DNA of 64,000 nucleotides from positions 62,001-126,000 of the forward strand of contig NZ_CP119802.1 of NCBI RefSeq assembly GCF_029338355.1. Direction: 5' to 3'. The position numbers and the translations under genes were made by a program. This DNA comes from Halosegnis marinus. GTDB taxonomy: Archaea; Halobacteriota; Halobacteria; Halobacteriales; Haloarculaceae. Below are positions 1 to 64,000 of the stretch, one piece after another; within the stretch, counting starts at the first letter, position 1; each line of letters begins with the position of its first letter. Under the pieces are notes generated by a model. It had not been told where the DNA came from. It worked only from the letters and a program-made list of their open reading frames with translations, and did no database searches.

Positions 1-374
1 TCGCGCGCCTCGCCGGCGTGGACCACCTCCACACCGGGACGGCCGGCTTCGGGAAACTGGCGAACGAGGACACCGTCGGCATCAACGCGTGGCTCCGTTC
101 GGACCTCCACGGCCTCGCCGACGTGCTGCCCGTCGCCTCCGGCGGCCTCCACCCCGGCATCGTGGACAGCGTGCTGGACGAGACGGGCGGCGACGTGATG
201 ATACAGGCCGGCGGCGGCATCCACGGCCACCCGGACGGGACCCGCGCCGGCGCGGAGGCGTTCCGCGCGGCCGCCGAGGCGTGGGTCGAGGGCGAGTCGC
301 CCGACGAGCGCGCCGAGGAGGTCCCGGCGCTCCGCGTCGCGCTCGACAAGTGGGGAACCGAAACCCCGCGATAG
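1..374 (+). CDS. rbcL: Type III RuBisCO large subunit, C-terminal part
   Basis: The reading frame is open from the window edge to a TAG at 372-374, so the N-terminal two-thirds lie outside. The visible part has C-terminal RuBisCO signatures: GVDHLHTGT, VASGGLHPG and GGGIHGHPDG, the last two contributing phosphate-binding glycines and loop residues of the barrel. In archaea this enzyme carboxylates ribulose-1,5-bisphosphate made from nucleosides rather than running a Calvin cycle. The type III assignment rests on the archaeal context. The active-site lysine and loop 6 are not in view. Confidence 0.9.
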   Translation, partial: ARLAGVDHLHTGTAGFGKLANEDTVGINAWLRSDLHGLADVLPVASGGLHPGIVDSVLDETGGDVMIQAGGGIHGHPDGTRAGAEAFRAAAEAWVEGESPDERAEEVPALRVALDKWGTETPR

Positions 375-381
375 ACCGGAC

Positions 382-2160
382 TCAGTCGTCGGCGGGCGCG
401 GCCGCGCCGTCGAGGACGCCCGGGTCCACGCTCGCGTACCGGGCCAGCGCGTCGAAGTGCTCGTCGCCGAACCGCCCGCCCGACGCGATGCCGCGCGTCC
501 CGTCCGCGCGCAGGTGCTCGTCGACGAACAGTTCCGCGACGAGCGCCTTCCGCGCGTCGCCGTTTCCGAGTTCCGTGTCGGCCTCGCTCACGAGCAGGGC
601 GGCCGCGACCACGTCGTAGATGAGGTCGGCCAGTTCCTTCGCGTGGTACTGCGCGTAGTCGGCGTCCTCGGTCGCGAGCGTCCCGAGCGCCGTCTGCAGG
701 TCGCGGAACGACCCCCGTACCTCGTCGGCGAGCGCGGCGAGCGCGTCGTGTTCGACGGCGAGCAGGTCCTCGACGAACGGGAACAGCGCCTCGTGGGCGG
801 CCTCGCGGTTCAACACGCGCAACACGTCGAGCGAGATGACGTTCGACGCGCCCTCCCAGATGGGGAGCACCTGCGTGTCGCGCAGCAGGCGCGGCGTCGT
901 CGCGTCGCGCACGTAGCCGTTGCCGCCGAGCACCTCCATGCAGTAGGAGGCGACCGAGACCGAGTCGCGGGCCGTCCGGTACTTGGCGACGGGGACGAGC
1001 AGGCGGAACAGCTTGAACGCGTCCGAGTCGGGCCCGGCGTCCCCGCGTTTCCATTCGTCGTACTGTCGCGCGGCCTCGAAGGAGAACGCCGCCGCGGCCT
1101 CGTACTCGACCGTGAGTTCCGCGAGGTCGCGGCGCATCAGCGCGTGCTCGTCCAGTCGCTTGCCGAACGCCTCGCGGTCGGCCGCGCGGACCTTCGCCTC
1201 CAGCAGGGCGCGGCCCATCACGCCGAGCGCGCCGGTCGCGTTCGTCAGCCGCTCGTAGTTCATCATCTCCGCCATGAGCTTGAACCCGGCCCCCTCCTCG
1301 CCGACGAGGTAGCCGGTCGCGCCGCGGTACTCGATCTCGCCCGTCGGCACGGAGAGCGTCCCGAGTTTGTCCTTCAGCCGCCGGAACAGCGCGTCGTTGC
1401 GCTCGCCGTCGACCTCGCGCGGGACGAGGAACAGCGACAGCCCGGCCGTGCCCTCCGGCGCGTCGGGCGTGCGCGCGAGCACGAGCGCCCCCTGCGCGTC
1501 GATGTTCGAGCAGAACCACTTCTCGCCGTGGAGCGCGTAGGTGCCGTCCTCCCGCGGCTCCGCCCGGACCTCGTTGGTCCCCACGTCGGAGCCGCCCTGC
1601 TTCTCGGTGAGGAACATCGCGCCCTCGATGTGGTCGTCGTAGTCGGCGCTCGTCAGCCGGCGGAAGTACTCGCCCAGCACGGGGTCGTCCGTCTCGTCAG
1701 CCGCTTCGAGCGCGACGGCCGCGCCCGTCGTCATCGACGCGGGGCAGGTGAACCCCACGTCCGCATAGGAGAGCAGCGCCTGCATGAACAGCGTGTGCGT
1801 GAAGCCGGCGCGCTCCTCGCGGCCCGGCGGGGCGTGGAAGGCGTCGTGAGTCAGCCGGAACTCGTCGTAGGCGACGCGCTCGTTCTCGAACTGGTCGGGG
1901 TGGTACTCCACCTCGTTTACGACCTCGCCGTCGGCGTCGTAGGTGTGGAGTTCGGGCGGGTGGCGGTCGATACGGTCCGAGCGGTCGGCGAACCCGTGCC
2001 CGACGGCGTCGCCGAACGCCGAGAGCGTGTCGAGCGACCACTCGCGCTCGCCCTCGGGGAGCACCCGCCGCGCCTCGTACCGGAGAGTCGGGTCGAGCGT
2101 CCAGTAGTTGCAGTCGCGGCCCGCGTCGAGCCGGCCGTAATCGACAGGGTCGGAGGACAT
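382..2160 (-). CDS. Acyl-CoA dehydrogenase, AidB-like subfamily
   Basis: A 592-aa FAD-dependent acyl-CoA dehydrogenase, clearly longer than the usual ~380 aa. Two motifs point to the AidB-like branch: FLTEKQGGSDVGTNEV in the flavin-contacting middle domain, and LPIWEGASNVISLDVLRVL near residue 450, which is the C-terminal helical-domain signature. The last ~130 residues form an extra helical, acidic tail. It probably oxidises an acyl-CoA thioester, but AidB itself is known mainly for DNA-damage-related roles, so the substrate is open. The gene is convergent with the RuBisCO gene and leaves only 7 bp between stop codons. Confidence 0.88.
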   Translation of the reverse strand: MSSDPVDYGRLDAGRDCNYWTLDPTLRYEARRVLPEGEREWSLDTLSAFGDAVGHGFADRSDRIDRHPPELHTYDADGEVVNEVEYHPDQFENERVAYDEFRLTHDAFHAPPGREERAGFTHTLFMQALLSYADVGFTCPASMTTGAAVALEAADETDDPVLGEYFRRLTSADYDDHIEGAMFLTEKQGGSDVGTNEVRAEPREDGTYALHGEKWFCSNIDAQGALVLARTPDAPEGTAGLSLFLVPREVDGERNDALFRRLKDKLGTLSVPTGEIEYRGATGYLVGEEGAGFKLMAEMMNYERLTNATGALGVMGRALLEAKVRAADREAFGKRLDEHALMRRDLAELTVEYEAAAAFSFEAARQYDEWKRGDAGPDSDAFKLFRLLVPVAKYRTARDSVSVASYCMEVLGGNGYVRDATTPRLLRDTQVLPIWEGASNVISLDVLRVLNREAAHEALFPFVEDLLAVEHDALAALADEVRGSFRDLQTALGTLATEDADYAQYHAKELADLIYDVVAAALLVSEADTELGNGDARKALVAELFVDEHLRADGTRGIASGGRFGDEHFDALARYASVDPGVLDGAAAPADD

Positions 2161-2248
2161 ACTACGGGATACGGAGCCGCGGCTATGAACGTTACCACGG
2201 CCGGCGAATAAACGGGCGACAACGGGCGAGGCTGGCGTTCACGGGACA

Positions 2249-2256
2249 TTTATTTA
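2249..2256 (+). promoter_or_regulatory. TATA-like element of the MTH865-family gene
   Basis: TTTATTTA is centred about 29 nt before the ATG at 2282, so the predicted transcript begins within a few bases of the start codon (leaderless or nearly so). It lies in a 121-bp gap between divergent genes. Confidence 0.5.
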
Positions 2257-2281
2257 CGCTCCGACAGTCGGTACGCCCGCT

Positions 2282-2533
2282 ATGGCAGACAAGGAGGAAC
2301 TCCGCGAGCAGATGACGGAAGCGTTCGAGAACGCCGACTACCCCATCAACAGCCCCATGGACCTCGTCCCCGCGCTCCCGAACGGCCCGGGCACGAAGTT
2401 CGAGTCCGGCGACTTCTCGATGACGGCGATGGAGCTCAACACGAAGCTCGGCGGCGGGGACTTCCCGTACGAGTCCGTCGACGCCTTCGTCGACGACGTG
2501 CTGGAGAACCTCGAGAGCCAGGACCTCATCTGA
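2282..2533 (+). CDS. MTH865-like small protein
   Basis: An 83-aa acidic soluble protein that looks like the MTH865 family, an archaeal helical fold of unknown function. Visible hallmarks are an N-terminal helix (EELREQMTEAFENADYPI), a central NGPGTKFESGDFSMTAMEL segment, and a C-terminal FVDDVLENL helix. The ATG at 2282 sits at leaderless distance from a TATA element. No enzymatic motif is seen. It stands alone between divergent and convergent neighbours. Confidence 0.75.
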   Translation: MADKEELREQMTEAFENADYPINSPMDLVPALPNGPGTKFESGDFSMTAMELNTKLGGGDFPYESVDAFVDDVLENLESQDLI

Positions 2534-2550
2534 GGTCGCGTCCCGTCCTT

Positions 2551-3042
2551 TTATACCCGCACCGCGAGCGTCAGCGCCGCGGCCGCCGCGAGCACCCCGA
2601 GCGCGAACAGCCCCCAGTTCGCCAGCGTGTTGTCCGCGCGCGTCAGGGAGACGGTGTACTCGTGGTCCGACAGCGGCCACAGCACCGCGACGCCCGCGGG
2701 CGTGAGGACGTCCCCGAGGACGTGCGACCCGAGCCCCACCATCCCGACGCCGAACGCGAACGCCGCGGATTCGACGGGGCCGCCGAGGGGCGCGTAGCTC
2801 CCCTGTCCGAGCCGCCAGCCGACGGCCCCGAGCGCCCCCGAGACGGCGAGCGCGAACACGAGCGTGTGGGTGATGCCGCGGTGGCTCACGAACGGGAGTC
2901 TGAGGTCGTAGTCCGGCACCGTCGAGAGCGCGAGCACGCCCGCGCCCCCCACGAGCGCGAGCGTCGGCTCCGTCCGCGCGAGCAGGAAGCCGACGGGCGC
3001 GTAGACGAGCAGGGCGACGCCGTAGTGGCCGAGCGCGTACAC
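2551..3042 (-). CDS. Membrane-bound metal-dependent hydrolase (YdjM/LexA-binding family)
   Basis: About 163 aa with four to five hydrophobic segments. The family signature is SHRGITHTLVFAL near the middle, plus SHVLGDVLTPAG and WPLSDHEYTVSL, in which His and Asp residues mark the membrane-associated hydrolase family (PF04307-like). The frame extends much further upstream but would then overlap the divergent gene at 3112. I therefore start at the GTG at 3042 (VYALGHYGVALL), which begins directly with the first membrane helix. Substrate unknown. Confidence 0.75.
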   Translation of the reverse strand: MYALGHYGVALLVYAPVGFLLARTEPTLALVGGAGVLALSTVPDYDLRLPFVSHRGITHTLVFALAVSGALGAVGWRLGQGSYAPLGGPVESAAFAFGVGMVGLGSHVLGDVLTPAGVAVLWPLSDHEYTVSLTRADNTLANWGLFALGVLAAAAALTLAVRV

Positions 3043-3111
3043 GCCGGCTCTGGGTCGCCTCGGGGGATAAGTGTCGGGAACAGTCAAGGGGTTCGCGGGG
3101 GACGGGGACGT

Positions 3112-3687
3112 ATGACCGAGCCGATGCGGCGCTTCGAGACGCCCGACGTGGAGGACCTGCCCGAGGACATCCGCGAGCGAATCGCCGAGGAGACGGAGCA
3201 GGCCGGCTTCACGCCGAACGTCTTCCCGGCGTTCGCCTACAAGCCGAGCCACTTCCGCGCCTTCTTCGACTACCACGACGCGCTGGTCGAGGACACCTCG
3301 CTCGAACGCGCCGAGATAGAGATGCTCATCGTCACGGTGTCGGGCATCAACGACTGCCTCTACTGCGTCGTCGCGCACGGCGCGCTCGTGCGCATCTACG
3401 CGAAGGACCCGAAGCTCGCCGACCAGCTGGCGACGAACCACCGGAGCGCCGACCTCTCCGACCGCCACCGCGCGATGCTCGACTTCGCCGAACTCGTCAC
3501 CGCCGAGCCGGGACAGGTGGACGACGCGGCCGTGCAGGCGCTGAAGGAGGCCGGCTTCACCGACGAGCAGGTGTGGGACGTGACGAGCGTCGTCTCGTAC
3601 TACAACCTCTCGAACCGGATGGCGTCGGTCGCGGACATGCGACCCAACGACGAGTTCTACACGCTGGGCCGGGAGCCGCGGGAGTAG
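3112..3687 (+). CDS. Peroxidase-related protein, AhpD/CMD family
   Basis: A 191-aa carboxymuconolactone-decarboxylase/AhpD-like protein. The redox motif Cys82-x-x-Cys85 followed by His89 (CLYCVVAHG) matches the catalytic CxxCxxxH of alkylhydroperoxidase D. This subfamily is usually annotated as peroxidase-related enzyme. It probably reduces peroxides with a thiol partner. The ATG at 3112 follows a purine-rich stretch. A second Met four residues in is a possible alternative start. Confidence 0.82.
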   Translation: MTEPMRRFETPDVEDLPEDIRERIAEETEQAGFTPNVFPAFAYKPSHFRAFFDYHDALVEDTSLERAEIEMLIVTVSGINDCLYCVVAHGALVRIYAKDPKLADQLATNHRSADLSDRHRAMLDFAELVTAEPGQVDDAAVQALKEAGFTDEQVWDVTSVVSYYNLSNRMASVADMRPNDEFYTLGREPRE

Positions 3688-4353
3688 CTACGCGGCCGCC
3701 TCGCGCGGGTCCTGCATGCCGCCCTTCACGCCGACGTGGACGAGCGCGACGTTCAGCGGGTAGGCGACGAGCAGACCGACCGTGAGCGAGAACACCAGCC
3801 CGGACCAGAACAGCGGCTCCGTGATGGCCGCCTCGCCCGCGACGACGATGTCCGTCCCGATGGCGGTAACCTCCATCACGGTAATCGACGGCGTCTCGGA
3901 GTAGAACGCGTCCGCGACGGCCGTCCGCAGGTCCTCGCCCTCCTGTACGAGCGGGCCGACGGTGAGCGCGAAGCCGGCGAGGTACGCGCAGGCGAAGGTG
4001 ACCGCCGCGACGGAGAGCGTCGGCAGGTCGAGCAGGCCGGCGGCGACGACGACCCCGACCACCTCGCCCGCCCCACAGCCGGAGTAGCAGTGCGCCACGG
4101 AGCGGAAGCCCCGTCGCCACACCGTGTCCTCGGGGATGGACGGCCGCCCGCTGTAGTAGTAGACCGCGAGGCCGAGCGGCCCCGAGTAGAGGACGGTGAG
4201 CGTCCAGACGAACTTCATCAGCGGCGCGATGCCGACGTTGTTCGCGCGGATGTCGTAGACGACGACGGCGAGCGAGGCCGCGACGACCACGGCCCACGCG
4301 GCGAGCAGCCGCGGGTCAGTCAACAGCGACTGGAGCGTCTCGACGGGGGGCAT
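3688..4353 (-). CDS. DUF4396 membrane protein
   Basis: A 221-aa integral membrane protein with about six hydrophobic segments and a conserved HCYSGCGAGEVVG motif at the start of the central part, typical of DUF4396. The Cys-rich motif suggests metal or thiol chemistry, but no function is established. It is divergent from the Lrp-TRASH regulator and CopA genes; candidate operator repeats lie in the shared upstream region. The ATG at 4353 is chosen because it precedes the first membrane helix; the longer frame would run into the operator region. Confidence 0.7.
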   Translation of the reverse strand: MPPVETLQSLLTDPRLLAAWAVVVAASLAVVVYDIRANNVGIAPLMKFVWTLTVLYSGPLGLAVYYYSGRPSIPEDTVWRRGFRSVAHCYSGCGAGEVVGVVVAAGLLDLPTLSVAAVTFACAYLAGFALTVGPLVQEGEDLRTAVADAFYSETPSITVMEVTAIGTDIVVAGEAAITEPLFWSGLVFSLTVGLLVAYPLNVALVHVGVKGGMQDPREAAA

Positions 4354-4421
4354 GGGAGACGATACTCGCGACCGATTCAAGCCGTTTGGGGGTCGGGGAC
4401 GGAAGCGAAGCACGCGACCGA

Positions 4422-4444
4422 CTTCGGGATCCGAAGCGGTTCGG
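4422..4444. promoter_or_regulatory. Candidate operator: three CCGAA-type half-sites
   Basis: CTTCGG-GAT-CCGAAG is a perfect 6+6 inverted repeat at 4422-4436. A third half-site, TTCGG at 4440-4444, forms an overlapping CCGAA-N4-TTCGG repeat. It lies between the divergent DUF4396 gene and the metal-sensing regulator. The same half-site forms a palindrome upstream of copA at 5114-5127, so a common metal-responsive regulator is plausible. Confidence 0.45.
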
Positions 4445-4511
4445 GCCGTTCACACCCGTTTCGCGCGTCCCGCGGGGGAAGCGACTTGCCGCTCGGGGTT
4501 CGAGCGGACGT

Positions 4512-5102
4512 ATGCGAGACCTCGACGAGACGGACCTCGACATCCTCTCGATGCTGACGGAGGACGCGCGCCGCTCGTACAGCAGTATCGGCGAGGCCGT
4601 CGGCCTCTCCGGGCCGGCCGTCTCCGACCGCGTGACCCGGCTGCGCGAGACAGGCGTCATCGACCGCTTCACGGTGGACGTGAACCGGGAGGCCGTCGAG
4701 GCCGGCGTCCCGGTCTTCGTCCGGGTGGACCCCGGCCGCGACGGCACCGAGGCGGTCCGCGATCGCGTCGCCGCCGAGGAAGCCGTCGAACACCTGTTCG
4801 TCACGGCCGACGGCGGCGTCTGGTTCGCCGGGCGCACCGACGCCCGCGACGCCCGCGGGTGGGTCGAGTCGCTGCTTTCGGACGCGCCCGACGCCGACTA
4901 CACCGTCACCCTGCTCGACGAGGTCGCGTGGTCGCCGACCTTCGACGGCACCGGGTTCGCGCTGTCGTGTGCCGAGTGCGGCAACACCGTGGACGCGGAG
5001 GGCGAGTCCGTCCGCCTCGGCGACGACGCCTACCACTTCTGCTGTTCCTCCTGTCGCTCCCGGTTCGAGGAGCGCTACCGGGAGTTGGAGTCCGGCGCGT
5101 AG
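4512..5102 (+). CDS. Lrp/AsnC-type regulator with C-terminal TRASH metal-binding domain
   Basis: A 196-aa transcription factor. Residues 1-60 are an AsnC-type winged helix (DLDETDLDILSMLTEDAR ... VTRLRETGVIDRF). An effector-like alpha/beta region follows, then a TRASH-type metal site with Cys153, Cys156, Cys177, Cys178 and Cys181 (CAEC ... CCSSC). TRASH modules sense copper or other soft metals. The copper ATPase lies 87 bp downstream on the same strand, so it very likely controls copper export. The candidate operator upstream of its own gene suggests autoregulation. Confidence 0.87.
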   Translation: MRDLDETDLDILSMLTEDARRSYSSIGEAVGLSGPAVSDRVTRLRETGVIDRFTVDVNREAVEAGVPVFVRVDPGRDGTEAVRDRVAAEEAVEHLFVTADGGVWFAGRTDARDARGWVESLLSDAPDADYTVTLLDEVAWSPTFDGTGFALSCAECGNTVDAEGESVRLGDDAYHFCCSSCRSRFEERYRELESGA

Positions 5103-5113
5103 CCGCCTTCGAT

Positions 5114-5127
5114 TCCGAAGTTTCGGA
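5114..5127. promoter_or_regulatory. Candidate operator upstream of copA
   Basis: TCCGAA-GT-TTCGGA is a perfect 6+6 inverted repeat. It ends about 35 nt before a TATA-like CTAAAC (5163-5168), itself about 25 nt from the copA ATG. The spacing would suit an activator or a roadblock repressor site. It shares the TCCGAAG half-site with the repeat at 4422-4436. Confidence 0.5.
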
Positions 5128-5189
5128 CCCGTTCGACCACGGCTCCCGAAGGAGTAAACCGCCTAAACGAGGAACCCCTCTCTAGAGAC

Positions 5190-7757
5190 ATGAGCACCGT
5201 AACCGTCCGCCTCGACGTCGGGGGGATGTCCTGTGCCAACTGCTCCGCGACGGTGGAGGAGGCGCTGGACTCGCTCGACGGCGTTGAGGCGGCGAACGTC
5301 AACTACGCGACCGACGAGGGGACGGTCGAGTACGACCCGGAGCGCGTCTCGCTCGCGGCGATACGCGACGCCGTCGCGGACGCGGGCTACAGTCTCGTCA
5401 CGGATTCCGTGACCGTCTCCGTGACGGACATGACCTGCGCGAACTGCGCAACGACCGTCGAGGAGGCCGTCGCCGGCGTTCCCGGCGTCGTCGAGGCCGA
5501 CGCGAACTTCGCCACCGACGAGGCGCGCGTCGTCTACGTCCCCAGCGCTACGGACCGCGACGCGCTGTACGCGGCCATCGAGGACGCGGGCTACACGCCC
5601 GTCCGCGAGGACGACGGCGACGACGGGAGCGGCGAGAGCGCCGCGGACGCGGCCCGCCGCGAGGAGATACAGCGCCAGCGGCAGCTGACTGCGTTCGGGG
5701 CGCTGCTGTCGCTCCCCCTGCTGGGGATGCTCGCCGCCCACCTGTTCGCGCCCGGACTGCTCCCCGAGACCGTGCCGGGCACGTCGCTCCCGTTCGGCTG
5801 GGTCGCGTTCGCGCTCGCGACGCCCGTGCAGGTCGTCCTCGGTCGGCCCTTCTACGCGAACTCGCTGAAGGCGATACGCAACGGCCGCGCGAACATGGAC
5901 GTCCTCATCGCGCTCGGTTCGACGACGGCGTACGGCTACTCCGTCGTCGCGCTGCTCGATCTGCTCCCGACGACGGGGCTGTACTTCGACACGGCCGCGC
6001 TCATCCTGACGTTCATCACGATGGGCAACTGGCTGGAGGCCCGCTCGAAGGGGCAGGCCGGCGAGGCGCTCCGACACCTGCTGGAGATGGAGGTCGACGA
6101 GGCTACCCGCCTGCACGAGGACGGCACCGAGGAGACGGTGCCGCGCGACGAGATAGCGGTCGGCGACCGGCTGAAGGTCCGCCCCGGCGAGAAGATACCG
6201 ACCGACGGCGTCGTCGTGGAGGGCTCCTCGGCCGTCGACGAGTCGATGGTCACCGGGGAGTCCGTCCCCGTCTCGAAGGCGGAGGGCGACGAGGTGGTCG
6301 GCTCCACCGTCAACGAGGACGGCGTGCTCGTCGTGGAGGCGACGAAGGTCGGCTCCGAGACGGCCATCCAGCAGATCGTCACGATGGTGAAGGAGGCGCA
6401 GTCGCGCCAGCCGGACATCCAGAACCTCGCGGACCGCATCTCCGCGTACTTCGTCCCCGCGGTCATCGCGAACGCGCTCGCGTGGGGCGCGGTGTGGTAC
6501 CTGTTCCCCGAGGCCCTCGCCGGGTTCGTCGGCGCGCTCCCCGTGTGGGGGCTCGCGGCCGGCGGCCCCGCCGCAGTCGGCGTCTTCGAGTTCTCGGTGC
6601 TCGTGTTCGCCTCGGCCGTGCTCATCGCGTGTCCTTGCGCGCTGGGGCTGGCGACGCCGGCCGCGACGATGGTCGGCACCTCCATCGGCGCGAGCGAGGG
6701 CGTCCTGTTCAAGGGCGGCGACGTGCTCGAACGCGTTCAGGACGCCGACACGGTCGTCTTCGACAAGACCGGCACCCTCACGAAGGGGGAGATGACGCTC
6801 ACCGACGCGGTCGCGCTCGGCCCGGCTCCCGACGGCGGGGCCGTGCTGGAGGGCGAGGCGGAGGACGCGGAGACGCGCCTGCTCCGCCTCGCGGCGACCG
6901 TCGAGAACGGGAGCGAACACCCAATCGGCGAGGCAGTCGTGGCCGGCGCGCGTGAGCGCGGCGTCACTGTCGGCGACGCGACCGGCTTCGAGAACGTCTC
7001 CGGGCGCGGGGTCCGCGCGTTCGTCGACGACGCGGAGGTCCGGGTCGGCAAGCCCGAGTTCGTCGCCGAGACGGGCGCGGACGCCGACGCGGCCGCGGAG
7101 ACGGTCGAGCGCCTCCAGTCGGAGGGGAAGACCGCGATGCTCGTCGCCGCCGACGGCGAACTCGTCGGCGCGCTCGCCGTCGCCGACGAGGTGAAGGAGA
7201 CCTCCGCCGAGGCCGTCGCCGCCCTGCAGGAGCGCGGCGTCGCGGTCCACATGCTCACGGGCGACAACGAGCGGACGGCTCGCGCGGTCGCGGAGCGGGT
7301 CGGCATCCCCGCGGAGAACGTCCGCGCGGAGGTCCTCCCCGACGAGAAGGCCGACGCCGTGGAGTCCATCCAGGCGGACGGCTCGCGCGCGATGATGGTC
7401 GGCGACGGCGTCAACGACGCCCCCGCGCTCGCGGCGGCCTTCGTCGGCGTCGCCATCGGCTCCGGCACGGACGTGGCCATCGAGGCCGCCGACGTGACGC
7501 TGATGCGCTCGGACCCGCTCGACGTGGTGAAGGCGGTCCGCGTCTCGGCCGGGACGCTCTCGAAGATCAAGCAGAACCTCTTCTGGGCGCTCGGCTACAA
7601 CACGGCGATGATTCCGCTGGCCTCGCTCGGCCTGCTCCAGCCAGTGCTCGCCGCGGTGGCGATGGCCTTCTCCAGCGTCTCGGTGCTGGCGAACAGCCTC
7701 GCCTTCCGCCGGTACGACCCGGAGGAGGACTACCGGCTGCTCGGGCGGTTCAGGTAA
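5190..7757 (+). CDS. copA: Copper-translocating P1B-type ATPase
   Basis: An 855-aa heavy-metal P-type ATPase, complete. Two N-terminal HMA domains bind copper (Cys15/Cys18 in GMSCANC and Cys83/Cys86 in DMTCANC). The transmembrane metal site is Cys481-Pro-Cys483, which indicates monovalent Cu/Ag transport. The phosphorylated aspartate is Asp525 in DKTGT, the HP motif is His577-Pro578, and the hinge is GDGVNDAP at Asp739-Asp743. It exports Cu(I) across the cytoplasmic membrane. The TRASH regulator directly upstream and the palindrome at 5114-5127 suggest copper-inducible expression. Confidence 0.97.
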
Positions 7758-7761
7758 CTCC

Positions 7762-8247
7762 CTACTCTTCCTCGCGTCCCTTCCGTGCCTCTTCATCGCC
7801 CGGCGGTTCGGGCGTCGGCTCCGCGACCCAGTTGTAACACCGGAACTCGCCGGGGTCGCGGTCCCCGGTCAGCATCGCCAGCGGGACGAACCCGCGGCCG
7901 CCGCGCGCGCCGACCGGGTCCGTGTCCGCGTCCTCGACGGTCATCGTCCGCGCCGCGAACCGAACCGTCACGGACAGTTCCCCGCGGTGGTCCGCGTCGG
8001 GGTCGAACGCCAGCGTCGCCTCCCGCGGACCGATGCCGTAGATGCCGCGGTACGAGTCGCCGGCGACCCCGAGGTCGTGGCTCTCGACGGCGTCGGCGAG
8101 GTCACGGAGCCACGCGGCGGCGCGCTCGCCGTCCAGCGGCACCGTCGCGTCGAGCGTTCCGTCGGCGCCCACCCCGTCCTCGGTGTCCAGCGTCGGGTAC
8201 CGCAGGTCGCCCCCGTGCCCGCCGTGTCCGTCCGTGTCGTCGCTCAC
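7762..8247 (-). CDS. Hypothetical acidic protein
   Basis: About 161 aa, starting at GTG 8247 (VSDDTDGHGGHGGDL). No membrane segment or signal peptide. The N-terminus is His/Gly/Asp-rich. The middle (AAAWLRDLADAVE ... TLAFDPDADHRGELSVTVRFAARTM) weakly recalls the beta-strand pattern of haloarchaeal amphi-Trp-type domains, but the diagnostic tryptophans are missing, so I leave it unassigned. It is convergent with copA (4 bp between stops). The His-rich start could bind metal, but that is only a guess. Confidence 0.6.
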   Translation of the reverse strand: MSDDTDGHGGHGGDLRYPTLDTEDGVGADGTLDATVPLDGERAAAWLRDLADAVESHDLGVAGDSYRGIYGIGPREATLAFDPDADHRGELSVTVRFAARTMTVEDADTDPVGARGGRGFVPLAMLTGDRDPGEFRCYNWVAEPTPEPPGDEEARKGREEE

Positions 8248-8300
8248 GGCCGTCCCTGACCGGCGGGCGGCAAAACGGATGCGGTTGCGATTCGCCGGGC

Positions 8301-9827
8301 TCAGAGGTCGCCCGACTCGGCCATCGCCCGCACCTCGTCGGCGCGCTCGCGGATGGTGTCCAGTTCCTCCCCGTGCTTGTCGTCGAGGTGCGAGTAGACG
8401 AGGCCCATCCGGCCCGTCTCGCGCAGGCGCTCCTCGTTGCGGTCGAGGAAGTCCCAGTAGAGCGCGTTGAACGGGCACGAGCCCTCGCCGGAGGCCTTCG
8501 TGTGGTAGTACGGACACCCCGAGCAGTAGTCGCTCATCCGGTTCACGTAGTTCGCGGAGGAGGCGTACGGCTTCGTGGCGAACACGCCCGCGCCGAACGA
8601 CCCCATCTCCACGACGTTCGGCGTCGTCACCCAGTGGTAGGCGTCGACGTAGCCGGCGTGGAACCACTCGTTCAACTCTGAGGGGTCGACGCCGTAGGTG
8701 AGCGCGAAGTTCGAGAGCACCATCAGCCGCTCGATGTGGTGGCTGTAGCCGCGCTCGCGGACGCCGCCGACCACGTCGCTCATGCAGGCCATCTCCGTCT
8801 CGCCCGTCCAGTAGAACTCAGGGAGCGGCTCGGTCTGGTCGAGCTGGTTCGCATCCGCGAGCTCCGGCATCGCCTCCCGGTAGCAGTGGCGGATGAACTC
8901 CCGCCAGCCGAGCACCTGCCTGACGAACCCCTCGACGCTGTTGAGCGGGGTTTCTGGCTGTTCTCTCGCGCCGTCGATGACCGCCTCTATCACCTCGTCG
9001 GGGGCGAGCAGGCCGACGTTCATCGCGCCGGAGAGCAGGGCGTGGTTCATCGACCGCTCGCCGGCGAGCATCGCGTCCTGGTACGGTCCGAACTCGGCGA
9101 GTCGCTCCTCGACGAAGCGGTCGAGCGCGTCCAGCGCCTCGTCGCGCGTCACGGGCCAGAAGAAGGGGTCGGGGTCGGCCCACCCCGGCCCCGGCGGGTC
9201 GGTGTCGTAGCTCCCGTCCATCGCGCCGACGCGCTCGATGACGGCCTCGGTAACCGAGTCCGGCTCGTAGCGCGGCGGGTCGGGCGGCTCGTAGTCCTCG
9301 CCCGGCGTCTCGCGGTTCTCGTCGTCGTAGTTCCACTCCCCGCCGACGGGGTCGCCGTCGGCCATCAGGTAGCCCGTTTCCCGGCGCATCGTCCGGTAGA
9401 ACTGCTCCTGTCGGTACGGCGGCTCCGCGTCGCCGGCGTAGTCGTCCCACCGCTCGCGCGAGCAGAGGAAGAGGTCGTTCTCCACCACACGGAGAGTGCC
9501 GCCGCGGGCCGTTACGAGCGCGCGGAGCCGGTCGGCCGCGCCGTGGCTCGCCGGCCGCATCGTCACGAGGTCGTCGCCCGGATACGCCGCGAAGTGGGCG
9601 TCGAGCCCCTCCCCGAAGGTGTCGGCCTCGTAGTAGTCCACCGCGACGCCGCGCTCGCGCAGGCGGTCGCGGGCGTGGCGCATCGCGGCGAAGACGAGCA
9701 CCAGCTTGTGCGGGTGGTAGGCGCGCCGTCGCGCGAACTCCCACGCCTCGACCATGACGACGCGGTCGGCGTCCGCGACCGGGCCGCGGTCGGGGTGGAG
9801 CTGGTCGCCGAGGAGAAGCACTGCCAT
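8301..9827 (-). CDS. Fe-S cluster cryptochrome/photolyase (FeS-BCP, PhrB-like)
   Basis: A 508-aa photolyase-related protein. The N-terminal alpha/beta domain begins LLLGDQLHPD, as in the (6-4)/FeS-BCP class. The C-terminal FAD domain contains the four cysteines expected for a 4Fe-4S cluster: Cys348, Cys435, Cys438 and Cys451. Their spacing (87, 3 and 13 residues) closely matches bacterial PhrB. The family repairs UV (6-4) photoproducts or acts as a photoreceptor. The start is ATG 9827. A UDG-like gene and a halocyanin gene lie close by on the other strand. Confidence 0.9.
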   Translation of the reverse strand: MAVLLLGDQLHPDRGPVADADRVVMVEAWEFARRRAYHPHKLVLVFAAMRHARDRLRERGVAVDYYEADTFGEGLDAHFAAYPGDDLVTMRPASHGAADRLRALVTARGGTLRVVENDLFLCSRERWDDYAGDAEPPYRQEQFYRTMRRETGYLMADGDPVGGEWNYDDENRETPGEDYEPPDPPRYEPDSVTEAVIERVGAMDGSYDTDPPGPGWADPDPFFWPVTRDEALDALDRFVEERLAEFGPYQDAMLAGERSMNHALLSGAMNVGLLAPDEVIEAVIDGAREQPETPLNSVEGFVRQVLGWREFIRHCYREAMPELADANQLDQTEPLPEFYWTGETEMACMSDVVGGVRERGYSHHIERLMVLSNFALTYGVDPSELNEWFHAGYVDAYHWVTTPNVVEMGSFGAGVFATKPYASSANYVNRMSDYCSGCPYYHTKASGEGSCPFNALYWDFLDRNEERLRETGRMGLVYSHLDDKHGEELDTIRERADEVRAMAESGDL

Positions 9828-9927
9828 AGGTCGGGTAAGGCCGGCGGAACAATCAAACCGACCCACGGGGAACGCTACCGTCCGACAGCCCTGCGTTTAC
9901 GTGGCCGCCGGGGCTAGCTCGGAAGGG

Positions 9928-10419
9928 ATGAACGACCGTATGGGACGACGGCGGTTCGTGGCGGCGACGGGTGCGGCCGGCCTCGCGGCGCTCGCCGGCT
10001 GTAGCGGCGGCGGCGACGACCCGACGCCGACGGACTACACCGAGGCGGAGGCGCGCGTCGCCGAGTACCTGGACGCGAGCGTCGCCGAGGACACGTTCGA
10101 CGGGACGTTCGCCGACGCGACCGGGGAGGACGAGGTGGTCGTCGACGTGGGTGCGGACGGGAACGGCGCGGCGTACGCCTTCGCGCCGGTCGCCGTGCGT
10201 ATCTCGGCGGGCACCACGGTGTCGTGGCAGTGGACCGGCCAGGGGGGCGTTCACAACGTGGCATCGGACGGCGACTCCGACTTCGATTTCGACAGCGGCG
10301 ACCCGAAGCAGACGGGCGACCCGTTCGAGCAGTCGTTCGACGACACGGGCGTGGGGCTGTACGTCTGCGAGCCGCACCGCTCGCTCGGCATGAAGGGCGG
10401 TATCGTCGTGGTCGAGTAG
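9928..10419 (+). CDS. Halocyanin-type blue copper lipoprotein
   Basis: A 163-aa plastocyanin-like protein. A Tat-type N-terminus (MGRRRFVAATG) leads to a lipobox LAGC, so it should be exported folded and lipid-anchored outside the membrane. Type 1 copper ligands are visible: His109 (GGVHNV), Cys147, His150 and Met155 (CEPHRSLGM). Such proteins carry single electrons in haloarchaeal respiration. ATG 9928 gives four residues before MGRRRF; ATG 9940 is an equally good start. Confidence 0.93.
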   Translation: MNDRMGRRRFVAATGAAGLAALAGCSGGGDDPTPTDYTEAEARVAEYLDASVAEDTFDGTFADATGEDEVVVDVGADGNGAAYAFAPVAVRISAGTTVSWQWTGQGGVHNVASDGDSDFDFDSGDPKQTGDPFEQSFDDTGVGLYVCEPHRSLGMKGGIVVVE

Positions 10420-10455
10420 CGCGAGGTTTTTGCCCGACTGCGGCCTCCCTCGGGC

Positions 10456-11061
10456 GTGGAGAACGTCACCGACGAGACGAGCAACCCCTTCGGGATGTCC
10501 GTTCCCGGCGGGGCGGCGTACGGCTACGGCGACGCCAACGCCGACTTCCACTTCATCGGCGACAGCCCCGCGCGCCACGGGGGCGCGACGACGGGCGTTC
10601 CCTTCACGGAGACGGAGGCGGGCCGGCGGCTCCAGTCCGTCCTCCACGAGGTCGGATTCGCGGCCGAGGCGTACAGCGACGAGCCGCGGTTGTCGAACAC
10701 GTTCCTCTCGTACGCCCATCCGGGCGTCACGGAGGGCGAGCCGACGGACGCGGAATACGCGGACCAGGAACGCTTCCTCGACGCGGAGTTGCGCGCCATC
10801 AACGCCCACATCCTCTTCGCCGTGGGCGACCGGGCGCTCGCGTACGCGCTCGACCAGCACACCTCGCTGCTCGACAAGATTGCGCCCGACACGGCGGCGC
10901 GCCACGCCGAGCAGGTTCGGGGCCGGGGGTTCCTCGTCGTCCCGGTGCGCGAGCCCGAAGAGTGGACCGACGCGGACCGCGCGGCGCTCGTTTCGACGAT
11001 CACGGACCTGCTCGACTCCGACTACCGGCAGACGAAGGGCGTCGCGACGACTATCGGGTAG
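10456..11061 (+). CDS. Uracil-DNA glycosylase superfamily protein
   Basis: A 201-aa protein with a UDG-superfamily-like layout. FHFIGDSPARHGG resembles motif A of the family. A central LSNTFLSYAHPG is followed by a C-terminal helix-rich region. The Fe-S cysteines of family 4 archaeal UDGs are absent, so this would be a cluster-free member, perhaps with altered specificity. It starts at GTG 10456 and is convergent and overlapping by 11 bp with the hydrolase gene at 11051. DNA repair is likely; the exact activity is not shown. Confidence 0.68.
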   Translation: MENVTDETSNPFGMSVPGGAAYGYGDANADFHFIGDSPARHGGATTGVPFTETEAGRRLQSVLHEVGFAAEAYSDEPRLSNTFLSYAHPGVTEGEPTDAEYADQERFLDAELRAINAHILFAVGDRALAYALDQHTSLLDKIAPDTAARHAEQVRGRGFLVVPVREPEEWTDADRAALVSTITDLLDSDYRQTKGVATTIG

Positions 11062-11944
11062 TCCGGTCGACGAACGCGACGATCTCCTCGGCTATCTCCT
11101 CGCCGGCGTCCTCCTGCAGGAAGTGCATCGCGTCGGCTATCCAGCGGTCCGGCTGGTCGCGCGCCGTCGGGATGTGCTCGCGCAGCGGGTCGCGGTTGTC
11201 CCGCGTGATGGGGTCCGCGTCGGAGAACAGCACGTACGTGGGCTTGTCCCACTCGCCGAGCTTCGAGGCGGCCGCGCGGGTCATCTCCGCGCCGTCGCCG
11301 CCGCCCTTCCGGGGGACCATGTCGGGCCACTCGCGCGCGCCGGCCGTCAGCTCCTGGTCGGGGTAGGGGGCCTCGTAGGCGGCCAGCACCTCGTCGGACA
11401 GTTCCGTCGCGGTGGCGTTCTGGATGAGCATGCCGACGGGGAGTTCCTCGACGCGCTCGACGAACGCGCGGAACTCCTCCCACTCGGGCGGCATCTCCTG
11501 TGTTCCCGTCGGCACGCCCGTGTTCATCGGGACGAGCCGCGCGAACCGCTCGGGGTTGTTCGCGGCGTAGGTGAGCCCGAGGATGCCGCCCCAGTCCTGA
11601 CAGACGAGGGTGATGTCCGTGAGGTCGAGCCCCTCCACGAACGCGCCGAGCGCGTCGTAGTGCATCCGGAAGCTGTACTCGTCGCGCTCGGTGTACTTGT
11701 CCGACCGGCCGAAGCCGACGGCGTCGGGGACGACCACGCGACCCCGCTCGCGCAGGCCGGGTATCAGCTTGCGGTAGAGGAAGCCCCACGTCGGCTCGCC
11801 GTGGAGACAGAGGAACGTCTCGTCGCCGTCGCCGTCCACGTCCACGTAGGCCATGTCCGGCTCGCCGACCGACCGATACGAGACCGGGTAGTCGTAGTCG
11901 GGCACGTCCGCGAACGCCTCCTCGGGGGTCGAACGGAGCGGCAT
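11051..11944 (-). CDS. Haloalkane dehalogenase-like alpha/beta hydrolase
   Basis: 297 aa. LCLHGEPTWGFLYRK supplies the oxyanion region. The nucleophile elbow is CQDWGG with Asp117 instead of Ser, as in haloalkane dehalogenases, followed by the halide-binding Trp. The general base is probably His274 (AMHFLQED). An acidic residue in LFSDADPIT completes the picture. It would hydrolyse haloalkanes or related esters; haloarchaeal substrates are unknown. The 7 bp before the stop overlap the convergent UDG-like gene. The start is ATG 11944. Confidence 0.83.
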   Translation of the reverse strand: MPLRSTPEEAFADVPDYDYPVSYRSVGEPDMAYVDVDGDGDETFLCLHGEPTWGFLYRKLIPGLRERGRVVVPDAVGFGRSDKYTERDEYSFRMHYDALGAFVEGLDLTDITLVCQDWGGILGLTYAANNPERFARLVPMNTGVPTGTQEMPPEWEEFRAFVERVEELPVGMLIQNATATELSDEVLAAYEAPYPDQELTAGAREWPDMVPRKGGGDGAEMTRAAASKLGEWDKPTYVLFSDADPITRDNRDPLREHIPTARDQPDRWIADAMHFLQEDAGEEIAEEIVAFVDRTTR

Positions 11945-12023
11945 ACACGAGGGGCCGGCGGACGGGACATGAGCGTTTCCCCGGCGGGCGAAGCCTCTTG
12001 TCCGGCCCTCCCGGAGTCCGGGC

Positions 12024-12305
12024 GTGCACGTCACCTGTGCGTTCTACGCGACGGTGCGCGACGCCGTCGGCGCGAAGGAAATCGAGCGCGAGGCCCCCGA
12101 GGGCGCGACCGTCCGCGACGTGTTGGACGCGCTCGCCGCCGAGTACGACGGGGTCGGGCCGCTGGTGTTCGACTCGGAGGGCCGCGTCCGCGCGAACGTG
12201 AACGTCCTCGTGAACGGCGAGAACGTCCGCGACGGCGCGGGGCCGGCGACGGCGCTGTCGGATGGCGACACGCTCATGGTCGCACCCGCCGTTGCCGGTG
12301 GATAG
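12024..12305 (+). CDS. MoaD/ThiS-like ubiquitin-fold protein (SAMP-like)
   Basis: A 93-aa beta-grasp protein ending in Gly-Gly (VAPAVAGG), the tail adenylated by E1-like UbaA in haloarchaea. It shares the VRDVLDALAAEY, NVLVNGENVRDG and LSDGDTLMVAPAVAGG blocks with MoaD and the small archaeal modifier proteins. It can serve as sulfur carrier for molybdopterin synthase and/or as a protein modifier; the sequence does not decide which. It starts at GTG 12024 and its TAG is immediately followed by the ATG of the MBL hydrolase (0-bp spacing), indicating co-transcription. Confidence 0.85.
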   Translation: MHVTCAFYATVRDAVGAKEIEREAPEGATVRDVLDALAAEYDGVGPLVFDSEGRVRANVNVLVNGENVRDGAGPATALSDGDTLMVAPAVAGG

Positions 12306-13337
12306 ATGGACCTGCCGTTCGAGTCGCACGCGATACGTCTCGGCAACGCCGCCTTCGAGGGCCTGAACAACTGCTACGTCCTCGGGACGGAGCCGGACGC
12401 GGACCTGACGCTCGTGGACACCGGCATCCACGACCCGGCGGTGCGCGATGACCTCGAGGACGGCCTCGACGAACTGGGCGTCGGCTTCGCGGACGTCGAG
12501 CGCGTGCTCCTCACGCACTGGCACCAGGACCACGCGGGGCTGGCCGGCGACGTCCAGGCCGAATCCGGCTGTTCCGTCCACGCCCACGAACTCGACGCGG
12601 ACTACATCGAGGCGTACTCGCGGAGCCACGGCGCGATGGACGACGAGATGCGCGCCCTGCTAGCCGACTGGGGGATGCCGGACGACCCGCTCTCGGACCT
12701 CTCGGCGTTCCTCTCCGGCGGCGAGGCGGACGGCGCCGATCCCGACGTGACGCCCTTCGCGGGCGGCGAGACGTTCGACATCGGGAGCGTCGAACTGGAG
12801 GCCGTCCACATGCCGGGCCACAGCGCGGGCCTCTCCGGGTTCGCCTTCGACGGCCGCGACGGCGAGGAGGTGTTCGCGGGCGACGCCCTGCTCCCCTACT
12901 ACACCCCGAACGTCGGCGGCGCGGACGTCCGCGTCGAGTCGCCCCTCGCCAAGTACCTCGACACGCTCGCCGGCATCGTCGAGCGGGGCTACACCCGCGC
13001 GTGGCCGGGCCACCGCGGCGTCATCGTGGACCCGCCGGGCCGCGCGGCCGACATCGTCGACCACCACCGCGAGCGCACCGAGCGGGTCGTGGACGTGCTC
13101 CGCGAGGGCCCCGCGACCCCGTGGGAGGTGTCCGCGGCGCTGTTCGGCGGCCTGCGCGGTATCCACATCCTCCACGGGCCGGGCGAGGCGTTCGCCCACC
13201 TCGACCACCTCCGGGAGGCGGGCGTCGTCGCGCGCGACGGCACCGCCTACGAGCTCGTGGACCCCGACGCGGACCTCGACGCGCTGTTCCCCGACGTCTC
13301 GGCGCACCTGCGCCCGGGCTGGCGGCCCGTTCACTGA
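12306..13337 (+). CDS. MBL-fold metallo-hydrolase
   Basis: A 343-aa metallo-beta-lactamase-fold hydrolase. The metal motif is LTHWHQDHAG (HxHxDH), with further ligands in MPGHSAG and VFAGDALL and a final His near WPGHRG. The C-terminal ~90 residues look like a winged-helix/dimerisation tail (TPWEVSAALFG), as in thioesterase-like or RNase Z/LACTB2-like members. It starts directly after the SAMP/MoaD gene, so a thiol or thioester substrate is possible but not shown. Confidence 0.85.
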   Translation: MDLPFESHAIRLGNAAFEGLNNCYVLGTEPDADLTLVDTGIHDPAVRDDLEDGLDELGVGFADVERVLLTHWHQDHAGLAGDVQAESGCSVHAHELDADYIEAYSRSHGAMDDEMRALLADWGMPDDPLSDLSAFLSGGEADGADPDVTPFAGGETFDIGSVELEAVHMPGHSAGLSGFAFDGRDGEEVFAGDALLPYYTPNVGGADVRVESPLAKYLDTLAGIVERGYTRAWPGHRGVIVDPPGRAADIVDHHRERTERVVDVLREGPATPWEVSAALFGGLRGIHILHGPGEAFAHLDHLREAGVVARDGTAYELVDPDADLDALFPDVSAHLRPGWRPVH

Positions 13338-13930
13338 CCGCCGAGCAGTACCGCGGCGAGGTGGAGCGCCAACCCCGCCAGCCACGACGCGACGCCGGCC
13401 CACGCCGGCTCGAAGGGGAACGGCAACGGCGCGGCCCCGTACGGCGAGTTCACCGTCAACAGCGTCAGCGTCTCGACGGCGCCGGGCCCGAGGTGTGCGA
13501 CGAGGACGGTGCCGACGGCGATGACGAGCGAGACGCCGCCGACCACGAACCCGACGAGCGACGCCGTCTCCTCGACCGCCAGCACCGACTCCGCGGTGTC
13601 CTCGTCCATCGGCTCTAGCCGCGGGCGCGCCAGCGCCGTCGCGACGAGCACCGCGCCCGCGACGGCGACGATTCCCTGCGCCACAAGCCCCAGCACGAGC
13701 GTCCGCGTCGAGGCGACGAACGGGTCGACGGGGAGCGTCGCGACCACCGCGGACGGGAGGACGGCGAGCGAGAGCACCGCCGCGGCGAGGAGGTACGACA
13801 GCGCGCCGAGGTGGTGGAGTTTCCGGGGAATCGGCCGCTTGAACGTCGATATCCGACGGACACGGACCCGCTCGTAGGCGCTCCCGTCGACGAGCGCGTC
13901 GGCCACCGGGTCGTCGTTGCCGTCGTTCAT
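13331..13930 (-). CDS. Haloarchaeal membrane protein of unknown function
   Basis: A 199-aa protein with a ~45-residue charged N-terminal cytosolic part (contains RRISTFKRPIPRK), then four to five hydrophobic segments arranged in two blocks separated by a ~25-residue acidic loop. No recognisable motif. Its 3' end overlaps the convergent MBL gene by 7 bp. Confidence 0.7.
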   Translation of the reverse strand: MNDGNDDPVADALVDGSAYERVRVRRISTFKRPIPRKLHHLGALSYLLAAAVLSLAVLPSAVVATLPVDPFVASTRTLVLGLVAQGIVAVAGAVLVATALARPRLEPMDEDTAESVLAVEETASLVGFVVGGVSLVIAVGTVLVAHLGPGAVETLTLLTVNSPYGAAPLPFPFEPAWAGVASWLAGLALHLAAVLLGGQ

Positions 13931-14076
13931 GGGTACTCATGACACGGTTACCGAATCCCGCGTATGTACCTTCCGCCCGGGGCAGTATCGACGGGTCGTC
14001 ACAGCGCCGTGAGAGAAACCGAAGCGACGGTCGAGAGGACCACGTAGTGGCCGTCCACGGCCGTGTGCGCGCCGAA

Positions 14077-14093
14077 GAGCGGCCGTGGCGGGA
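14077..14093. repeat. Direct repeat, copy 1 (17 bp)
   Basis: GAGCGGCCGTGGCGGGA occurs here and again at 14158-14174. Its right half (CGTGGCGGGA) is also the first 10 bases of the 18-bp tRNA-Arg-end repeat. Confidence 0.7.
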
Positions 14094-14157
14094 GTGAGCG
14101 AACGCTCCGCGTTCGCGAACTACGCCGCGGCCGCGACTGACGAGCGAAGCGAGGAAG

Positions 14158-14182
14158 GAGCGGCCGTGGCGGGATTCGAACC
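14158..14182. repeat. Direct repeat, copy 2, containing an 18-bp tRNA-Arg 3'-end duplicate
   Basis: Positions 14158-14174 repeat the 17-mer at 14077. Positions 14165-14182 (CGTGGCGGGATTCGAACC) are identical to 14277-14294 inside the tRNA-Arg gene, covering its acceptor 3' strand and T-arm. A partial tRNA 3' end next to an intact tRNA is what integrative elements leave as attachment-site remnants. Confidence 0.6.
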
Positions 14183-14272
14183 ACGGTCGGACGTGCTCGC
14201 TACGCTGCGCGCGACCTCTCTGGTTCGAATCCGACCGGTCGTTCTCACGGCTCGCTGTCGTTCGCCGGGGAA

Positions 14273-14346
14273 CGGACGTGGCGGGATTCGAACCCGCGAT
14301 CTAGGGGTTAGGAACCTCTCGCCCTGGTCCGCTAGGCCACACGTCC
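14273..14346 (-). tRNA. tRNA-Arg (anticodon CCU)
   Basis: A 74-nt cloverleaf including discriminator G73. The acceptor stem GGACGTG pairs with CACGTCC. The D stem is GCC/GGC. The anticodon loop TTCCTAA gives CCU (reads AGG). The variable loop has 5 nt and the T arm is GCGGG-TTCGAAT-CCCGC. CCA is not encoded and no intron is present. The anticodon stem AGAGG/CCCCT has one A-C mismatch at pair 29-41. Confidence 0.92.
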
Positions 14347-14425
14347 CTGTCGTGGCTGCGGCCGGCCGAAGGAAAACCGTTGTGAAGCGGCCGCTACCGG
14401 GGCGAGAAAGCGTGTGAACGGCGGC

Positions 14426-14740
14426 TCAGTTGCGCTCGGTCTCGGCGTCGGCGTCCGCCTCGGCGCTCTCGTCGGCGTCGTAGTCGACGGACTCGTCGTC
14501 GGCGTACTCCTCGCGGGCCTCCTCGATCTCCTCTTGGCTCGCGCCGCCCTCGCGCATCTGCTTGAGCTCCTGTTCGACCTCCTCGCGGCCCTTCTGGAAC
14601 TCGCCCATCGCCTCGCCGGTCGAGCGCGCGAGTTTGGGGATCTTGTTCGCACCGAACAGTAGCACGGCGATGAGCAGGATGACGAGCAGTTCCGGTCCGC
14701 CGGGGATTCCGAACTGCGCCGGGACGAATGCTTCGAACAT
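14426..14740 (-). CDS. tatA: Twin-arginine translocase subunit TatA (copy 1)
   Basis: 104 aa. A short N-terminal segment contains FGIPGGPELLVILLIAVLLFGANKIPKLARSTGEAMGEF, i.e. the single TatA membrane helix, the FG hinge and the amphipathic helix. An acidic coiled tail of ~50 residues follows. TatA builds the pore of the folded-protein export system, heavily used by haloarchaea. A TATA-like GATTATAGG (14765-14773) is placed for a near-leaderless transcript, so it has its own promoter although the paralogue lies just upstream. Confidence 0.92.
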   Translation of the reverse strand: MFEAFVPAQFGIPGGPELLVILLIAVLLFGANKIPKLARSTGEAMGEFQKGREEVEQELKQMREGGASQEEIEEAREEYADDESVDYDADESAEADADAETERN

Positions 14741-14764
14741 CTATGACCGAAGGTACTCCCTTGC

Positions 14765-14773
14765 GATTATAGG
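14765..14773 (-). promoter_or_regulatory. TATA-like element of tatA copy 1
   Basis: The minus strand reads CCTATAATC, centred about 29 nt from the ATG at 14740, in the 44-bp gap between the two tatA genes. It suggests separate transcription of the second tatA. Confidence 0.45.
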
Positions 14774-14784
14774 CTTTTTCCTCC

Positions 14785-15006
14785 CTACTCGGCCGAGTCG
14801 GTCTCGCCCTCGCGCATCCCGGCGAGCTCCTGTTCGACCTCCTCGCGGCCCTTCTTGAACTGCCCCATCGCCTCGCCCGACGAGCGGGCGAGTTGCGGTA
14901 TCTTGTTCGCGCCGAACAGCAGCACGGCGATGCCGAGAATCACGAGCAGTTCCGGACCGCCCGGAATCCCCAGCTGCGCCGGAGCGAGTGTCTCTATCGG
15001 GAACAC
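14785..15006 (-). CDS. tatA: Twin-arginine translocase subunit TatA (copy 2)
   Basis: A 73-aa protein starting at GTG 15006 (first residues FPIETLAPAQLG). It is a close paralogue of the adjacent tatA: nearly the same membrane helix (LLVILGIAVLLFGANKIPQLARSSGEAMGQFKKGREEVEQEL) but a tail of only ~15 residues. The frame is open further upstream, but only the GTG start gives a TatA-like N-terminus. The short tail may give it a different partner or regulatory role. Confidence 0.88.
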   Translation of the reverse strand: MFPIETLAPAQLGIPGGPELLVILGIAVLLFGANKIPQLARSSGEAMGQFKKGREEVEQELAGMREGETDSAE

Positions 15007-15087
15007 ACCTCCGCGTTCGCGAGGTCGCTTGTAGGTCTTTTCCCGGCGCGCCCGAACCCTTTTCGCCGGGCGCGCCGTCGCGCCGGT

Positions 15088-15906
15088 ATGAGCGATATCG
15101 ACCCCCGACCGGGCGACGGCGGCCGGGAGTACGACCCCGCGGCAGAGCACGCCTTCCCCGACGAGCGGGTGAACGCGGTGCTCGACACCCTCGATGCCGA
15201 CCCCGAGGTGCGCACCTACCTCCGCGCACAGAACGTCAACCCCGTCCAGCGGAAGGGGTACAACGACCACGGCAAGAAGCACATCGAGATCGTCCGCCAC
15301 CGGGCGCTGTGTCTGTACGACCTGCTGAAGCGCGGCGGCGTGGCGTTCAACGGCGCCAGCCAGCAGGGGCTCGACGAGGCCGACGAGGCCGTCGTCGTCG
15401 CGCTCGCGGCGACGCTCCACGACATCGGCCACGTCGTCCACCGCGACGACCACGCGTACTACTCCATCCCGCTCGCGGCGGACATCCTCGACCGGCTCCT
15501 CCCCGAGTTCTACGACACGGCCGACGCGGTGCGCGTGAAAGGGGAGACGCTCCACGCCATCCTCTGTCACCACACGGAGGAGACGCCGCTGACGCTCGAA
15601 GCGGGCGTCGTGCGTGTCGCGGACGCGCTCGACATGGAGCGCGGACGCTCGCGCATCCCCTACGAACGGGGCGGGCGCGGCATCAACACGCTCTCCTCGC
15701 GGGCCATCAAGCGCGTCTCCCTGGAGGCGGGCGAGGAGTCACCGGTTCTCGTCGAGATAGAGATGAGCGACGCCGCCGGCGTGTACCAGGTGGACGAGCT
15801 CCTGAAGTCGAAGCTCGCCGGCTCGATGCTGGAGGACCACGTCCGCATCGTCGCGTTGAACACCCACGAGGACGACGAGCAGCTGGTCGAGCGCATCGAG
15901 CTGTAG
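15088..15906 (+). CDS. HD-domain metal-dependent phosphohydrolase
   Basis: 272 aa. Metal-binding residues follow the HD pattern: His in NDHGKKHIEIVRHR, the His-Asp pair in LAATLHDIGHVVHRDDH, and Asp in VADALDME. The C-terminal 80 residues form an acidic alpha/beta extension. Archaeal members are phosphohydrolases of unknown substrate. A TATA-like CCTTTTCG (15057-15064) lies about 27 nt before the ATG, supporting this start and a leaderless mRNA. It is divergent from the tatA pair. Confidence 0.82.
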   Translation: MSDIDPRPGDGGREYDPAAEHAFPDERVNAVLDTLDADPEVRTYLRAQNVNPVQRKGYNDHGKKHIEIVRHRALCLYDLLKRGGVAFNGASQQGLDEADEAVVVALAATLHDIGHVVHRDDHAYYSIPLAADILDRLLPEFYDTADAVRVKGETLHAILCHHTEETPLTLEAGVVRVADALDMERGRSRIPYERGGRGINTLSSRAIKRVSLEAGEESPVLVEIEMSDAAGVYQVDELLKSKLAGSMLEDHVRIVALNTHEDDEQLVERIEL

Positions 15907-15941
15907 GGGTGTGCGTATGATTCTCGTGTACTGTCGTGAAG

Positions 15942-15964
15942 CGGGCGCTTTTGTGGGACGCCCG
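15942..15964. promoter_or_regulatory. Inverted repeat around the MFS promoter
   Basis: CGGGCG-N11-CGCCCG encloses a TATA-like CTTTTGTGG, which lies about 27 nt before the GTG at 15979. It might be an operator. GC-rich palindromes are frequent here, so support is modest. Confidence 0.3.
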
Positions 15965-15978
15965 AGTCCGTCGAGGTA

Positions 15979-17274
15979 GTGGCATCCTCGCTGCGCGTGT
16001 TCAAGGACCCGGAGTTCCTCGCCATGTCCGGGACGGCGTTCGCCCGGGCGCAGGCGTACTCCACCGTCGCCATCGCGCTCGCGCTGTACGCCGACGTGTT
16101 CGGCACCACCTCCACGGTCGAGGGGCTGTTCGGGACCGCCTTTGCCGTCGTCCAGTTGCTCATCGTCCTCCCGCTGGGGCGGAAGATAGACACCGGCAAC
16201 GCGAAGCGGTGGCTGCTCGGCGGACTGGCGCTGAACGTCCTCGTCTTCGTCGGCTACGCGTTCGTGACGAACGTCCAGGGCGTCATCCTGATGCGGATGT
16301 TCCAGGGCATCGGCGCGAGCGTGCTGTGGCTCACCGGCTCGACCGTCATCGGCGAGATAGCGACGGACGGCGAGCGCGGCCTCTGGCTCGGCACGTACAA
16401 CCAGGTCGGCGCGTTCTCCTCGCTGTTCGGCGACCTCGTCGGCGGCGCGCTGCTCGCGATATACGAGTTCTACGTCGCGTACGCCGTCCTCGCGGGCATC
16501 ACCCTGCTCGCGGGCGTCGGCGTCCTGTTCGTCCTCCGGAACAACCCCGGCGGGAAGGCGGACCCCGACGAGGCCACGGGCCGGGAGACGCTCGAATCGC
16601 TGCTGTCGCTCTCCAGCGTGCGGGCGCTCGTGAGCTTCCGGCTCGGCCTCTCGTTCGGGAAGATGGCCGTCATCACCTTCCTCCCCATCTACGCGCGGAC
16701 GGCGTTCGGGATGAACCCCTTCGTCGTCGGGGGCCTGCTCGCCGGCGGCAAACTGACGAAGGCGCTCACACAGGGGTACGTCGGCGACCTCACGGACCGG
16801 TGGGGCGGGAAACACCGCTTCATCGCCGCCGGCGCGCTGTTGTACGCGCTCGGCGCGCTGCTCATCCCGCTGGCGGAGGACGCCGCGACGGTGTTCCCCG
16901 CCGTCACCGTCGCGCTCCCCTCGGTTGGCGAGGCCGGCGGCGGCTCGCTCCTCCTCCCGCCCGCGTTCTTCGTTCTCTCGGCCGCGTACATGGTGTGTGG
17001 CATCGCGGACTCCATTCGCCTCCCCGCGAGCATGGCGCTGTTCGTCGAGGAGGGCGAGCAGTTCGACGCCGTCGCGGGGGCGATGTCGCTGCGCTCCGTG
17101 GCGTGGAAGGTCGGGCAGGTCGTCGGGCCGGTCACCGTCGGCGTCATCTGGGACGCGACGAGCGTCGGCGTCGCGTTCGCGCTCGCCGCCGCCTTCATCG
17201 CCGCCGCGACGGGCGTGTTCCTCCTCATGTACGACTCGCCGTCGGTGGCCGTGCGACCGACGCCGGGCGACTAG
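15979..17274 (+). CDS. Major facilitator superfamily transporter
   Basis: 431 aa with about 12 hydrophobic segments and a loop between the two six-helix halves. MFS signatures are visible: PLGRKIDTGNAKRW after helix 2, MRMFQGIGAS, and QGYVGDLTDRWGGKHRF in the second half. The substrate is not predictable. The GTG at 15979 agrees with an upstream TATA-like element at leaderless distance. It is convergent with the KaiC-like gene, overlapping by 4 bp. Confidence 0.88.
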   Translation: MASSLRVFKDPEFLAMSGTAFARAQAYSTVAIALALYADVFGTTSTVEGLFGTAFAVVQLLIVLPLGRKIDTGNAKRWLLGGLALNVLVFVGYAFVTNVQGVILMRMFQGIGASVLWLTGSTVIGEIATDGERGLWLGTYNQVGAFSSLFGDLVGGALLAIYEFYVAYAVLAGITLLAGVGVLFVLRNNPGGKADPDEATGRETLESLLSLSSVRALVSFRLGLSFGKMAVITFLPIYARTAFGMNPFVVGGLLAGGKLTKALTQGYVGDLTDRWGGKHRFIAAGALLYALGALLIPLAEDAATVFPAVTVALPSVGEAGGGSLLLPPAFFVLSAAYMVCGIADSIRLPASMALFVEEGEQFDAVAGAMSLRSVAWKVGQVVGPVTVGVIWDATSVGVAFALAAAFIAAATGVFLLMYDSPSVAVRPTPGD

Positions 17275-17891
17275 TCGGACGGCGGGCTGGCGTAACCGCT
17301 CCCGCGCAGCGCCACCTCGTCGTCGGACACCGCCGCCTCGCTGTCGAACAGGGTCCGTACCGTGTTCGTCTCTTGGTCGTCGTGCATCCCCGGCGTCAGC
17401 GTGAACAGGCCGAACAGGTCGGCGGAGCCGAGCCGCGAGGTGAACACGTGGAGGAAGCGGAACACCGTCTGCACCTCCGAGTACATCAGCAGCGTCGAGA
17501 CGGAGTCGAGGCCGACGCGGACCCGGTCGGCCGAGCCCCGCTCCTCCAGTAGCTTCAGCTGCTTCGCGAACGCGAGGCTCAGGCCGGTGAGGTCGCCCGT
17601 CGAGCCGACGGCGCGGACGGTGATGCCGTCCACGCGGGTGTCCTCGCCCTCGCCCGTTGCGTCCACGAGCGCGAGACGCTCGGGGTCGAGGTCGGTACGG
17701 TCGTCCAGCGCCGCGACGACCCGCTCCGGCGCGTCGTTGGTGGTGATGACGACCGCGGACTCGCCCTCCGCGAGCCCGTCGGCGACGGCGTCGTACAGCA
17801 GTCCGCGGGTGCCCGCGGCCTCGCCGGTGAGGAGGACGCTCGCCCCGGGCGAGAAGGTGACGTCGCCGAACGACGGGGTTCCGTAGCTCAC
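17271..17891 (-). CDS. KaiC/RecA-superfamily signalling protein (HTR-like)
   Basis: 206 aa, starting at GTG 17891, which overlaps the stop of the response-regulator gene as GTGA. The fold looks RecA/KaiC-like: LLTGEAAGTRGLLYDAVADGL in place of the P-loop, VVITTNDAPERVVAAL, and VRVGLDSVSTLLMYSE in the Walker B position. The phosphate-binding loop lacks the canonical lysine (GEAAGTRG), so ATPase activity is doubtful. Coupled translation with the regulator suggests a two-protein signalling unit. Confidence 0.75.
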   Translation of the reverse strand: MSYGTPSFGDVTFSPGASVLLTGEAAGTRGLLYDAVADGLAEGESAVVITTNDAPERVVAALDDRTDLDPERLALVDATGEGEDTRVDGITVRAVGSTGDLTGLSLAFAKQLKLLEERGSADRVRVGLDSVSTLLMYSEVQTVFRFLHVFTSRLGSADLFGLFTLTPGMHDDQETNTVRTLFDSEAAVSDDEVALRGSGYASPPSD

Positions 17892-18487
17892 TGTTTCCCC
17901 TCCTCGGGCCGCGTCGCGGTCTCGGCTTCGAGTTCGCGCACCAGCGACACCATCTCGCCGCTCCCGAGCTGGTCGAGCGACTCGTCGAGCCGGCGGCGGA
18001 GCCGTCGCATCTCCGTTTGCAGTTCGGCGTACTCCTCGCTCTCCTCCAGCTCCTCGGTCCGCTTCGAGGACTGCAACACCGACCGCTTCGTCGCCAGCGC
18101 GAACAGCCGACGGGCCATCTCGGCCACGTCGTCGCGCGCGAGGAGCCGTCGGACGGTCTCGTGGAGGTGCTCGCGCTTCACCGGCTTCGTGAGGTAGTCG
18201 TCGAAGCCCATGTCGATGATGTCGAAGTCGGGCTCGACGGCGGTCACCATCGCCACCCGGCAGTCGGCCGTCCGGGCGCGTATCTCGTCGAGCACCTCCG
18301 TTCCGCTCGTATCGGGCATCAGACGGTCGAGCAACACCACGTCCACCGAGTCGTCGAGCGCGTCGAGCGCCCCCTCGGCCGTGGTCGCGGTGCGGACCTC
18401 GTAGCGGTCCCCGAGCCACCGCGCGTACACGTCGAGGAGTCCCTCCTCGTCCTCGACGATCAGTACCGTCGCCTCCTCCGTGCCCAT
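17888..18487 (-). CDS. Response regulator with HalX domain
   Basis: 199 aa. Receiver domain 1-125 with the acidic pair Glu12-Asp13, phosphoacceptor Asp54 (VVLLDRLMPD), Thr82 and Lys101 (YLTKPVK). It is followed by a HalX output domain (RLFALATKRSVLQSSKRTEEL ... LRRRLDESLDQL), a haloarchaeal helical module. The start ATG 18487 is supported by a TATA-like TTAATAA at 18514-18520; an upstream GTG would be too close to it. No histidine kinase gene is adjacent. Confidence 0.93.
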   Translation of the reverse strand: MGTEEATVLIVEDEEGLLDVYARWLGDRYEVRTATTAEGALDALDDSVDVVLLDRLMPDTSGTEVLDEIRARTADCRVAMVTAVEPDFDIIDMGFDDYLTKPVKREHLHETVRRLLARDDVAEMARRLFALATKRSVLQSSKRTEELEESEEYAELQTEMRRLRRRLDESLDQLGSGEMVSLVRELEAETATRPEEGKQ

Positions 18488-18513
18488 CTCGTCCGCCACT
18501 ACTCGGTCGTCCC

Positions 18514-18520
18514 TTAATAA
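18514..18520 (-). promoter_or_regulatory. TATA element of the HalX response-regulator operon
   Basis: TTAATAA (minus strand TTATTAA) is centred 30 nt from the ATG, so transcription should begin within a few bases of the start codon. It also fixes which start is used. Confidence 0.55.
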
Positions 18521-18587
18521 CCCGGTGGGGTCGCCTCGCGCGGCGAGAAGGGGGCGGCGAGACGTCCTCACCGCCGCACGCGACGCG

Positions 18588-18758
18588 TCAGTCGTCCGCG
18601 GCGACGTCGACCTCCGCCCACCCCTGCTCGATGTCGCCGCGGGAGAGTTCCGTGTCGTGGTACTCGTCGGCGTGGTCCCGGACCATCCCGACGAGTTCGC
18701 CGTCGTTCTCCGACCGGACCATGAACGCGCAACTGTCGCACTCGAACTGGTGTGCCAT
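18588..18758 (-). CDS. DUF1059-like small zinc-finger protein
   Basis: A 56-aa protein beginning MAHQFECDSCAFMVRSENDGELVGMVRDHADEYH. The Cys-x-x-Cys pair and the later His-x5-His form a small metal site, as in DUF1059 family members. ATG 18758 removes an unsupported upstream extension of the frame. Function unknown. Confidence 0.75.
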   Translation of the reverse strand: MAHQFECDSCAFMVRSENDGELVGMVRDHADEYHDTELSRGDIEQGWAEVDVAADD

Positions 18759-18853
18759 CGGTGTGACCTCCGGTCGACCCGACGCGACGGCGCCGGGTAG
18801 CCCCACGGCTTCGACGTCGAAGGCGCTTTAGACGGGGCGCGGAGGAGTCGGGA

Positions 18854-18924
18854 TGCACCGGCCGGGAATCGAACCCGGATCGTTGGCTTGGAAGGCCAAA
18901 GTCATGCCGTTAGACCACCGGTGC
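18854..18924 (-). tRNA. tRNA-Gly (anticodon UCC)
   Basis: A 71-nt cloverleaf. Acceptor stem GCACCGG/CCGGTGC with discriminator A73, D arm GTCTAACGGCATGAC, anticodon stem TTGGC/GCCAA with loop CTTCCAA giving UCC (reads GGA). The variable loop is CGAT and the T arm is CCGGG-TTCGATT-CCCGG. All stems pair perfectly. CCA is not encoded. Confidence 0.95.
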
Positions 18925-19060
18925 CCTCTCGCTGCGTTCGAGCGCACCGAGGCTCGCGATTCCGGGGGAATCGCTCACACCGGTGCACTCCGCGGCGACG
19001 GGGGTCACCGTCGCCGGTGCGCGGCCGCGTCGCGCTCGGTTCGCCGTACCCGACCGCCGC

Positions 19061-19741
19061 CTATGTGCGTTTCCCTTCGACGCGGACGACGGCGAAGCAG
19101 TTGCCGCTGTCCGTGAACGTCCGCTCGACCGCCAGCGCGCTGGCCGCGAGGTCGGCGTCGAACTCCGCGGGGTCGTAGATGTGGTAGTAGCGGGGGACGG
19201 TCTCGCCGTCCGGGAGCGTCCAGTCCACGACGGTGTCGAACCCCTCCGTCGCGTCGAACTTCCCGTGGGTGGTCGACCAGACACTCACGAGCGCGGCGCC
19301 CGTCGGCGCGAGGACGCGGGCCAGTTCGTCGAGGCTCCCCCGTCGGGCCGCGCGCGAGGGGAGGTGATGGAGCGCGGCGACGTAGACGGCGAGGTCGACG
19401 GCGTCGCGGCGGACGGGGAGGCGACCGGCGTCGCCCTGCACCCACGCGGCCTCGACCCCGCGCTCGCGGGCGCGCTCGACGGCGAGGTCGAGCAGGGCGC
19501 GCGAGACGTCCAGGCCGACGACGCGCGCACAGCGGGCCGCGAGCGGCTCCGCGTGGCGACCGTTGCCGCAGCCGAGGTCCAGCCCCACGTCGCCGGCGCG
19601 ACCGTCGAGGAACGCCTCGATCTGGGGCCACGGATGGGCACGCGTCTCGGAGAAATGCGCCGCGATGCGGTCGTAGGTATCGCGCACCGCGTCCCGCGAG
19701 GCGACCCGCGCGGCCTCCCCGGGGGCGTCGGGGTCGTCCAT
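19061..19741 (-). CDS. Trm9-like class I SAM-dependent methyltransferase
   Basis: 226 aa. SAM-binding motif I is VGLDLGCGNGRHAEPLA, motif II is VVGLDVSRALLDLA and the post-motif region is DLAVYVAALHHLPSR. The N-terminus YDRIAAHFSETRAHPWPQIEAFL matches Trm9/ABH8-type tRNA wobble-uridine methyltransferases, which in haloarchaea work with the activator Trm112. A C-terminal FTDSGNCFAVVRVEGKR closes the fold. A tRNA-Gly(UCC) gene, whose anticodon has a wobble U, lies 136 bp away, but this may be chance. GTG at 19747 is an alternative start. Confidence 0.82.
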   Translation of the reverse strand: MDDPDAPGEAARVASRDAVRDTYDRIAAHFSETRAHPWPQIEAFLDGRAGDVGLDLGCGNGRHAEPLAARCARVVGLDVSRALLDLAVERARERGVEAAWVQGDAGRLPVRRDAVDLAVYVAALHHLPSRAARRGSLDELARVLAPTGAALVSVWSTTHGKFDATEGFDTVVDWTLPDGETVPRYYHIYDPAEFDADLAASALAVERTFTDSGNCFAVVRVEGKRT

Positions 19742-19779
19742 ACACACGGGCGAGCGGCGGCGACCTTAGCTGACCCGGC

Positions 19780-21885
19780 TCACAGCAGGCCGACCGGGCC
19801 GGCGGCGAACGACCCGGACAGCGAGAGGTCCTGCGAGACGAGGAAGGCGAGGTAGGCGACGAGCAGCATCACGCTCGCGTGCTTGAGGCCGTCCTTCAGC
19901 GAGCCGCCGGCCATCTGCCCGCCGACCAGCCCGGACAGCGCCGCCTGGATGATGCCCGCGTGGAAGAAGACGAGCTGGTAGTCGGCCTTCGCCACGTCGC
20001 CGATACCGCCGAACGGCCCGCCGATGCCGCTCGCGCCGCTCGTCTCTGCGCCGGTCGGGAGGTTCGGGATGAGCACCGTGTCGATGGCCCCGATGACGAC
20101 GAGGAAGACGAGGAAGGAGACGTAGATGACGACGAGGTAGGTCATCGTCTCCTGGCGGCGCTGGCGCTTGAGCTTCCGGTCGGCGCGCGCCTGCTCGGCG
20201 GCGATGCGGAGGACGGGGCCGATCTCGTTCGAGGCGCGCATCGAGTTCGTCAGCAGGGTCACGATACGGGTCACCGAGGGCGTCCGGACGCGTTTCTCGA
20301 AGCGCTCGAGCGCCTCCTCGACCGTCGCGCCCCACTGGATGTCGCGCCAGATGCGGTCCACCTCCTCGTCGAGCGCGCCGATGTCGGAGCGGCGGACGCG
20401 GTCGAACGAGGAGACGACCGAGAGGCCCGCCTCGTTGAGGCTCGCGAGCCGGTCGAGCAGGTCGGGTACCGCGCCCTCCAGCCGCTCCAGCCGGCGGCGG
20501 CTCACCTCGTACACGACGCCGAAGGTGGCGAGCACGAACAGCGCCGCCTGGATGACCACGTCGTCGAGCGCGCGCACGTCGAACGCGCCGTCGGCGTAGT
20601 AGGTGGGGAACTGGACGGCGACGAACAGCAGCGCGAGCGGTACCGTCGCGTACAGCAGCAGCGAGGGCTTGTCGAGCAGCACGCGCCCGGGGTCGGTGAA
20701 GACCCGCTGGAAGCGCGCCAGCCGGCGGTGGACCCGCAGCCGGGCGACGTTCTCGCGCGTCCGGGCGCCGAGGAGGGCCTCGCCGCCGTCCGTCGCGACG
20801 GGCGACCCGGGGCCGCCGTCGGACGGGTCCGCCTCGTCGGGGCGGCTGTTGCGCGTCGCCCGGAGCGGCTGGGTCACCTCGGAGAGGTAGGCGATGAAGA
20901 GGACGTTCGTCGCCGGCAACACGACGTAGGTGATGAGCTGGAGCAACCGGAGCATCCCGCCGCTCGTCAGCCCGATGATGAGCAGGATGGTGATGAGAAA
21001 GAGCATCCCGGCGACGACGACGGTGACGTATATCTCCGAGGCCGTCGCCAGCACGTCGAGTATCTCCTGTTGTTGCTCCTCGGCGGCGTCGCGGTAGCGC
21101 TCGTACTCGTCGCGGAGGAAGCCCGACAGCTCCTGGCCCGACTGGAGGACGCTCGTGAGGTTCTCCGCGAAGCTCTGGAACTGCTCGGAGGGCGTCCGCG
21201 TCGCGAGGTCGCGGATGGACGAGACGAGGTCGTCGCCGAACAGGTCGATGTTGCGCACGCCGATACCCATCTCCTCGGCGCCGGTGCCGAACACGTCGCT
21301 GTTGTCCGAGAGCGTCCGCATCACCGCGGGAAAGGACATCCCGCCGCGCGAGAGCGCGTAGACGAACGCGATCATCCGCGGCATCCCCGCGTCTATCTGT
21401 CGGCGGCGGGTGTCGGCCCGCACCGAGGGGATGTTCCAGCGGACGACGTAGACGAGCCCTGCCGCGCCGCCGCCGAGCAGCAGCGCGCCGACGAACAGCA
21501 GCGCGAAGTACTTCGCGTCGAAGCTGACGAGCCAGTCGGGCAGCGGCCGGAAGATGTTCCCGGCGATGGGGGCGTTCAGCCGGTCGATGCCGAGGAACTC
21601 GATGAGCGCGCCGGCGGCGTAGCCGCCGAGGACGACCCCGCCGACCGCCGCGAGCGTCGAGTAGAGGAACGTCTTGGCCTGGTACAGCCGGTAGGGCGTC
21701 CCGATGCCCGCCGACCGAAGGACCCGGCGGCGCTCGACGTTCGGCTCTATCTTCTCCCCCTCGAACAGCACCCACGCGACGCGGCTGAGCCCGCGGTCGA
21801 GCGGGCGGACCGCCGGCGAGAGCGCCAACAGCGTCAACAGCCCGACGGCGGCCAGCAGCGGGAGGAACTGGACGACCGAGACCAT
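19780..21885 (-). CDS. pilC: Type IV pilus platform protein, PilC/GspF (TadC-like) family
   Basis: A 701-aa membrane protein with two GspF-like halves: cytosolic helical domains with IDAGMPRMIAFVYALSRGGMSF and VPDLLDRLASLNEAGLSVVSSFDRV, each followed by membrane helices. A Ser/Pro/Asp-rich linker (~residues 345-375) separates them. It forms the membrane base on which the secretion ATPase assembles pilins. Its ATG shares one base with the stop of the ATPase gene, so the pair is translationally coupled. No pilin gene is adjacent. Whether it is the PilC3-type adhesion pilus cannot be told from sequence alone. Confidence 0.9.
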   Translation of the reverse strand: MVSVVQFLPLLAAVGLLTLLALSPAVRPLDRGLSRVAWVLFEGEKIEPNVERRRVLRSAGIGTPYRLYQAKTFLYSTLAAVGGVVLGGYAAGALIEFLGIDRLNAPIAGNIFRPLPDWLVSFDAKYFALLFVGALLLGGGAAGLVYVVRWNIPSVRADTRRRQIDAGMPRMIAFVYALSRGGMSFPAVMRTLSDNSDVFGTGAEEMGIGVRNIDLFGDDLVSSIRDLATRTPSEQFQSFAENLTSVLQSGQELSGFLRDEYERYRDAAEEQQQEILDVLATASEIYVTVVVAGMLFLITILLIIGLTSGGMLRLLQLITYVVLPATNVLFIAYLSEVTQPLRATRNSRPDEADPSDGGPGSPVATDGGEALLGARTRENVARLRVHRRLARFQRVFTDPGRVLLDKPSLLLYATVPLALLFVAVQFPTYYADGAFDVRALDDVVIQAALFVLATFGVVYEVSRRRLERLEGAVPDLLDRLASLNEAGLSVVSSFDRVRRSDIGALDEEVDRIWRDIQWGATVEEALERFEKRVRTPSVTRIVTLLTNSMRASNEIGPVLRIAAEQARADRKLKRQRRQETMTYLVVIYVSFLVFLVVIGAIDTVLIPNLPTGAETSGASGIGGPFGGIGDVAKADYQLVFFHAGIIQAALSGLVGGQMAGGSLKDGLKHASVMLLVAYLAFLVSQDLSLSGSFAAGPVGLL

Positions 21886-23516
21886 CAGTCGTCGTCCGCC
21901 TCCGCCGCGGCCTCGGCCGCCCCGTCGTCGAGGCCGATACCGAGCTGCTCCATCGTCCCCTCGGCGTCGACGTAGTACTGGTTCACGAGGGCGGTGAACT
22001 GTTGGAAGTTCGTGATGCCCTGCTCGCGCAGGTGCGAGAGGAACGCCCGGCGGCGCTGCATCTCGCGGAGCAGTTCGGCCCGCGACCAGCCGCGCTCCTC
22101 GCGTATCTCGTCCATGAGGTTGCGGTTCCCCTCGCGGAAGGAGTCGTTCGTCGCGGTCCACTCGAAGGCGTTCGAGTAGTCGAGTTCGCCCGTCCGCTGG
22201 TCGATTCCCTCTATCTCGGAGACGGTCTGGGCGCGGCGGACCCGCTGACCGTCGAGCCGCGCGAGCACCTGCACGCAGAGCACGTCGAGCGACTGAACCA
22301 TCGAGCGCGGGACGTTGATGGGCTCGTTCTCCAGGCGGTTTATGACCGTCTGGACGGAGTCGGCGTGCATCGTGGACAGCGTCGTGTGGCCCGTGTTCAT
22401 CGCCTGGAAGAGGGTGATGGCCTCCTCGCCGCGCACCTCGCCGACGAGGATGTACTCGGGCCGGTGGCGCAGCGCGCTCCGGAGCAGGTCGTACATCGTC
22501 ACGTTCGACGCCTCGTCCAGCCGCTCGCGCGTCACCGCCGAGAGCCAGTTGTCGTGATACAGCGACAGCTCGCGCGTGTCCTCGATGGTGATGAGCTTCG
22601 AGCGCGGCGGGATGAACATCGAGATGGCGTTCATCGAGGTGGTCTTGCCCGACGCCGTGCCGCCGGCGAAGATGATGTTCTTGTTGTTCTCGATGGCGAG
22701 CCACAGGTACGCCATCTGCTGGAGCGAGTAGGTGCCGAACTCCAGCAGGTCGATGGGGGTGAACGGCTCGTCGGAGTACTTCCGTATCGTGAACGAGGAG
22801 CCGCGCGGCGTCACCTCCTCGCCGAGCGTGAGTTCCGCGCGGGAGCCGTCCTCCAGCGTCGTCCCGACGACGGGGTTGCCGACGGAGATGTGTTGGCCCG
22901 CCTGCTGGGCCATCCGGATGACGAACGAGTCGAGTTCCTCGTCGCCGAACGCGACGCTCGTGGCGATGTCCTGGTAGTCGTCGTGGTAGACGTACAGCGG
23001 CACGTCGTAGCCGTCACAGCTGATGTCCTCGATGTTCTCGTCGTGCATCAGCGGGTCGAGTCGGCCGAAGCCGCGGAACCGGCGCCACAGGTAGTAGAAC
23101 AGCTTGTGGAAGCCCGCGGGGGTTATCTCGACGCCGAAGTCCTGGAGCCGCTCGCGGAGTTCGTCGCGCAACAGCGCCTCGGGGTCCTCCTCGGCCGTCT
23201 CCCGGTAGAGGAGCGGGTCGCGCACGTCGTCGTACAGCGTTTCCAGCAGCCGGGACTCGTCGGCGGTGAGCGACGGCTCGACGACGACGTAGCGGTGTTC
23301 GTTCTCCTCGTCGTCGTAGCGGATGGAGGCGTACGAGTACGGCGCGTTGAGCCAGTAGCGGTCCACCTCGTAGCCGACCGCGTCGGGCTCCTCGGGGACG
23401 AGCCGTCCGTGGGTTCCCGGCGTGTAGTTGCGGTCCTCGACGCGGGAGCCGCGGAGCACCGTCAGCGTGCGGCGGAGGGGGTCGAGCAGTCCGCCGTCGT
23501 TCGAGCTACCTGCCAT
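21885..23516 (-). CDS. pilB: Type II/IV secretion ATPase, PilB-like pilus assembly motor
   Basis: A 543-aa GspE/PilB-family ATPase. The Walker A motif GGTASGKTTS has Lys291. The Asp-box is ITIEDTREL, the Walker B-like motif is ILVGEVRGEEA and the His-box is TGHTTLSTMHADS. A ~200-residue N-terminal domain precedes the motor. It powers pilin insertion together with the overlapping PilC-like protein. The start ATG 23516 has a TATA-like TTTAAG about 54 nt upstream, framed by an inverted repeat. Confidence 0.93.
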   Translation of the reverse strand: MAGSSNDGGLLDPLRRTLTVLRGSRVEDRNYTPGTHGRLVPEEPDAVGYEVDRYWLNAPYSYASIRYDDEENEHRYVVVEPSLTADESRLLETLYDDVRDPLLYRETAEEDPEALLRDELRERLQDFGVEITPAGFHKLFYYLWRRFRGFGRLDPLMHDENIEDISCDGYDVPLYVYHDDYQDIATSVAFGDEELDSFVIRMAQQAGQHISVGNPVVGTTLEDGSRAELTLGEEVTPRGSSFTIRKYSDEPFTPIDLLEFGTYSLQQMAYLWLAIENNKNIIFAGGTASGKTTSMNAISMFIPPRSKLITIEDTRELSLYHDNWLSAVTRERLDEASNVTMYDLLRSALRHRPEYILVGEVRGEEAITLFQAMNTGHTTLSTMHADSVQTVINRLENEPINVPRSMVQSLDVLCVQVLARLDGQRVRRAQTVSEIEGIDQRTGELDYSNAFEWTATNDSFREGNRNLMDEIREERGWSRAELLREMQRRRAFLSHLREQGITNFQQFTALVNQYYVDAEGTMEQLGIGLDDGAAEAAAEADDD

Positions 23517-23557
23517 GGTGAGGTACGGCCGGGGCCGTGGTTGGTAGGGCCGAAGTG

Positions 23558-23585
23558 CCCGCGGTACTTAAACACACGCCGCGGG
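23558..23585. promoter_or_regulatory. Inverted repeat flanking the pilBC promoter
   Basis: CCCGCGG at 23558-23564 and CCGCGGG at 23579-23585 form a perfect 7+7 inverted repeat with a 14-nt spacer. On the minus strand the spacer contains the TATA-like TTTAAG. The right arm directly abuts the stop codon of the upstream gene, so it could be an operator for pilBC, a terminator hairpin for that gene, or both. Confidence 0.4.
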
Positions 23586-24131
23586 TCACGCCTCCGGCGT
23601 CGCCGCCGCGCCGCCGGGCCCGGTGCGTTCCGTCCGCAGCAGGACGAGTCCGAGGACGGGGACGATGACCGCACCGACGGGTATCGTTACGCCGCCCTGC
23701 GCGCCGAACAGCCGGAGCGCCGAGGCGAGCAGCAGCAAGCCCGCGAGCAACAGCAGTCCCCCCATCAGCCGAACGGGGTCGAACGGGGCACGCGCCTCGA
23801 CGAGTTCGTCGCGGGCGTAGTAGAGGACGGAGAAGGCGACGGCGACGAGCACCACGACGCCGCCGGCGAGCCAGACGGTGTACGCCGTCGAGACGGCCGC
23901 GCTGCCGGTGAAGTCGGGGGCGGCCCAGACGGGGACGAACGGGTCGAACCCCTGCACCTCGGGGCCGAAGAGGAACTGGAACATCGCGAACGGGAACCGG
24001 ACGACGACGAGCGACGCGCTCTCGCCCAACAGCTCGCCCGACCGCACGGAGACGGACCACGGGAGCAGCGCCGCGAGCCACGCCGCGACCACGGCCAGCT
24101 CCCCCGCGTACTCGGAGTCGACCCATGCCAT
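23586..24131 (-). CDS. Haloarchaeal membrane protein of unknown function
   Basis: A 181-aa protein with four hydrophobic segments. The first ~30 residues (ELAVVAAWLAALLPWSVSV) form a helix, a ~50-residue extracellular loop follows, then three helices near the C-terminus. No catalytic motif. It precedes the pilBC pair on the same strand by 69 bp and may be part of the same locus. Its role is unknown. Confidence 0.7.
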   Translation of the reverse strand: MAWVDSEYAGELAVVAAWLAALLPWSVSVRSGELLGESASLVVVRFPFAMFQFLFGPEVQGFDPFVPVWAAPDFTGSAAVSTAYTVWLAGGVVVLVAVAFSVLYYARDELVEARAPFDPVRLMGGLLLLAGLLLLASALRLFGAQGGVTIPVGAVIVPVLGLVLLRTERTGPGGAAATPEA

Positions 24132-24214
24132 GGTCGAACGGCGACGGCTCGCCGGTAAAAGGTGTCGGGCCGTCCCCGTTACGTTCTTCCGCGCGCCGCC
24201 CCAACGACGGACGA

Positions 24215-24664
24215 ATGCGGCGAGATTATTTCACGCTGGAGGCGAGCAACCTCGACTCGCCGGGGGTCCCCACCGTGGTCATCGACTTCGAGGGACCCGC
24301 CGAACAGCTGACCGACCGGCTCACCGGCGCGGACGGGGAGCCGTTCGCGGGCGAGGAGGTCGACGTGGCCTTCCGCCTGCAGGGCCCGGTCGACGAGTCT
24401 CCCGAGGGGGTGGTCGCGGTCACCAACCGCGTCACCGGGGAGTTCGTCCTCGAACTGAACGCCGACAGCGCGGACGTGTTCCGCTTCGTGGACGCGGCCC
24501 GCGAGTACGGCAAGGAGACCGACGAGGAGCACCGCTACCGCATCCGCGTGCTCGTTGACGGCGAGCCGTTCACGGAGAACGAGAAGAGCACCTTCCTCGT
24601 GTACGACGCCGAGGGCGACCTGCTCCGCCAGCACTCGCTCATCCCGAGCGGCGTGGAACTGTAG
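24215..24664 (+). CDS. DUF5793-like conserved haloarchaeal protein
   Basis: A 149-aa soluble, acidic, beta-rich protein starting MRRDYFTLEASNLD and ending HSLIPSGVEL, without signal peptide or membrane segment. It resembles the haloarchaeal DUF5793 family, whose function is unknown. ATG 24215 is the only good start. It lies 52 bp before the phosphoglucosamine mutase gene on the same strand, so the two may be co-transcribed. Confidence 0.7.
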   Translation: MRRDYFTLEASNLDSPGVPTVVIDFEGPAEQLTDRLTGADGEPFAGEEVDVAFRLQGPVDESPEGVVAVTNRVTGEFVLELNADSADVFRFVDAAREYGKETDEEHRYRIRVLVDGEPFTENEKSTFLVYDAEGDLLRQHSLIPSGVEL

Positions 24665-24716
24665 GTCGCCGGCGGCGTGAGAACGGAGTTAAGTGCGCGC
24701 CCGCGGACCCTCGGGT

Positions 24717-26066
24717 ATGGAACTGTTCGGGACCGCGGGTATCCGCGGCGACGTACGCGAGCGGGTGACGCCGGCGCTCGCGCTGTCGGTCGGGCGCGCG
24801 GCCGCGGCCGAGGCGGGCGGCGGCGAGTTCGCCGTCGGTCGCGACGGCCGCGAGACGGGACGGGCGCTCGCCGACGCGCTCGCGGCGGGTCTCCAGTCGG
24901 GCGGCGCGCGCGTCGTCCGCGTCGGGCAGGTCCCGACGCCGGGGCTCGCCTACGCCTCCCGTGGCCGCCGCGGTGTCGTGGTCACCGCGAGCCACAACCC
25001 CCCGACCGACAACGGGCTGAAGCTGTTCCGCGACGGCACCGAGTACGACCGCGAGGCCGAGCGGGCCGTCGAGGAGCGGGCCGCGGCCGACGACCCGCCC
25101 GCCGCGTGGGACGCGTTCGGCGACAGCGAGCGCGCCGAGGTCCTCGCCGACTACCGGGCCGCCGTCGCGGCCTACGCCCGGGGGTTCGGCGCCGACCCCG
25201 ACGGCCTCCGGGTGGCCGTCGATTGCGGCACCGGGATGGCGAGCGTCGCGACGCCGCAGGTGCTTCGCACGCTCGGCGCGGACGTGGTCGCGCTCAACGC
25301 GCAGGTGGACGGCCACTTCCCCGGCCGCGAGTCGAAGCCGACGGCCGAGTCGCTCGCCGACCTCCGGGCCTTCGTCCGGGACGGCGACTTCGACCTCGGC
25401 ATCGGCCACGACGGCGACGCCGACCGCATCGTCGTCGTGGACGCGGAGGGCGAGGTCGTCCACGAGGACACCGTCGTCGCCGTCCTCGCGGAGCGGTTCG
25501 TCGCTGCGAGCGCCGCCGCCGACCCCGTCGTCGTGACGACGCCGAACGCCTCCGCGCGCATCGACGAGCGGGTCCGGGCCGCGGGCGGCCGCGTCGAGCG
25601 CGTCCGACTGGGCGCGCTCCACGAGGGGATGGCGACCGCGCTCGACGACGGCGACGACGGGACCGAGGTCGCGTTCGCCGCGGAGCCGTGGAAGCACATC
25701 CACCCGGAGCACGGCCCGTGGATAGACGGCGTGGCGAGCGCCGCCGTGTTGACGCGGCTCGCCGCCGACGAGGGGCTCGACGGCCTGCGCGCGCCCGTCA
25801 CGGAGCGCCCGTACCGGAAGGTGTCCATCCCCTGCCCCGACGGGGAGAAAGCGCGGGTGATGGCGGCCGTCGCCGACTCGCTCCCCGCCGAGTTCCCCGA
25901 CGCCGCGGTGGACACGGAGTACGGCGTCCGCATCGAGCGCGCGGACGCCTCGTGGGTCCTCGTCCGACCCTCCGGCACGGAGCCGTACGTCAGACTCTAC
26001 GCGGAAGCCGACGACGTGGACGCGCTGGTCGAGCGCGCCCGGACCGTAATCGAGGCGGAACTGTAG
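24717..26066 (+). CDS. glmM: Phosphoglucosamine/phosphomannomutase family enzyme
   Basis: 449 aa, alpha-D-phosphohexomutase superfamily. The phosphoserine loop is TASHNPPTDNG with Ser92. The metal site is DGDADR with Asp232, Asp234 and Asp236. The sugar-binding loop is EPWKHIHPEHG and the phosphate-binding loop near the end is RPSGTEPYVR. It interconverts hexosamine or hexose 1- and 6-phosphates for glycan precursors. The archaeal GlmM assignment fits the FGTAGIRG start, but substrate preference is not proven. Confidence 0.88.
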   Translation: MELFGTAGIRGDVRERVTPALALSVGRAAAAEAGGGEFAVGRDGRETGRALADALAAGLQSGGARVVRVGQVPTPGLAYASRGRRGVVVTASHNPPTDNGLKLFRDGTEYDREAERAVEERAAADDPPAAWDAFGDSERAEVLADYRAAVAAYARGFGADPDGLRVAVDCGTGMASVATPQVLRTLGADVVALNAQVDGHFPGRESKPTAESLADLRAFVRDGDFDLGIGHDGDADRIVVVDAEGEVVHEDTVVAVLAERFVAASAAADPVVVTTPNASARIDERVRAAGGRVERVRLGALHEGMATALDDGDDGTEVAFAAEPWKHIHPEHGPWIDGVASAAVLTRLAADEGLDGLRAPVTERPYRKVSIPCPDGEKARVMAAVADSLPAEFPDAAVDTEYGVRIERADASWVLVRPSGTEPYVRLYAEADDVDALVERARTVIEAEL

Positions 26067-26100
26067 CTCGCGACGACATTCAGAAACGCCGAGAACAGTC

Positions 26101-26106
26101 TATATA
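26101..26106 (+). promoter_or_regulatory. TATA box of the nucleoside ABC transporter operon
   Basis: TATATA lies 30 nt before the ATG at 26136, in a relatively AT-rich gap. It predicts a transcription start near 26130 for the BMP-ATPase-permease operon. Confidence 0.6.
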
Positions 26107-26135
26107 GACCTCGGTGCGGGTTTTTCGTAGTCCTT

Positions 26136-27254
26136 ATGCCGGGGCGTGCCGGCCGTTCACCCGAGATGCAACTCGATAGGCGGCGGTTCATCACGGGCGC
26201 GGGGATGGCTGGTATCGCGGGACTCGCCGGGTGTAGCGGCGGTCCCTCCGGAGACGGGAACGGAAACGGGGGCGGCGACGGCGACGGCGACACCAACGTC
26301 GGGATGGTGTACGCGACCGGCGGCCTCGGCGACGGCTCGTTCAACGACCAGGCGCAGACGGGCGTCCAGCGCGCCGAGTCCGAACTCGGCATCCAGTACC
26401 AGGAGGCCCAGCCGCAGGAGGTCGCCGACTTCTCGGACCTCCAGCAGGAGTTCGCCTCCTCGTCGGACCCGAACTACGACCTCGTGTCGTGTATCGGCTT
26501 CCTGCAGGCGGACGCGCTGACCGACAACGCCGCGGAGTACCCCGACCAGCACTTCCAGATCATCGACTCGGCCGTGGACGCCGACAACGTGGCCTCCTAC
26601 GGCTTCGCGGAGCACGAGGGCTCGTACCTCGTCGGCCAGATGGCGGGGCTGCTCACCACGCAGTCGTTCTCCGCGGGCGCCGGCTCGACGCAGTCCGACT
26701 CCACGAACGTCGGCTTCGTCGGCGGCGTCGAGGGCGACCTCATCGGGAAGTTCGAGGCCGGCTTCACGGCGGGCGTGAAGGCAGCGAACGACGACGTGGA
26801 CGTCCAGACGAACTACGTCGGGGACTTCAACGACCCGGCCGGCGGCCAGGAGGCCGCCCTCTCGATGTACGACAGCGGGGCGGACATCGTCTACCACGCG
26901 GCCGGCAACACGGGCACGGGCGTCTTCCGTGCGGCACAGGAGCGCGGCCGCTTCGCCGTCGGCGTCGACCGCGACCAGTCGGTCACCCGCGAGTCGTTCG
27001 CGGACGTCATCCTCGCGTCGATGGTCAAGCGCGTCGACAACGCCGTCTTCGACTGCATCGAGGCGGAGGTCAACGGGGAGTTCCCCGGCGGCGAGTCCGT
27101 CGCGCTCGGCCTCGACGACGACGGCGTCGCGCTCGTCTACGGTCAGGAGCTCGGCGACGCGATTCCCGACGACGTGACGAGCGCCGTCTCGTCCTCCCGG
27201 CAGTCCATCATCGACGGCGACATCTCCGTCCCCACGGACCCGAACGACGCCTGA
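26136..27254 (+). CDS. BMP-family ABC transporter lipoprotein (nucleoside-binding)
   Basis: About 372 aa. A Tat-type RRRFITGAG signal and lipobox LAGCSGG are followed by a Gly/Asp-rich linker and a two-lobed basic-membrane-protein domain (VGMVYATGGLGDGSFND, VSCIGFLQADAL, VGFVGGVEGDLIGKFEAGF, VYHAAGNTGTGVF, VGVDRDQS). Such proteins capture purine or pyrimidine nucleosides outside the membrane. ATG 26136 fits the TATA box; the internal ATG 26166 (MQLDRRRF) is an equally plausible start. It is followed after 6 bp by the ATPase gene. Confidence 0.92.
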   Translation: MPGRAGRSPEMQLDRRRFITGAGMAGIAGLAGCSGGPSGDGNGNGGGDGDGDTNVGMVYATGGLGDGSFNDQAQTGVQRAESELGIQYQEAQPQEVADFSDLQQEFASSSDPNYDLVSCIGFLQADALTDNAAEYPDQHFQIIDSAVDADNVASYGFAEHEGSYLVGQMAGLLTTQSFSAGAGSTQSDSTNVGFVGGVEGDLIGKFEAGFTAGVKAANDDVDVQTNYVGDFNDPAGGQEAALSMYDSGADIVYHAAGNTGTGVFRAAQERGRFAVGVDRDQSVTRESFADVILASMVKRVDNAVFDCIEAEVNGEFPGGESVALGLDDDGVALVYGQELGDAIPDDVTSAVSSSRQSIIDGDISVPTDPNDA

Positions 27255-27260
27255 GACGGG

Positions 27261-28814
27261 ATGAGTGATGCCGTCCATCTCGACGGGATAACCAAGCGGT
27301 TCCCCGGCGTCGTCGCCAACGACGACGTGACGCTCGAAGTCGAACGGGGGAGCGTCCACGCGCTGCTCGGCGAGAACGGAGCCGGCAAGACGACGCTGAT
27401 GAACGTGCTGTACGGCCTCTACGAGCCGAACGAGGGGCGCGTGGTCGTCGACGGAACCGAGCGCGACTTCGACTCGCCGCGCGACGCCATCGACGCCGGC
27501 GTCGGGATGATACACCAGCACTTCATGCTGGTCGACCCGATGACGGTCGCGGAGAACATCACGCTCGGCAACGAGCCGCGAAAGTGGGGCGGCCTCGCGG
27601 TCGACCGCGACCGCGCGCGCCGCGAGGTGCGCGACCTGTCCGAGCGGTACGGGTTCGCGGTCGACCCCGACGACCGCATCGAGGACGTCAGCGTCGGCGT
27701 CCAACAGCGCGTCGAGATACTGAAAGCGCTGTACCGCGGCGCGGATGTGCTCATCCTCGACGAGCCGACGGCCGTGCTCACCCCCCAGGAGGTCGAGGAC
27801 CTCTTCGAGGTGTTCGAGGAGCTGACCGAGGCCGGCAAGACGATCATCTTCATCACCCACAAGCTCGGCGAGGCGATGGACGCCGCCGACGAGGTGACCG
27901 TCCTCCGCGACGGCCGCAACGTGGGCACCGTCGAGGCCGACGGGACGACCCGCGAGCGGCTGGCCGAACTGATGGTCGGCCGCGAGGTGCTGATGGAGAC
28001 GGCGAAGGCACCGGCCGAGCCGGGCGCGGACGTGCTCGGCGTCGAGGGGCTGTCCGTGCGCGACGAGCGCGGCGTCCGCGCCGTGACCGACGCGACCTTC
28101 CGCGTCCGCGAGGGCGAGGTGTTCGGCATCGCCGGAGTGGACGGCAACGGCCAGGCGGAACTCGTGGAGGCGATAACGGGACTTCGGGCGCCCGAGGACG
28201 GCCGTGTCAGCATCGGTGGGCGCGACGTCACGGGCGACAGCCGCCGCGACCGCATCGACGCGGGGATGGCGTACATCCCCGAGGACAGACAGGAGCGCGG
28301 GCTGGTGATGGAGTTCGACCTCGTCGAGAACGGGCTGCTCGGGAGCCAGCACACCGCGGAGTTCGCCCGGGGCGGCCGCATCGACTGGGAGCACACCCGC
28401 GAGCACGCCGAGTCGCTCATCGCGGAGTACGACGTGCGCCCGCCGGACGCGAGCGCCGAGTCGGCGGCGCTGTCGGGCGGGAACCAACAGAAGTTCATCG
28501 TCGGGCGGGAGTTCGAGCGCGACCCGTCGCTGCTCGTCGCGACCCACCCGACCCGCGGGGTGGACATCGGCTCGACCGAGTTCATCCACGACCGCCTGCT
28601 CGAACTGCGCGACGCGGGCGGCGCGGTGCTGCTCGTCTCCTCGAAGCTGGAGGAGGTGCAGTCGCTCTCCGACCGGCTGGCCGTGATGCACGGCGGCGAC
28701 CTGATGGCCGTCGTCGACCCGGACGACGTGACCGAGGAGGAACTGGGCCTGTTGATGGCCGGCGAGGAGCCGGCCCGCGACATCGAGAGCCGCCGGCTCG
28801 GGGGTGACTCGTGA
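27261..28814 (+). CDS. Nucleoside ABC transporter ATPase (two NBDs)
   Basis: 517 aa with two nucleotide-binding domains, as in RbsA/NupO-type importers. NBD1: Walker A GENGAGKTT with Lys43, a degenerate signature SVGVQQRVEI, Walker B LILDEPTAVLTPQE and switch His in FITHKLGEA. NBD2: degenerate Walker A GVDGNGQAEL, intact signature LSGGNQQKFIVGRE, and an unusual Walker B LLVATHPTRGVD. Such asymmetry is normal for this family. Its stop overlaps the first permease start (GTGA). Confidence 0.93.
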   Translation: MSDAVHLDGITKRFPGVVANDDVTLEVERGSVHALLGENGAGKTTLMNVLYGLYEPNEGRVVVDGTERDFDSPRDAIDAGVGMIHQHFMLVDPMTVAENITLGNEPRKWGGLAVDRDRARREVRDLSERYGFAVDPDDRIEDVSVGVQQRVEILKALYRGADVLILDEPTAVLTPQEVEDLFEVFEELTEAGKTIIFITHKLGEAMDAADEVTVLRDGRNVGTVEADGTTRERLAELMVGREVLMETAKAPAEPGADVLGVEGLSVRDERGVRAVTDATFRVREGEVFGIAGVDGNGQAELVEAITGLRAPEDGRVSIGGRDVTGDSRRDRIDAGMAYIPEDRQERGLVMEFDLVENGLLGSQHTAEFARGGRIDWEHTREHAESLIAEYDVRPPDASAESAALSGGNQQKFIVGREFERDPSLLVATHPTRGVDIGSTEFIHDRLLELRDAGGAVLLVSSKLEEVQSLSDRLAVMHGGDLMAVVDPDDVTEEELGLLMAGEEPARDIESRRLGGDS

Positions 28815-30148
28815 GCGACCTCCGCGAGCGGGGCGAGCGCGCGCTCGCGCGGCTGGTCGAGGCGTCCGCCGCCGAGCGGTTCGCCATCAGTTTCGCGGCG
28901 CTGGTCTGTTCCGTCCTCGTCGGGACGGCCATCATCCTCGTCTCGGGGCGCGTGGCCGACTGCACGAGCGCGGCGTTCGTGCTCACGCACCCGGCGCCGT
29001 TCGGCCTCCCGCGGCTGTTCTCCGTCGGCTTCTGTTACGACCCGATAGCGGTGTACGACCGGCTGTTCCTCGGCGCGCTCGGCGACCCGCTCAAGGACGG
29101 GTGGGGACCGCTCACCCCGTTCTCGGGCGGGCCGCTGAACCCGTTCCGCGAGGGGTGGAACCCGCTGAACCGCCAGATTGCGGTGACCCTCCGGGAGACG
29201 ACGGTCCTGATATTCACCGGCCTCTCCGTCGCCGTCGCTTTCCGCGCCGGCGTGTTCAACATCGGGACGCAGGGCCAGCTCGTCGTCGGCGGGCTCGCGA
29301 GCGCGCTGGCGGTGCTCGCCGCGGCCCCCTACGTCTCCGGGCTGGTCGGCACGCTGGTGCTCGTCCCGCTCGCGCTCGTCGTGGGCGCGCTCGGCGGCGG
29401 TGCCTACGGCGCGATTCCCGGCCTGCTGAAGGCGTACGCCGACGCCAACGAGGTCATCACGACAATCATGCTGAACTTCGTCGCGACGGGCGTCGTCGGC
29501 TACCTCGTCCTGAACCACTTCAAGGACCCCGAGAGCGCGGCGACCCAGACCCGCTCGCTCCCGGAGTACGCCGACTTCCCCGCGCTGCTGTTCGACCCGC
29601 GCAACGACTTCTCGATACTCGCGCTGCTCGTCGGCGTGGCCGTCGTCGCGGGCGTGTACTACCTGCTCACCCGCACGTCGTTCGGCTACGACCTGCGGAC
29701 GAGCGGCCTCCAGCCGGAGGCCGCCGAGTACGGCGGCGTCGACGCCAAGCGGACCGTCGTGACGAGCTTCGCGCTGTCGGGCGCGCTCGGCGGTATCGCC
29801 GGCGCGCTCTACGTCGTGATGATACTCGGGCAGTACCAGACGGGCGTGCCGTCGTACGGGTTCGACGGCATCACCGTCTCCATCCTCGCGGGGAACAACC
29901 CCCTCGGGGTCGGCTTCGCCGCGCTGCTGTTCGGCGTGTTGAAGTCCGGCACCGTGGTCGTGGACTTCGCGACCGACGTGCCGCCACAGCTCGTCGGCGT
30001 GCTCCGCGGGCTCATCATCCTGTTCGTGGCGATGCCGGAGTTCTTCCGGCTGCTCGGCCGGCGCGCGGAGTCGGTCCAGCGCCGCGTCGGGCGGGGCGCG
30101 AACCGCGTCGCCGCCGACGGCGGGCGCGGGGGTGAGAACGATGAGTGA
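28811..30148 (+). CDS. Nucleoside ABC transporter permease 1
   Basis: 445 aa with about nine to ten hydrophobic segments and the BPD_transp_2 core: FRAGVFNIGTQGQLVVGGLASALAVL, GLLKAYADANEVITTIMLNF and GILAGNNPLGVGFAALLFG-type segments. It starts at GTG 28811, overlapping the ATPase stop by 4 bp. The N-terminal 100 residues form an extra soluble/TM extension. With the second permease it should form the membrane channel for nucleosides. Confidence 0.9.
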   Translation: MSDLRERGERALARLVEASAAERFAISFAALVCSVLVGTAIILVSGRVADCTSAAFVLTHPAPFGLPRLFSVGFCYDPIAVYDRLFLGALGDPLKDGWGPLTPFSGGPLNPFREGWNPLNRQIAVTLRETTVLIFTGLSVAVAFRAGVFNIGTQGQLVVGGLASALAVLAAAPYVSGLVGTLVLVPLALVVGALGGGAYGAIPGLLKAYADANEVITTIMLNFVATGVVGYLVLNHFKDPESAATQTRSLPEYADFPALLFDPRNDFSILALLVGVAVVAGVYYLLTRTSFGYDLRTSGLQPEAAEYGGVDAKRTVVTSFALSGALGGIAGALYVVMILGQYQTGVPSYGFDGITVSILAGNNPLGVGFAALLFGVLKSGTVVVDFATDVPPQLVGVLRGLIILFVAMPEFFRLLGRRAESVQRRVGRGANRVAADGGRGGENDE

Positions 30149-31316
30149 CACGGCGCTCGCTCGCGTCCGCGACCGCCTGCCCTCTGGCCGGCGGCTCTAC
30201 GGCGTCGTCGCCGTGGCCGTCGTCCTCGCCGTCGTGGCCGTCGGGGGGACCCTGTTGCCCGACTCGCTGCTCGGGACGCTGTTCACCGCCCTCGTTCGCG
30301 AGGCGACCGCGGAGTCGGCGCTCCGGCTCGCGGTCCCCATCGCGCTCGCGGCGCTGGGCGGCATCTTCGCCGAGAAGAGCGGGGTCATCAACATCGGGCT
30401 GGAGGGGCTGCTCATCATCGCGGCGTTCGTCGCCGTCTGGATGGCCGAGACGACGGGAAGCCTGCTCGCCGGCTTCTGGCTCGGCGTGCTCGCCTCGACG
30501 CTGCTGGCGCTGCTGTTCGCCGTCGTCTGTATCGAGTACCGCGCCGACCAGATCATCGCGGGGCTCGCCGTCTGGCTCATCGCGCTCGGCCTCGCGCCGT
30601 TCGCCTCGCAGGTCATCTACGGCGGGCCGAACACCGCGACGGTCGGGACGGTGCCGACGCTCCCGGAGGTGCTCGGCTTCCTGCCGGAGAGCGGCACTAT
30701 CCCCCAGCGGCTCGGCTTCCCCGACGTCGGCGTCGGGGTCGTGGACGGCGCGACGGAGTTCCTCGCCGGCGCCGTAACCCGGCCGGTGTTCTTCCTCGCG
30801 GACGTGCTGCTGAACGCCTCGCTGTCGGTGTACCTGATGTTCGTCATGGTCGCCGCCTCGTGGTACGGACTCTACCGGACGCGGTTCGGCCGGTGGGTCC
30901 GCGCCAGCGGGGAGAACCCGAAGGCGCTCGACACCGCCGGCGTCAGCGTCTCCCGCGTCCGCTACGGCGCGGTGACGCTGTCGGGGGTGCTGTCGGGGAT
31001 GGGCGGCGCGTCGCTCGCGCTCGGCATCGGCCAGTTCACCGGCAACGGCCCGACGATGGTGAACGGGAAGGGGTTCATCGCCATCGTCACCTACCTGTTC
31101 GGCAACTACAACCCCGTCGGGGCGTTCCTCTCGACGATGCTGTTCGCCGGACTGGACGCGCTCCAGGTCGCGCTCCAGACCACCGGCACCGGACTGCCCG
31201 GCTCGCTCGTCCGCATCATCCCGTTCGTCACGGTCGTCGTCGTGCTGGCGCTCGTGGGGCGCACGCGCATCCCCGAGGCCGCCGGCGACCACTACGAGTC
31301 GGGCGAGGACCGGTAG
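30141..31316 (+). CDS. Nucleoside ABC transporter permease 2
   Basis: 391 aa, nine to ten hydrophobic segments, with the signature GGIFAEKSGVINIGLEGLLIIAAFVAVW early and GENPKALDTAGVSVSRVRYGAVTLSGVLSGMGGASLALG later, typical of the second BMP-type permease. ATG 30141 lies inside the last codons of permease 1 (8-bp overlap). The last gene of the transporter operon is followed after 45 bp by cytidine deaminase. Confidence 0.9.
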   Translation: MSDTALARVRDRLPSGRRLYGVVAVAVVLAVVAVGGTLLPDSLLGTLFTALVREATAESALRLAVPIALAALGGIFAEKSGVINIGLEGLLIIAAFVAVWMAETTGSLLAGFWLGVLASTLLALLFAVVCIEYRADQIIAGLAVWLIALGLAPFASQVIYGGPNTATVGTVPTLPEVLGFLPESGTIPQRLGFPDVGVGVVDGATEFLAGAVTRPVFFLADVLLNASLSVYLMFVMVAASWYGLYRTRFGRWVRASGENPKALDTAGVSVSRVRYGAVTLSGVLSGMGGASLALGIGQFTGNGPTMVNGKGFIAIVTYLFGNYNPVGAFLSTMLFAGLDALQVALQTTGTGLPGSLVRIIPFVTVVVVLALVGRTRIPEAAGDHYESGEDR

Positions 31317-31361
31317 GCCGGCGGTCGGAGCCCCTTTCCCCCCGCCCGCGGTAGCGGGCGC

Positions 31362-31757
31362 ATGGACACCGACGACCTCGTGGCCGCGGCGCGCGACGCG
31401 CTGACGGACGCGTACGTCCCCTACTCCGAGTACCGCGTCGGCGCGGCGCTGCTGACCGCCGACGGCACCCTCTACACGGGCTGTAACATCGAGAACGCGA
31501 ACTACTCGAACTCGCTCCACGCCGAGGAGGTGGCGCTCGCGGAGGCGGTGAAGAACGGCCACACCGAGTTCGCGGCGCTCGCCGTCTCCTCGGGGGCCCG
31601 CGACGGCGTCACGCCCTGCGGGATGTGTCGGCAGTCGCTCGCGGAGTTCTGCGACGAGTCGCTCCCCGTCCACTGCGACGACGACGACGGGGTGGCGACG
31701 TACACGCTCGGCGAACTCATCCCGAACACCATCGACCGCGGGACGCTCGGCAAGTAG
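31362..31757 (+). CDS. cdd: Cytidine deaminase
   Basis: A 131-aa zinc-dependent cytidine deaminase of the tetrameric type. Zinc ligands: His53 with catalytic Glu55 in HAEE, and Cys86 and Cys89 in PCGMC. The substrate contact YVPYSEYRVGAALLTADG and CNIENANY are present. It converts imported (deoxy)cytidine to (deoxy)uridine, ready for phosphorolysis by the phosphorylase two genes downstream. Transporter and enzyme adjacency supports nucleoside use. Confidence 0.95.
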   Translation: MDTDDLVAAARDALTDAYVPYSEYRVGAALLTADGTLYTGCNIENANYSNSLHAEEVALAEAVKNGHTEFAALAVSSGARDGVTPCGMCRQSLAEFCDESLPVHCDDDDGVATYTLGELIPNTIDRGTLGK

Positions 31758-32147
31758 TCACCGGGGCTCGACGAACTCGAACGGGATGCCGATGTGGCCC
31801 TCGGGCGCGACGAACGCCCGGCGGTAGGGGCCGAGGCCATCCTCCGGCGGGTCGCCGACGAACGAGAGGCCGAGGGCCTCGGCGTCGGCCATCGCTGTCG
31901 AGAGGTCGTCCACCTCGAAGGCGACGTGGGCGGCGGAGTACCGGCCGACGGTGTCGAGCAGGTCGTCCGCCGGCGACCCGCGCGCCTCGCGCACGACGAG
32001 GTGGAACTCGGCGCTCCCCGTCCCGAAGAAGGCGACCCGGACCGGCCCCTCGGTCGTCGCCCGGAGGTCGAGGCCGAGCGACTCGTAGAACGCGACCGCG
32101 CGCTCGAAGTCGGCGTCGAGCAGCTGCCCGACGTGGTGGATATCCAT
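31758..32147 (-). CDS. VOC-family (glyoxalase/bleomycin-resistance fold) protein
   Basis: A 129-aa single VOC domain: MDIHHVGQLLDADFERAVAFYESLGLDL ... HVAFEVDDLSTAMADAEALGLSF ... GHIGIPFEFVEP. Likely metal ligands are His in HHVGQ, Glu in AEFHLV and His in AAHVAF. It may be an epimerase or dioxygenase; no substrate can be assigned. It is inserted on the opposite strand between cdd and the nucleoside phosphorylase; its stop abuts that of cdd without a base between. Confidence 0.75.
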   Translation of the reverse strand: MDIHHVGQLLDADFERAVAFYESLGLDLRATTEGPVRVAFFGTGSAEFHLVVREARGSPADDLLDTVGRYSAAHVAFEVDDLSTAMADAEALGLSFVGDPPEDGLGPYRRAFVAPEGHIGIPFEFVEPR

Positions 32148-32226
32148 ACCCGCCGGGCGACCGGTGCGGGCATCAACGTTCGCCCGGACCCGACAGGGAT
32201 TAGGGGCCGGTGGGCCGACTTCGGAT

Positions 32227-33048
32227 ATGAACGACAGCGAGAACCCGAACGACGAGGAGCAGTACCACCTCGGCATCGGGCCGGACGACACCGCGGGGCC
32301 CGTCCTGTTGCCGGGCGACCCCGAGCGCGTCCCGAAGATCGCCGAGAAGTGGACCGACGCCGAGGAGACGGGCAGCCACCGCGAGTACCGGACGATGACC
32401 GGCCGCTACGAGGGCGAACCCGTCTCGGTCACGTCAACGGGCATCGGCTCGCCGTCGGCGGCCATCGCGGTCGAGGAGCACGCGAACATCGGGACGGGGA
32501 CGTTCATGCGCGTCGGCTCCTGCGGCGCCATCCAGCCGGGGATGGAGGTCGGCGACCTCGTCATCACCACGGGGGCCGTCCGACAGGAGGGCACGTCGGG
32601 CGAGTACGTCCGCGAGGACTACCCCGCGACGGCCCACCCAGAGGTCGTGACGGCGCTCGTCACGGCCTGTGAGGAACTCGGCTACGACTACCACTGCGGC
32701 GTCACCTGCTCGACGGACTCCTTCTACGCCGGTCAGGGGCGACCGGGCTACGGCGGGTTCGAGGCGGCGGGCGCGGACGACCTGGTCGAGGAGCTACAGA
32801 ACGCCGGCGTCCTCAACTTCGAGATGGAGGCGTCGGCCATCCTCACGGTAGCGAACCTCTACGGCCTGCGGGCCGGGGCGGTGTGTACGGTGTACGCGAA
32901 CCGGGTCACCGGGGAGTTCCGCACCGAGGGCGAGCGGCGCGCGGGCGAGGTGGCCTCGAAGGCCGCGACTATCCTCGCGGCGATGGACCGCGCGAAGGCG
33001 GCGGCCGGCGCGGACCGCTGGCACGCGGGGCTGTCACTGGACCGATAG
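32227..33048 (+). CDS. udp: Nucleoside phosphorylase (uridine phosphorylase family)
   Basis: A 273-aa PNP/UDP family enzyme. LLPGDPERVPKIAEKW binds phosphate near the start, IGSPSAAIAVEE and RVGSCGAIQPGMEVGDLVI give the substrate loop, and FEMEASAILTVANLYGLRAG near 200-220 is the purine/ribose site. It splits nucleosides with phosphate to base plus ribose-1-phosphate. The context (BMP transporter, cdd) favours uridine as substrate. ATG 32227 chosen. Confidence 0.88.
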   Translation: MNDSENPNDEEQYHLGIGPDDTAGPVLLPGDPERVPKIAEKWTDAEETGSHREYRTMTGRYEGEPVSVTSTGIGSPSAAIAVEEHANIGTGTFMRVGSCGAIQPGMEVGDLVITTGAVRQEGTSGEYVREDYPATAHPEVVTALVTACEELGYDYHCGVTCSTDSFYAGQGRPGYGGFEAAGADDLVEELQNAGVLNFEMEASAILTVANLYGLRAGAVCTVYANRVTGEFRTEGERRAGEVASKAATILAAMDRAKAAAGADRWHAGLSLDR

Positions 33049-33193
33049 CGGACGGGCGACAGACGGGAGGCAGCGCGGAGTGTCGCGCGACGGCCTCGGC
33101 AGACCCCGCTCGGTTCGTCAGGTCACGCGGGCGCTGGGCGCGTGTCGGTACTTGAAGCTACGCGGCGGTGAGAACGGAAGAGAACGACCCGAC

Positions 33194-34366
33194 CTACATG
33201 TCGGGGAACGCCTTCGCGGCGGCCCCGAGTCCGGCGACGTCGTTTATCCAGCGGGCGGCGACGGCCTTCTTCAGCAGTTCGGCGGCCGGCCCGCCGAACG
33301 TCTCGACCACGTCGCCGACGAAGATCACGTCGTGCGCGACGGCGTCGTCGCCGACCGAGATGAGCGTCCCCTTGTCCTCGTGGGTCCACGTCTCCAGCGG
33401 CTGGCCGCGGACGGCGCGCGCGAGATTGACGCCCGCCACGTCGGCGGCCTGCCACGCGGCCTGCGCGGTCGGCGGCGCGGGCATCTCTTCGCCCGGCTGG
33501 TCGATGAGCGCGGCGTCGCCGATGGCGAACACGCGGTCGTCGCTCGTCGTGAAGTCGTGTTCGGCGTTGATGCGGTGGGAACGCTCGTCCTGCTCGACCT
33601 CGGCGGTGGCGGCGGCCTCCTGGCCCGTGATGCCGCCGGTCCACAGCAGCACGTCGTAGTCGAGTTCCGTCTCCTCGCCGATGTAGACGGTCTCCTCGTC
33701 CACCTCGCCGATGAACTCGCCCGTCATGATCTCGATGTCGGCGGCCTCCAGCAGCTTCCGGAGCTTCGCCTGCACGACGGGGTCGTTGTTCGGGAAGACG
33801 CTGTCGAGCCCCTCCACGAGGTGGATGTCTATCGGGGCGCGGTGGCGGTCGCGGAACTCCGCGATCTCGCCGGCCGACTGGATGCCCGACAGACCCGCGC
33901 CGCCCACGACGACCTGTGCGGGGTCCTCCTTCGTCGCCTCGGCGGCGGCGTCCTTGACGGCCTCGTGGACGTCGAGGGCGTCCTGCAGGCTCTTCAGCGT
34001 CAGCGAGTGCTCCTCCAGCCCGTCGATGCCGAAGAAGGCCGTCCGCGAGCCGAAGGCGACGAGGACGTAGTCGTAGTCCACCGTCGAGCCGTCGCCGAGT
34101 TCGATGACGCGCTCGTCGGTGTCGAGCGACTCGACGCGGGCGTTGACGAACCGCGTCGAGGGCGCCTTCAGCTCCTCGCAGTCGAAGGTGATGTTGTCGC
34201 GCACGTCGGGGTTGCGGATGACGCGGTGCGACTCGTGGAGCACGAGGTGGTGGTCCACGTCGGAGATCCACGTGATGTCCGCCTCGCCGTCCAGTTCGCG
34301 TTCGAGTCGTTTCACCGCGCCGGTGCCGGCGTAGCCCGAGCCGAGCACGACGATGTCGTCGGTCAT
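33194..34366 (-). CDS. NDH-2-type FAD-dependent oxidoreductase
   Basis: 390 aa with two dinucleotide-binding folds. The FAD site is VVLGSGYAGTGAVKRL at the N-terminus, the NAD(P)H site is VVVGGAGLSGIQSAGEIAEF near 170, and the third FAD motif is VFAIGDAALID. It resembles type II NADH dehydrogenases, which oxidise NADH and reduce quinone without pumping; the C-terminal helices would attach to the membrane. A TATA-like element sits 26 nt from ATG 34366. Confidence 0.87.
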   Translation of the reverse strand: MTDDIVVLGSGYAGTGAVKRLERELDGEADITWISDVDHHLVLHESHRVIRNPDVRDNITFDCEELKAPSTRFVNARVESLDTDERVIELGDGSTVDYDYVLVAFGSRTAFFGIDGLEEHSLTLKSLQDALDVHEAVKDAAAEATKEDPAQVVVGGAGLSGIQSAGEIAEFRDRHRAPIDIHLVEGLDSVFPNNDPVVQAKLRKLLEAADIEIMTGEFIGEVDEETVYIGEETELDYDVLLWTGGITGQEAAATAEVEQDERSHRINAEHDFTTSDDRVFAIGDAALIDQPGEEMPAPPTAQAAWQAADVAGVNLARAVRGQPLETWTHEDKGTLISVGDDAVAHDVIFVGDVVETFGGPAAELLKKAVAARWINDVAGLGAAAKAFPDM

Positions 34367-34388
34367 ACCACTGCTGGGAGGGCTTCGG

Positions 34389-34395
34389 ATACAAA
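34389..34395 (-). promoter_or_regulatory. TATA-like element of the NDH-2 gene
   Basis: The minus strand reads TTTGTAT, centred 26 nt from the ATG at 34366, so a leaderless transcript is predicted. Confidence 0.45.
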
Positions 34396-34434
34396 GCCTG
34401 CGGAACGCGCGTGCCCGCGCGGCGACGTTTGCCG

Positions 34435-34974
34435 TTACTTCGCGGGCGTCTCGCCCTCGGCCGGCGCGCGCATGTCGTCGATGGTGAGGATGAGGCTGTT
34501 GTTGGTGTCGTCCTTCCCGTCGAGGGTGCCCTCGATGCGGAGCTTCGAGAGCGGCGTCGGCCCGACGACGATGCTGTCGCCCTCGTGGAAGTCGCCGATG
34601 GAGCCCTGCAGGCGTATCTCGGCGCGGCAGAGTTCGGGGTGGTGGACGCTCGTGAGGTCTATCTCCTGGACGTTCGCGCCCTCGACGCGCTCGCCGTTGT
34701 GCTCGAAGGGGACGTCCGCGGCCTGGTCCATCTCCTGTATCTCCAGGGCGTCGTAGGCCGTGCCCGTGGGCTTGTAGCCGCCCTTCGGGCCGGGGACGCC
34801 CTCGACCAGCTGGAGCGCCTTCAGGCTCTGCATCTGGTTGCGGATGGTTCCGGGGTTGCGGTCTACCTCCTCCGCGATGTCCTCCCCCTTCACCGCGGTC
34901 TCCGTCTCGCGGTAGAGGTTGATGAGCGCCTCCAGAATCTTCTTCTGGGACGGCGTGAGCTCGATGGATGACAT
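34435..34974 (-). CDS. Winged-helix transcriptional regulator
   Basis: 179 aa. Residues 1-75 are a winged HTH (LTPSQKKILEALINLYRETE ... EEVDRNPGTIRNQMQSLKALQLVEGV), like the HTH of COG2524/Rrf2-type proteins. The rest (GANVQEIDLTSVHHPELCRAEIRLQGSIGDFHEGDSIVVGPTPLSKLRIEGTL) is a beta-rich domain, not the usual CBS pair. ATG 34974 is supported by a TATA-like element 26 nt upstream. Targets unknown; its neighbours are NDH-2 and a sugar epimerase. Confidence 0.78.
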   Translation of the reverse strand: MSSIELTPSQKKILEALINLYRETETAVKGEDIAEEVDRNPGTIRNQMQSLKALQLVEGVPGPKGGYKPTGTAYDALEIQEMDQAADVPFEHNGERVEGANVQEIDLTSVHHPELCRAEIRLQGSIGDFHEGDSIVVGPTPLSKLRIEGTLDGKDDTNNSLILTIDDMRAPAEGETPAK

Positions 34975-34996
34975 AAAAAGGGGTTCGGTGACGCCG

Positions 34997-35004
34997 ATAT
35001 TAAA
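34997..35004 (-). promoter_or_regulatory. TATA element of the winged-helix regulator
   Basis: ATATTAAA (minus strand TTTAATAT) is centred 26 nt from the ATG at 34974, so the regulator mRNA should be leaderless. No palindromic operator is apparent around it. Confidence 0.55.
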
Positions 35005-35092
35005 GGCGGCGGTGACCCGGGGCGAACCGTTCGCCGGGGCGACACGCCCGCGTACCGACACCGACTTGACGGGCGCACGTGCCCGTCCGAGC

Positions 35093-36007
35093 ATGCAGGG
35101 CAAACGCGTACTCGTGACCGGGGGCGCGGGCTTCATCGGCTCGAACCTCGCCAACCGACTCGCGGCGGACAACGACGTGGTGGCGGTGGACGACCTCTAC
35201 CTCGGCACGCCCGAGAACCTCGACGACGAGGTGGAGTTCGTGGACGCCTCCGTGCTGGACGACGACCTGCCGGCGGACGTGGACGTCCTCTTCCACCTCG
35301 CGGCGCTCTCCTCGCGCCCGATGCACGAGGAGAACCCGGCGCGCGGCGCCCGCGTCAACGTCGAGGGGTTCATCAACACGGTCGAGCAGGTCCGCGCGCA
35401 CGGCTGTGACACCGTCGTCTACGCCTCCACCTCCTCCATCTACGGCGACCGCACCGAGCCCTCGCCCGAGGACATGGACGTGGAGGCCCGGACGGGCTAC
35501 GAGGCGTCGAAGCTCGCCCGCGAGCGCTACGCCGAGTACTACCAGAACTTCCACGAGATGTCGATGGCCGGGATGCGCTTCTTCGCCGTCTACGAGGGGT
35601 TCTCGGGCGCCGAGGAGCACAAGGGGGAGTTCGCGAACCTCATCACGCAGTTCGCCCACGAGGTCGCCACCGGGACCCCGCCGGACATCTGGGGCGACGG
35701 CACCCAGACGCGCGACTTCACCCACGTCGCGGACGTGGCGCGCGGCCTCGAACTCGCGGCCGACCACGAACTCGACGGCATCTACAACCTCGGCACGGGC
35801 GACTCCTACTCGCTGAACGAACTGGTCGCGCGGCTCAACGACATCCTCGGGACGGACGTGGAGCCGACCTACTCCGAGAACACGATGAAGAACTACGTCC
35901 ACGACACGATGGCCGACCCCTCGAAGATGCACGAGGCGACCGGCTGGGAACCGGAAATCGACTTCGAAGAGGGACTCCGTCGCGTCTGCGAGCCGTACCT
36001 CGACTGA
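35093..36007 (+). CDS. NAD-dependent sugar epimerase/dehydratase (UDP-glucose 4-epimerase-like)
   Basis: A 304-aa extended short-chain dehydrogenase. The NAD site is TGGAGFIG (9-16). The catalytic pair is Tyr136 and Lys140 in YEASK, after the STSSIYG strand. The C-terminal half (TQTRDFTHVADVARGLELAAD ... GIYNLGTGDSYSLNEL) binds the nucleotide sugar. It belongs with UDP-glucose 4-epimerase/dTDP-glucose dehydratase-type enzymes of glycan synthesis; the exact substrate is open. Confidence 0.85.
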   Translation: MQGKRVLVTGGAGFIGSNLANRLAADNDVVAVDDLYLGTPENLDDEVEFVDASVLDDDLPADVDVLFHLAALSSRPMHEENPARGARVNVEGFINTVEQVRAHGCDTVVYASTSSIYGDRTEPSPEDMDVEARTGYEASKLARERYAEYYQNFHEMSMAGMRFFAVYEGFSGAEEHKGEFANLITQFAHEVATGTPPDIWGDGTQTRDFTHVADVARGLELAADHELDGIYNLGTGDSYSLNELVARLNDILGTDVEPTYSENTMKNYVHDTMADPSKMHEATGWEPEIDFEEGLRRVCEPYLD

Positions 36008-36049
36008 CGGTTCCGGGGGTTTTTCACCCGCCGCGGGCGCTCATCGGCT

Positions 36050-36940
36050 ATGAACGTCCGACTCATCGGCGTCCCGATGGACCTCGGCGCGGACCGCCGC
36101 GGCGTGGACATGGGCCCCTCCGCCATCCGCTACGCCGGCCTCGCCGACGAACTCGCCGCGGTCGGCCACGACGTGCGCGACGACGGCGACCTCGCGGTCC
36201 CGACGCCCGAGACGACCGCCGACAGCGGCGGCGGCGCGAAGTACCTCGCGGAGACCGCGGAGGTGTGTCGCGACCTCCGCGCGGCCGTCACGGACGCACT
36301 CGACGACGGCGCCTTCCCGCTCGTGCTCGGCGGCGACCACTCCATCGCCGTCGGCACCGCGGGCGGGGCCGCCGCGACCGGCTCGACCGGCGTCGTCTGG
36401 TTCGACGCCCACGGCGACTTCAACACCCCGGAGACGACGCCCTCGGGCAACGTCCACGGGATGCCCGTCGCCGCCCTGCTCGGGCGCGGCGAGTTCGCCG
36501 ACGCCGCGTGGGCCCGCGCGTCGAACATCGACCCCGAGAACGTCGCGCTCGTCGGCATCCGCTCGCTGGACGACGCCGAGCGCGCCGCGCTCGCGGACAG
36601 CGAGGTCACCGTCTACACGATGTCCGACATCGACGAGCGGGGACTGACCGACGTGGCCGACGAGGCGCTCGCCGTCGCGGCGGACGGCACCGACGGGCTC
36701 CACGTCTCGCTCGACATGGACTTCCTCGACCCGGACGAGGCGCCCGGCGTGGGCACCCCGGTCCGCGGCGGCGTCACCTACCGCGAGGCCCACGCCGCGA
36801 TGGAGGCCGTCGCCGACCGCATCGACGACGTGCGCACGATGGAGGTGGTCGAGGTGAACCCCATCCTCGACAGCCACAACCGCACCGCGGAACTCGCCGT
36901 CGAACTGCTCGCCTCCGCGCTCGGTAAGCGCATCCTCTGA
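36050..36940 (+). CDS. rocF: Arginase
   Basis: A 296-aa ureohydrolase. Manganese ligands: His97 (GGDHSIAVG), Asp119, His121 and Asp123 (WFDAHGDFNT), and Asp222 and Asp224 (SLDMDFLDP). The PETTPSGNVHGMP loop matches arginase rather than agmatinase. It hydrolyses arginine to ornithine and urea. A T-rich TATA-like stretch at 36020-36024 lies about 28 nt before the ATG, suggesting a leaderless mRNA. Confidence 0.93.
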   Translation: MNVRLIGVPMDLGADRRGVDMGPSAIRYAGLADELAAVGHDVRDDGDLAVPTPETTADSGGGAKYLAETAEVCRDLRAAVTDALDDGAFPLVLGGDHSIAVGTAGGAAATGSTGVVWFDAHGDFNTPETTPSGNVHGMPVAALLGRGEFADAAWARASNIDPENVALVGIRSLDDAERAALADSEVTVYTMSDIDERGLTDVADEALAVAADGTDGLHVSLDMDFLDPDEAPGVGTPVRGGVTYREAHAAMEAVADRIDDVRTMEVVEVNPILDSHNRTAELAVELLASALGKRIL

Positions 36941-36941
36941 C

Positions 36942-37583
36942 TCACTCGGGCGCGCGGCGCGCCACCGCCGTGACGAAGCTCCCGTGGTTGTGTCGGCGCG
37001 CGTCGACCCGTGGGAACACCTCGCGCAGCAGGCCGACCACGTCGGTGTCGGGGTGCCAGTTCGTCGCCCACGCGTTCACCCGGTCGTTCACGGGGTTCAA
37101 CAGTCGGTGCGGCCACCCGTCGTACGGCCGGGCGTCGAGCACCGCGAACCGGCCGCCGGGCCGGAGGACGCGCCGGACCTCGCGGACCGCGCCCGCGGCG
37201 TCCGGCATCGCGGTCAGCGACAGGGAGGCGTACGCCGCGTCGAACGACTCATCCGGAAAAGGAAGCCGCGCGGCGTCGCCTCGGACGACGCCCGTCGGGG
37301 CCGGCGCGTCGCGGACTCGGTCGCGGGCGCGGGCCGTCATCCGTTCCGAGTAGTCGAGACAGACGACGCCGCCGGTCGGGCCGACGGGCCGGCCCAGCCG
37401 CTCGGCGTTGACGCCCGGCCCGGCCCCGAGGTCCAGCACGCGCTCGCCGGTCGAGAGCCCGAGCGACGCGACGGAGCGGCGCCGGAGTTCGGCCTCGCGG
37501 CCGGCGAACGCGACCCGCGAGAGCAGGCGGAACAGCGACCAGCGGTCGGCCCAGCGGTCGTAGAGCCGCCGTCCGCGGTCCAC
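36942..37583 (-). CDS. SAM-dependent methyltransferase, UbiE/ArsM-like
   Basis: 213 aa. YDRWADRWSLFRLLSRV leads into motif I VLDLGAGPGVNAERLG, then VVCLDYSERMTARARDRV, PFPDESFDAAYASLSLTAMPD and VRRVLRPGGRFAVLDARPYDG. It resembles small-molecule/quinone or metalloid C-methyltransferases. It starts at GTG 37583, immediately after the stop of the HMA chaperone gene, so the two are co-transcribed. The heavy-metal context is suggestive only. Confidence 0.82.
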   Translation of the reverse strand: MDRGRRLYDRWADRWSLFRLLSRVAFAGREAELRRRSVASLGLSTGERVLDLGAGPGVNAERLGRPVGPTGGVVCLDYSERMTARARDRVRDAPAPTGVVRGDAARLPFPDESFDAAYASLSLTAMPDAAGAVREVRRVLRPGGRFAVLDARPYDGWPHRLLNPVNDRVNAWATNWHPDTDVVGLLREVFPRVDARRHNHGSFVTAVARRAPE

Positions 37584-37781
37584 CTACGCGCTCGCGTCGT
37601 AGCCGGCCTCCTCGACCGCCGCGACGAGCGACGCCGCGTCGGCCTCGCCCTCCACGCTCGCGGTGTCAGTCTCGCGGTCGGCCGTCGCCCCGGTGACCCC
37701 GGCCACGTCCGACAGCGCCTCCTCGACCGCCGATTCACAGCCGCCACAGCTCATCCCCTCGACGGTGATGGTTCGCGTCAT
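37584..37781 (-). CDS. Heavy-metal-associated (HMA/CopZ-like) chaperone
   Basis: A 65-aa single HMA domain: VEGMSCGGCESAVEEAL with metal ligands Cys12 and Cys15, ending EEAGYDASA. Such proteins ferry Cu(I), for example to CopA. The copper ATPase of this window is 30 kb away. The gene abuts a methyltransferase gene. Confidence 0.9.
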   Translation of the reverse strand: MTRTITVEGMSCGGCESAVEEALSDVAGVTGATADRETDTASVEGEADAASLVAAVEEAGYDASA

Positions 37782-37861
37782 ATCCGGTCCGAGGACCGCG
37801 ACGGGTTTGTCGGTTTCGCCGCGCGCCGAGCGCTTTAGGTCGCGCGACCCCAACGGCGGGT

Positions 37862-38146
37862 ATGGACCTCGGGGACACGCGCGTCCGGCTCGCCGCCGCG
37901 GCCGTGCTCGCCGCCTTCGCCGCGCCGCCGGCGCTGCTCGTGACCGTCGCGGCGCTCGACCTCTCGGTGCCCCCGTCGGTCGTCGTCGCGGCACTCGGCC
38001 TCCCGCTCGCGCTCATCACGCTCGGACTGGCGTACGTCGCGCGGGAGGTCGCCTCGAAGCCGGACGAGCCGACGCTGGTGGGCGACGAACTCGCGGAGAA
38101 GGTCGGGATGACGAGCGAGGAGTACCGGGAACTGACCGAGGAGTAG
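37862..38146 (+). CDS. Small membrane protein of unknown function
   Basis: 94 aa with two hydrophobic helices (about residues 8-30 and 38-60) and an acidic C-terminal tail EKVGMTSEEYRELTEE. It starts at ATG 37862 and is convergent with gyrA, leaving a single base between the stop codons. No family recognised. Confidence 0.65.
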   Translation: MDLGDTRVRLAAAAVLAAFAAPPALLVTVAALDLSVPPSVVVAALGLPLALITLGLAYVAREVASKPDEPTLVGDELAEKVGMTSEEYRELTEE

Positions 38147-38147
38147 C

Positions 38148-42664
<4,517 letters not shown>

Positions 42665-44728
42665 TCAGTCGCCGTCGCCCGCGCCGACCGGGACGCCGAG
42701 GCGGTCACAGAGCCACGTCCAGCGGTCGACCTGCTCGCGGACGATACGCTCGGTGGGCTTACCGACGCCGTGGCCGGTGTCCGTCTCCGTCCGGAGCAGT
42801 ATCGGTCCCTCGCCCGTCTGGTTGGCCTGTACGCGGGCCGTCGTCTTCCGGGCGTGGGCCGGGTGGACGCGCGTGTCGCCCAGCGCGGTGGTGAACAGCG
42901 TCGGCGGGTACGCCCGCTCCGCGACGTTGTGGTACGGCGAGTACTCGCGGAGGTACTCGAACGCCTCCGGGTCGTCGGGCGACCCGTACTCGCTCGTCCA
43001 CGACGCGCCGAGCAGGAACCGGTGGAACCGCAGCATGTCGAGCAGCGGCACCTCACACAGCACCGCGGCCCACAGGTCCGGCCGCTGGGTGAGCGCCGCC
43101 CCCGTCAGCAGACCGCCGTTGGACCCGCCCCAGACCCCGATACGGTCCGGGTCGGCGTACTCGTCCCCGATACCCTCGGCCACGGCGTAGAGGTCGTCGA
43201 AGACGTTCTGCTTGTCCCCGAACATCCCCGCGCGGTGCCACGACTCGCCGTACTCCGACCCGCCGCGCAGGCAGGCGACGACGAAGACGCCGCCCGCGTC
43301 GAGGAACGGCCCGGCGAACCGCCGGAACGACGGCGTCAGCGCGATGCGGAAGCCGCCGTAGCCGTAGATGACTGCGGGCGCGTCCCCGTCCGGGTCGGCG
43401 TCCGCGGCGCGCACGACGAACGCCGGCACCTCGGTGCCGTCGGCCGACTCGTGGAACGTCCGCTCGACGGTCACGTCGACGTCGAGGTCCGCGTCCGCCT
43501 GCGCTATCGCCGTCGCGGTCCCCTCGGCCACGTCGTAACGCCGGACCCGGGCCGGTTCGGCGAAGCCCTGCACGACGTGGAACAGGTCGGTCCCGTCGTC
43601 GTCGACGTCGAGCGCGGCCGCGGGGACGGTACAGAGGTCCGGCGTCGGCACCGTCGCCGTCCGTTCGCCGTCGCGCCACAGCGTCAGTTCCGCGCTCGCG
43701 TCGTGGAGGTGGACCGCGGCGAGCGCGTCGCCCACGGTCGTCACGCCCTGCAGAACGCCCTCCGTCTCGGGCACGGCGTCCGGGTAGTCGGCGAGCGCGA
43801 GGTCGTCGCCGGTCCGGGCCTCGGCGAGCGGGACGGCGACGACGCGGCCCCGGTCGGCCTCGTGGTCCGTCCGCAGGTACAGGGTGTCCTCGCCGGCCGT
43901 GGCGTCGATGCTGGCGTCGAGTCCGGTCACGAGCGGCACGAGCGGGTCCGCCCGCGACTCGTCGGCGCGGTAGAGGTCGGTCGTGTCCCACCCCTGACTC
44001 ACCGCGACGAACAGGGCGTCCCCGTCGTCGGTCGTCAGGACCGGCAGTTCCCGCGGGCCGAAGTCGTCGGTCACGAGTCGGTCGTCGGCCGGGTCCGCGC
44101 CGTGCTCGTGGTAGTAGAGCGCCCGGTCGAGTTGGCCGCCGCCTTCCGAATCGGCCTCGCCGGCCGTCCCCGTCCGCACGGAGTAGAAGCCCTTGTCGGT
44201 CCACGCGAACCCGCCGGGGTTCGTGCGGCCCACGTTCGGAACCTCCTCGCGTTCCTCGCCCGTGGCGGCGTCCACGACGCGCAGGTCGTACTGCTCGGTG
44301 CCGCCCTCGTCGTAGCCGTAGGCGACGCGCTCGCCGTCGGGGCCGACGACGAACCAGTTCATCGAGGCCGCCTCGCCCGCGAAGCCGTTGGGGTCCACGA
44401 GGACGCGCGGCTCGCCGTCGAGCGACTCCTGGACGTGGAGGACTGCGTGGTCCTCGTGGGGAGCCTCTATCGTCCGGAAGTAGCGGTCCCCGGCGACGGT
44501 GACGGGGCCGTAGTCGGTGACGCGGGCCACGTCCTCGAAGCGCGGGCGGAGCGCGTCGCGGGTGTCGGTGTCGAGGACCGCGTCGGCGTACTCGTTCTGC
44601 GCGTCGGTCCACTCGCGGACGCGCTCGTCGTCGTCGGCCTCCAGCCAGCGGTACGGGTCGGCTATCTCCTCGCCGTGGAGCGTCTCGGTCGTCGGCTCGC
44701 ACGGTGTCTCGGGCGGCGTCTCTCGCAC
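42665..44728 (-). CDS. Prolyl oligopeptidase-family serine peptidase (S9A)
   Basis: About 687 aa. An N-terminal beta-propeller (residues ~60-390) precedes an alpha/beta-hydrolase domain with catalytic Ser536 (GGSNGG), Asp618 (ALGDTRVHP) and His653 (TGHGVG). The N-terminal [24 protein letters not shown] is typical of S9A. It cleaves short peptides after proline in the cytosol. GTG 44728 ([12 protein letters not shown]) is chosen because the longer frame would reach into the divergent top6B gene. Confidence 0.9.
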
Positions 44729-44798
44729 GCCCCGAGGTTCGACCGCGGGGCGATAAACCTCGGGAAACGGTTTCACTTTCACCGAGCCACCGCGAGGG

Positions 44799-44804
44799 TT
44801 TTTA
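44799..44804 (+). promoter_or_regulatory. TATA-like element of the top6BA operon
   Basis: TTTTTA is centred about 27 nt before the top6B ATG at 44829, so the top6BA mRNA is predicted to be leaderless. Confidence 0.45.
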
Positions 44805-44828
44805 CCCCCCGCCGGCAAGCCACGGAAC

Positions 44829-47222
44829 ATGACCTCCTATCAGTCGTCGCTCGGCGAGGGCGGCGGGGGAACCGTCGCGGACGAACTCGCCGAGTCCCAG
44901 CGGTCCATCTCCATCGCCGAGTTCTTCGAGAAGAACAAGCAGATGCTCGGCTTCGATTCGGGCGGGAAGGCGCTCGTCACGGCCGTCAAGGAGGCCGTGG
45001 ACAACGCGCTCGACGCCACCGAGGAGGCCGGCCTCCTCCCCGACGTGTACGTCGAGATCGCCGACGCGGGCGACTACTACCGCCTCGTCGTCGAGGACAA
45101 CGGTCCCGGCATCACCCGCGAGCAGGTCCCGAAGGTGTTCGGGAAACTACTGTACGGCTCCCGCTTCCACGCCCGCGAGCAGTCGCGCGGCCAGCAGGGT
45201 ATCGGCATCTCCGCCGCCGTCCTCTACTCGCAACTCACCTCCGGCAAGCCGGCGAAGATAACCTCGAAGACGGGCGCGGACCGACCGGCCCGGAAGTTCG
45301 AACTCACCATCGACACCGACACCAACGAGCCGGAGGTGTCGCTGGACGAGGAGACGACGTGGGAGCGCCCGCACGGCACCCGCATCGAACTGGAGATGGA
45401 GGCGAACATGCGCGCTCGCCAACAGCTCCACGACTACATCAAGTACACCGCGGTCGTGAACCCCCACGCCCGCATCGAGTTCCGCGAGCCGAAGGCCCAC
45501 GAGAAGTACGAGCGCGCGACGGACCAACTCCCCGCCGAGACGGAGGAGATACGCCCGCACCCGCACGGCGTCGAACTCGGCACCCTGCTGAAGATGCTCG
45601 CCGCGACGGAGTCGTACTCGCTGTCGGGGTTCATGCAGGAGGAGTTCACCCGCGTCGGCGCGAAGACGGCCGGGTCCGTCCTCGACCGCTTCCGCGACCG
45701 CCACTTCGGTCGGGAGATGACGTGGACCGCGCCCGCGGCCCACGACGAGGTCTCCGTGGCCGACGAGGTCGCGGAAGCCACCTCGAACAAGGGCGCGGAG
45801 GCGACGGAGTCGTTCGCGACGACCATCGCCGACGCCGTCGCCGACCGCGGCCGCGTGGCCCACCACGAGGTCGTCGCTATCGTCGCCGAGGCGGCCGACG
45901 AGGCCGAGGAGACCTTCGGCAAGACGTTCGGCGAGGCCGTCCGCGAGAACGCCGTCGCGGCCGCGTGGTACGCCTGCACCCGGACGCGCCGGGAGGACGT
46001 CTACCCGCTCGTGGACGGGGCGACCACGACCCGGAAGGACGACGCCGCAGTCGAGGGGCTGGCCCGCCGGCTCGCCGAGAAGTTCGAGGAGCAGGAGGAC
46101 AACCGGAACCGCACCACGCGCGCCGAACTGGACGACTTCGTCGCCCGCGCCGCGGAGATGACCGAGGAGACCGACGGCGAGACGTTCGGCGAGACGGCCC
46201 GGGGGAACATCGCCGACGCGGTCTGGGCGGAAATGCGCACGGTGCCGGACGACCCGCCGAAGGTGAAGGAAGTGGCGAACACGCGCGACATCGCCGCGGA
46301 GTTCCTCGAAGCGATGCGAGAGACGGACATCCTCGCGCCGCCGACGAACTGCCTCGCGCCCATCACGCCCGAACTGGTCGAGAAGGGGCTCCGCAAGGAG
46401 TACGACGCGGACTTCTACGCGGCCGCGACCCGCGACGCCGAGGTCCACCGGGGCGACCCGTTCATCGTGGAGGCCGGCATCGCCTACGGGGGCGACCTCC
46501 CCGCCGAGGGGAACGTCGAGGTGTTACGGTTCGCGAACCGCGTCCCGCTGGTGTACCGGCTGGGCGCGTGTTCCACGACGGACGTGGTGAAGCGCATCAA
46601 CTGGCGCAACTACGGGCTGGACCAGCCGGGCGGCACCGGGATGCCGAACGGGCCCGCGGTCATCACGGTCCACATCGCCTCCACGAACGTCCCGTTCACG
46701 AGCGAGTCGAAGGACGCGGTGGCGAACGTCCCCGAGATAGAGGACGAGATAGAGCTCGCGCTCCGCGAGGCGGCCCGCGAACTGAAGTCGTACCTGAACA
46801 AACAGCGGTCGCTGGAGAAGCGCCGGCGCAAGCAGAACGTGCTCGTGGACATCCTCCCCGAGATGGCCCGGAAGCTCTCGGAGGTGACCGGCCGCGAGCC
46901 GCTGAACATCGACGACTCGCTGGCGCGCATCATGAACAACGTGCTCGTCGAGCGCACCGTCGAGGACGGCCGGGTGCGGCTCGCCGTCCAGAACCACGGC
47001 TCGACGGGGGCCCAACTGGAGGTGACCGACATCGTCAGCGAGGACCCCGGCGACGTGGAGGGCGCGACCGTCGTCGAGATGGACGGCGAGTGGTTCGTGA
47101 AGTGGAGCGCGGACGTGGCCGGCGGCGACGAGGCGGCCATCGAGTACGACGTGAGCGACGACGCCGAGTTCGACGTCTCGGTCGAGGGCGTCGAGGCGGA
47201 GAAAATAACGGTGAACGCCTGA
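44829..47222 (+). CDS. top6B: DNA topoisomerase VI subunit B
   Basis: 797 aa. GHKL ATPase: [45 protein letters not shown] and the ATP lid [17 protein letters not shown]. An H2TH region and the transducer follow. It is far longer than the ~530-aa Sulfolobus subunit because of a central acidic insertion (about residues 315-468) made of two similar units. The top6A gene begins 2 bp after its stop. With Top6A it relaxes and decatenates DNA. Confidence 0.97.
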
Positions 47223-47224
47223 CC

Positions 47225-48331
47225 ATGAGTTCCGATACCGACATCACGACGGACGAACAGCGGGCCCGCGAGCAGCTCGTGCGGCTCTCCGAGCGGTTCT
47301 ACGACCAGTTCGCCGGCGGCGACGTGCCGTCGATGGAGATACCGACGCGCTCGAAGTCGAACATCGTGTTCGACGAGGACGCGGGCGTCTGGGTGCTCGG
47401 CGACCGGCACTCCACGCGCTCGGCCAACAGCGTCGGCGGCGCGAAGAAGCTCCTGAAGTCCATCTACGCGGTGGAGTTCCTCGCCAATCAGCTGGACGAG
47501 GACCGCTCCTCGACCCTGCGTGAGCTGTACTACCTCTCGGAGTCGTGGGACAACGAGTACGCGCAGTTCAACGACCAGGACGAGTCGAACCAGCTCATCG
47601 AGGACCTGGAGGTCGTCTCCGGCGTCACCCGCGAGGACTTCCACATGCGCCCGGAGGAGTCGGGCGCGACGCTGATGGGCCCGCTCGAACTCCGCGAGCA
47701 GACCCGCCGCGGCGACCGGGTCATCCACTGTCAGGAGGACGTCGGCGAGGGCGGGTACCAGATACCGAACAACCCCGACACCATCGACTTCCTCGACCAC
47801 GACGCCGACTTCATCCTCTGCGTGGAGACCGGCGGCATGCGCGACCGGCTGGTGGAGAACGGCTTCGACACCGACTACAACACCATCGTCGTCCACCTGA
47901 AGGGCCAGCCGGCCCGCGCCACCCGGCGCATCACGAAGCGGCTCCACGACGAACTCGACCTCCCGGTCGTGGTCTTCACCGACGGCGACCCGTGGTCGTA
48001 CCGCATCTACGGCTCCGTCGCGTACGGCTCCATCAAGTCGGCACACCTCTCGGAGTACCTCGCGACCCCCGCCGCGAAGTTCGTCGGCATCCGCCCGCAG
48101 GACATCCGGGAGTACGACCTCCCCTCGGACCCCCTCTCGGACTCGGACGTGAACGCGCTCGAGTCCGAACTGGAGGACCCGCGGTTCAAGAGCGACTTCT
48201 GGACCGAACAGATAGAGCTCCAGCTCGACATCGGAAAGAAGTCCGAACAGCAGGCGCTCGCCTCGCGCGGCCTCGACTTCGTTACCGACGAGTACCTGCC
48301 GACGCGCCTCTCCGAGATGGGCGTCATCTGA
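47225..48331 (+). CDS. top6A: DNA topoisomerase VI subunit A
   Basis: A 368-aa Spo11-like transesterase. The winged-helix region carries the catalytic tyrosine in [12 protein letters not shown] (Tyr102 or Tyr103). TOPRIM acidic residues appear in [12 protein letters not shown] and [15 protein letters not shown]. The C-terminal end [25 protein letters not shown] is typical. It makes the double-strand break used for strand passage. It is translated right behind top6B. Confidence 0.97.
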
Positions 48332-48337
48332 GTCGCG

Positions 48338-49897
48338 TCATCGAGTCCGGTTCCGTTTTCGCGCCAGCGCGACCGCCGCCAGGGCCGAGAGCGCCGCGGC
48401 CGCCCCGAAGCCGGGCTGGCCGGGCGTCGCCGTCGGCGCGTCGGTCGAGGTCGCCGTCGCGCCGGCGCCCCCCGACACCGAGGTTGCGGTCGGGGTCGGC
48501 GATGTTGCGGTCGGAGACGGCGGCGTCCCGGTCGAAGTGGCCGTCCCCCCAGTCGTCGTTGCCGTTGCCGTCGCCGTAGCTGTCGCCGTCGGGGAGGGCG
48601 TCGCCGTAGCTGTCGCCGTCGGGGAGGGCGTCGCCGTCCGCACCTCGCCGTCGTGGGCGAACAGCGCCGGGTCGTCCGGTATGGGCGGCGGCGACGAGGG
48701 GCCGGTCGCGGCGTCGTACCACGGCTCCACGGGCGCGCCGGCGGCCTCGCTCACGACGTCCACGAGGTCGGCCGTGCCGAACCCGGGGCCGTCGGCGTAC
48801 GTCGGCGCGCCGCCGTCGCGGGCGCGCAGCGTGACGAACACGTCCGAGAGCCGGGCCTCGCCGTCCGAGCGGTTGCGCATCCACGCGTCGAGCGCGGCGG
48901 CGACGTGGCGGCCCTTGCGGTAGTCGGCCGTCTCGGAGGCGTTGGTGAGGTTCCGGAGGTCGGCGTCGCGGTAGCGCGGGTCGTCGCGGACGTTCAGCCG
49001 CTCGCGGAACTCCGCGAACGACAGGTCGCCCGCGTGGTAGGCGTAGTAGTAGCCGTAGTAGTCGGCCGACCCCTCGACGAGCCAGTCGGTCGCGGCGACG
49101 GCGAGGAAGTCCTGCTGGGTGTGGACGTACTCGTGGGCGAGCAGCGTCCTGTCGGTCGCGCGGTCGGCGGCGAGCAGCATCGTCCCGCCGCTGTTGGCGC
49201 GGCCGGCCACGTCGCCGCCGAGTTCGGGGGCGTCGGACGGGCGGAGGTACACGACGATGCGGTCGTCCGTGCGGTCGAAGCCGAAGAACTCGTCTATCGC
49301 CGTCAGCCGGTCGAGGACGGCGCGGTCGCGGGTCCCGTTCGCCGGGACCCCCGCCGGGCCGTCGGTCGGGGGCGTCACGAGCGTCACCGTCGTCCCGTCC
49401 CCGGTCGTCCGGGTCGTCGCCTCGTTCCAGAGGCTCACGCCGAAACCGTGGACGGTCCCGGTTCCCGCGACCTCCACGTGCCGCTCGAAGCCGACCTCGG
49501 GGTTCCGGTAGCGGTAGCCGACGCCGCCCACGAAGTCGGCCTGCTCGACGTAGGCGTACGCCCCGTTCACGAGCGGGTCGCCCGGCGCGTCGGTCGGGAC
49601 CGTGTACTCGATGCTCGGGGCGTCGGTCTCGCCGTCCCACTGGTAGCTCCCGTCGGCCGGGTCGAAGCCGTCCGTCGCGGTCACCTCGACCCACGACGGG
49701 AGGCGCGCGTCGAGTTCCGTGACGCGGTCGGGCATCTCGACGCGCATCGTCACCGAGACGGTCGGCCCGCTCGGGTCGTGGGCGACGGTGTACGTCACGT
49801 CAACCGTGTCCGGGCCGGTCGCGTCCCCGAGCGCGACCCCGGGCGCGACGGCGGCGAGGACGAGGAGGAGCGCGACGAGGCGGACGGCGCTGTCCAT
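48338..49897 (-). CDS. Secreted surface-anchored metallopeptidase-like protein
   Basis: 519 aa. A Sec-type signal peptide (VRLVALLLVLAAVAPGVALG) is followed by a beta-rich domain and a gluzincin-like zinc site, His255-Glu256-xx-His259, with a likely third ligand Glu275 in WLVEGSADYYG. A Thr/Pro/Ser/Ala-rich stalk (about residues 415-490) precedes a C-terminal PGFGAAAALSALAAVALARKRN: a PGF-CTERM-like anchor for archaeosortase processing and S-layer attachment. The stalk DNA holds a 30-bp tandem duplication. Confidence 0.82.
   Translation of the reverse strand: MDSAVRLVALLLVLAAVAPGVALGDATGPDTVDVTYTVAHDPSGPTVSVTMRVEMPDRVTELDARLPSWVEVTATDGFDPADGSYQWDGETDAPSIEYTVPTDAPGDPLVNGAYAYVEQADFVGGVGYRYRNPEVGFERHVEVAGTGTVHGFGVSLWNEATTRTTGDGTTVTLVTPPTDGPAGVPANGTRDRAVLDRLTAIDEFFGFDRTDDRIVVYLRPSDAPELGGDVAGRANSGGTMLLAADRATDRTLLAHEYVHTQQDFLAVAATDWLVEGSADYYGYYYAYHAGDLSFAEFRERLNVRDDPRYRDADLRNLTNASETADYRKGRHVAAALDAWMRNRSDGEARLSDVFVTLRARDGGAPTYADGPGFGTADLVDVVSEAAGAPVEPWYDAATGPSSPPPIPDDPALFAHDGEVRTATPSPTATATATPSPTATATATATATTTGGTATSTGTPPSPTATSPTPTATSVSGGAGATATSTDAPTATPGQPGFGAAAALSALAAVALARKRNRTR
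48571..48630. repeat. Perfect 30-bp tandem repeat, two copies
   Basis: The 30-bp unit at 48571-48600 (TCGCCGTAGC at its start) is repeated exactly at 48601-48630. It encodes a ten-residue block of the surface protein's Thr/Pro stalk. In-frame repeat slippage would lengthen or shorten the stalk by ten residues per unit. Confidence 0.9.
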
Positions 49898-49998
49898 CGG
49901 TGGACACGCGGCGCTCGGCGGACATAAGCTTCCGGCCGGGCGGCGAGCCGCGGGGGGAACCCCGGCCTTTTCGTCGGGTCGCGCCGAACTCCGGCCCG

Positions 49999-51228
49999 AT
50001 GACCGACGCGTTCCTGTCGTTCGACGAACTCCTCGACGCCGTCGGGGAGCGCAGTTTCGCCCGCCCGCCCGCGCTCGTCGCCAACGCCCACGTCACCGGC
50101 CTCGGGGTCGCCCGCGCGCTCGCCGCCCACGACGTGCCCGTCATCGCGCTCGACCGCTCGGGCGACGGGGTCGCGCCCGCCTCCGACGCCGTGGACGTGG
50201 CCGGCCGCGTCACCTACCCGCTCGACGACCCCGACGGCTTCCGCGAGGACGTGGCGGCCGTCGCCGACGCGACGGGCCACGAGCCGGTCGCGTTCGGCTG
50301 TATGGACGAGTGGGCGCTCGCGTTCGCCGAGCAGGAGCCCGAGGGCGTGCGCCTGCCGTTCGCGGACGGCACCCTGGACTCGGTGCTCGACAAGTACGAA
50401 CTGTACCGCCGCGCCGAGGCGCTCGGGGTTCCCTACCCCGAGACGTACTTCCTAGAGGAGACGGACCCGGGCGAGGCCGCCGAGGCGCTCGGCTTCCCGC
50501 TCGTCGTCAAGCCCGCGCGCAAGCGGGAGTTCGAGGAGGCCATCGGCACGAACGTCGTCGAGGTCGCGGACGAGGCGGAGTTCGCGGACGTGCTGGCGGA
50601 GGCCGACGACGCCGGCGTCCGCGTCATGGCCCAGGAGAAGGTGGAGAAGACGGCCGGCGCGGACCGCTCGTACGCCTCCTACGTCCCGCAGGAGGGCGAG
50701 GCGCTCGGCGTCGTCGGCAACGCGCGGGTCCGCTACCCGACGGGCTACGGCACCTCCTGTGTCGTGGACCGCGTCGAGGACCCGACGATCGAGGGGCGCG
50801 CGCGGACGATGCTCGACGACGCGGGCTACTACGGCATCTCGGAGGCGGAGTTCGTCCACGACGCCGAGCGCGACGAGTACGTCCTGCTCGACATCAACAC
50901 CCGGCCGTGGAAGTGGATCGGGATGCCCGTCGCCGCGGGCGTGAACCTCCCGATGGCCGCCTACGCGAACGCCGTCGGCACCGAGACGGTCCACACCGGC
51001 CCCATCGACGCCCGGTGGGTGTTCCTCCCCGACTACCTGCGGCTGAACTTCGAGGACCCGACCTTCGAGGACGTGCTCGCCCCCCGCGAGTGGCACGCGC
51101 TCGTCTCCGGGGAGTTCGAGGGCGGGCCGGGGCTCACGACCGGCGTCTACCGGCCCGCCGACCCCGGGCCGACGTACGCGCTCCTGGAGACGGAGTTCGC
51201 GGACCGCGAGTACTACTGCGCCTGCTGA
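49999..51228 (+). CDS. ATP-grasp carboxylate-amine ligase-like protein
   Basis: 409 aa. The N-terminal preATP-grasp fold (PPALVANAHVTGLGVARALAAHDVPVIALD) is followed by ATP-grasp elements FPLVVKPARKREFEEAIGTNVVEV (ATP-binding lysine) and EAEFVHDAERDEYVLLDINTRPWKW (metal-binding acidic residues). It joins an acid and an amine or thiol in some haloarchaeal small-molecule pathway; substrates unknown. ATG 49999 chosen. The C-terminus ends in YYCAC. Confidence 0.85.
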   Translation: MTDAFLSFDELLDAVGERSFARPPALVANAHVTGLGVARALAAHDVPVIALDRSGDGVAPASDAVDVAGRVTYPLDDPDGFREDVAAVADATGHEPVAFGCMDEWALAFAEQEPEGVRLPFADGTLDSVLDKYELYRRAEALGVPYPETYFLEETDPGEAAEALGFPLVVKPARKREFEEAIGTNVVEVADEAEFADVLAEADDAGVRVMAQEKVEKTAGADRSYASYVPQEGEALGVVGNARVRYPTGYGTSCVVDRVEDPTIEGRARTMLDDAGYYGISEAEFVHDAERDEYVLLDINTRPWKWIGMPVAAGVNLPMAAYANAVGTETVHTGPIDARWVFLPDYLRLNFEDPTFEDVLAPREWHALVSGEFEGGPGLTTGVYRPADPGPTYALLETEFADREYYCAC

Positions 51229-51294
51229 CCGAGAAGGCCCGCACGCCTCGCCGCTACCGGACCCCCTTACCCGCGAGGCGGCGCAGTGGGCGGT

Positions 51295-52641
51295 ATGGAC
51301 CGGATGCGCCTGAACCTCTTCACGATGAACGCGGTCACCCACGTCTCCCCGGGCGCGTGGCGCTACCCCGGCGACCGCGCCGCCGACTACACGGACCGCG
51401 AGTACTGGACCGAGGTCGCCCGCACCGCCGAGCGCGGCGGCTTCGACGCGGTGTTCTTCGCCGACGTGCGCGGTATCTACGACGTGTACGACGGCGAGCG
51501 CGAGACGGCCATCGAGCGGGCCGTCCAGACCCCGTCGAACGACCCGCGGTTCCTGATTCCCGCGATGGCCGAGGTCACCGACGACCTGGGCTTCGCCGTC
51601 ACGCGCTCGACCACGTACAACCACCCGTACGAACTCGCCCGCGAGTTCTCGACGCTCGATCACCTCACCGACGGCCGGGTCGCGTTCAACATCGTCACCT
51701 CCTACCTCGAATCCGCGGCGCGCAACCTCGGCGTCGGCGAACGGCTGGACCACGACGACCGCTACGACCGCGCCGCGGAGTTCATGGAGGTCTGCTACGC
51801 GCTGTGGGAGGACTCGTGGGACGACGACGCCGTGAAGCGCGACCGCGAGGCGGGCGTGTTCACCGACCCGAACGGCGTTCACACCATCGACCACGACGGC
51901 GAGTGGTTCTCCGTCGCCGGGCCGCACGGGGCCGAGCCGTCGCCCCAGCGGACCCCGTTCCTGTATCAGGCCGGCTCCTCGGACCGCGGCCGGGAGTTCG
52001 CCGCGCACAACGCCGAGGCCGTGTTCTGCTCGTACCCGACGAAGGAGGGCGTGCGCGGCTACGTCGAGGACATGCGCGAGCGCGCCGCCGACCACGGCCG
52101 CGACCCCGACTCGCTCGGGTTCTACCCCGGCGTCGTCCCCGTCGTCGGGGAGACCGAGGAACTCGCGGCCGCGAAACACGAGAGCTACCGCGAGAACGTG
52201 GACGTGGAGGCGACGCTCGCGCTGCTGTCGGGCTTCATGGACATGGACCTCTCCGAACTCGACCCCGACCAGCCGCTCGAACACATCGAGACGGAGGCGA
52301 TTCAGGGCGCGGTGAACGCCTTCACGAGCGCCGACCCGGACCGCGAGTGGACCGTCCGCGAGGTCGCACAGTTCGCCGGCCTCGGCTCCACCTCGCCGGT
52401 CGTCGTCGGAACCCCGGAGGCGGTGGCCGACGAACTGGAGGCGTGGTACCGCGACCTGCCCATCGCGGGCTTCAACGTGAAGGAGGTGACGCGCCCCGAC
52501 TCGCTCGTCGACTTCGTCGACCTCGTCGTCCCCGAACTCCGCGAGCGCGGCCTCGTGGCCGACGCCGACGCCGACACGCTCCGCGAGCGCGCCGGCGGCG
52601 AGGGGCCCCGCCTGCCGAACGACCACCCGGCGCGCCGGTAG
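51295..52641 (+). CDS. LLM-class flavin-dependent monooxygenase (NtaA/SnaA/DszA family)
   Basis: 448 aa, TIM-barrel luciferase-like monooxygenase with RMRLNLFTMNAVTHVSPGAWRYPGD at the start, GGFDAVFFADVRGIYDVYDG, VTRSTTYNHPYELAREFSTLDHLTDGRVAFNIVTSYLESAARNLG and FLYQAGSSDRGREFAAHNAEAVFCSYPTKE, matching the nitrilotriacetate/dibenzothiophene-sulfone monooxygenase group. It needs FMNH2 from a separate reductase, which is not visible nearby. ATG 51295 is preferred over GTG 51286. Confidence 0.9.
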   Translation: MDRMRLNLFTMNAVTHVSPGAWRYPGDRAADYTDREYWTEVARTAERGGFDAVFFADVRGIYDVYDGERETAIERAVQTPSNDPRFLIPAMAEVTDDLGFAVTRSTTYNHPYELAREFSTLDHLTDGRVAFNIVTSYLESAARNLGVGERLDHDDRYDRAAEFMEVCYALWEDSWDDDAVKRDREAGVFTDPNGVHTIDHDGEWFSVAGPHGAEPSPQRTPFLYQAGSSDRGREFAAHNAEAVFCSYPTKEGVRGYVEDMRERAADHGRDPDSLGFYPGVVPVVGETEELAAAKHESYRENVDVEATLALLSGFMDMDLSELDPDQPLEHIETEAIQGAVNAFTSADPDREWTVREVAQFAGLGSTSPVVVGTPEAVADELEAWYRDLPIAGFNVKEVTRPDSLVDFVDLVVPELRERGLVADADADTLRERAGGEGPRLPNDHPARR

Positions 52642-52701
52642 GCGATTTCGCGAGGGGAACGGCCCGTCGGCTCTTTCGCGACCCGCGACGCGACGCCGCC
52701 G

Positions 52702-53448
52702 TCACTCGTCCAGCACGACCGGGACGCCGCGCCCGGCCACGTCCGCGACGAACGCCTCGGCATCGGCCTCCAGCGCCTCGAACGTGTCGTAGTGGACCGG
52801 GAGCACGAGGCTCGCCTCCACCGCCTCGGCGAGGTCGGCCGCCGCCTCCCGGCCCATCGTGAACGCCCCGCCGATGGGCGGACAGAACAGCGAGACGTCG
52901 AGCTCGGCGTGGCCGTCGAGCACGTCGGAGTCCCCGGGCCAGAAGGCGGTCACGTCGCGGCCCCAGACGCTCGGGAGCGTGAGGTGGAAGCCGCAGCCGC
53001 GCCCCTCGGGGTGGACCGGCGAGCCGTCCTCGCGGGTGTGCGGGCCGTCGGGGTCGTTGTACGCGGGGACGGTGCGGACGAAGACCTCGCCGGGGCGCGG
53101 CCCGTCGTCGCGCGCGCCGGTCGGGGTCCCGACCGCGATGTCGGCCTCGGCGTCGACCCGGACCACGTCGTAGGGGAGGTCGGCCGGCCGCTCGACGTCG
53201 CGGTCGATGCGGTTCGTGTCGATACCCTCGAAGAGGACGACGGTGGCGTCGTCGCGCGCGACCCGGCGGATGCCGTCGCTGTCGTAGTGGTGGTCGTGGG
53301 TGACGCAGACCACGTCGCCGTCCCGCGGTTCGATACCGTCGAGAACGCCGTAGCGGCCGGGGTCGCAGTAGACGACCACGTCGTCGCCGGCCAGCCGTAT
53401 CGTGGCGTAGCCGAGCCAGTGGACCGTCGTGCCGTCGTGGTGGACCAT
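52702..53448 (-). CDS. MBL-fold metallo-hydrolase (UlaG-like)
   Basis: 248 aa. WLGYATIRLAGDDVVVYCDPGRYG at the start and the metal motif VTHDHHYDSDG (HxHxxD) suggest the UlaG/UPF0173-like MBL branch. Further ligands: Asp in WPGDSDVLDGH and His in VLPVHYDTFEAL. It is a metal-dependent hydrolase of unknown substrate. ATG 53448 chosen; the longer frame would cross the promoter of the divergent gene. Confidence 0.82.
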   Translation of the reverse strand: MVHHDGTTVHWLGYATIRLAGDDVVVYCDPGRYGVLDGIEPRDGDVVCVTHDHHYDSDGIRRVARDDATVVLFEGIDTNRIDRDVERPADLPYDVVRVDAEADIAVGTPTGARDDGPRPGEVFVRTVPAYNDPDGPHTREDGSPVHPEGRGCGFHLTLPSVWGRDVTAFWPGDSDVLDGHAELDVSLFCPPIGGAFTMGREAAADLAEAVEASLVLPVHYDTFEALEADAEAFVADVAGRGVPVVLDE

Positions 53449-53559
53449 GCGGGCGCTACCGGGGCCGCGCCGAAACCGCTTTCGCCCGGCGCTTTTCACC
53501 GCGTGAGAACGCGAATCCGGGTTTATGTCGGTGGCTTCGGAAGCGTGAACCGAGCAGGG

Positions 53560-53805
53560 ATGGTCTCCGACGACGAACTCGCGCGCCGCATCGACGCCTT
53601 CGAGGAGGGCGAGTCCGGCCCCCCCGACGACCTCGAAGCCCGCGTCGACCGGCTGGAACGGGACGCCCGCGACGTCCACGACGAACTCGCCCGGCGCGTC
53701 GAGCGCGCGGAGCGCGAACGCGTCACGACCGACGAGTTCGAGACGGTGCTCGACCGGCTGGACGGCATCGAGTCGCGGCTCGATCGGCTCGAATCGGAGC
53801 TATAG
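53560..53805 (+). CDS. Small acidic coiled-coil protein
   Basis: 81 aa, almost entirely helical: heptad-like repeats DLEARVDRLERDARDVHDELARRVERAERE and FETVLDRLDGIESRLDRLESEL predict a coiled coil. No signal or membrane segment. A GTG at 53545 is an alternative start closer to the TATA-like TTTATG at 53522. Convergent with the GT87-like gene, overlapping by 6 bp. Confidence 0.6.
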   Translation: MVSDDELARRIDAFEEGESGPPDDLEARVDRLERDARDVHDELARRVERAERERVTTDEFETVLDRLDGIESRLDRLESEL

Positions 53806-55020
53806 GTCCCGCAGTATCCGGTAGCCGCAGAGCCAGAAGGCCGCGGCGAGCGCGACCGTGGCGGGCTGGACGACGAGGAGCCGTTCGACCGCACCCCACG
53901 GGAGCGCGGGCGCGCCGTTCGGCCCGAACCGGACGACGAGCCGCGACAGCGGGACGCTGCCGTGTACCCCCACGAGCGCCAGCGCCGGCAGCCACGGGAC
54001 GCCGCCCTCACGCGCCTCCAGCGCGAGCGCGACGAGGAGGCCGGGGAGCGCGAGGACGAGCGTGAGCGTGTTCGCCGTCGGGGCGACGAGCGGGACGGCG
54101 AGCGAGCCGAGGGCGACCGCCCGGGCGTCGGCACCGACGCGGGCCGCCACGAGCGAGAGGCCGAGCGCGGCCCCGAGGTGGACGCCCCGGAGCGCGTCCG
54201 CCGCCGGCACCCGGTAGAAGGGCCGGAAGTGGAGCGGGAGGGCGGTCGGGTCGCCGGCCGGTCCCCACCCCTTGCCGGCGAGGAGGACGGCGAGGTAGGT
54301 TCGGTGGGTCGCCGGCCCGAAGGCGGCGACGGAGACGACCGCGAGCGCGAGCAGGGCGAGGGCGCCGCCGAGGAGCCGGCGACGGTCCCCGAGCAGGCCG
54401 GCGAGCGCGGGCGCGGCGAACGGCTTGGGAACGACGCCGAGGACGGCCGCGGCCCCGCCGAGGTACGGGCGGTCGGGGCCCTCCGGCGCGACTGTGACCG
54501 CCGCGGAGAGACAGAACAGCCCCGCCATCGCGCCCGAGACGTTACCGATGCGCGCGAGGAAGAGGACCGGCTGGAAGCCGACGAGCGCGACGAAGGCGAG
54601 GAGGGCTTCGCCCCGCGTCGGCGCGAGGCCGAACGAGCGAGCAAGCGCGAGTACCGACACCCACAGGAACGCCAGCTGGGCGGCGACCCACGCCGCGCGG
54701 GCCGGGAGGGACGGCAGGGTCGCCAGCGCGGCGAACGGCGCGACGACGACCGGCGGGTAGAGGAACGCCGTCGCGCGGGGCCGGGGAACGACGTGGACGA
54801 GCGGGCCGTCGGCGTATAGTGGATAGCCGGCGAGGACGCGCCGACCCGCGAGGTAGTACGCCTTGAAATCGACGCCGCCGAAGCGGAGCGGCCCGCCGCC
54901 GAACTGGACGAGCGGGACGGCGAGCGCGGTGAGACAGAGGACTGCGACGAGGGACAGCAGGAGGAGACGGGTGCGGTCGCCGGCATCGGCGAGCGCGCGG
55001 GCGGCGGAGGGGCGGGACAC
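53800..55020 (-). CDS. GT87-like (DUF2029) multi-pass membrane glycosyltransferase
   Basis: A 406-aa membrane protein with about ten hydrophobic segments and the loop GGVDFKAYYLAGRRVLAGYPLYADGPLV near the N-terminus, whose acidic residue matches the catalytic Asp of polyprenyl-phosphate-mannose-dependent GT87 enzymes. RATAFLYPPVVVAPFAAL follows, as in that family. It probably transfers a sugar from a lipid carrier on the outer face. It starts at GTG 55020. Confidence 0.75.
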   Translation of the reverse strand: MSRPSAARALADAGDRTRLLLLSLVAVLCLTALAVPLVQFGGGPLRFGGVDFKAYYLAGRRVLAGYPLYADGPLVHVVPRPRATAFLYPPVVVAPFAALATLPSLPARAAWVAAQLAFLWVSVLALARSFGLAPTRGEALLAFVALVGFQPVLFLARIGNVSGAMAGLFCLSAAVTVAPEGPDRPYLGGAAAVLGVVPKPFAAPALAGLLGDRRRLLGGALALLALAVVSVAAFGPATHRTYLAVLLAGKGWGPAGDPTALPLHFRPFYRVPAADALRGVHLGAALGLSLVAARVGADARAVALGSLAVPLVAPTANTLTLVLALPGLLVALALEAREGGVPWLPALALVGVHGSVPLSRLVVRFGPNGAPALPWGAVERLLVVQPATVALAAAFWLCGYRILRDL

Positions 55021-55059
55021 GGCCGCTCGTTCGACGTGGGCGGCCGTAAGCGCGTGGCC

Positions 55060-55794
55060 TTACAGGACCTCGTCGAAGTCCTTGTGGCCCTCGATGTCCA
55101 CGCCGGCGTCCGTGATCTCGGCGAGGAAGACGCCGTTACCGGAGCCGGTGTCGCGCTCGACCGCGGACTTGATGCCGCGCGCGGCGACGGTGCGCGCCTC
55201 GTCGATGGAGAGGTCGTCGGTGTACTCCTGTTCGAGCACGCCGTACGCCATCTGCATCCCCGACCCGGTGACGGTGTAGTCGTCGCGCATGACGCCGCCC
55301 GCGGGGTCGAGCGAGAACACGTGGCCGCCCTCGGAATCGACGCCGCCGAGGATGGGCGACACCATGAAGAAGGGACCGCCGCGCAGGAAGTTGCCGCACA
55401 GCGTCGAGAGCGCCTGCATGCTCATGTTCTCGCCGCGGCGCGCCTCGTAGAGGTTCGCCTCGGCGCGGATGGTCTGGATGAACGACTGCGCGCCGCCGAC
55501 CGAGCCGGCCATCGTCAGCGCCGCCGTCGGGTGGACCTGCTCGACCTTCTGGACGTCCTTGTTGGAGACGAACCGGCCGCCGAGCGAGGCGCGCATGTCC
55601 GTCGCCATCACGACGCCGTCCGGGGTCGTGAGGCCGATGGTCGTCGTTCCGGTCTTGTTGACGTTGTCGAGGTCGGCCTCGCTCACGTCGCTCTCCGGCA
55701 GGTCGCCGACCTGCGGGGCGTACGGGTCGAAGTCAGGTTCGAGGTCCGGCCGCTCGTTCGGGGCGGGGTCGATGGAGAACTCCTCGTTACGCAT
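55060..55794 (-). CDS. psmB: Proteasome beta subunit
   Basis: 244 aa. An acidic ~49-residue propeptide ends at KTG, after which the mature subunit starts with catalytic Thr50 (TTTIGLTTPDGVV). RASLGGRFVSNKDVQKVEQVHPTAALTMAGSVGGAQSF and the C-terminal SAVERDTGSGNGVFLAEIT are conserved. It forms the proteolytic rings of the 20S proteasome. ATG 55794 fits a TATA-like element 27 nt upstream; the longer ATG 55821 falls inside that element. Confidence 0.95.
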   Translation of the reverse strand: MRNEEFSIDPAPNERPDLEPDFDPYAPQVGDLPESDVSEADLDNVNKTGTTTIGLTTPDGVVMATDMRASLGGRFVSNKDVQKVEQVHPTAALTMAGSVGGAQSFIQTIRAEANLYEARRGENMSMQALSTLCGNFLRGGPFFMVSPILGGVDSEGGHVFSLDPAGGVMRDDYTVTGSGMQMAYGVLEQEYTDDLSIDEARTVAARGIKSAVERDTGSGNGVFLAEITDAGVDIEGHKDFDEVL

Positions 55795-55818
55795 TGGCGT
55801 CGTTTCGCCGTCGCCGTT

Positions 55819-55824
55819 CATAAA
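55819..55824 (-). promoter_or_regulatory. TATA-like element of psmB
   Basis: The minus strand reads TTTATG, centred 27 nt from ATG 55794. It contains the ATG at 55821 that would otherwise look like an upstream start, which favours the shorter protein. Confidence 0.45.
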
Positions 55825-55853
55825 GGACACCCTTCCGCGGGCGTTCGCCGGGA

Positions 55854-56015
55854 CTACTCGTCGAGCCGGTCGCCCAGCCGCTCGACGACGCGCCCGTACG
55901 GGACGGGGACGCCGAGCCGGCGCGCGAGCAGGGCGACGGGCATGAACAGCACGCCGAGCAGCACGGTCAGTTGGTACGTGGCGAACAGCATTCCGCGGGT
56001 GGCACGGGTGGTCAT
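55854..56015 (-). CDS. Small membrane protein
   Basis: 53 aa: a short basic start (MTTRATRG), one long hydrophobic segment FATYQLTVLLGVLFMPVALLA, and a basic/acidic tail RRLGVPVPYGRVVERLGDRLDE. TATATA on the complementary strand at 56044-56049 lies at promoter distance and supports ATG 56015 over longer frames. Function unknown. Confidence 0.6.
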   Translation of the reverse strand: MTTRATRGMLFATYQLTVLLGVLFMPVALLARRLGVPVPYGRVVERLGDRLDE

Positions 56016-56383
56016 CGCTTCTGTCGCCGCGATGCGAGGGTGGTATATAGCTCTTGTCGCCCGCTCGCGGCGAGCGACCCCGACACACACCGCCGCAGTC
56101 GTGCGGTTCAATCGAGCTTGTGTTCGTCCCCAATCGTACCGTTCTCTCGTCTGTCCTGTCGGTCACCTGCCGCGAGGTGTCGCCGCTCGTCGCCGTAAGT
56201 TATGGGCCGCTTTTCGCGAACGTCCGCGGCGGGGTCGCGTGTCGCTCGCTCATGTGCGACCGTCCGACGAGCGGTCGCTCCTGTTCGCGTGTCGCGTACG
56301 CTCCCGCTCACCCTTCCGTGGTCTCGCTTCGCTCGGCAACGTCAATCCCACAGCGTCAAGTCCGACCGTCCACTGGTCCGGGT
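56016..56383. other. Gene-free stretch between a small membrane protein and DUF555
   Basis: These 368 bp hold the TATATA promoter element of the small membrane protein (56044-56049). A second AT-rich spot TAAGTTATG near 56193 has no convincing gene behind it; the 61-aa frame starting there is basic and Ser/Arg-rich, unlike local proteins. The tract contains many TCGC/CGCTC words and could encode an ncRNA, but no tRNA or known RNA fold is recognisable. Confidence 0.5.
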
Positions 56384-56743
56384 ATGAGCGACTATCTGGT
56401 GGCGATGGAGGCCGCGTGGTTGGTTCGCGACGTCGAGGAGGTGGACGACGCCATCGGCGTCGCCGTGAGCGAGGCGGGCAAGCGCCTCAACCAACAGGAC
56501 ATGGACTACGTCGAGGTGGGCGTCGGCGCGACCCCGTGTCCGGCCTGCGGCGAGCCGTTCGACTCCGTCTTCGTCGCCGCCGACACCGCCCTCGTCGGCC
56601 TGATGATGGAGATGAAGGTGTTCAACGTCGAGAGCGTCCAGCACGCCCAGCGCGTGGCGAAGAAGGAGATCGGCGGCGCCCTGCGCGACGTGCCGCTGAA
56701 GGTCATCGACACCGCGGAGATGGCCTCGGACGACGACGAGTAG
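56384..56743 (+). CDS. UPF0212/DUF555 protein
   Basis: 119 aa. Conserved start MSDYLVAMEAAWLVRDVEEVDDAIGVAVSEAGKRLN, central CPACGEPFDSVFVAADTALVG with a Cys-x-x-Cys zinc site, and C-terminal EIGGALRDVPLKVI. This archaeal family is widely conserved and of unknown function. It precedes the HTH-CBS regulator by 43 bp on the same strand. Confidence 0.88.
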   Translation: MSDYLVAMEAAWLVRDVEEVDDAIGVAVSEAGKRLNQQDMDYVEVGVGATPCPACGEPFDSVFVAADTALVGLMMEMKVFNVESVQHAQRVAKKEIGGALRDVPLKVIDTAEMASDDDE

Positions 56744-56756
56744 GGATTACCGACGG

Positions 56757-56781
56757 TTTTACGGATAACCAGTAGTTATCC
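56757..56781. promoter_or_regulatory. Promoter and perfect palindromic operator of the HTH-CBS gene
   Basis: A TATA-like TTTTAC at 56757-56762 lies about 28 nt before the ATG. Between it and the start codon, GGATAAC-N5-GTTATCC (56763-56781) is a perfect 7+7 inverted repeat. Its place between TATA and transcription start suits a repressor site, most likely autoregulation by the XRE-type regulator encoded directly downstream. Confidence 0.7.
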
Positions 56782-56786
56782 AACGT

Positions 56787-57326
56787 ATGGACCTGCCGAC
56801 GCCCGCCGACCTGCGCGAGAAGCGAAAGGCGCTGGAACTGACCCAGAGCGCGCTGGCCGACCGCGCCGACGTGTCCCAGCCGCTCATCGCGCGCATCGAG
56901 GGCGGCGACGTGGACCCGCGGCTCTCGACGCTGCGGCGCATCGTCACAGCGCTGGAGGAGGCGGAGGGGAACGTCCTGAAGGCGCGCGACCTGATGCACG
57001 AGGAGGTCGTCGCCGTCTCGCCGGACGACTCGGTGCGCGAGGCCGCCCGCGTGATGGACGAGGACGCCTACTCGCAGCTTCCCGTCCTCGAACACGACCG
57101 GCCCGTCGGGAGCATCTCGCAGACCGACCTCGTGGGGCTGGGCGAGGAGTCGCGCGAGAAGCCCGTCTCCGAGCACATGAGCGAGTCGTTCCCCACCGTC
57201 GCGGCCGACGCCAGCATCGACGAGGTGCGCCACCTCCTCGAGTACTACAAGGCCGTGATGGTCACCGAGAGCGGCGAGGCGGTCGGCATCATCACCGAGG
57301 CGGACGTTGCTTCGCGGCTGAGCTAG
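56787..57326 (+). CDS. XRE-family HTH regulator with paired CBS domains
   Basis: 179 aa. The N-terminal 65 residues are a Cro/C1-type HTH (LREKRKALELTQSALADRADVSQPLIARIEGGDVDPRLSTLRRIV). Two CBS motifs follow (ARDLMHEEVVAVSPDDSVREAARVMDED and VSEHMSESFPTVAADASIDEVRHLLEYY ... VGIITEADVASRL), which usually sense adenine nucleotides or SAM. A perfect palindrome overlaps its promoter, so autoregulation linked to ligand binding is likely. Its stop overlaps that of the convergent cytidylate kinase gene. Confidence 0.9.
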   Translation: MDLPTPADLREKRKALELTQSALADRADVSQPLIARIEGGDVDPRLSTLRRIVTALEEAEGNVLKARDLMHEEVVAVSPDDSVREAARVMDEDAYSQLPVLEHDRPVGSISQTDLVGLGEESREKPVSEHMSESFPTVAADASIDEVRHLLEYYKAVMVTESGEAVGIITEADVASRLS

Positions 57327-57937
57327 GGCTCGAACGCCGGCACGACGAACTCCCCCTCGTCCGCGACGGGGTCGTACTCGCGGAGCGCGGTCAGGACGAT
57401 CTCCTGAAGCGACGACTCCCCCCACCGGCCGCTGTTGAGCGCGAGGTCGTAGATGGACCGGTCGTCGAGGTCGATGCCGTAGTACGACTCGTAGCGCGCG
57501 GCGTCGAGCACCTCCCGGACCTGCATCTCCGCCGTGGTCTCCTCGCGGTCGCTCGTCCGCTCGGAGCGCACCTCCTCGGGGGCGTCGAGCCAGATGCGGA
57601 AGTCCGCGCGGTTCCCGGCGAGCCACCCCGCGAGCCGGGATTCGAGGACGAAGCTGTTGTTCGCCGCGCCCCACGTCTCGGCGATGGTTCGCAGCCTGCG
57701 GTCGAGCGCGCGGTCCAGTTCCTCCGACTCGCCGGCGCGGGCGGTGAGCTGTGAGAGGCTCACGCCGCGCTCCTCGGCCACCTCGCGGAACAGCTCCCCG
57801 CCGGAGACGTAGCCGCAGTTCAGCGCGTTCGCCAGCCCCTCGCACAGCGTCGTGACGCCGGAGCCCGGCGTGCCGGAGACGGTGATGAAGAGGTTCCGCT
57901 CGCTCGCCGCGTCCGCGGTCCGGTCGGTGCTCGCCAT
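57323..57937 (-). CDS. cmk: Cytidylate kinase, archaeal type
   Basis: A 204-aa P-loop nucleoside monophosphate kinase. The loop TVSGTPGSGVTTLCEGLA lacks the usual Lys, having Val; archaeal Cmk proteins commonly have Thr there, so this fits the family. SGGELFREVAEERGVSLSQLTARAG corresponds to the CMP-binding part, and the SDREETTAEMQVREVLDAARYESYYGIDL segment to the lid/core region. It makes CDP/dCDP from CMP. ATG 57937. It overlaps the CBS gene by 4 bp, tail to tail. Confidence 0.82.
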   Translation of the reverse strand: MASTDRTADAASERNLFITVSGTPGSGVTTLCEGLANALNCGYVSGGELFREVAEERGVSLSQLTARAGESEELDRALDRRLRTIAETWGAANNSFVLESRLAGWLAGNRADFRIWLDAPEEVRSERTSDREETTAEMQVREVLDAARYESYYGIDLDDRSIYDLALNSGRWGESSLQEIVLTALREYDPVADEGEFVVPAFEP

Positions 57938-57973
57938 GCCGGGGCGTGGAGCGGCCCCACCAAAAGCGCGGCC

Positions 57974-58951
57974 CTACAGCGACAGGCCGCGTATCTCGAC
58001 CGACGACCCCTCGCGGACCTCGCCGACGACCCGGCCGTCCGTCGCCGCCGCCACGGCGTCGGCGTCCTCGGGCGGGAGCGCCGCGACGAAGCCGGTCCCC
58101 ATGTTGAACGTCCGGTGCATCTCCGCGGCGGCGACGTTGCCCCGCTCGCGGACGAACTCGAACACCGGCTGCGGCTCGTAGGGGTCCGTCACCGCGTACT
58201 CGTACTCGCCCATCCGCGGGAGGTTCGTCCACCCGCCGCCGGTGATGTGCGCGCAGGCGTGCGTCTCGGCGTCGTGGAGCGCCGGCAGGAGGTCGGTGTA
58301 GATGCGCGTCGGTTCGAGCAGGGCCTCGCCGACGGTGTCGTAGCCGTCGAACGGGAACGGGTCGGTGTAGCTCCCGCCGTCGCGGGTCGCGACCTCGCGC
58401 GCCAGCGTCAGCCCGTTCGAGTGGATGCCCGAGGACGCCCAGCCGACGAGCACGTCGCCGGCCTCGGCCTCTCCCGGGAACACCTCGTCGTCGGTCGCGA
58501 GGCCGGCGCAGGTCCCCGCGAGGTCGAGCCCCTTCACGACCTCCGGCATCACGGCCGTCTCGCCGCCGACGAGCGCCATGCCGACCTCCTCCGCGCCGCG
58601 CGACAGCCCCTCGCCCACCTGCTCCGCGAACCGCTCGTCCGGGTCGTCGACGGCGAGGTAATCGACGAACGCGACCGGCGTGACCCCTGCGGCGGCGAGG
58701 TCGTTGACGTTCATCGCGATGCAGTCGATGCCGACCGTGGAGTAGTCGCCGAGCGCCTCCGCGACGAGCAACTTGGTCCCGACGCCGTCCGTCGCCAGCG
58801 CGAGGTAGCGGTCGCCGATGTCCACGAGGCCCGCGTAGTCGCCCTCGAACTCGCCGACGGCGCCGACGAGCGCCGCGGTGGCCGCCTCGCTCGCCTCGAT
58901 ATCGACGCCCGACCCCGCGTAGGTGAGTTCCTCCTCGTCCTCGTCGCTCAT
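57974..58951 (-). CDS. purM: Phosphoribosylformylglycinamidine cyclo-ligase
   Basis: A 325-aa AIR synthase. TYAGSGVDIEA at the N-terminus, then the ATP/metal site ATDGVGTKLLVA and DCIAMNVNDLAAAGVTPVAFVDYLAV, GGETAVMPEVV, GWASSGIHSNGLTLAR and ITGGGWTNLPRM. It forms aminoimidazole ribonucleotide in purine synthesis. ATG 58951. Divergent from the HD-hydrolase operon over ~100 bp that include a hexamer repeat. Confidence 0.95.
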   Translation of the reverse strand: MSDEDEEELTYAGSGVDIEASEAATAALVGAVGEFEGDYAGLVDIGDRYLALATDGVGTKLLVAEALGDYSTVGIDCIAMNVNDLAAAGVTPVAFVDYLAVDDPDERFAEQVGEGLSRGAEEVGMALVGGETAVMPEVVKGLDLAGTCAGLATDDEVFPGEAEAGDVLVGWASSGIHSNGLTLAREVATRDGGSYTDPFPFDGYDTVGEALLEPTRIYTDLLPALHDAETHACAHITGGGWTNLPRMGEYEYAVTDPYEPQPVFEFVRERGNVAAAEMHRTFNMGTGFVAALPPEDADAVAAATDGRVVGEVREGSSVEIRGLSL

Positions 58952-59000
58952 GTCCGGGTGCGGGGCGAGGCGGCGCAAAGCCGTTCCGGTCGCGCCGGCG

Positions 59001-59022
59001 CCCGAACCCGAACCCGAACCCG
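59001..59022. repeat. CCCGAA hexamer tandem repeat
   Basis: Three copies of CCCGAA plus a partial fourth lie in the 99-bp gap between the divergent purM and HD-hydrolase genes. The tract is near both promoters; unit-number changes could affect them. Confidence 0.6.
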
Positions 59023-59050
59023 TAACTCCCCCTCGGTCGAACGCCGCCGC

Positions 59051-60205
59051 ATGAACGCCATCAAGGACTCCGTCCACGACTGGATTCCCCTGGACCCGGT
59101 CGCGGCGGACCTGCTGGACACCGAGGCGTTCCAGCGGCTCCGCCACATCAAGCAGCTCTCCACGGTACGGCTCGTGTACCCCTCGGCCTCCCACACCCGC
59201 TTCGAGCACTCGCTCGGCGTCTATCACCTCGCGGGGCAGGCGCTCGAATCGCTCGGCGTCGAGGGCGCCCGCGCCCGGGCGGTGCGGGCCGCCGCCCTCC
59301 TCCACGACGTGGGGCACGGCCCCTACGGCCACCAGACGGAGGAGGTCATCCGCCGCCACACCGGCACGGACCACGACGAGATCGGCGACCTCCTGTACGA
59401 GACGGAGCTCGCGGGCGTGCTGGAGCGCCACGACATCGACCCCGACCGCGTCGCGGCGCTCGTCCGCGGCGAGGGCGACCTCGGGCAGGTCGTCTCGGGG
59501 GAGTTGGACGTGGACCGGATGGACTACCTCGTCCGCGACGCCCACCACACGGGGGTTCCCTACGGCACCATCGACCACGGTCGACTCGTCCGCGAACTCC
59601 GGTCGCGCGACGGCCGGCTCGTACTGGCCGAGGGGAACGTCCAGACCGCCGAGTCGCTCCTCCTCGCCCGCGCCCTGATGGACGGCGTCGTCTACCGCCA
59701 CCACGTCTCGCGTATCGCAGGCGCGATGCTCGAACGCGCCTGCGAGCGCCTGCTCGACGCGGGCACCCCGGTCGCGGAGTTCCGTCGGATGGCCGACCAC
59801 GACCTGCTCGTCGCCCTGCGCGAGGAGGTGCCGGACCTCGGGGCGCGCATCGAGCGGCGCGACCTCTACAAGCGGGCGGTGTGGACGGGGCTGGACCGCG
59901 TTCCCGACGCCGTCACCGAACTCTCCCGCGAGGACGAGCGCCGCGCCGCACGCGACATCGCCGACGAGGCGGACGTGGACCGCGAGCGGGTCGTCGTGGA
60001 CGTGCCCTCGCTCCCGAAGCTCAAGGAGTCGCGCACCCGGGTCGTCGTCAACGGCGTCGTCCGGCGGCTGGAGGGCGCGAGCGAACTCGTCGGCGCGCTC
60101 CGGGCCACCCGGCGGGCGCAGTGGCGGCTCGGCGTCTACGCGCCCGCGGCCGAGCAGGACGCCGTCGCCGAGGCCGCCCGCGACGTGTTGGGCCTCCCCC
60201 GATAA
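59051..60205 (+). CDS. HD-superfamily phosphohydrolase (copy 1)
   Basis: 384 aa. Full HD metal site: His in HTRFEHSLGVYHL, the His-Asp pair in LLHDVGHGPYGHQTEEVI and Asp in ELDVDRMDYLVRDAHHTGVPYGTIDH. The C-terminal half matches the YdhJ-like HD phosphohydrolase family, which is related to SAMHD1/dGTPase-type nucleotide triphosphohydrolases. It heads a three-gene operon with a paralogue and an amidohydrolase. ATG 59051. Confidence 0.87.
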   Translation: MNAIKDSVHDWIPLDPVAADLLDTEAFQRLRHIKQLSTVRLVYPSASHTRFEHSLGVYHLAGQALESLGVEGARARAVRAAALLHDVGHGPYGHQTEEVIRRHTGTDHDEIGDLLYETELAGVLERHDIDPDRVAALVRGEGDLGQVVSGELDVDRMDYLVRDAHHTGVPYGTIDHGRLVRELRSRDGRLVLAEGNVQTAESLLLARALMDGVVYRHHVSRIAGAMLERACERLLDAGTPVAEFRRMADHDLLVALREEVPDLGARIERRDLYKRAVWTGLDRVPDAVTELSREDERRAARDIADEADVDRERVVVDVPSLPKLKESRTRVVVNGVVRRLEGASELVGALRATRRAQWRLGVYAPAAEQDAVAEAARDVLGLPR

Positions 60206-60211
60206 CGACCG

Positions 60212-60219
60212 TTTTTATT
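60212..60219 (+). promoter_or_regulatory. TATA element preceding HD copy 2 and its leader ORF
   Basis: TTTTTATT is centred about 27 nt before the ATG at 60243, predicting a transcript that begins at or next to that codon. That would be an internal promoter within the HD operon. Confidence 0.55.
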
Positions 60220-60242
60220 CGCGGACGCCGAAGCCGGCAGTA

Positions 60243-60272
60243 ATGACCGACACGACCGGGTGGTCGGCGTGA
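60243..60272 (+). CDS. Possible nine-codon leader ORF (MTDTTGWSA)
   Basis: ATG 60243 begins a nine-codon frame ending in TGA at 60270-60272. The TATA element at 60212 places the predicted transcription start on this ATG, so it could be translated leaderless. Its stop overlaps the GTG 60269 of HD copy 2 (GTGA), a layout for translational coupling. If the reading is one base off, it would instead be the true N-terminus of HD copy 2. No peptide evidence is available. Confidence 0.35.
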   Translation: MTDTTGWSA

Positions 60273-61492
60273 GTTCCATCAAGGACTCCGTCCACGACCA
60301 CATCACCGTCGAGGGGGTGGCCGAGGAGCTGCTCGACACCCCGGCGGTCCAGCGGCTCCGGCGCATCAAACAGCTCGGCACCGCGGAGTTCGTCTATCCG
60401 AGCGCGAACCACACCCGCTTCGAGCACTCGCTCGGCGTCTTCCACCTCGCCAGCCGCGCGCTGTCGCACCTCGGCATCGAGGGGCCGCAGGCCGAACGGG
60501 TGCGGGCGGCCGCCCTCCTCCACGACATCGGCCACACGCCCTTCTCGCACAACACCGAGGAGGTGCTCGAACGCTACGAGAACAAGTCCCACGACGACGT
60601 CCACGACCTCATCCGCGGCGGCGAGGTGGAGCGCGTCCTCGTCCGCAACGACCTCGACCCCGGGCGGGTCGCGGACCTCGTGGCCGGCGACGGCGAACTC
60701 GGCCAACTCGTCTCGGGCGAGTTGGACGTGGACCGGATGGACTACCTCGTCCGCGACGCCCACCACACGGGAGTTCCCTACGGCACCATCGACCACGGCC
60801 GGCTCGTCCGCGAACTCCGCTACGTCGGCGGCGACCTCGTGCTCGCCGAGGGGAACGTCCAGACCGCCGAATCCCTGCTGTTGGCGCGCGCGCTGATGAA
60901 CCCGACCGTCTACTCCCACCACGTCGCGCGCATCTCGAAGGCGATGCTCCGGCGGGCGACGGACGAACTCGTCGGCGCGGGCGGCGTCCCGGCCGCCGAG
61001 TTCCGCCGCTGGGACGACCACGACCTGATGGTCGCCCTGCGCGACGACCCCGCGACGACGGGGTACGCCCGGCGGCTGGACGACCGCGACCTGTTCAAGC
61101 GCGCGGTGTGGGCCGAGTACGCCGACGTCCCGGAGGGGCTCATCGAGGCCGACCACGGGGAGATAGCGGCCTACGAGCGCGACATCGCCGAGCGCGCCGA
61201 CGTGGACCCCTCCGAGGTCATCGTGGACGTGCCCGGCGAGCCGTCGATGGAGGAGTCCACGACGCAGGTCGTCGTCAACGGCGAGGTGCGGCGGCTGGGC
61301 TCGCAGTCCACGCTCGTCGCGGCCCTGCGGAAGGCCCAACACGAGCAGTGGCGCCTCGGGGTGTACGCGCCCGAGGAGGACGCCGACGCGGTCGGCGCGG
61401 CCGCGGAGGACGTGCTCGGCCTCGACCTCGACGCGCTCGTGGTCGACGTGCGCAAGGGAATGCACCAGACGCTCGACGAGTACGGCGCATGA
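60269..61492 (+). CDS. HD-superfamily phosphohydrolase (copy 2)
   Basis: About 407 aa from GTG 60269 (SSIKDSVHDHITV); GTG 60260 is an alternative. A paralogue of the preceding gene with the same metal site (HTRFEHSLGVFHL, LLHDIGHTPFSHNTEEVL, ELDVDRMDYLVRDAHHTGVPYGTIDH). It has a C-terminal extension LDLDALVVDVRKGMHQTLDEYGA not in copy 1. Its stop overlaps the amidohydrolase start (ATGA). Confidence 0.86.
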   Translation: MSSIKDSVHDHITVEGVAEELLDTPAVQRLRRIKQLGTAEFVYPSANHTRFEHSLGVFHLASRALSHLGIEGPQAERVRAAALLHDIGHTPFSHNTEEVLERYENKSHDDVHDLIRGGEVERVLVRNDLDPGRVADLVAGDGELGQLVSGELDVDRMDYLVRDAHHTGVPYGTIDHGRLVRELRYVGGDLVLAEGNVQTAESLLLARALMNPTVYSHHVARISKAMLRRATDELVGAGGVPAAEFRRWDDHDLMVALRDDPATTGYARRLDDRDLFKRAVWAEYADVPEGLIEADHGEIAAYERDIAERADVDPSEVIVDVPGEPSMEESTTQVVVNGEVRRLGSQSTLVAALRKAQHEQWRLGVYAPEEDADAVGAAAEDVLGLDLDALVVDVRKGMHQTLDEYGA

Positions 61493-62514
61493 GCGGGACG
61501 CGCACCCTCGAAGGGCTGGTGCTCGCCGGCCCGGACTTCGAGCCGATAGAGGGGAGAGTCGTGGTGGAGGACGGCGAGATAGCCGCGATAGAGGAGGCGT
61601 CGGTCGCCTCCGACGACTGGATACTGCCGGCGTTCGTCAACGCCCACACCCACATCGGCGACTCCATCGCCAAGGAGGCCGGGCGGGGTCTCTCGCTGGA
61701 CGAACTCGTCGCGCCGCCGGACGGACTGAAACACCGGCTCCTGCGCGAGACGCCGCGCGACGAGATGGTCGCGGCGATGCGCGAGTCCGTCGCGTACATG
61801 CGCGAGGGCGGAACGGCCTCGTTCGTCGAGTTCCGCGAGGGCGGCGCGGAGGGGGTCGACCGCCTGCGCGAGGCCGCCGCGGACAGCCCCGTCGAGCCCG
61901 TGATTCTCGGGCGCGAGGAGGTAGCCGCGATGGAGGCCGGCGACGGCTTCGGCGCGAGCGGTGCGCGCGACGGCGAGTTCGGGACCGAACGGAACGCCAC
62001 CCGCGAGGCCGGCAAGCTGTTCGGCGTCCACGCAGGCGAGCGCGACAGCCACGACGTGGACGGCGCGCTCGACCTCGACCCGGACTTCCTCGTCCACATG
62101 GTCCACGTCGAGGACTACCAGCTGGAACGGGTCGCCGACAGGGGGACGCCCGTCGTCTGCTGTCCGCGCTCGAACCTCGTCACGAACGTCGGCCTGCCGG
62201 ACTTCGACCGGCTGAACGACGCGACGACGCTCGCGCTCGGGACGGACAACGTGATGCTCAACTCCCCGAGCGTGTTCCGCGAGACGGAGTTCGCGGCGAA
62301 ACACTCCGACCTCGACGCCCCGACCGTCCTCCGGATGGCGACGCGCAACGGCGCACGCATCGCGGGGAAGGAGTACGGCCTCGTCGAGGAGGGGCGGCCC
62401 GCGAAGCTCCAGGTGCTCGACGGCGGGAACCACAACCTCGGCGGCGCGCGCGACCCCGTCCGGGCCGTCGTACGGCGGGCGGGCGTCGCGGACGTGCGGG
62501 AGGTCCTGCTGTGA
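61489..62514 (+). CDS. Amidohydrolase-superfamily protein
   Basis: A 341-aa metal-dependent hydrolase. The metal motif is His53-x-His55 (NAHTHIG). Further ligands are likely the His in LFGVHAGE, HMVHVE and the Asp in LGTDNVML, in the order used by deaminase/dihydroorotase-type enzymes. The C-terminal MATRNGARIAGKEYGLVEEGRPAKLQVL is the typical closing strand. It may act on a purine or cyclic amide. It is translationally coupled to the HD gene (ATGA). Confidence 0.85.
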   Translation: MSGTRTLEGLVLAGPDFEPIEGRVVVEDGEIAAIEEASVASDDWILPAFVNAHTHIGDSIAKEAGRGLSLDELVAPPDGLKHRLLRETPRDEMVAAMRESVAYMREGGTASFVEFREGGAEGVDRLREAAADSPVEPVILGREEVAAMEAGDGFGASGARDGEFGTERNATREAGKLFGVHAGERDSHDVDGALDLDPDFLVHMVHVEDYQLERVADRGTPVVCCPRSNLVTNVGLPDFDRLNDATTLALGTDNVMLNSPSVFRETEFAAKHSDLDAPTVLRMATRNGARIAGKEYGLVEEGRPAKLQVLDGGNHNLGGARDPVRAVVRRAGVADVREVLL

Positions 62515-62534
62515 GCCGCTGAGCCGGGCGAACC

Positions 62535-62540
62535 GTTATA
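62535..62540 (+). promoter_or_regulatory. TATA-like element of the universal stress protein gene
   Basis: GTTATA is centred about 27 nt before ATG 62565, so the transcript is probably leaderless and independent of the upstream operon. Confidence 0.5.
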
Positions 62541-62564
62541 GCGGCTCGCGTGTCACACGGTAAC

Positions 62565-62990
62565 ATGTACGACCGGATACTCGTCCCGACCGACGGGTCG
62601 CCCGGGATGGCCCGCGTGCTGGAACACGCGGCCGAACTGGCCCGCGTCCACGGCGCGGCACTGGAGGTGGTGTACGTCGTCAACTCCGGCGCCGTGGCGA
62701 ACCTCCCCATGGAGTCGTCGTGGGAGGGGGTCGCGGAGATGCTCCGCGAGGAGGGGCACGGCGCGCTCGACGCCGCCGCCGACGCGGTCGAGGGCACGGT
62801 CGAGCGGACGATACTGGAGGGGAACCCCGCCCACGAGATCGTCGAGTACGCGAAGCGGTCGGGGGCGGACGTGGTCTGCATGGGGACGCACGGCCGCGGC
62901 GGGCTGAACCGCCTGTTGCTCGGCAGCGTCGCCGAGCGGGTCGTCCGGGCGAGCGAGGTTCCGGTGCTCACGGTGCGCGTCACGGACTGA
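62565..62990 (+). CDS. Universal stress protein (UspA family)
   Basis: A 141-aa single Usp domain: MYDRILVPTDGSPGMARVLEHAAELA and the ATP-binding GTHGRGGLNRLLLGSVAERVVRASEVPVLTV, with the G-x2-G-x9-G-S/T motif intact. It is an ATP-binding dimer linked to stress adaptation. Confidence 0.93.
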   Translation: MYDRILVPTDGSPGMARVLEHAAELARVHGAALEVVYVVNSGAVANLPMESSWEGVAEMLREEGHGALDAAADAVEGTVERTILEGNPAHEIVEYAKRSGADVVCMGTHGRGGLNRLLLGSVAERVVRASEVPVLTVRVTD

Positions 62991-63005
62991 AGCCACCCCC
63001 CGACC

Positions 63006-63010
63006 TTTAT
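63006..63010 (+). promoter_or_regulatory. TATA-like element of the small membrane protein
   Basis: TTTAT is centred about 27 nt before GTG 63035, supporting that small gene and a leaderless transcript. Confidence 0.4.
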
Positions 63011-63034
63011 GATCGAAGAGCCGCCGAAGCCGGT

Positions 63035-63175
63035 GTGCTCACGCTCGCCGAGAAGGCGACGGCCCTCGTCGCCATCATCGCGGCCGTCGGCGTGCTGGTG
63101 GTGATGAACGTCTGGCTGGCGCTCGTCGGCACCGTCACCGCCGTCCCGCTCGGCTACGCCGTCACGAGGGCGTAG
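63035..63175 (+). CDS. Small membrane protein (46 aa)
   Basis: A GTG-start protein too short for standard gene callers, supported by a TATA-like element at leaderless distance and a frame ending exactly at the neighbouring gene's end. Two hydrophobic segments (EKATALVAIIAAVGVLVVMNVW and LALVGTVTAVPLGYAV) with a short turn. No family recognised. Its stop abuts that of the convergent biotin ligase. Confidence 0.55.
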   Translation: MLTLAEKATALVAIIAAVGVLVVMNVWLALVGTVTAVPLGYAVTRA

Positions 63176-64000
63176 TCACCGGGGCCGGAGGTGCTCGCAG
63201 TCGCCCGCCGTCACCCGCACGGGGCCGTCGGCCGTCTCTACGACCAGCGTGCCGGGGAACTCGACGTCCGTCGCGGTCCCCTCGACGGTCCCCCCGGGCG
63301 TCTCGACGCGCACCTCCCGTCCGAGCGTCAGCGCCCGGTCGCGCCACGCCGGCAGGACGGCGTCGAGGTCCGCGGTCAGGTCGGCGAACCGGTCCACCAC
63401 CTCGGCGAGGAGCGCGCGCCGCTCGACGGGACCGGTCTCGGCGAGCACGCTCGTCGCGGTCTCGGGCAGGTCCTCGCGGGCGACGTTCGCGTTGACGCCG
63501 ATACCGACGACGAGCCACGAGACGCGGTCGGCCTCGCCCTCCATCTCGGTGAGGACGCCGCACAGCTTCCGGGCGCCGTCGTCCGTCGGGACGAGCACGT
63601 CGTTGGGCCACTTGATGCCGGCGTCGACGCCGGCCGACCGCGCGGCGTCCGCGACGGCGACGGCCGCCGCCAGAGTGTAGGCGGGGGCGTGGGTCGCCGG
63701 CACGTCCGGTCGGACGAGCAGCGAGGCGTAGATACCACCCTCGGGCGAGGCCCACTCCCGGTCGAGGCGGCCGCGGCCCCCGGTCTGTCGCGCGGCGACG
63801 ACGAGGGTGTCCGTCGCGCCCTCGGCGGCGAGGTCGCGCGCCCGGGCGTTCGTCGAGGGGAGTTCGTCGTGGAACGCCACGTCGTAGTCGGCGCCGAGTG
63901 CGTGGGCGACGGCCGCGCCGCCGTACTCGGGGACGGCGACGAGTTCGTAGCCGTCGCCGGTGTCCTCGACGCCGAACCCCTCCGCGCGCAGCGCCTCGAC
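63176..64000 (-). CDS. birA: Biotin-[acetyl-CoA-carboxylase] ligase, cut by the window edge
   Basis: The frame is open to the right edge, so the gene is larger than the GTG at 63880 suggests. The visible part begins VEALRAEGFGVEDTGDGYELV, the C-terminal end of the N-terminal winged-helix domain seen in bifunctional BirA. The catalytic domain follows: ELPSTNARARDL, the biotin-binding GGRGRLDREWASPEGGIY, the lysine of KWPNDVLV, and GIGVNANV. The C-terminal domain ends at RVTAGDCEHLRPR. It attaches biotin to carboxylase carrier proteins; the HTH suggests it may also be a repressor. Confidence 0.9.
   Translation of the reverse strand, partial: VEALRAEGFGVEDTGDGYELVAVPEYGGAAVAHALGADYDVAFHDELPSTNARARDLAAEGATDTLVVAARQTGGRGRLDREWASPEGGIYASLLVRPDVPATHAPAYTLAAAVAVADAARSAGVDAGIKWPNDVLVPTDDGARKLCGVLTEMEGEADRVSWLVVGIGVNANVAREDLPETATSVLAETGPVERRALLAEVVDRFADLTADLDAVLPAWRDRALTLGREVRVETPGGTVEGTATDVEFPGTLVVETADGPVRVTAGDCEHLRPR

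Follow-up and report, generated by a model that had tools for sequence, protein, structure and literature searches.

The question raised by this locus of Halosegnis marinus is whether the palindrome lying between a TATA-like box and the start codon of an HTH-CBS gene is the operator of the encoded protein and, if so, which genes and which signal would be connected by such a switch. In the window, the whole 64,000-nucleotide stretch of DNA that was analysed, the locus contains the following features:

56384-56743, + strand: DUF555 (PF04475) gene, directly upstream of the HTH-CBS gene
56746-56760: O2, tandem operator-like site ATTACCGACGGTTTT, 1 mismatch to the core
56757-56762, + strand: TATA-like box TTTTAC; a T-rich box is found here in nearly all orthologues
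56763-56781: O1, putative operator, perfect palindrome GGATAAC-CAGTA-GTTATCC, 0 mismatches
56765-56779: conserved core of O1, ATAACCAGTAGTTAT, delimited by conservation across orthologue promoters
56787-57326, + strand: HTH-CBS ORF, 179 aa, HTH_3 plus two CBS domains (Pfam assignment), proposed methionine/SAM regulator

The palindrome and the promoter of the HTH-CBS gene

The perfect GGATAAC-N5-GTTATCC described in the first-pass annotation was found as claimed, immediately 3' of TTTTAC and followed 5 nt past its end by the ATG (56787). As the DUF555 gene ends at 56743, the entire HTH-CBS promoter is contained in a 43-bp gap. When up to three mismatches were allowed, 4 matches to the palindrome were observed in the window vs. 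0.45 expected, a number reached in none of 100 shuffles.

Full-length orthologues of the HTH-CBS protein are present as a single copy in 94 of the 96 genomes of the family, and single-copy orthologues were detected throughout the class (116/116 genomes) and, in a phylum-wide sample, in 203 of 246 genomes. The 50-nt regions upstream of the family genes revealed the core TWACN5GTWA in 81 of 90 cases, compared to 0.3% of shuffled regions, and these 90 regions have a common layout, with a T-rich TATA box followed by ATWACYNNNRGTWAT near the ATG; the site is symmetric and the 3 bp at its centre vary freely. The same TATA-then-operator layout was seen at named loci of other haloarchaeal families, and of the 199 promoters of haloarchaeal orthologues, a set in which some genomes were counted twice, 186 had the exact core (0 mismatches). 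On the methanogen side, where protein identity is 39-54%, sites such as ATTACTATCRGTAAT occupy the same promoter place, with 22 exact and 5 one-mismatch sites among 38 promoters (27/38 in total), vs. 0.05% and 1.1% of shuffles, respectively. The 15-bp core ATWACYNNNRGTWAT is the conserved unit, whereas the outer G...C of the 7+7 palindrome lies outside it.

The genes upstream of the methanogen-side orthologues differ and are diverse, and the operator is still there; haloarchaea with another upstream gene also keep it. At two loci (L232 and L253) the operator is located around 50 nt from the ATG, yet still behind a TATA-like stretch, so the operator tracks the promoter and not the start codon. 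In Ca. f17 genomes, the HTH-CBS protein is present without an operator at its promoter. The proximity of the palindrome to both the TATA box, which it abuts, and the start codon in most genomes could also be expected from a core-promoter or translation-start element. Nevertheless, we regard such a role as very improbable, given the symmetry of the site around a freely varying 3-bp centre, its absence from other promoters, its position behind the TATA and not next to the ATG at L232 and L253, and its co-occurrence with the regulator at other genes (see below). Class- and phylum-wide footprinting, the fixed place by the TATA and the independence from the upstream gene strongly support the proposal that the palindrome would be the operator of the downstream regulator; the site is real, very old and of the repressor type, and it precedes the gene of its likely binding protein.

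The second site, O2, lies 19 bp further upstream than O1, and its right half falls on the TATA-like box. A site of this type (ATTACCN3RGTTTT) was detected with the same spacing and placement in 8/8 Halosegnis/Halorarius sequences, and five of these eight have an O1 with a decayed right half; from both observations, tandem operators are likely in the HTH-CBS promoters of Halosegnis/Halorarius.

Regarding the gene neighbourhood, DUF555 is present in 95 of 100 haloarchaeal loci, nearly always upstream of the HTH-CBS gene and on the same strand, and many loci have a convergent purM downstream of the HTH-CBS gene and a proteasome-subunit gene upstream. The nearby purM led us to consider a purine regulator, a reading that was discarded as purM promoters are without the motif. 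The position directly upstream of the HTH-CBS gene is occupied by the archaeal RNase P RNA gene (RF00373) in genomes of the Methanomicrobiales type (L238, L240, L241, L264, L265 and L266).

Putative operator sites before methionine and SAM synthesis genes

The first-pass annotation had proposed that the motif could lead to the regulon. When genomes were scanned by pattern search, the strict operator core occurred once in the Halosegnis marinus genome, at its own promoter, and across the 116 genomes the TATA-embedded motif was matched almost only at the HTH-CBS gene, while the control count was zero throughout. This near confinement in haloarchaea would be compatible with a protein that binds its own promoter alone for homeostasis, its output being non-transcriptional CBS signalling or something else, and with the sites before metY, mat and HcyBio belonging to another regulator.

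The other target in the host has a one-mismatch site, GTAACTCTCGGTTAT, 29 nt upstream of the start codon of metY, which encodes an O-acetylhomoserine aminocarboxypropyltransferase (TIGR01326, above cut-off) acting in homocysteine synthesis. This site was detected, with a varying centre, in 15/15 close metY orthologues including that of the host, and one-mismatch sites before metY are known here from Halosegnis as well as from genomes belonging to six families of haloarchaea. Seven genomes from other families (f2, f4, f6, f7 and f8) carry the site within ~70 nt upstream of metY; two of them, G112 and G134, are also counted among the 15 orthologues. Several metY copies of Natrialbaceae and Halorubrum are without a clear operator site. 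Other one-mismatch sites of the host, in an ABC transporter region (L093), near an RrpB-like regulator (L094) and at L096-L098, had no link to the pathway and were set aside as due to chance or to something unknown.

Haloarchaeal SAM synthetase promoters carry a half-site on the TATA at -42 and, 31 bp upstream of it, a degenerate operator that is exact in L421. These promoters scored far above the controls from neighbouring genes, the promoters of DUF555, PSMB and PURM being low. The same SAM synthetase gene was found near both ends of the main contig of the host (G000:C1:37776 and G000:C1:2631094), which suggests an untrimmed overlap of a circular chromosome.

In methanogens, the operator copies outside the regulator's own promoter are located before the genes for SAM synthetase (PF01941) and HcyBio (HcyBio/L-ASST, PF01837 plus CBS). 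In targeted tests of 30 promoters each, the exact operator was detected in 23 SAM synthetase promoters (0.2% of shuffles) and in 18 HcyBio/L-ASST promoters (0% of shuffles). By comparison, it was found in none of 20 SAM synthetase and HcyBio promoters from ten genomes without a detected regulator, although the two sets of genomes compared are also of different ancestry. Autoregulation alone thus appears quite improbable to us, as the same half-sites and spacing, with a free centre, appear again at three genes of linked function in lineages far apart, and genomes lacking the regulator also lack exact copies. Through sequence analysis, sites, their conservation, target genes and co-occurrence with the regulator gene were obtained, and methionine/SAM targets were recovered with the motif as predicted, but not by its strict form in the host, where metY required one mismatch.

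In several Methanosarcina-group genomes, the HcyBio/L-ASST gene lies ~5-9 kb from the HTH-CBS gene (L363-L366, L368 and L372; L356, L357 and L359), which connects the two genes by neighbourhood as well. Separately, the methanogen genome G360 has four near-identical elements (L269-L272) carrying TTGTCCGACAATTACTN3AGTAAT ~50 bp ahead of TTTAAA/TATAAG-like stretches; no tRNA was found in them, and they may represent a mobile element making use of the operator.

The HTH-CBS protein and its putative signal

The 179-aa protein matches HTH_3 at residues 9-56 (PF01381, 39.1 bits vs. a curated cut-off of 23) and a CBS pair in two stretches (PF00571, 84.6 bits vs. a curated cut-off of 24), and its AlphaFold model has a pLDDT of 89. 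The HTH, including SQPLIARIE and DVDPRLSTL, is nearly invariant among haloarchaeal orthologues. Several Methanomicrobiales-type proteins with QSM for QPL have ATCAC in one half-site of the operator, which could be a weak hint of protein-operator co-variation. The Halosegnis/Halorarius proteins are closer to those of Natrialbaceae and Haloferacaceae (~70-73%) than to most of the assigned family (~55-64%), which suggests that the gene may have been transferred or replaced. The score against the DS11 CBS anti-phage protein (NF053863) was 44.6 bits vs. a cut-off of 260, coming from the CBS part alone, and this assignment was rejected; no relatives were found in viral contigs.

The second CBS motif (CBS2) has the G-h-h-[ST]-x-x-D adenosyl signature, as G167, T170 and D173 are kept throughout, with a single N at position 173 among 215 sequences. 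D114 of CBS1 is mostly kept in haloarchaea and was lost in methanogens. In human CBS, the Asp of this signature contacts the ribose of SAM (PMC4276868); the signature itself is generic and names no ligand. The first-pass annotation had offered a nucleotide or SAM as the signal, and, with methionine/SAM synthesis as the regulon recovered, the choice narrows to favour SAM, so its SAM option gains support. As the targets include L-ASST, which acts in homocysteine synthesis and whose CBS pair has been described as SAM-regulated (PMC12068725), the favoured ligand would be SAM or one of its derivatives. A signal such as AMP/ATP (energy charge), or methionine/homocysteine, acting on the same regulon seems to us a somewhat unlikely, if serious, alternative: GxxTxxD signatures bind many adenosyl ligands and the Foldseek neighbours of the model are generic CBS pairs, the closest being AMP/ADP/ATP-binding proteins such as AcuB and DarB, but every target found belongs to the synthesis of homocysteine, methionine or SAM.

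The position of the operator varies with the target. At the regulator's own gene, most sites are centred 15-17 nt before the ATG, immediately 3' of the TATA; at the HcyBio and metY genes, the operator adjoins or overlaps the TATA on its 5' side; and in the SAM synthetase promoters of methanogens, it lies some 27-37 bp upstream of the TATA. The positions at its own gene and at HcyBio/metY would suit repression, whereas that at SAM synthetase, ~30 bp upstream of the TATA, could mean activation as well as repression.

Overall, we consider it probable that the HTH-CBS protein has its operator in the palindrome, in an autoregulated control of methionine/SAM synthesis genes that responds to an adenosyl metabolite; regulator and site are linked by conservation and co-occurrence, and we infer DNA binding, repression and ligand. 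A dimer of the protein would bind ATWACYNNNRGTWAT between the TATA and the start codon, repressing its own gene. Through the same operator, it would control metY and probably SAM synthetase in haloarchaea, and SAM synthetase and HcyBio/L-ASST in Methanosarcina-type archaea. The CBS pair would probably read an adenosyl metabolite, with SAM (or SAH/MTA) as the most likely one, in such a way that the regulon would follow the methionine/SAM supply. There is about an even chance, in our opinion, that this single factor is the ancestral SAM-sensing methionine/SAM regulator of the phylum of haloarchaea and methanogens, with an operator older than their split and a swapped homocysteine enzyme (L-ASST in methanogens, metY in haloarchaea). 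If true, it would be unusual in that a 15-bp operator can be followed through both haloarchaea and methanogens under the same regulator while the target enzyme differs.

Comparison with known methionine regulators

MetJ, MetR, SahR and SamR are methionine regulators of bacteria (PMC4239095), and no prior description of an archaeal methionine/SAM transcriptional regulator, or of a counterpart of this one, was found in the literature searched, which included few subscription papers. MetJ, the SAM-responsive methionine repressor of gammaproteobacteria, binds tandem MET-boxes, AGACGTCT (PMC4239095). The HTH-CBS protein resembles it in its methionine/SAM synthesis regulon and in the SAM-type signal proposed here, but it is an HTH_3 plus CBS protein with a single 15-bp palindrome at archaeal promoters, and no MetJ model was among its Pfam/NCBIfam matches. 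With SahR and SamR, of the ArsR family (PMC4239095), it shares a palindromic operator, a regulon that includes its own gene, and SAM-cycle and methionine targets; in contrast to these bacterial proteins and their 20-bp palindrome, it has another motif and another DNA-binding family, as its Pfam/NCBIfam matches contained HTH_3 and no ArsR-type HTH.

Similarly to XRE/HTH_3 autorepressors, the protein has an N-terminal HTH_3 and a conserved palindromic operator at its own promoter, with probable tandem operators in Halosegnis, whereas its C-terminal CBS pair (the presumed sensor), archaeal BRE/TATA promoter and biosynthetic regulon set it apart from them. MJ0100/L-ASST also has a CBS pair within the same pathway, which is cited as binding SAM and MTA (in PMC12068725 and PMC4276868). 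There, the pair sits on an enzyme and not on a DNA-binding domain, and sequence similarity is weak, although MJ0100 CBS structures do appear among the sequence matches of the HTH-CBS protein.

The recurrence of the site at methionine/SAM synthesis genes points to the HTH-CBS protein as an undescribed archaeal methionine/SAM switch, functionally similar to MetJ and SahR but from an unrelated protein family. Transcriptional control of archaeal methionine/SAM synthesis thereby becomes directly testable, with a single gene, an exactly defined operator, three types of target gene and genetically tractable relatives in Haloferax and Methanosarcina.
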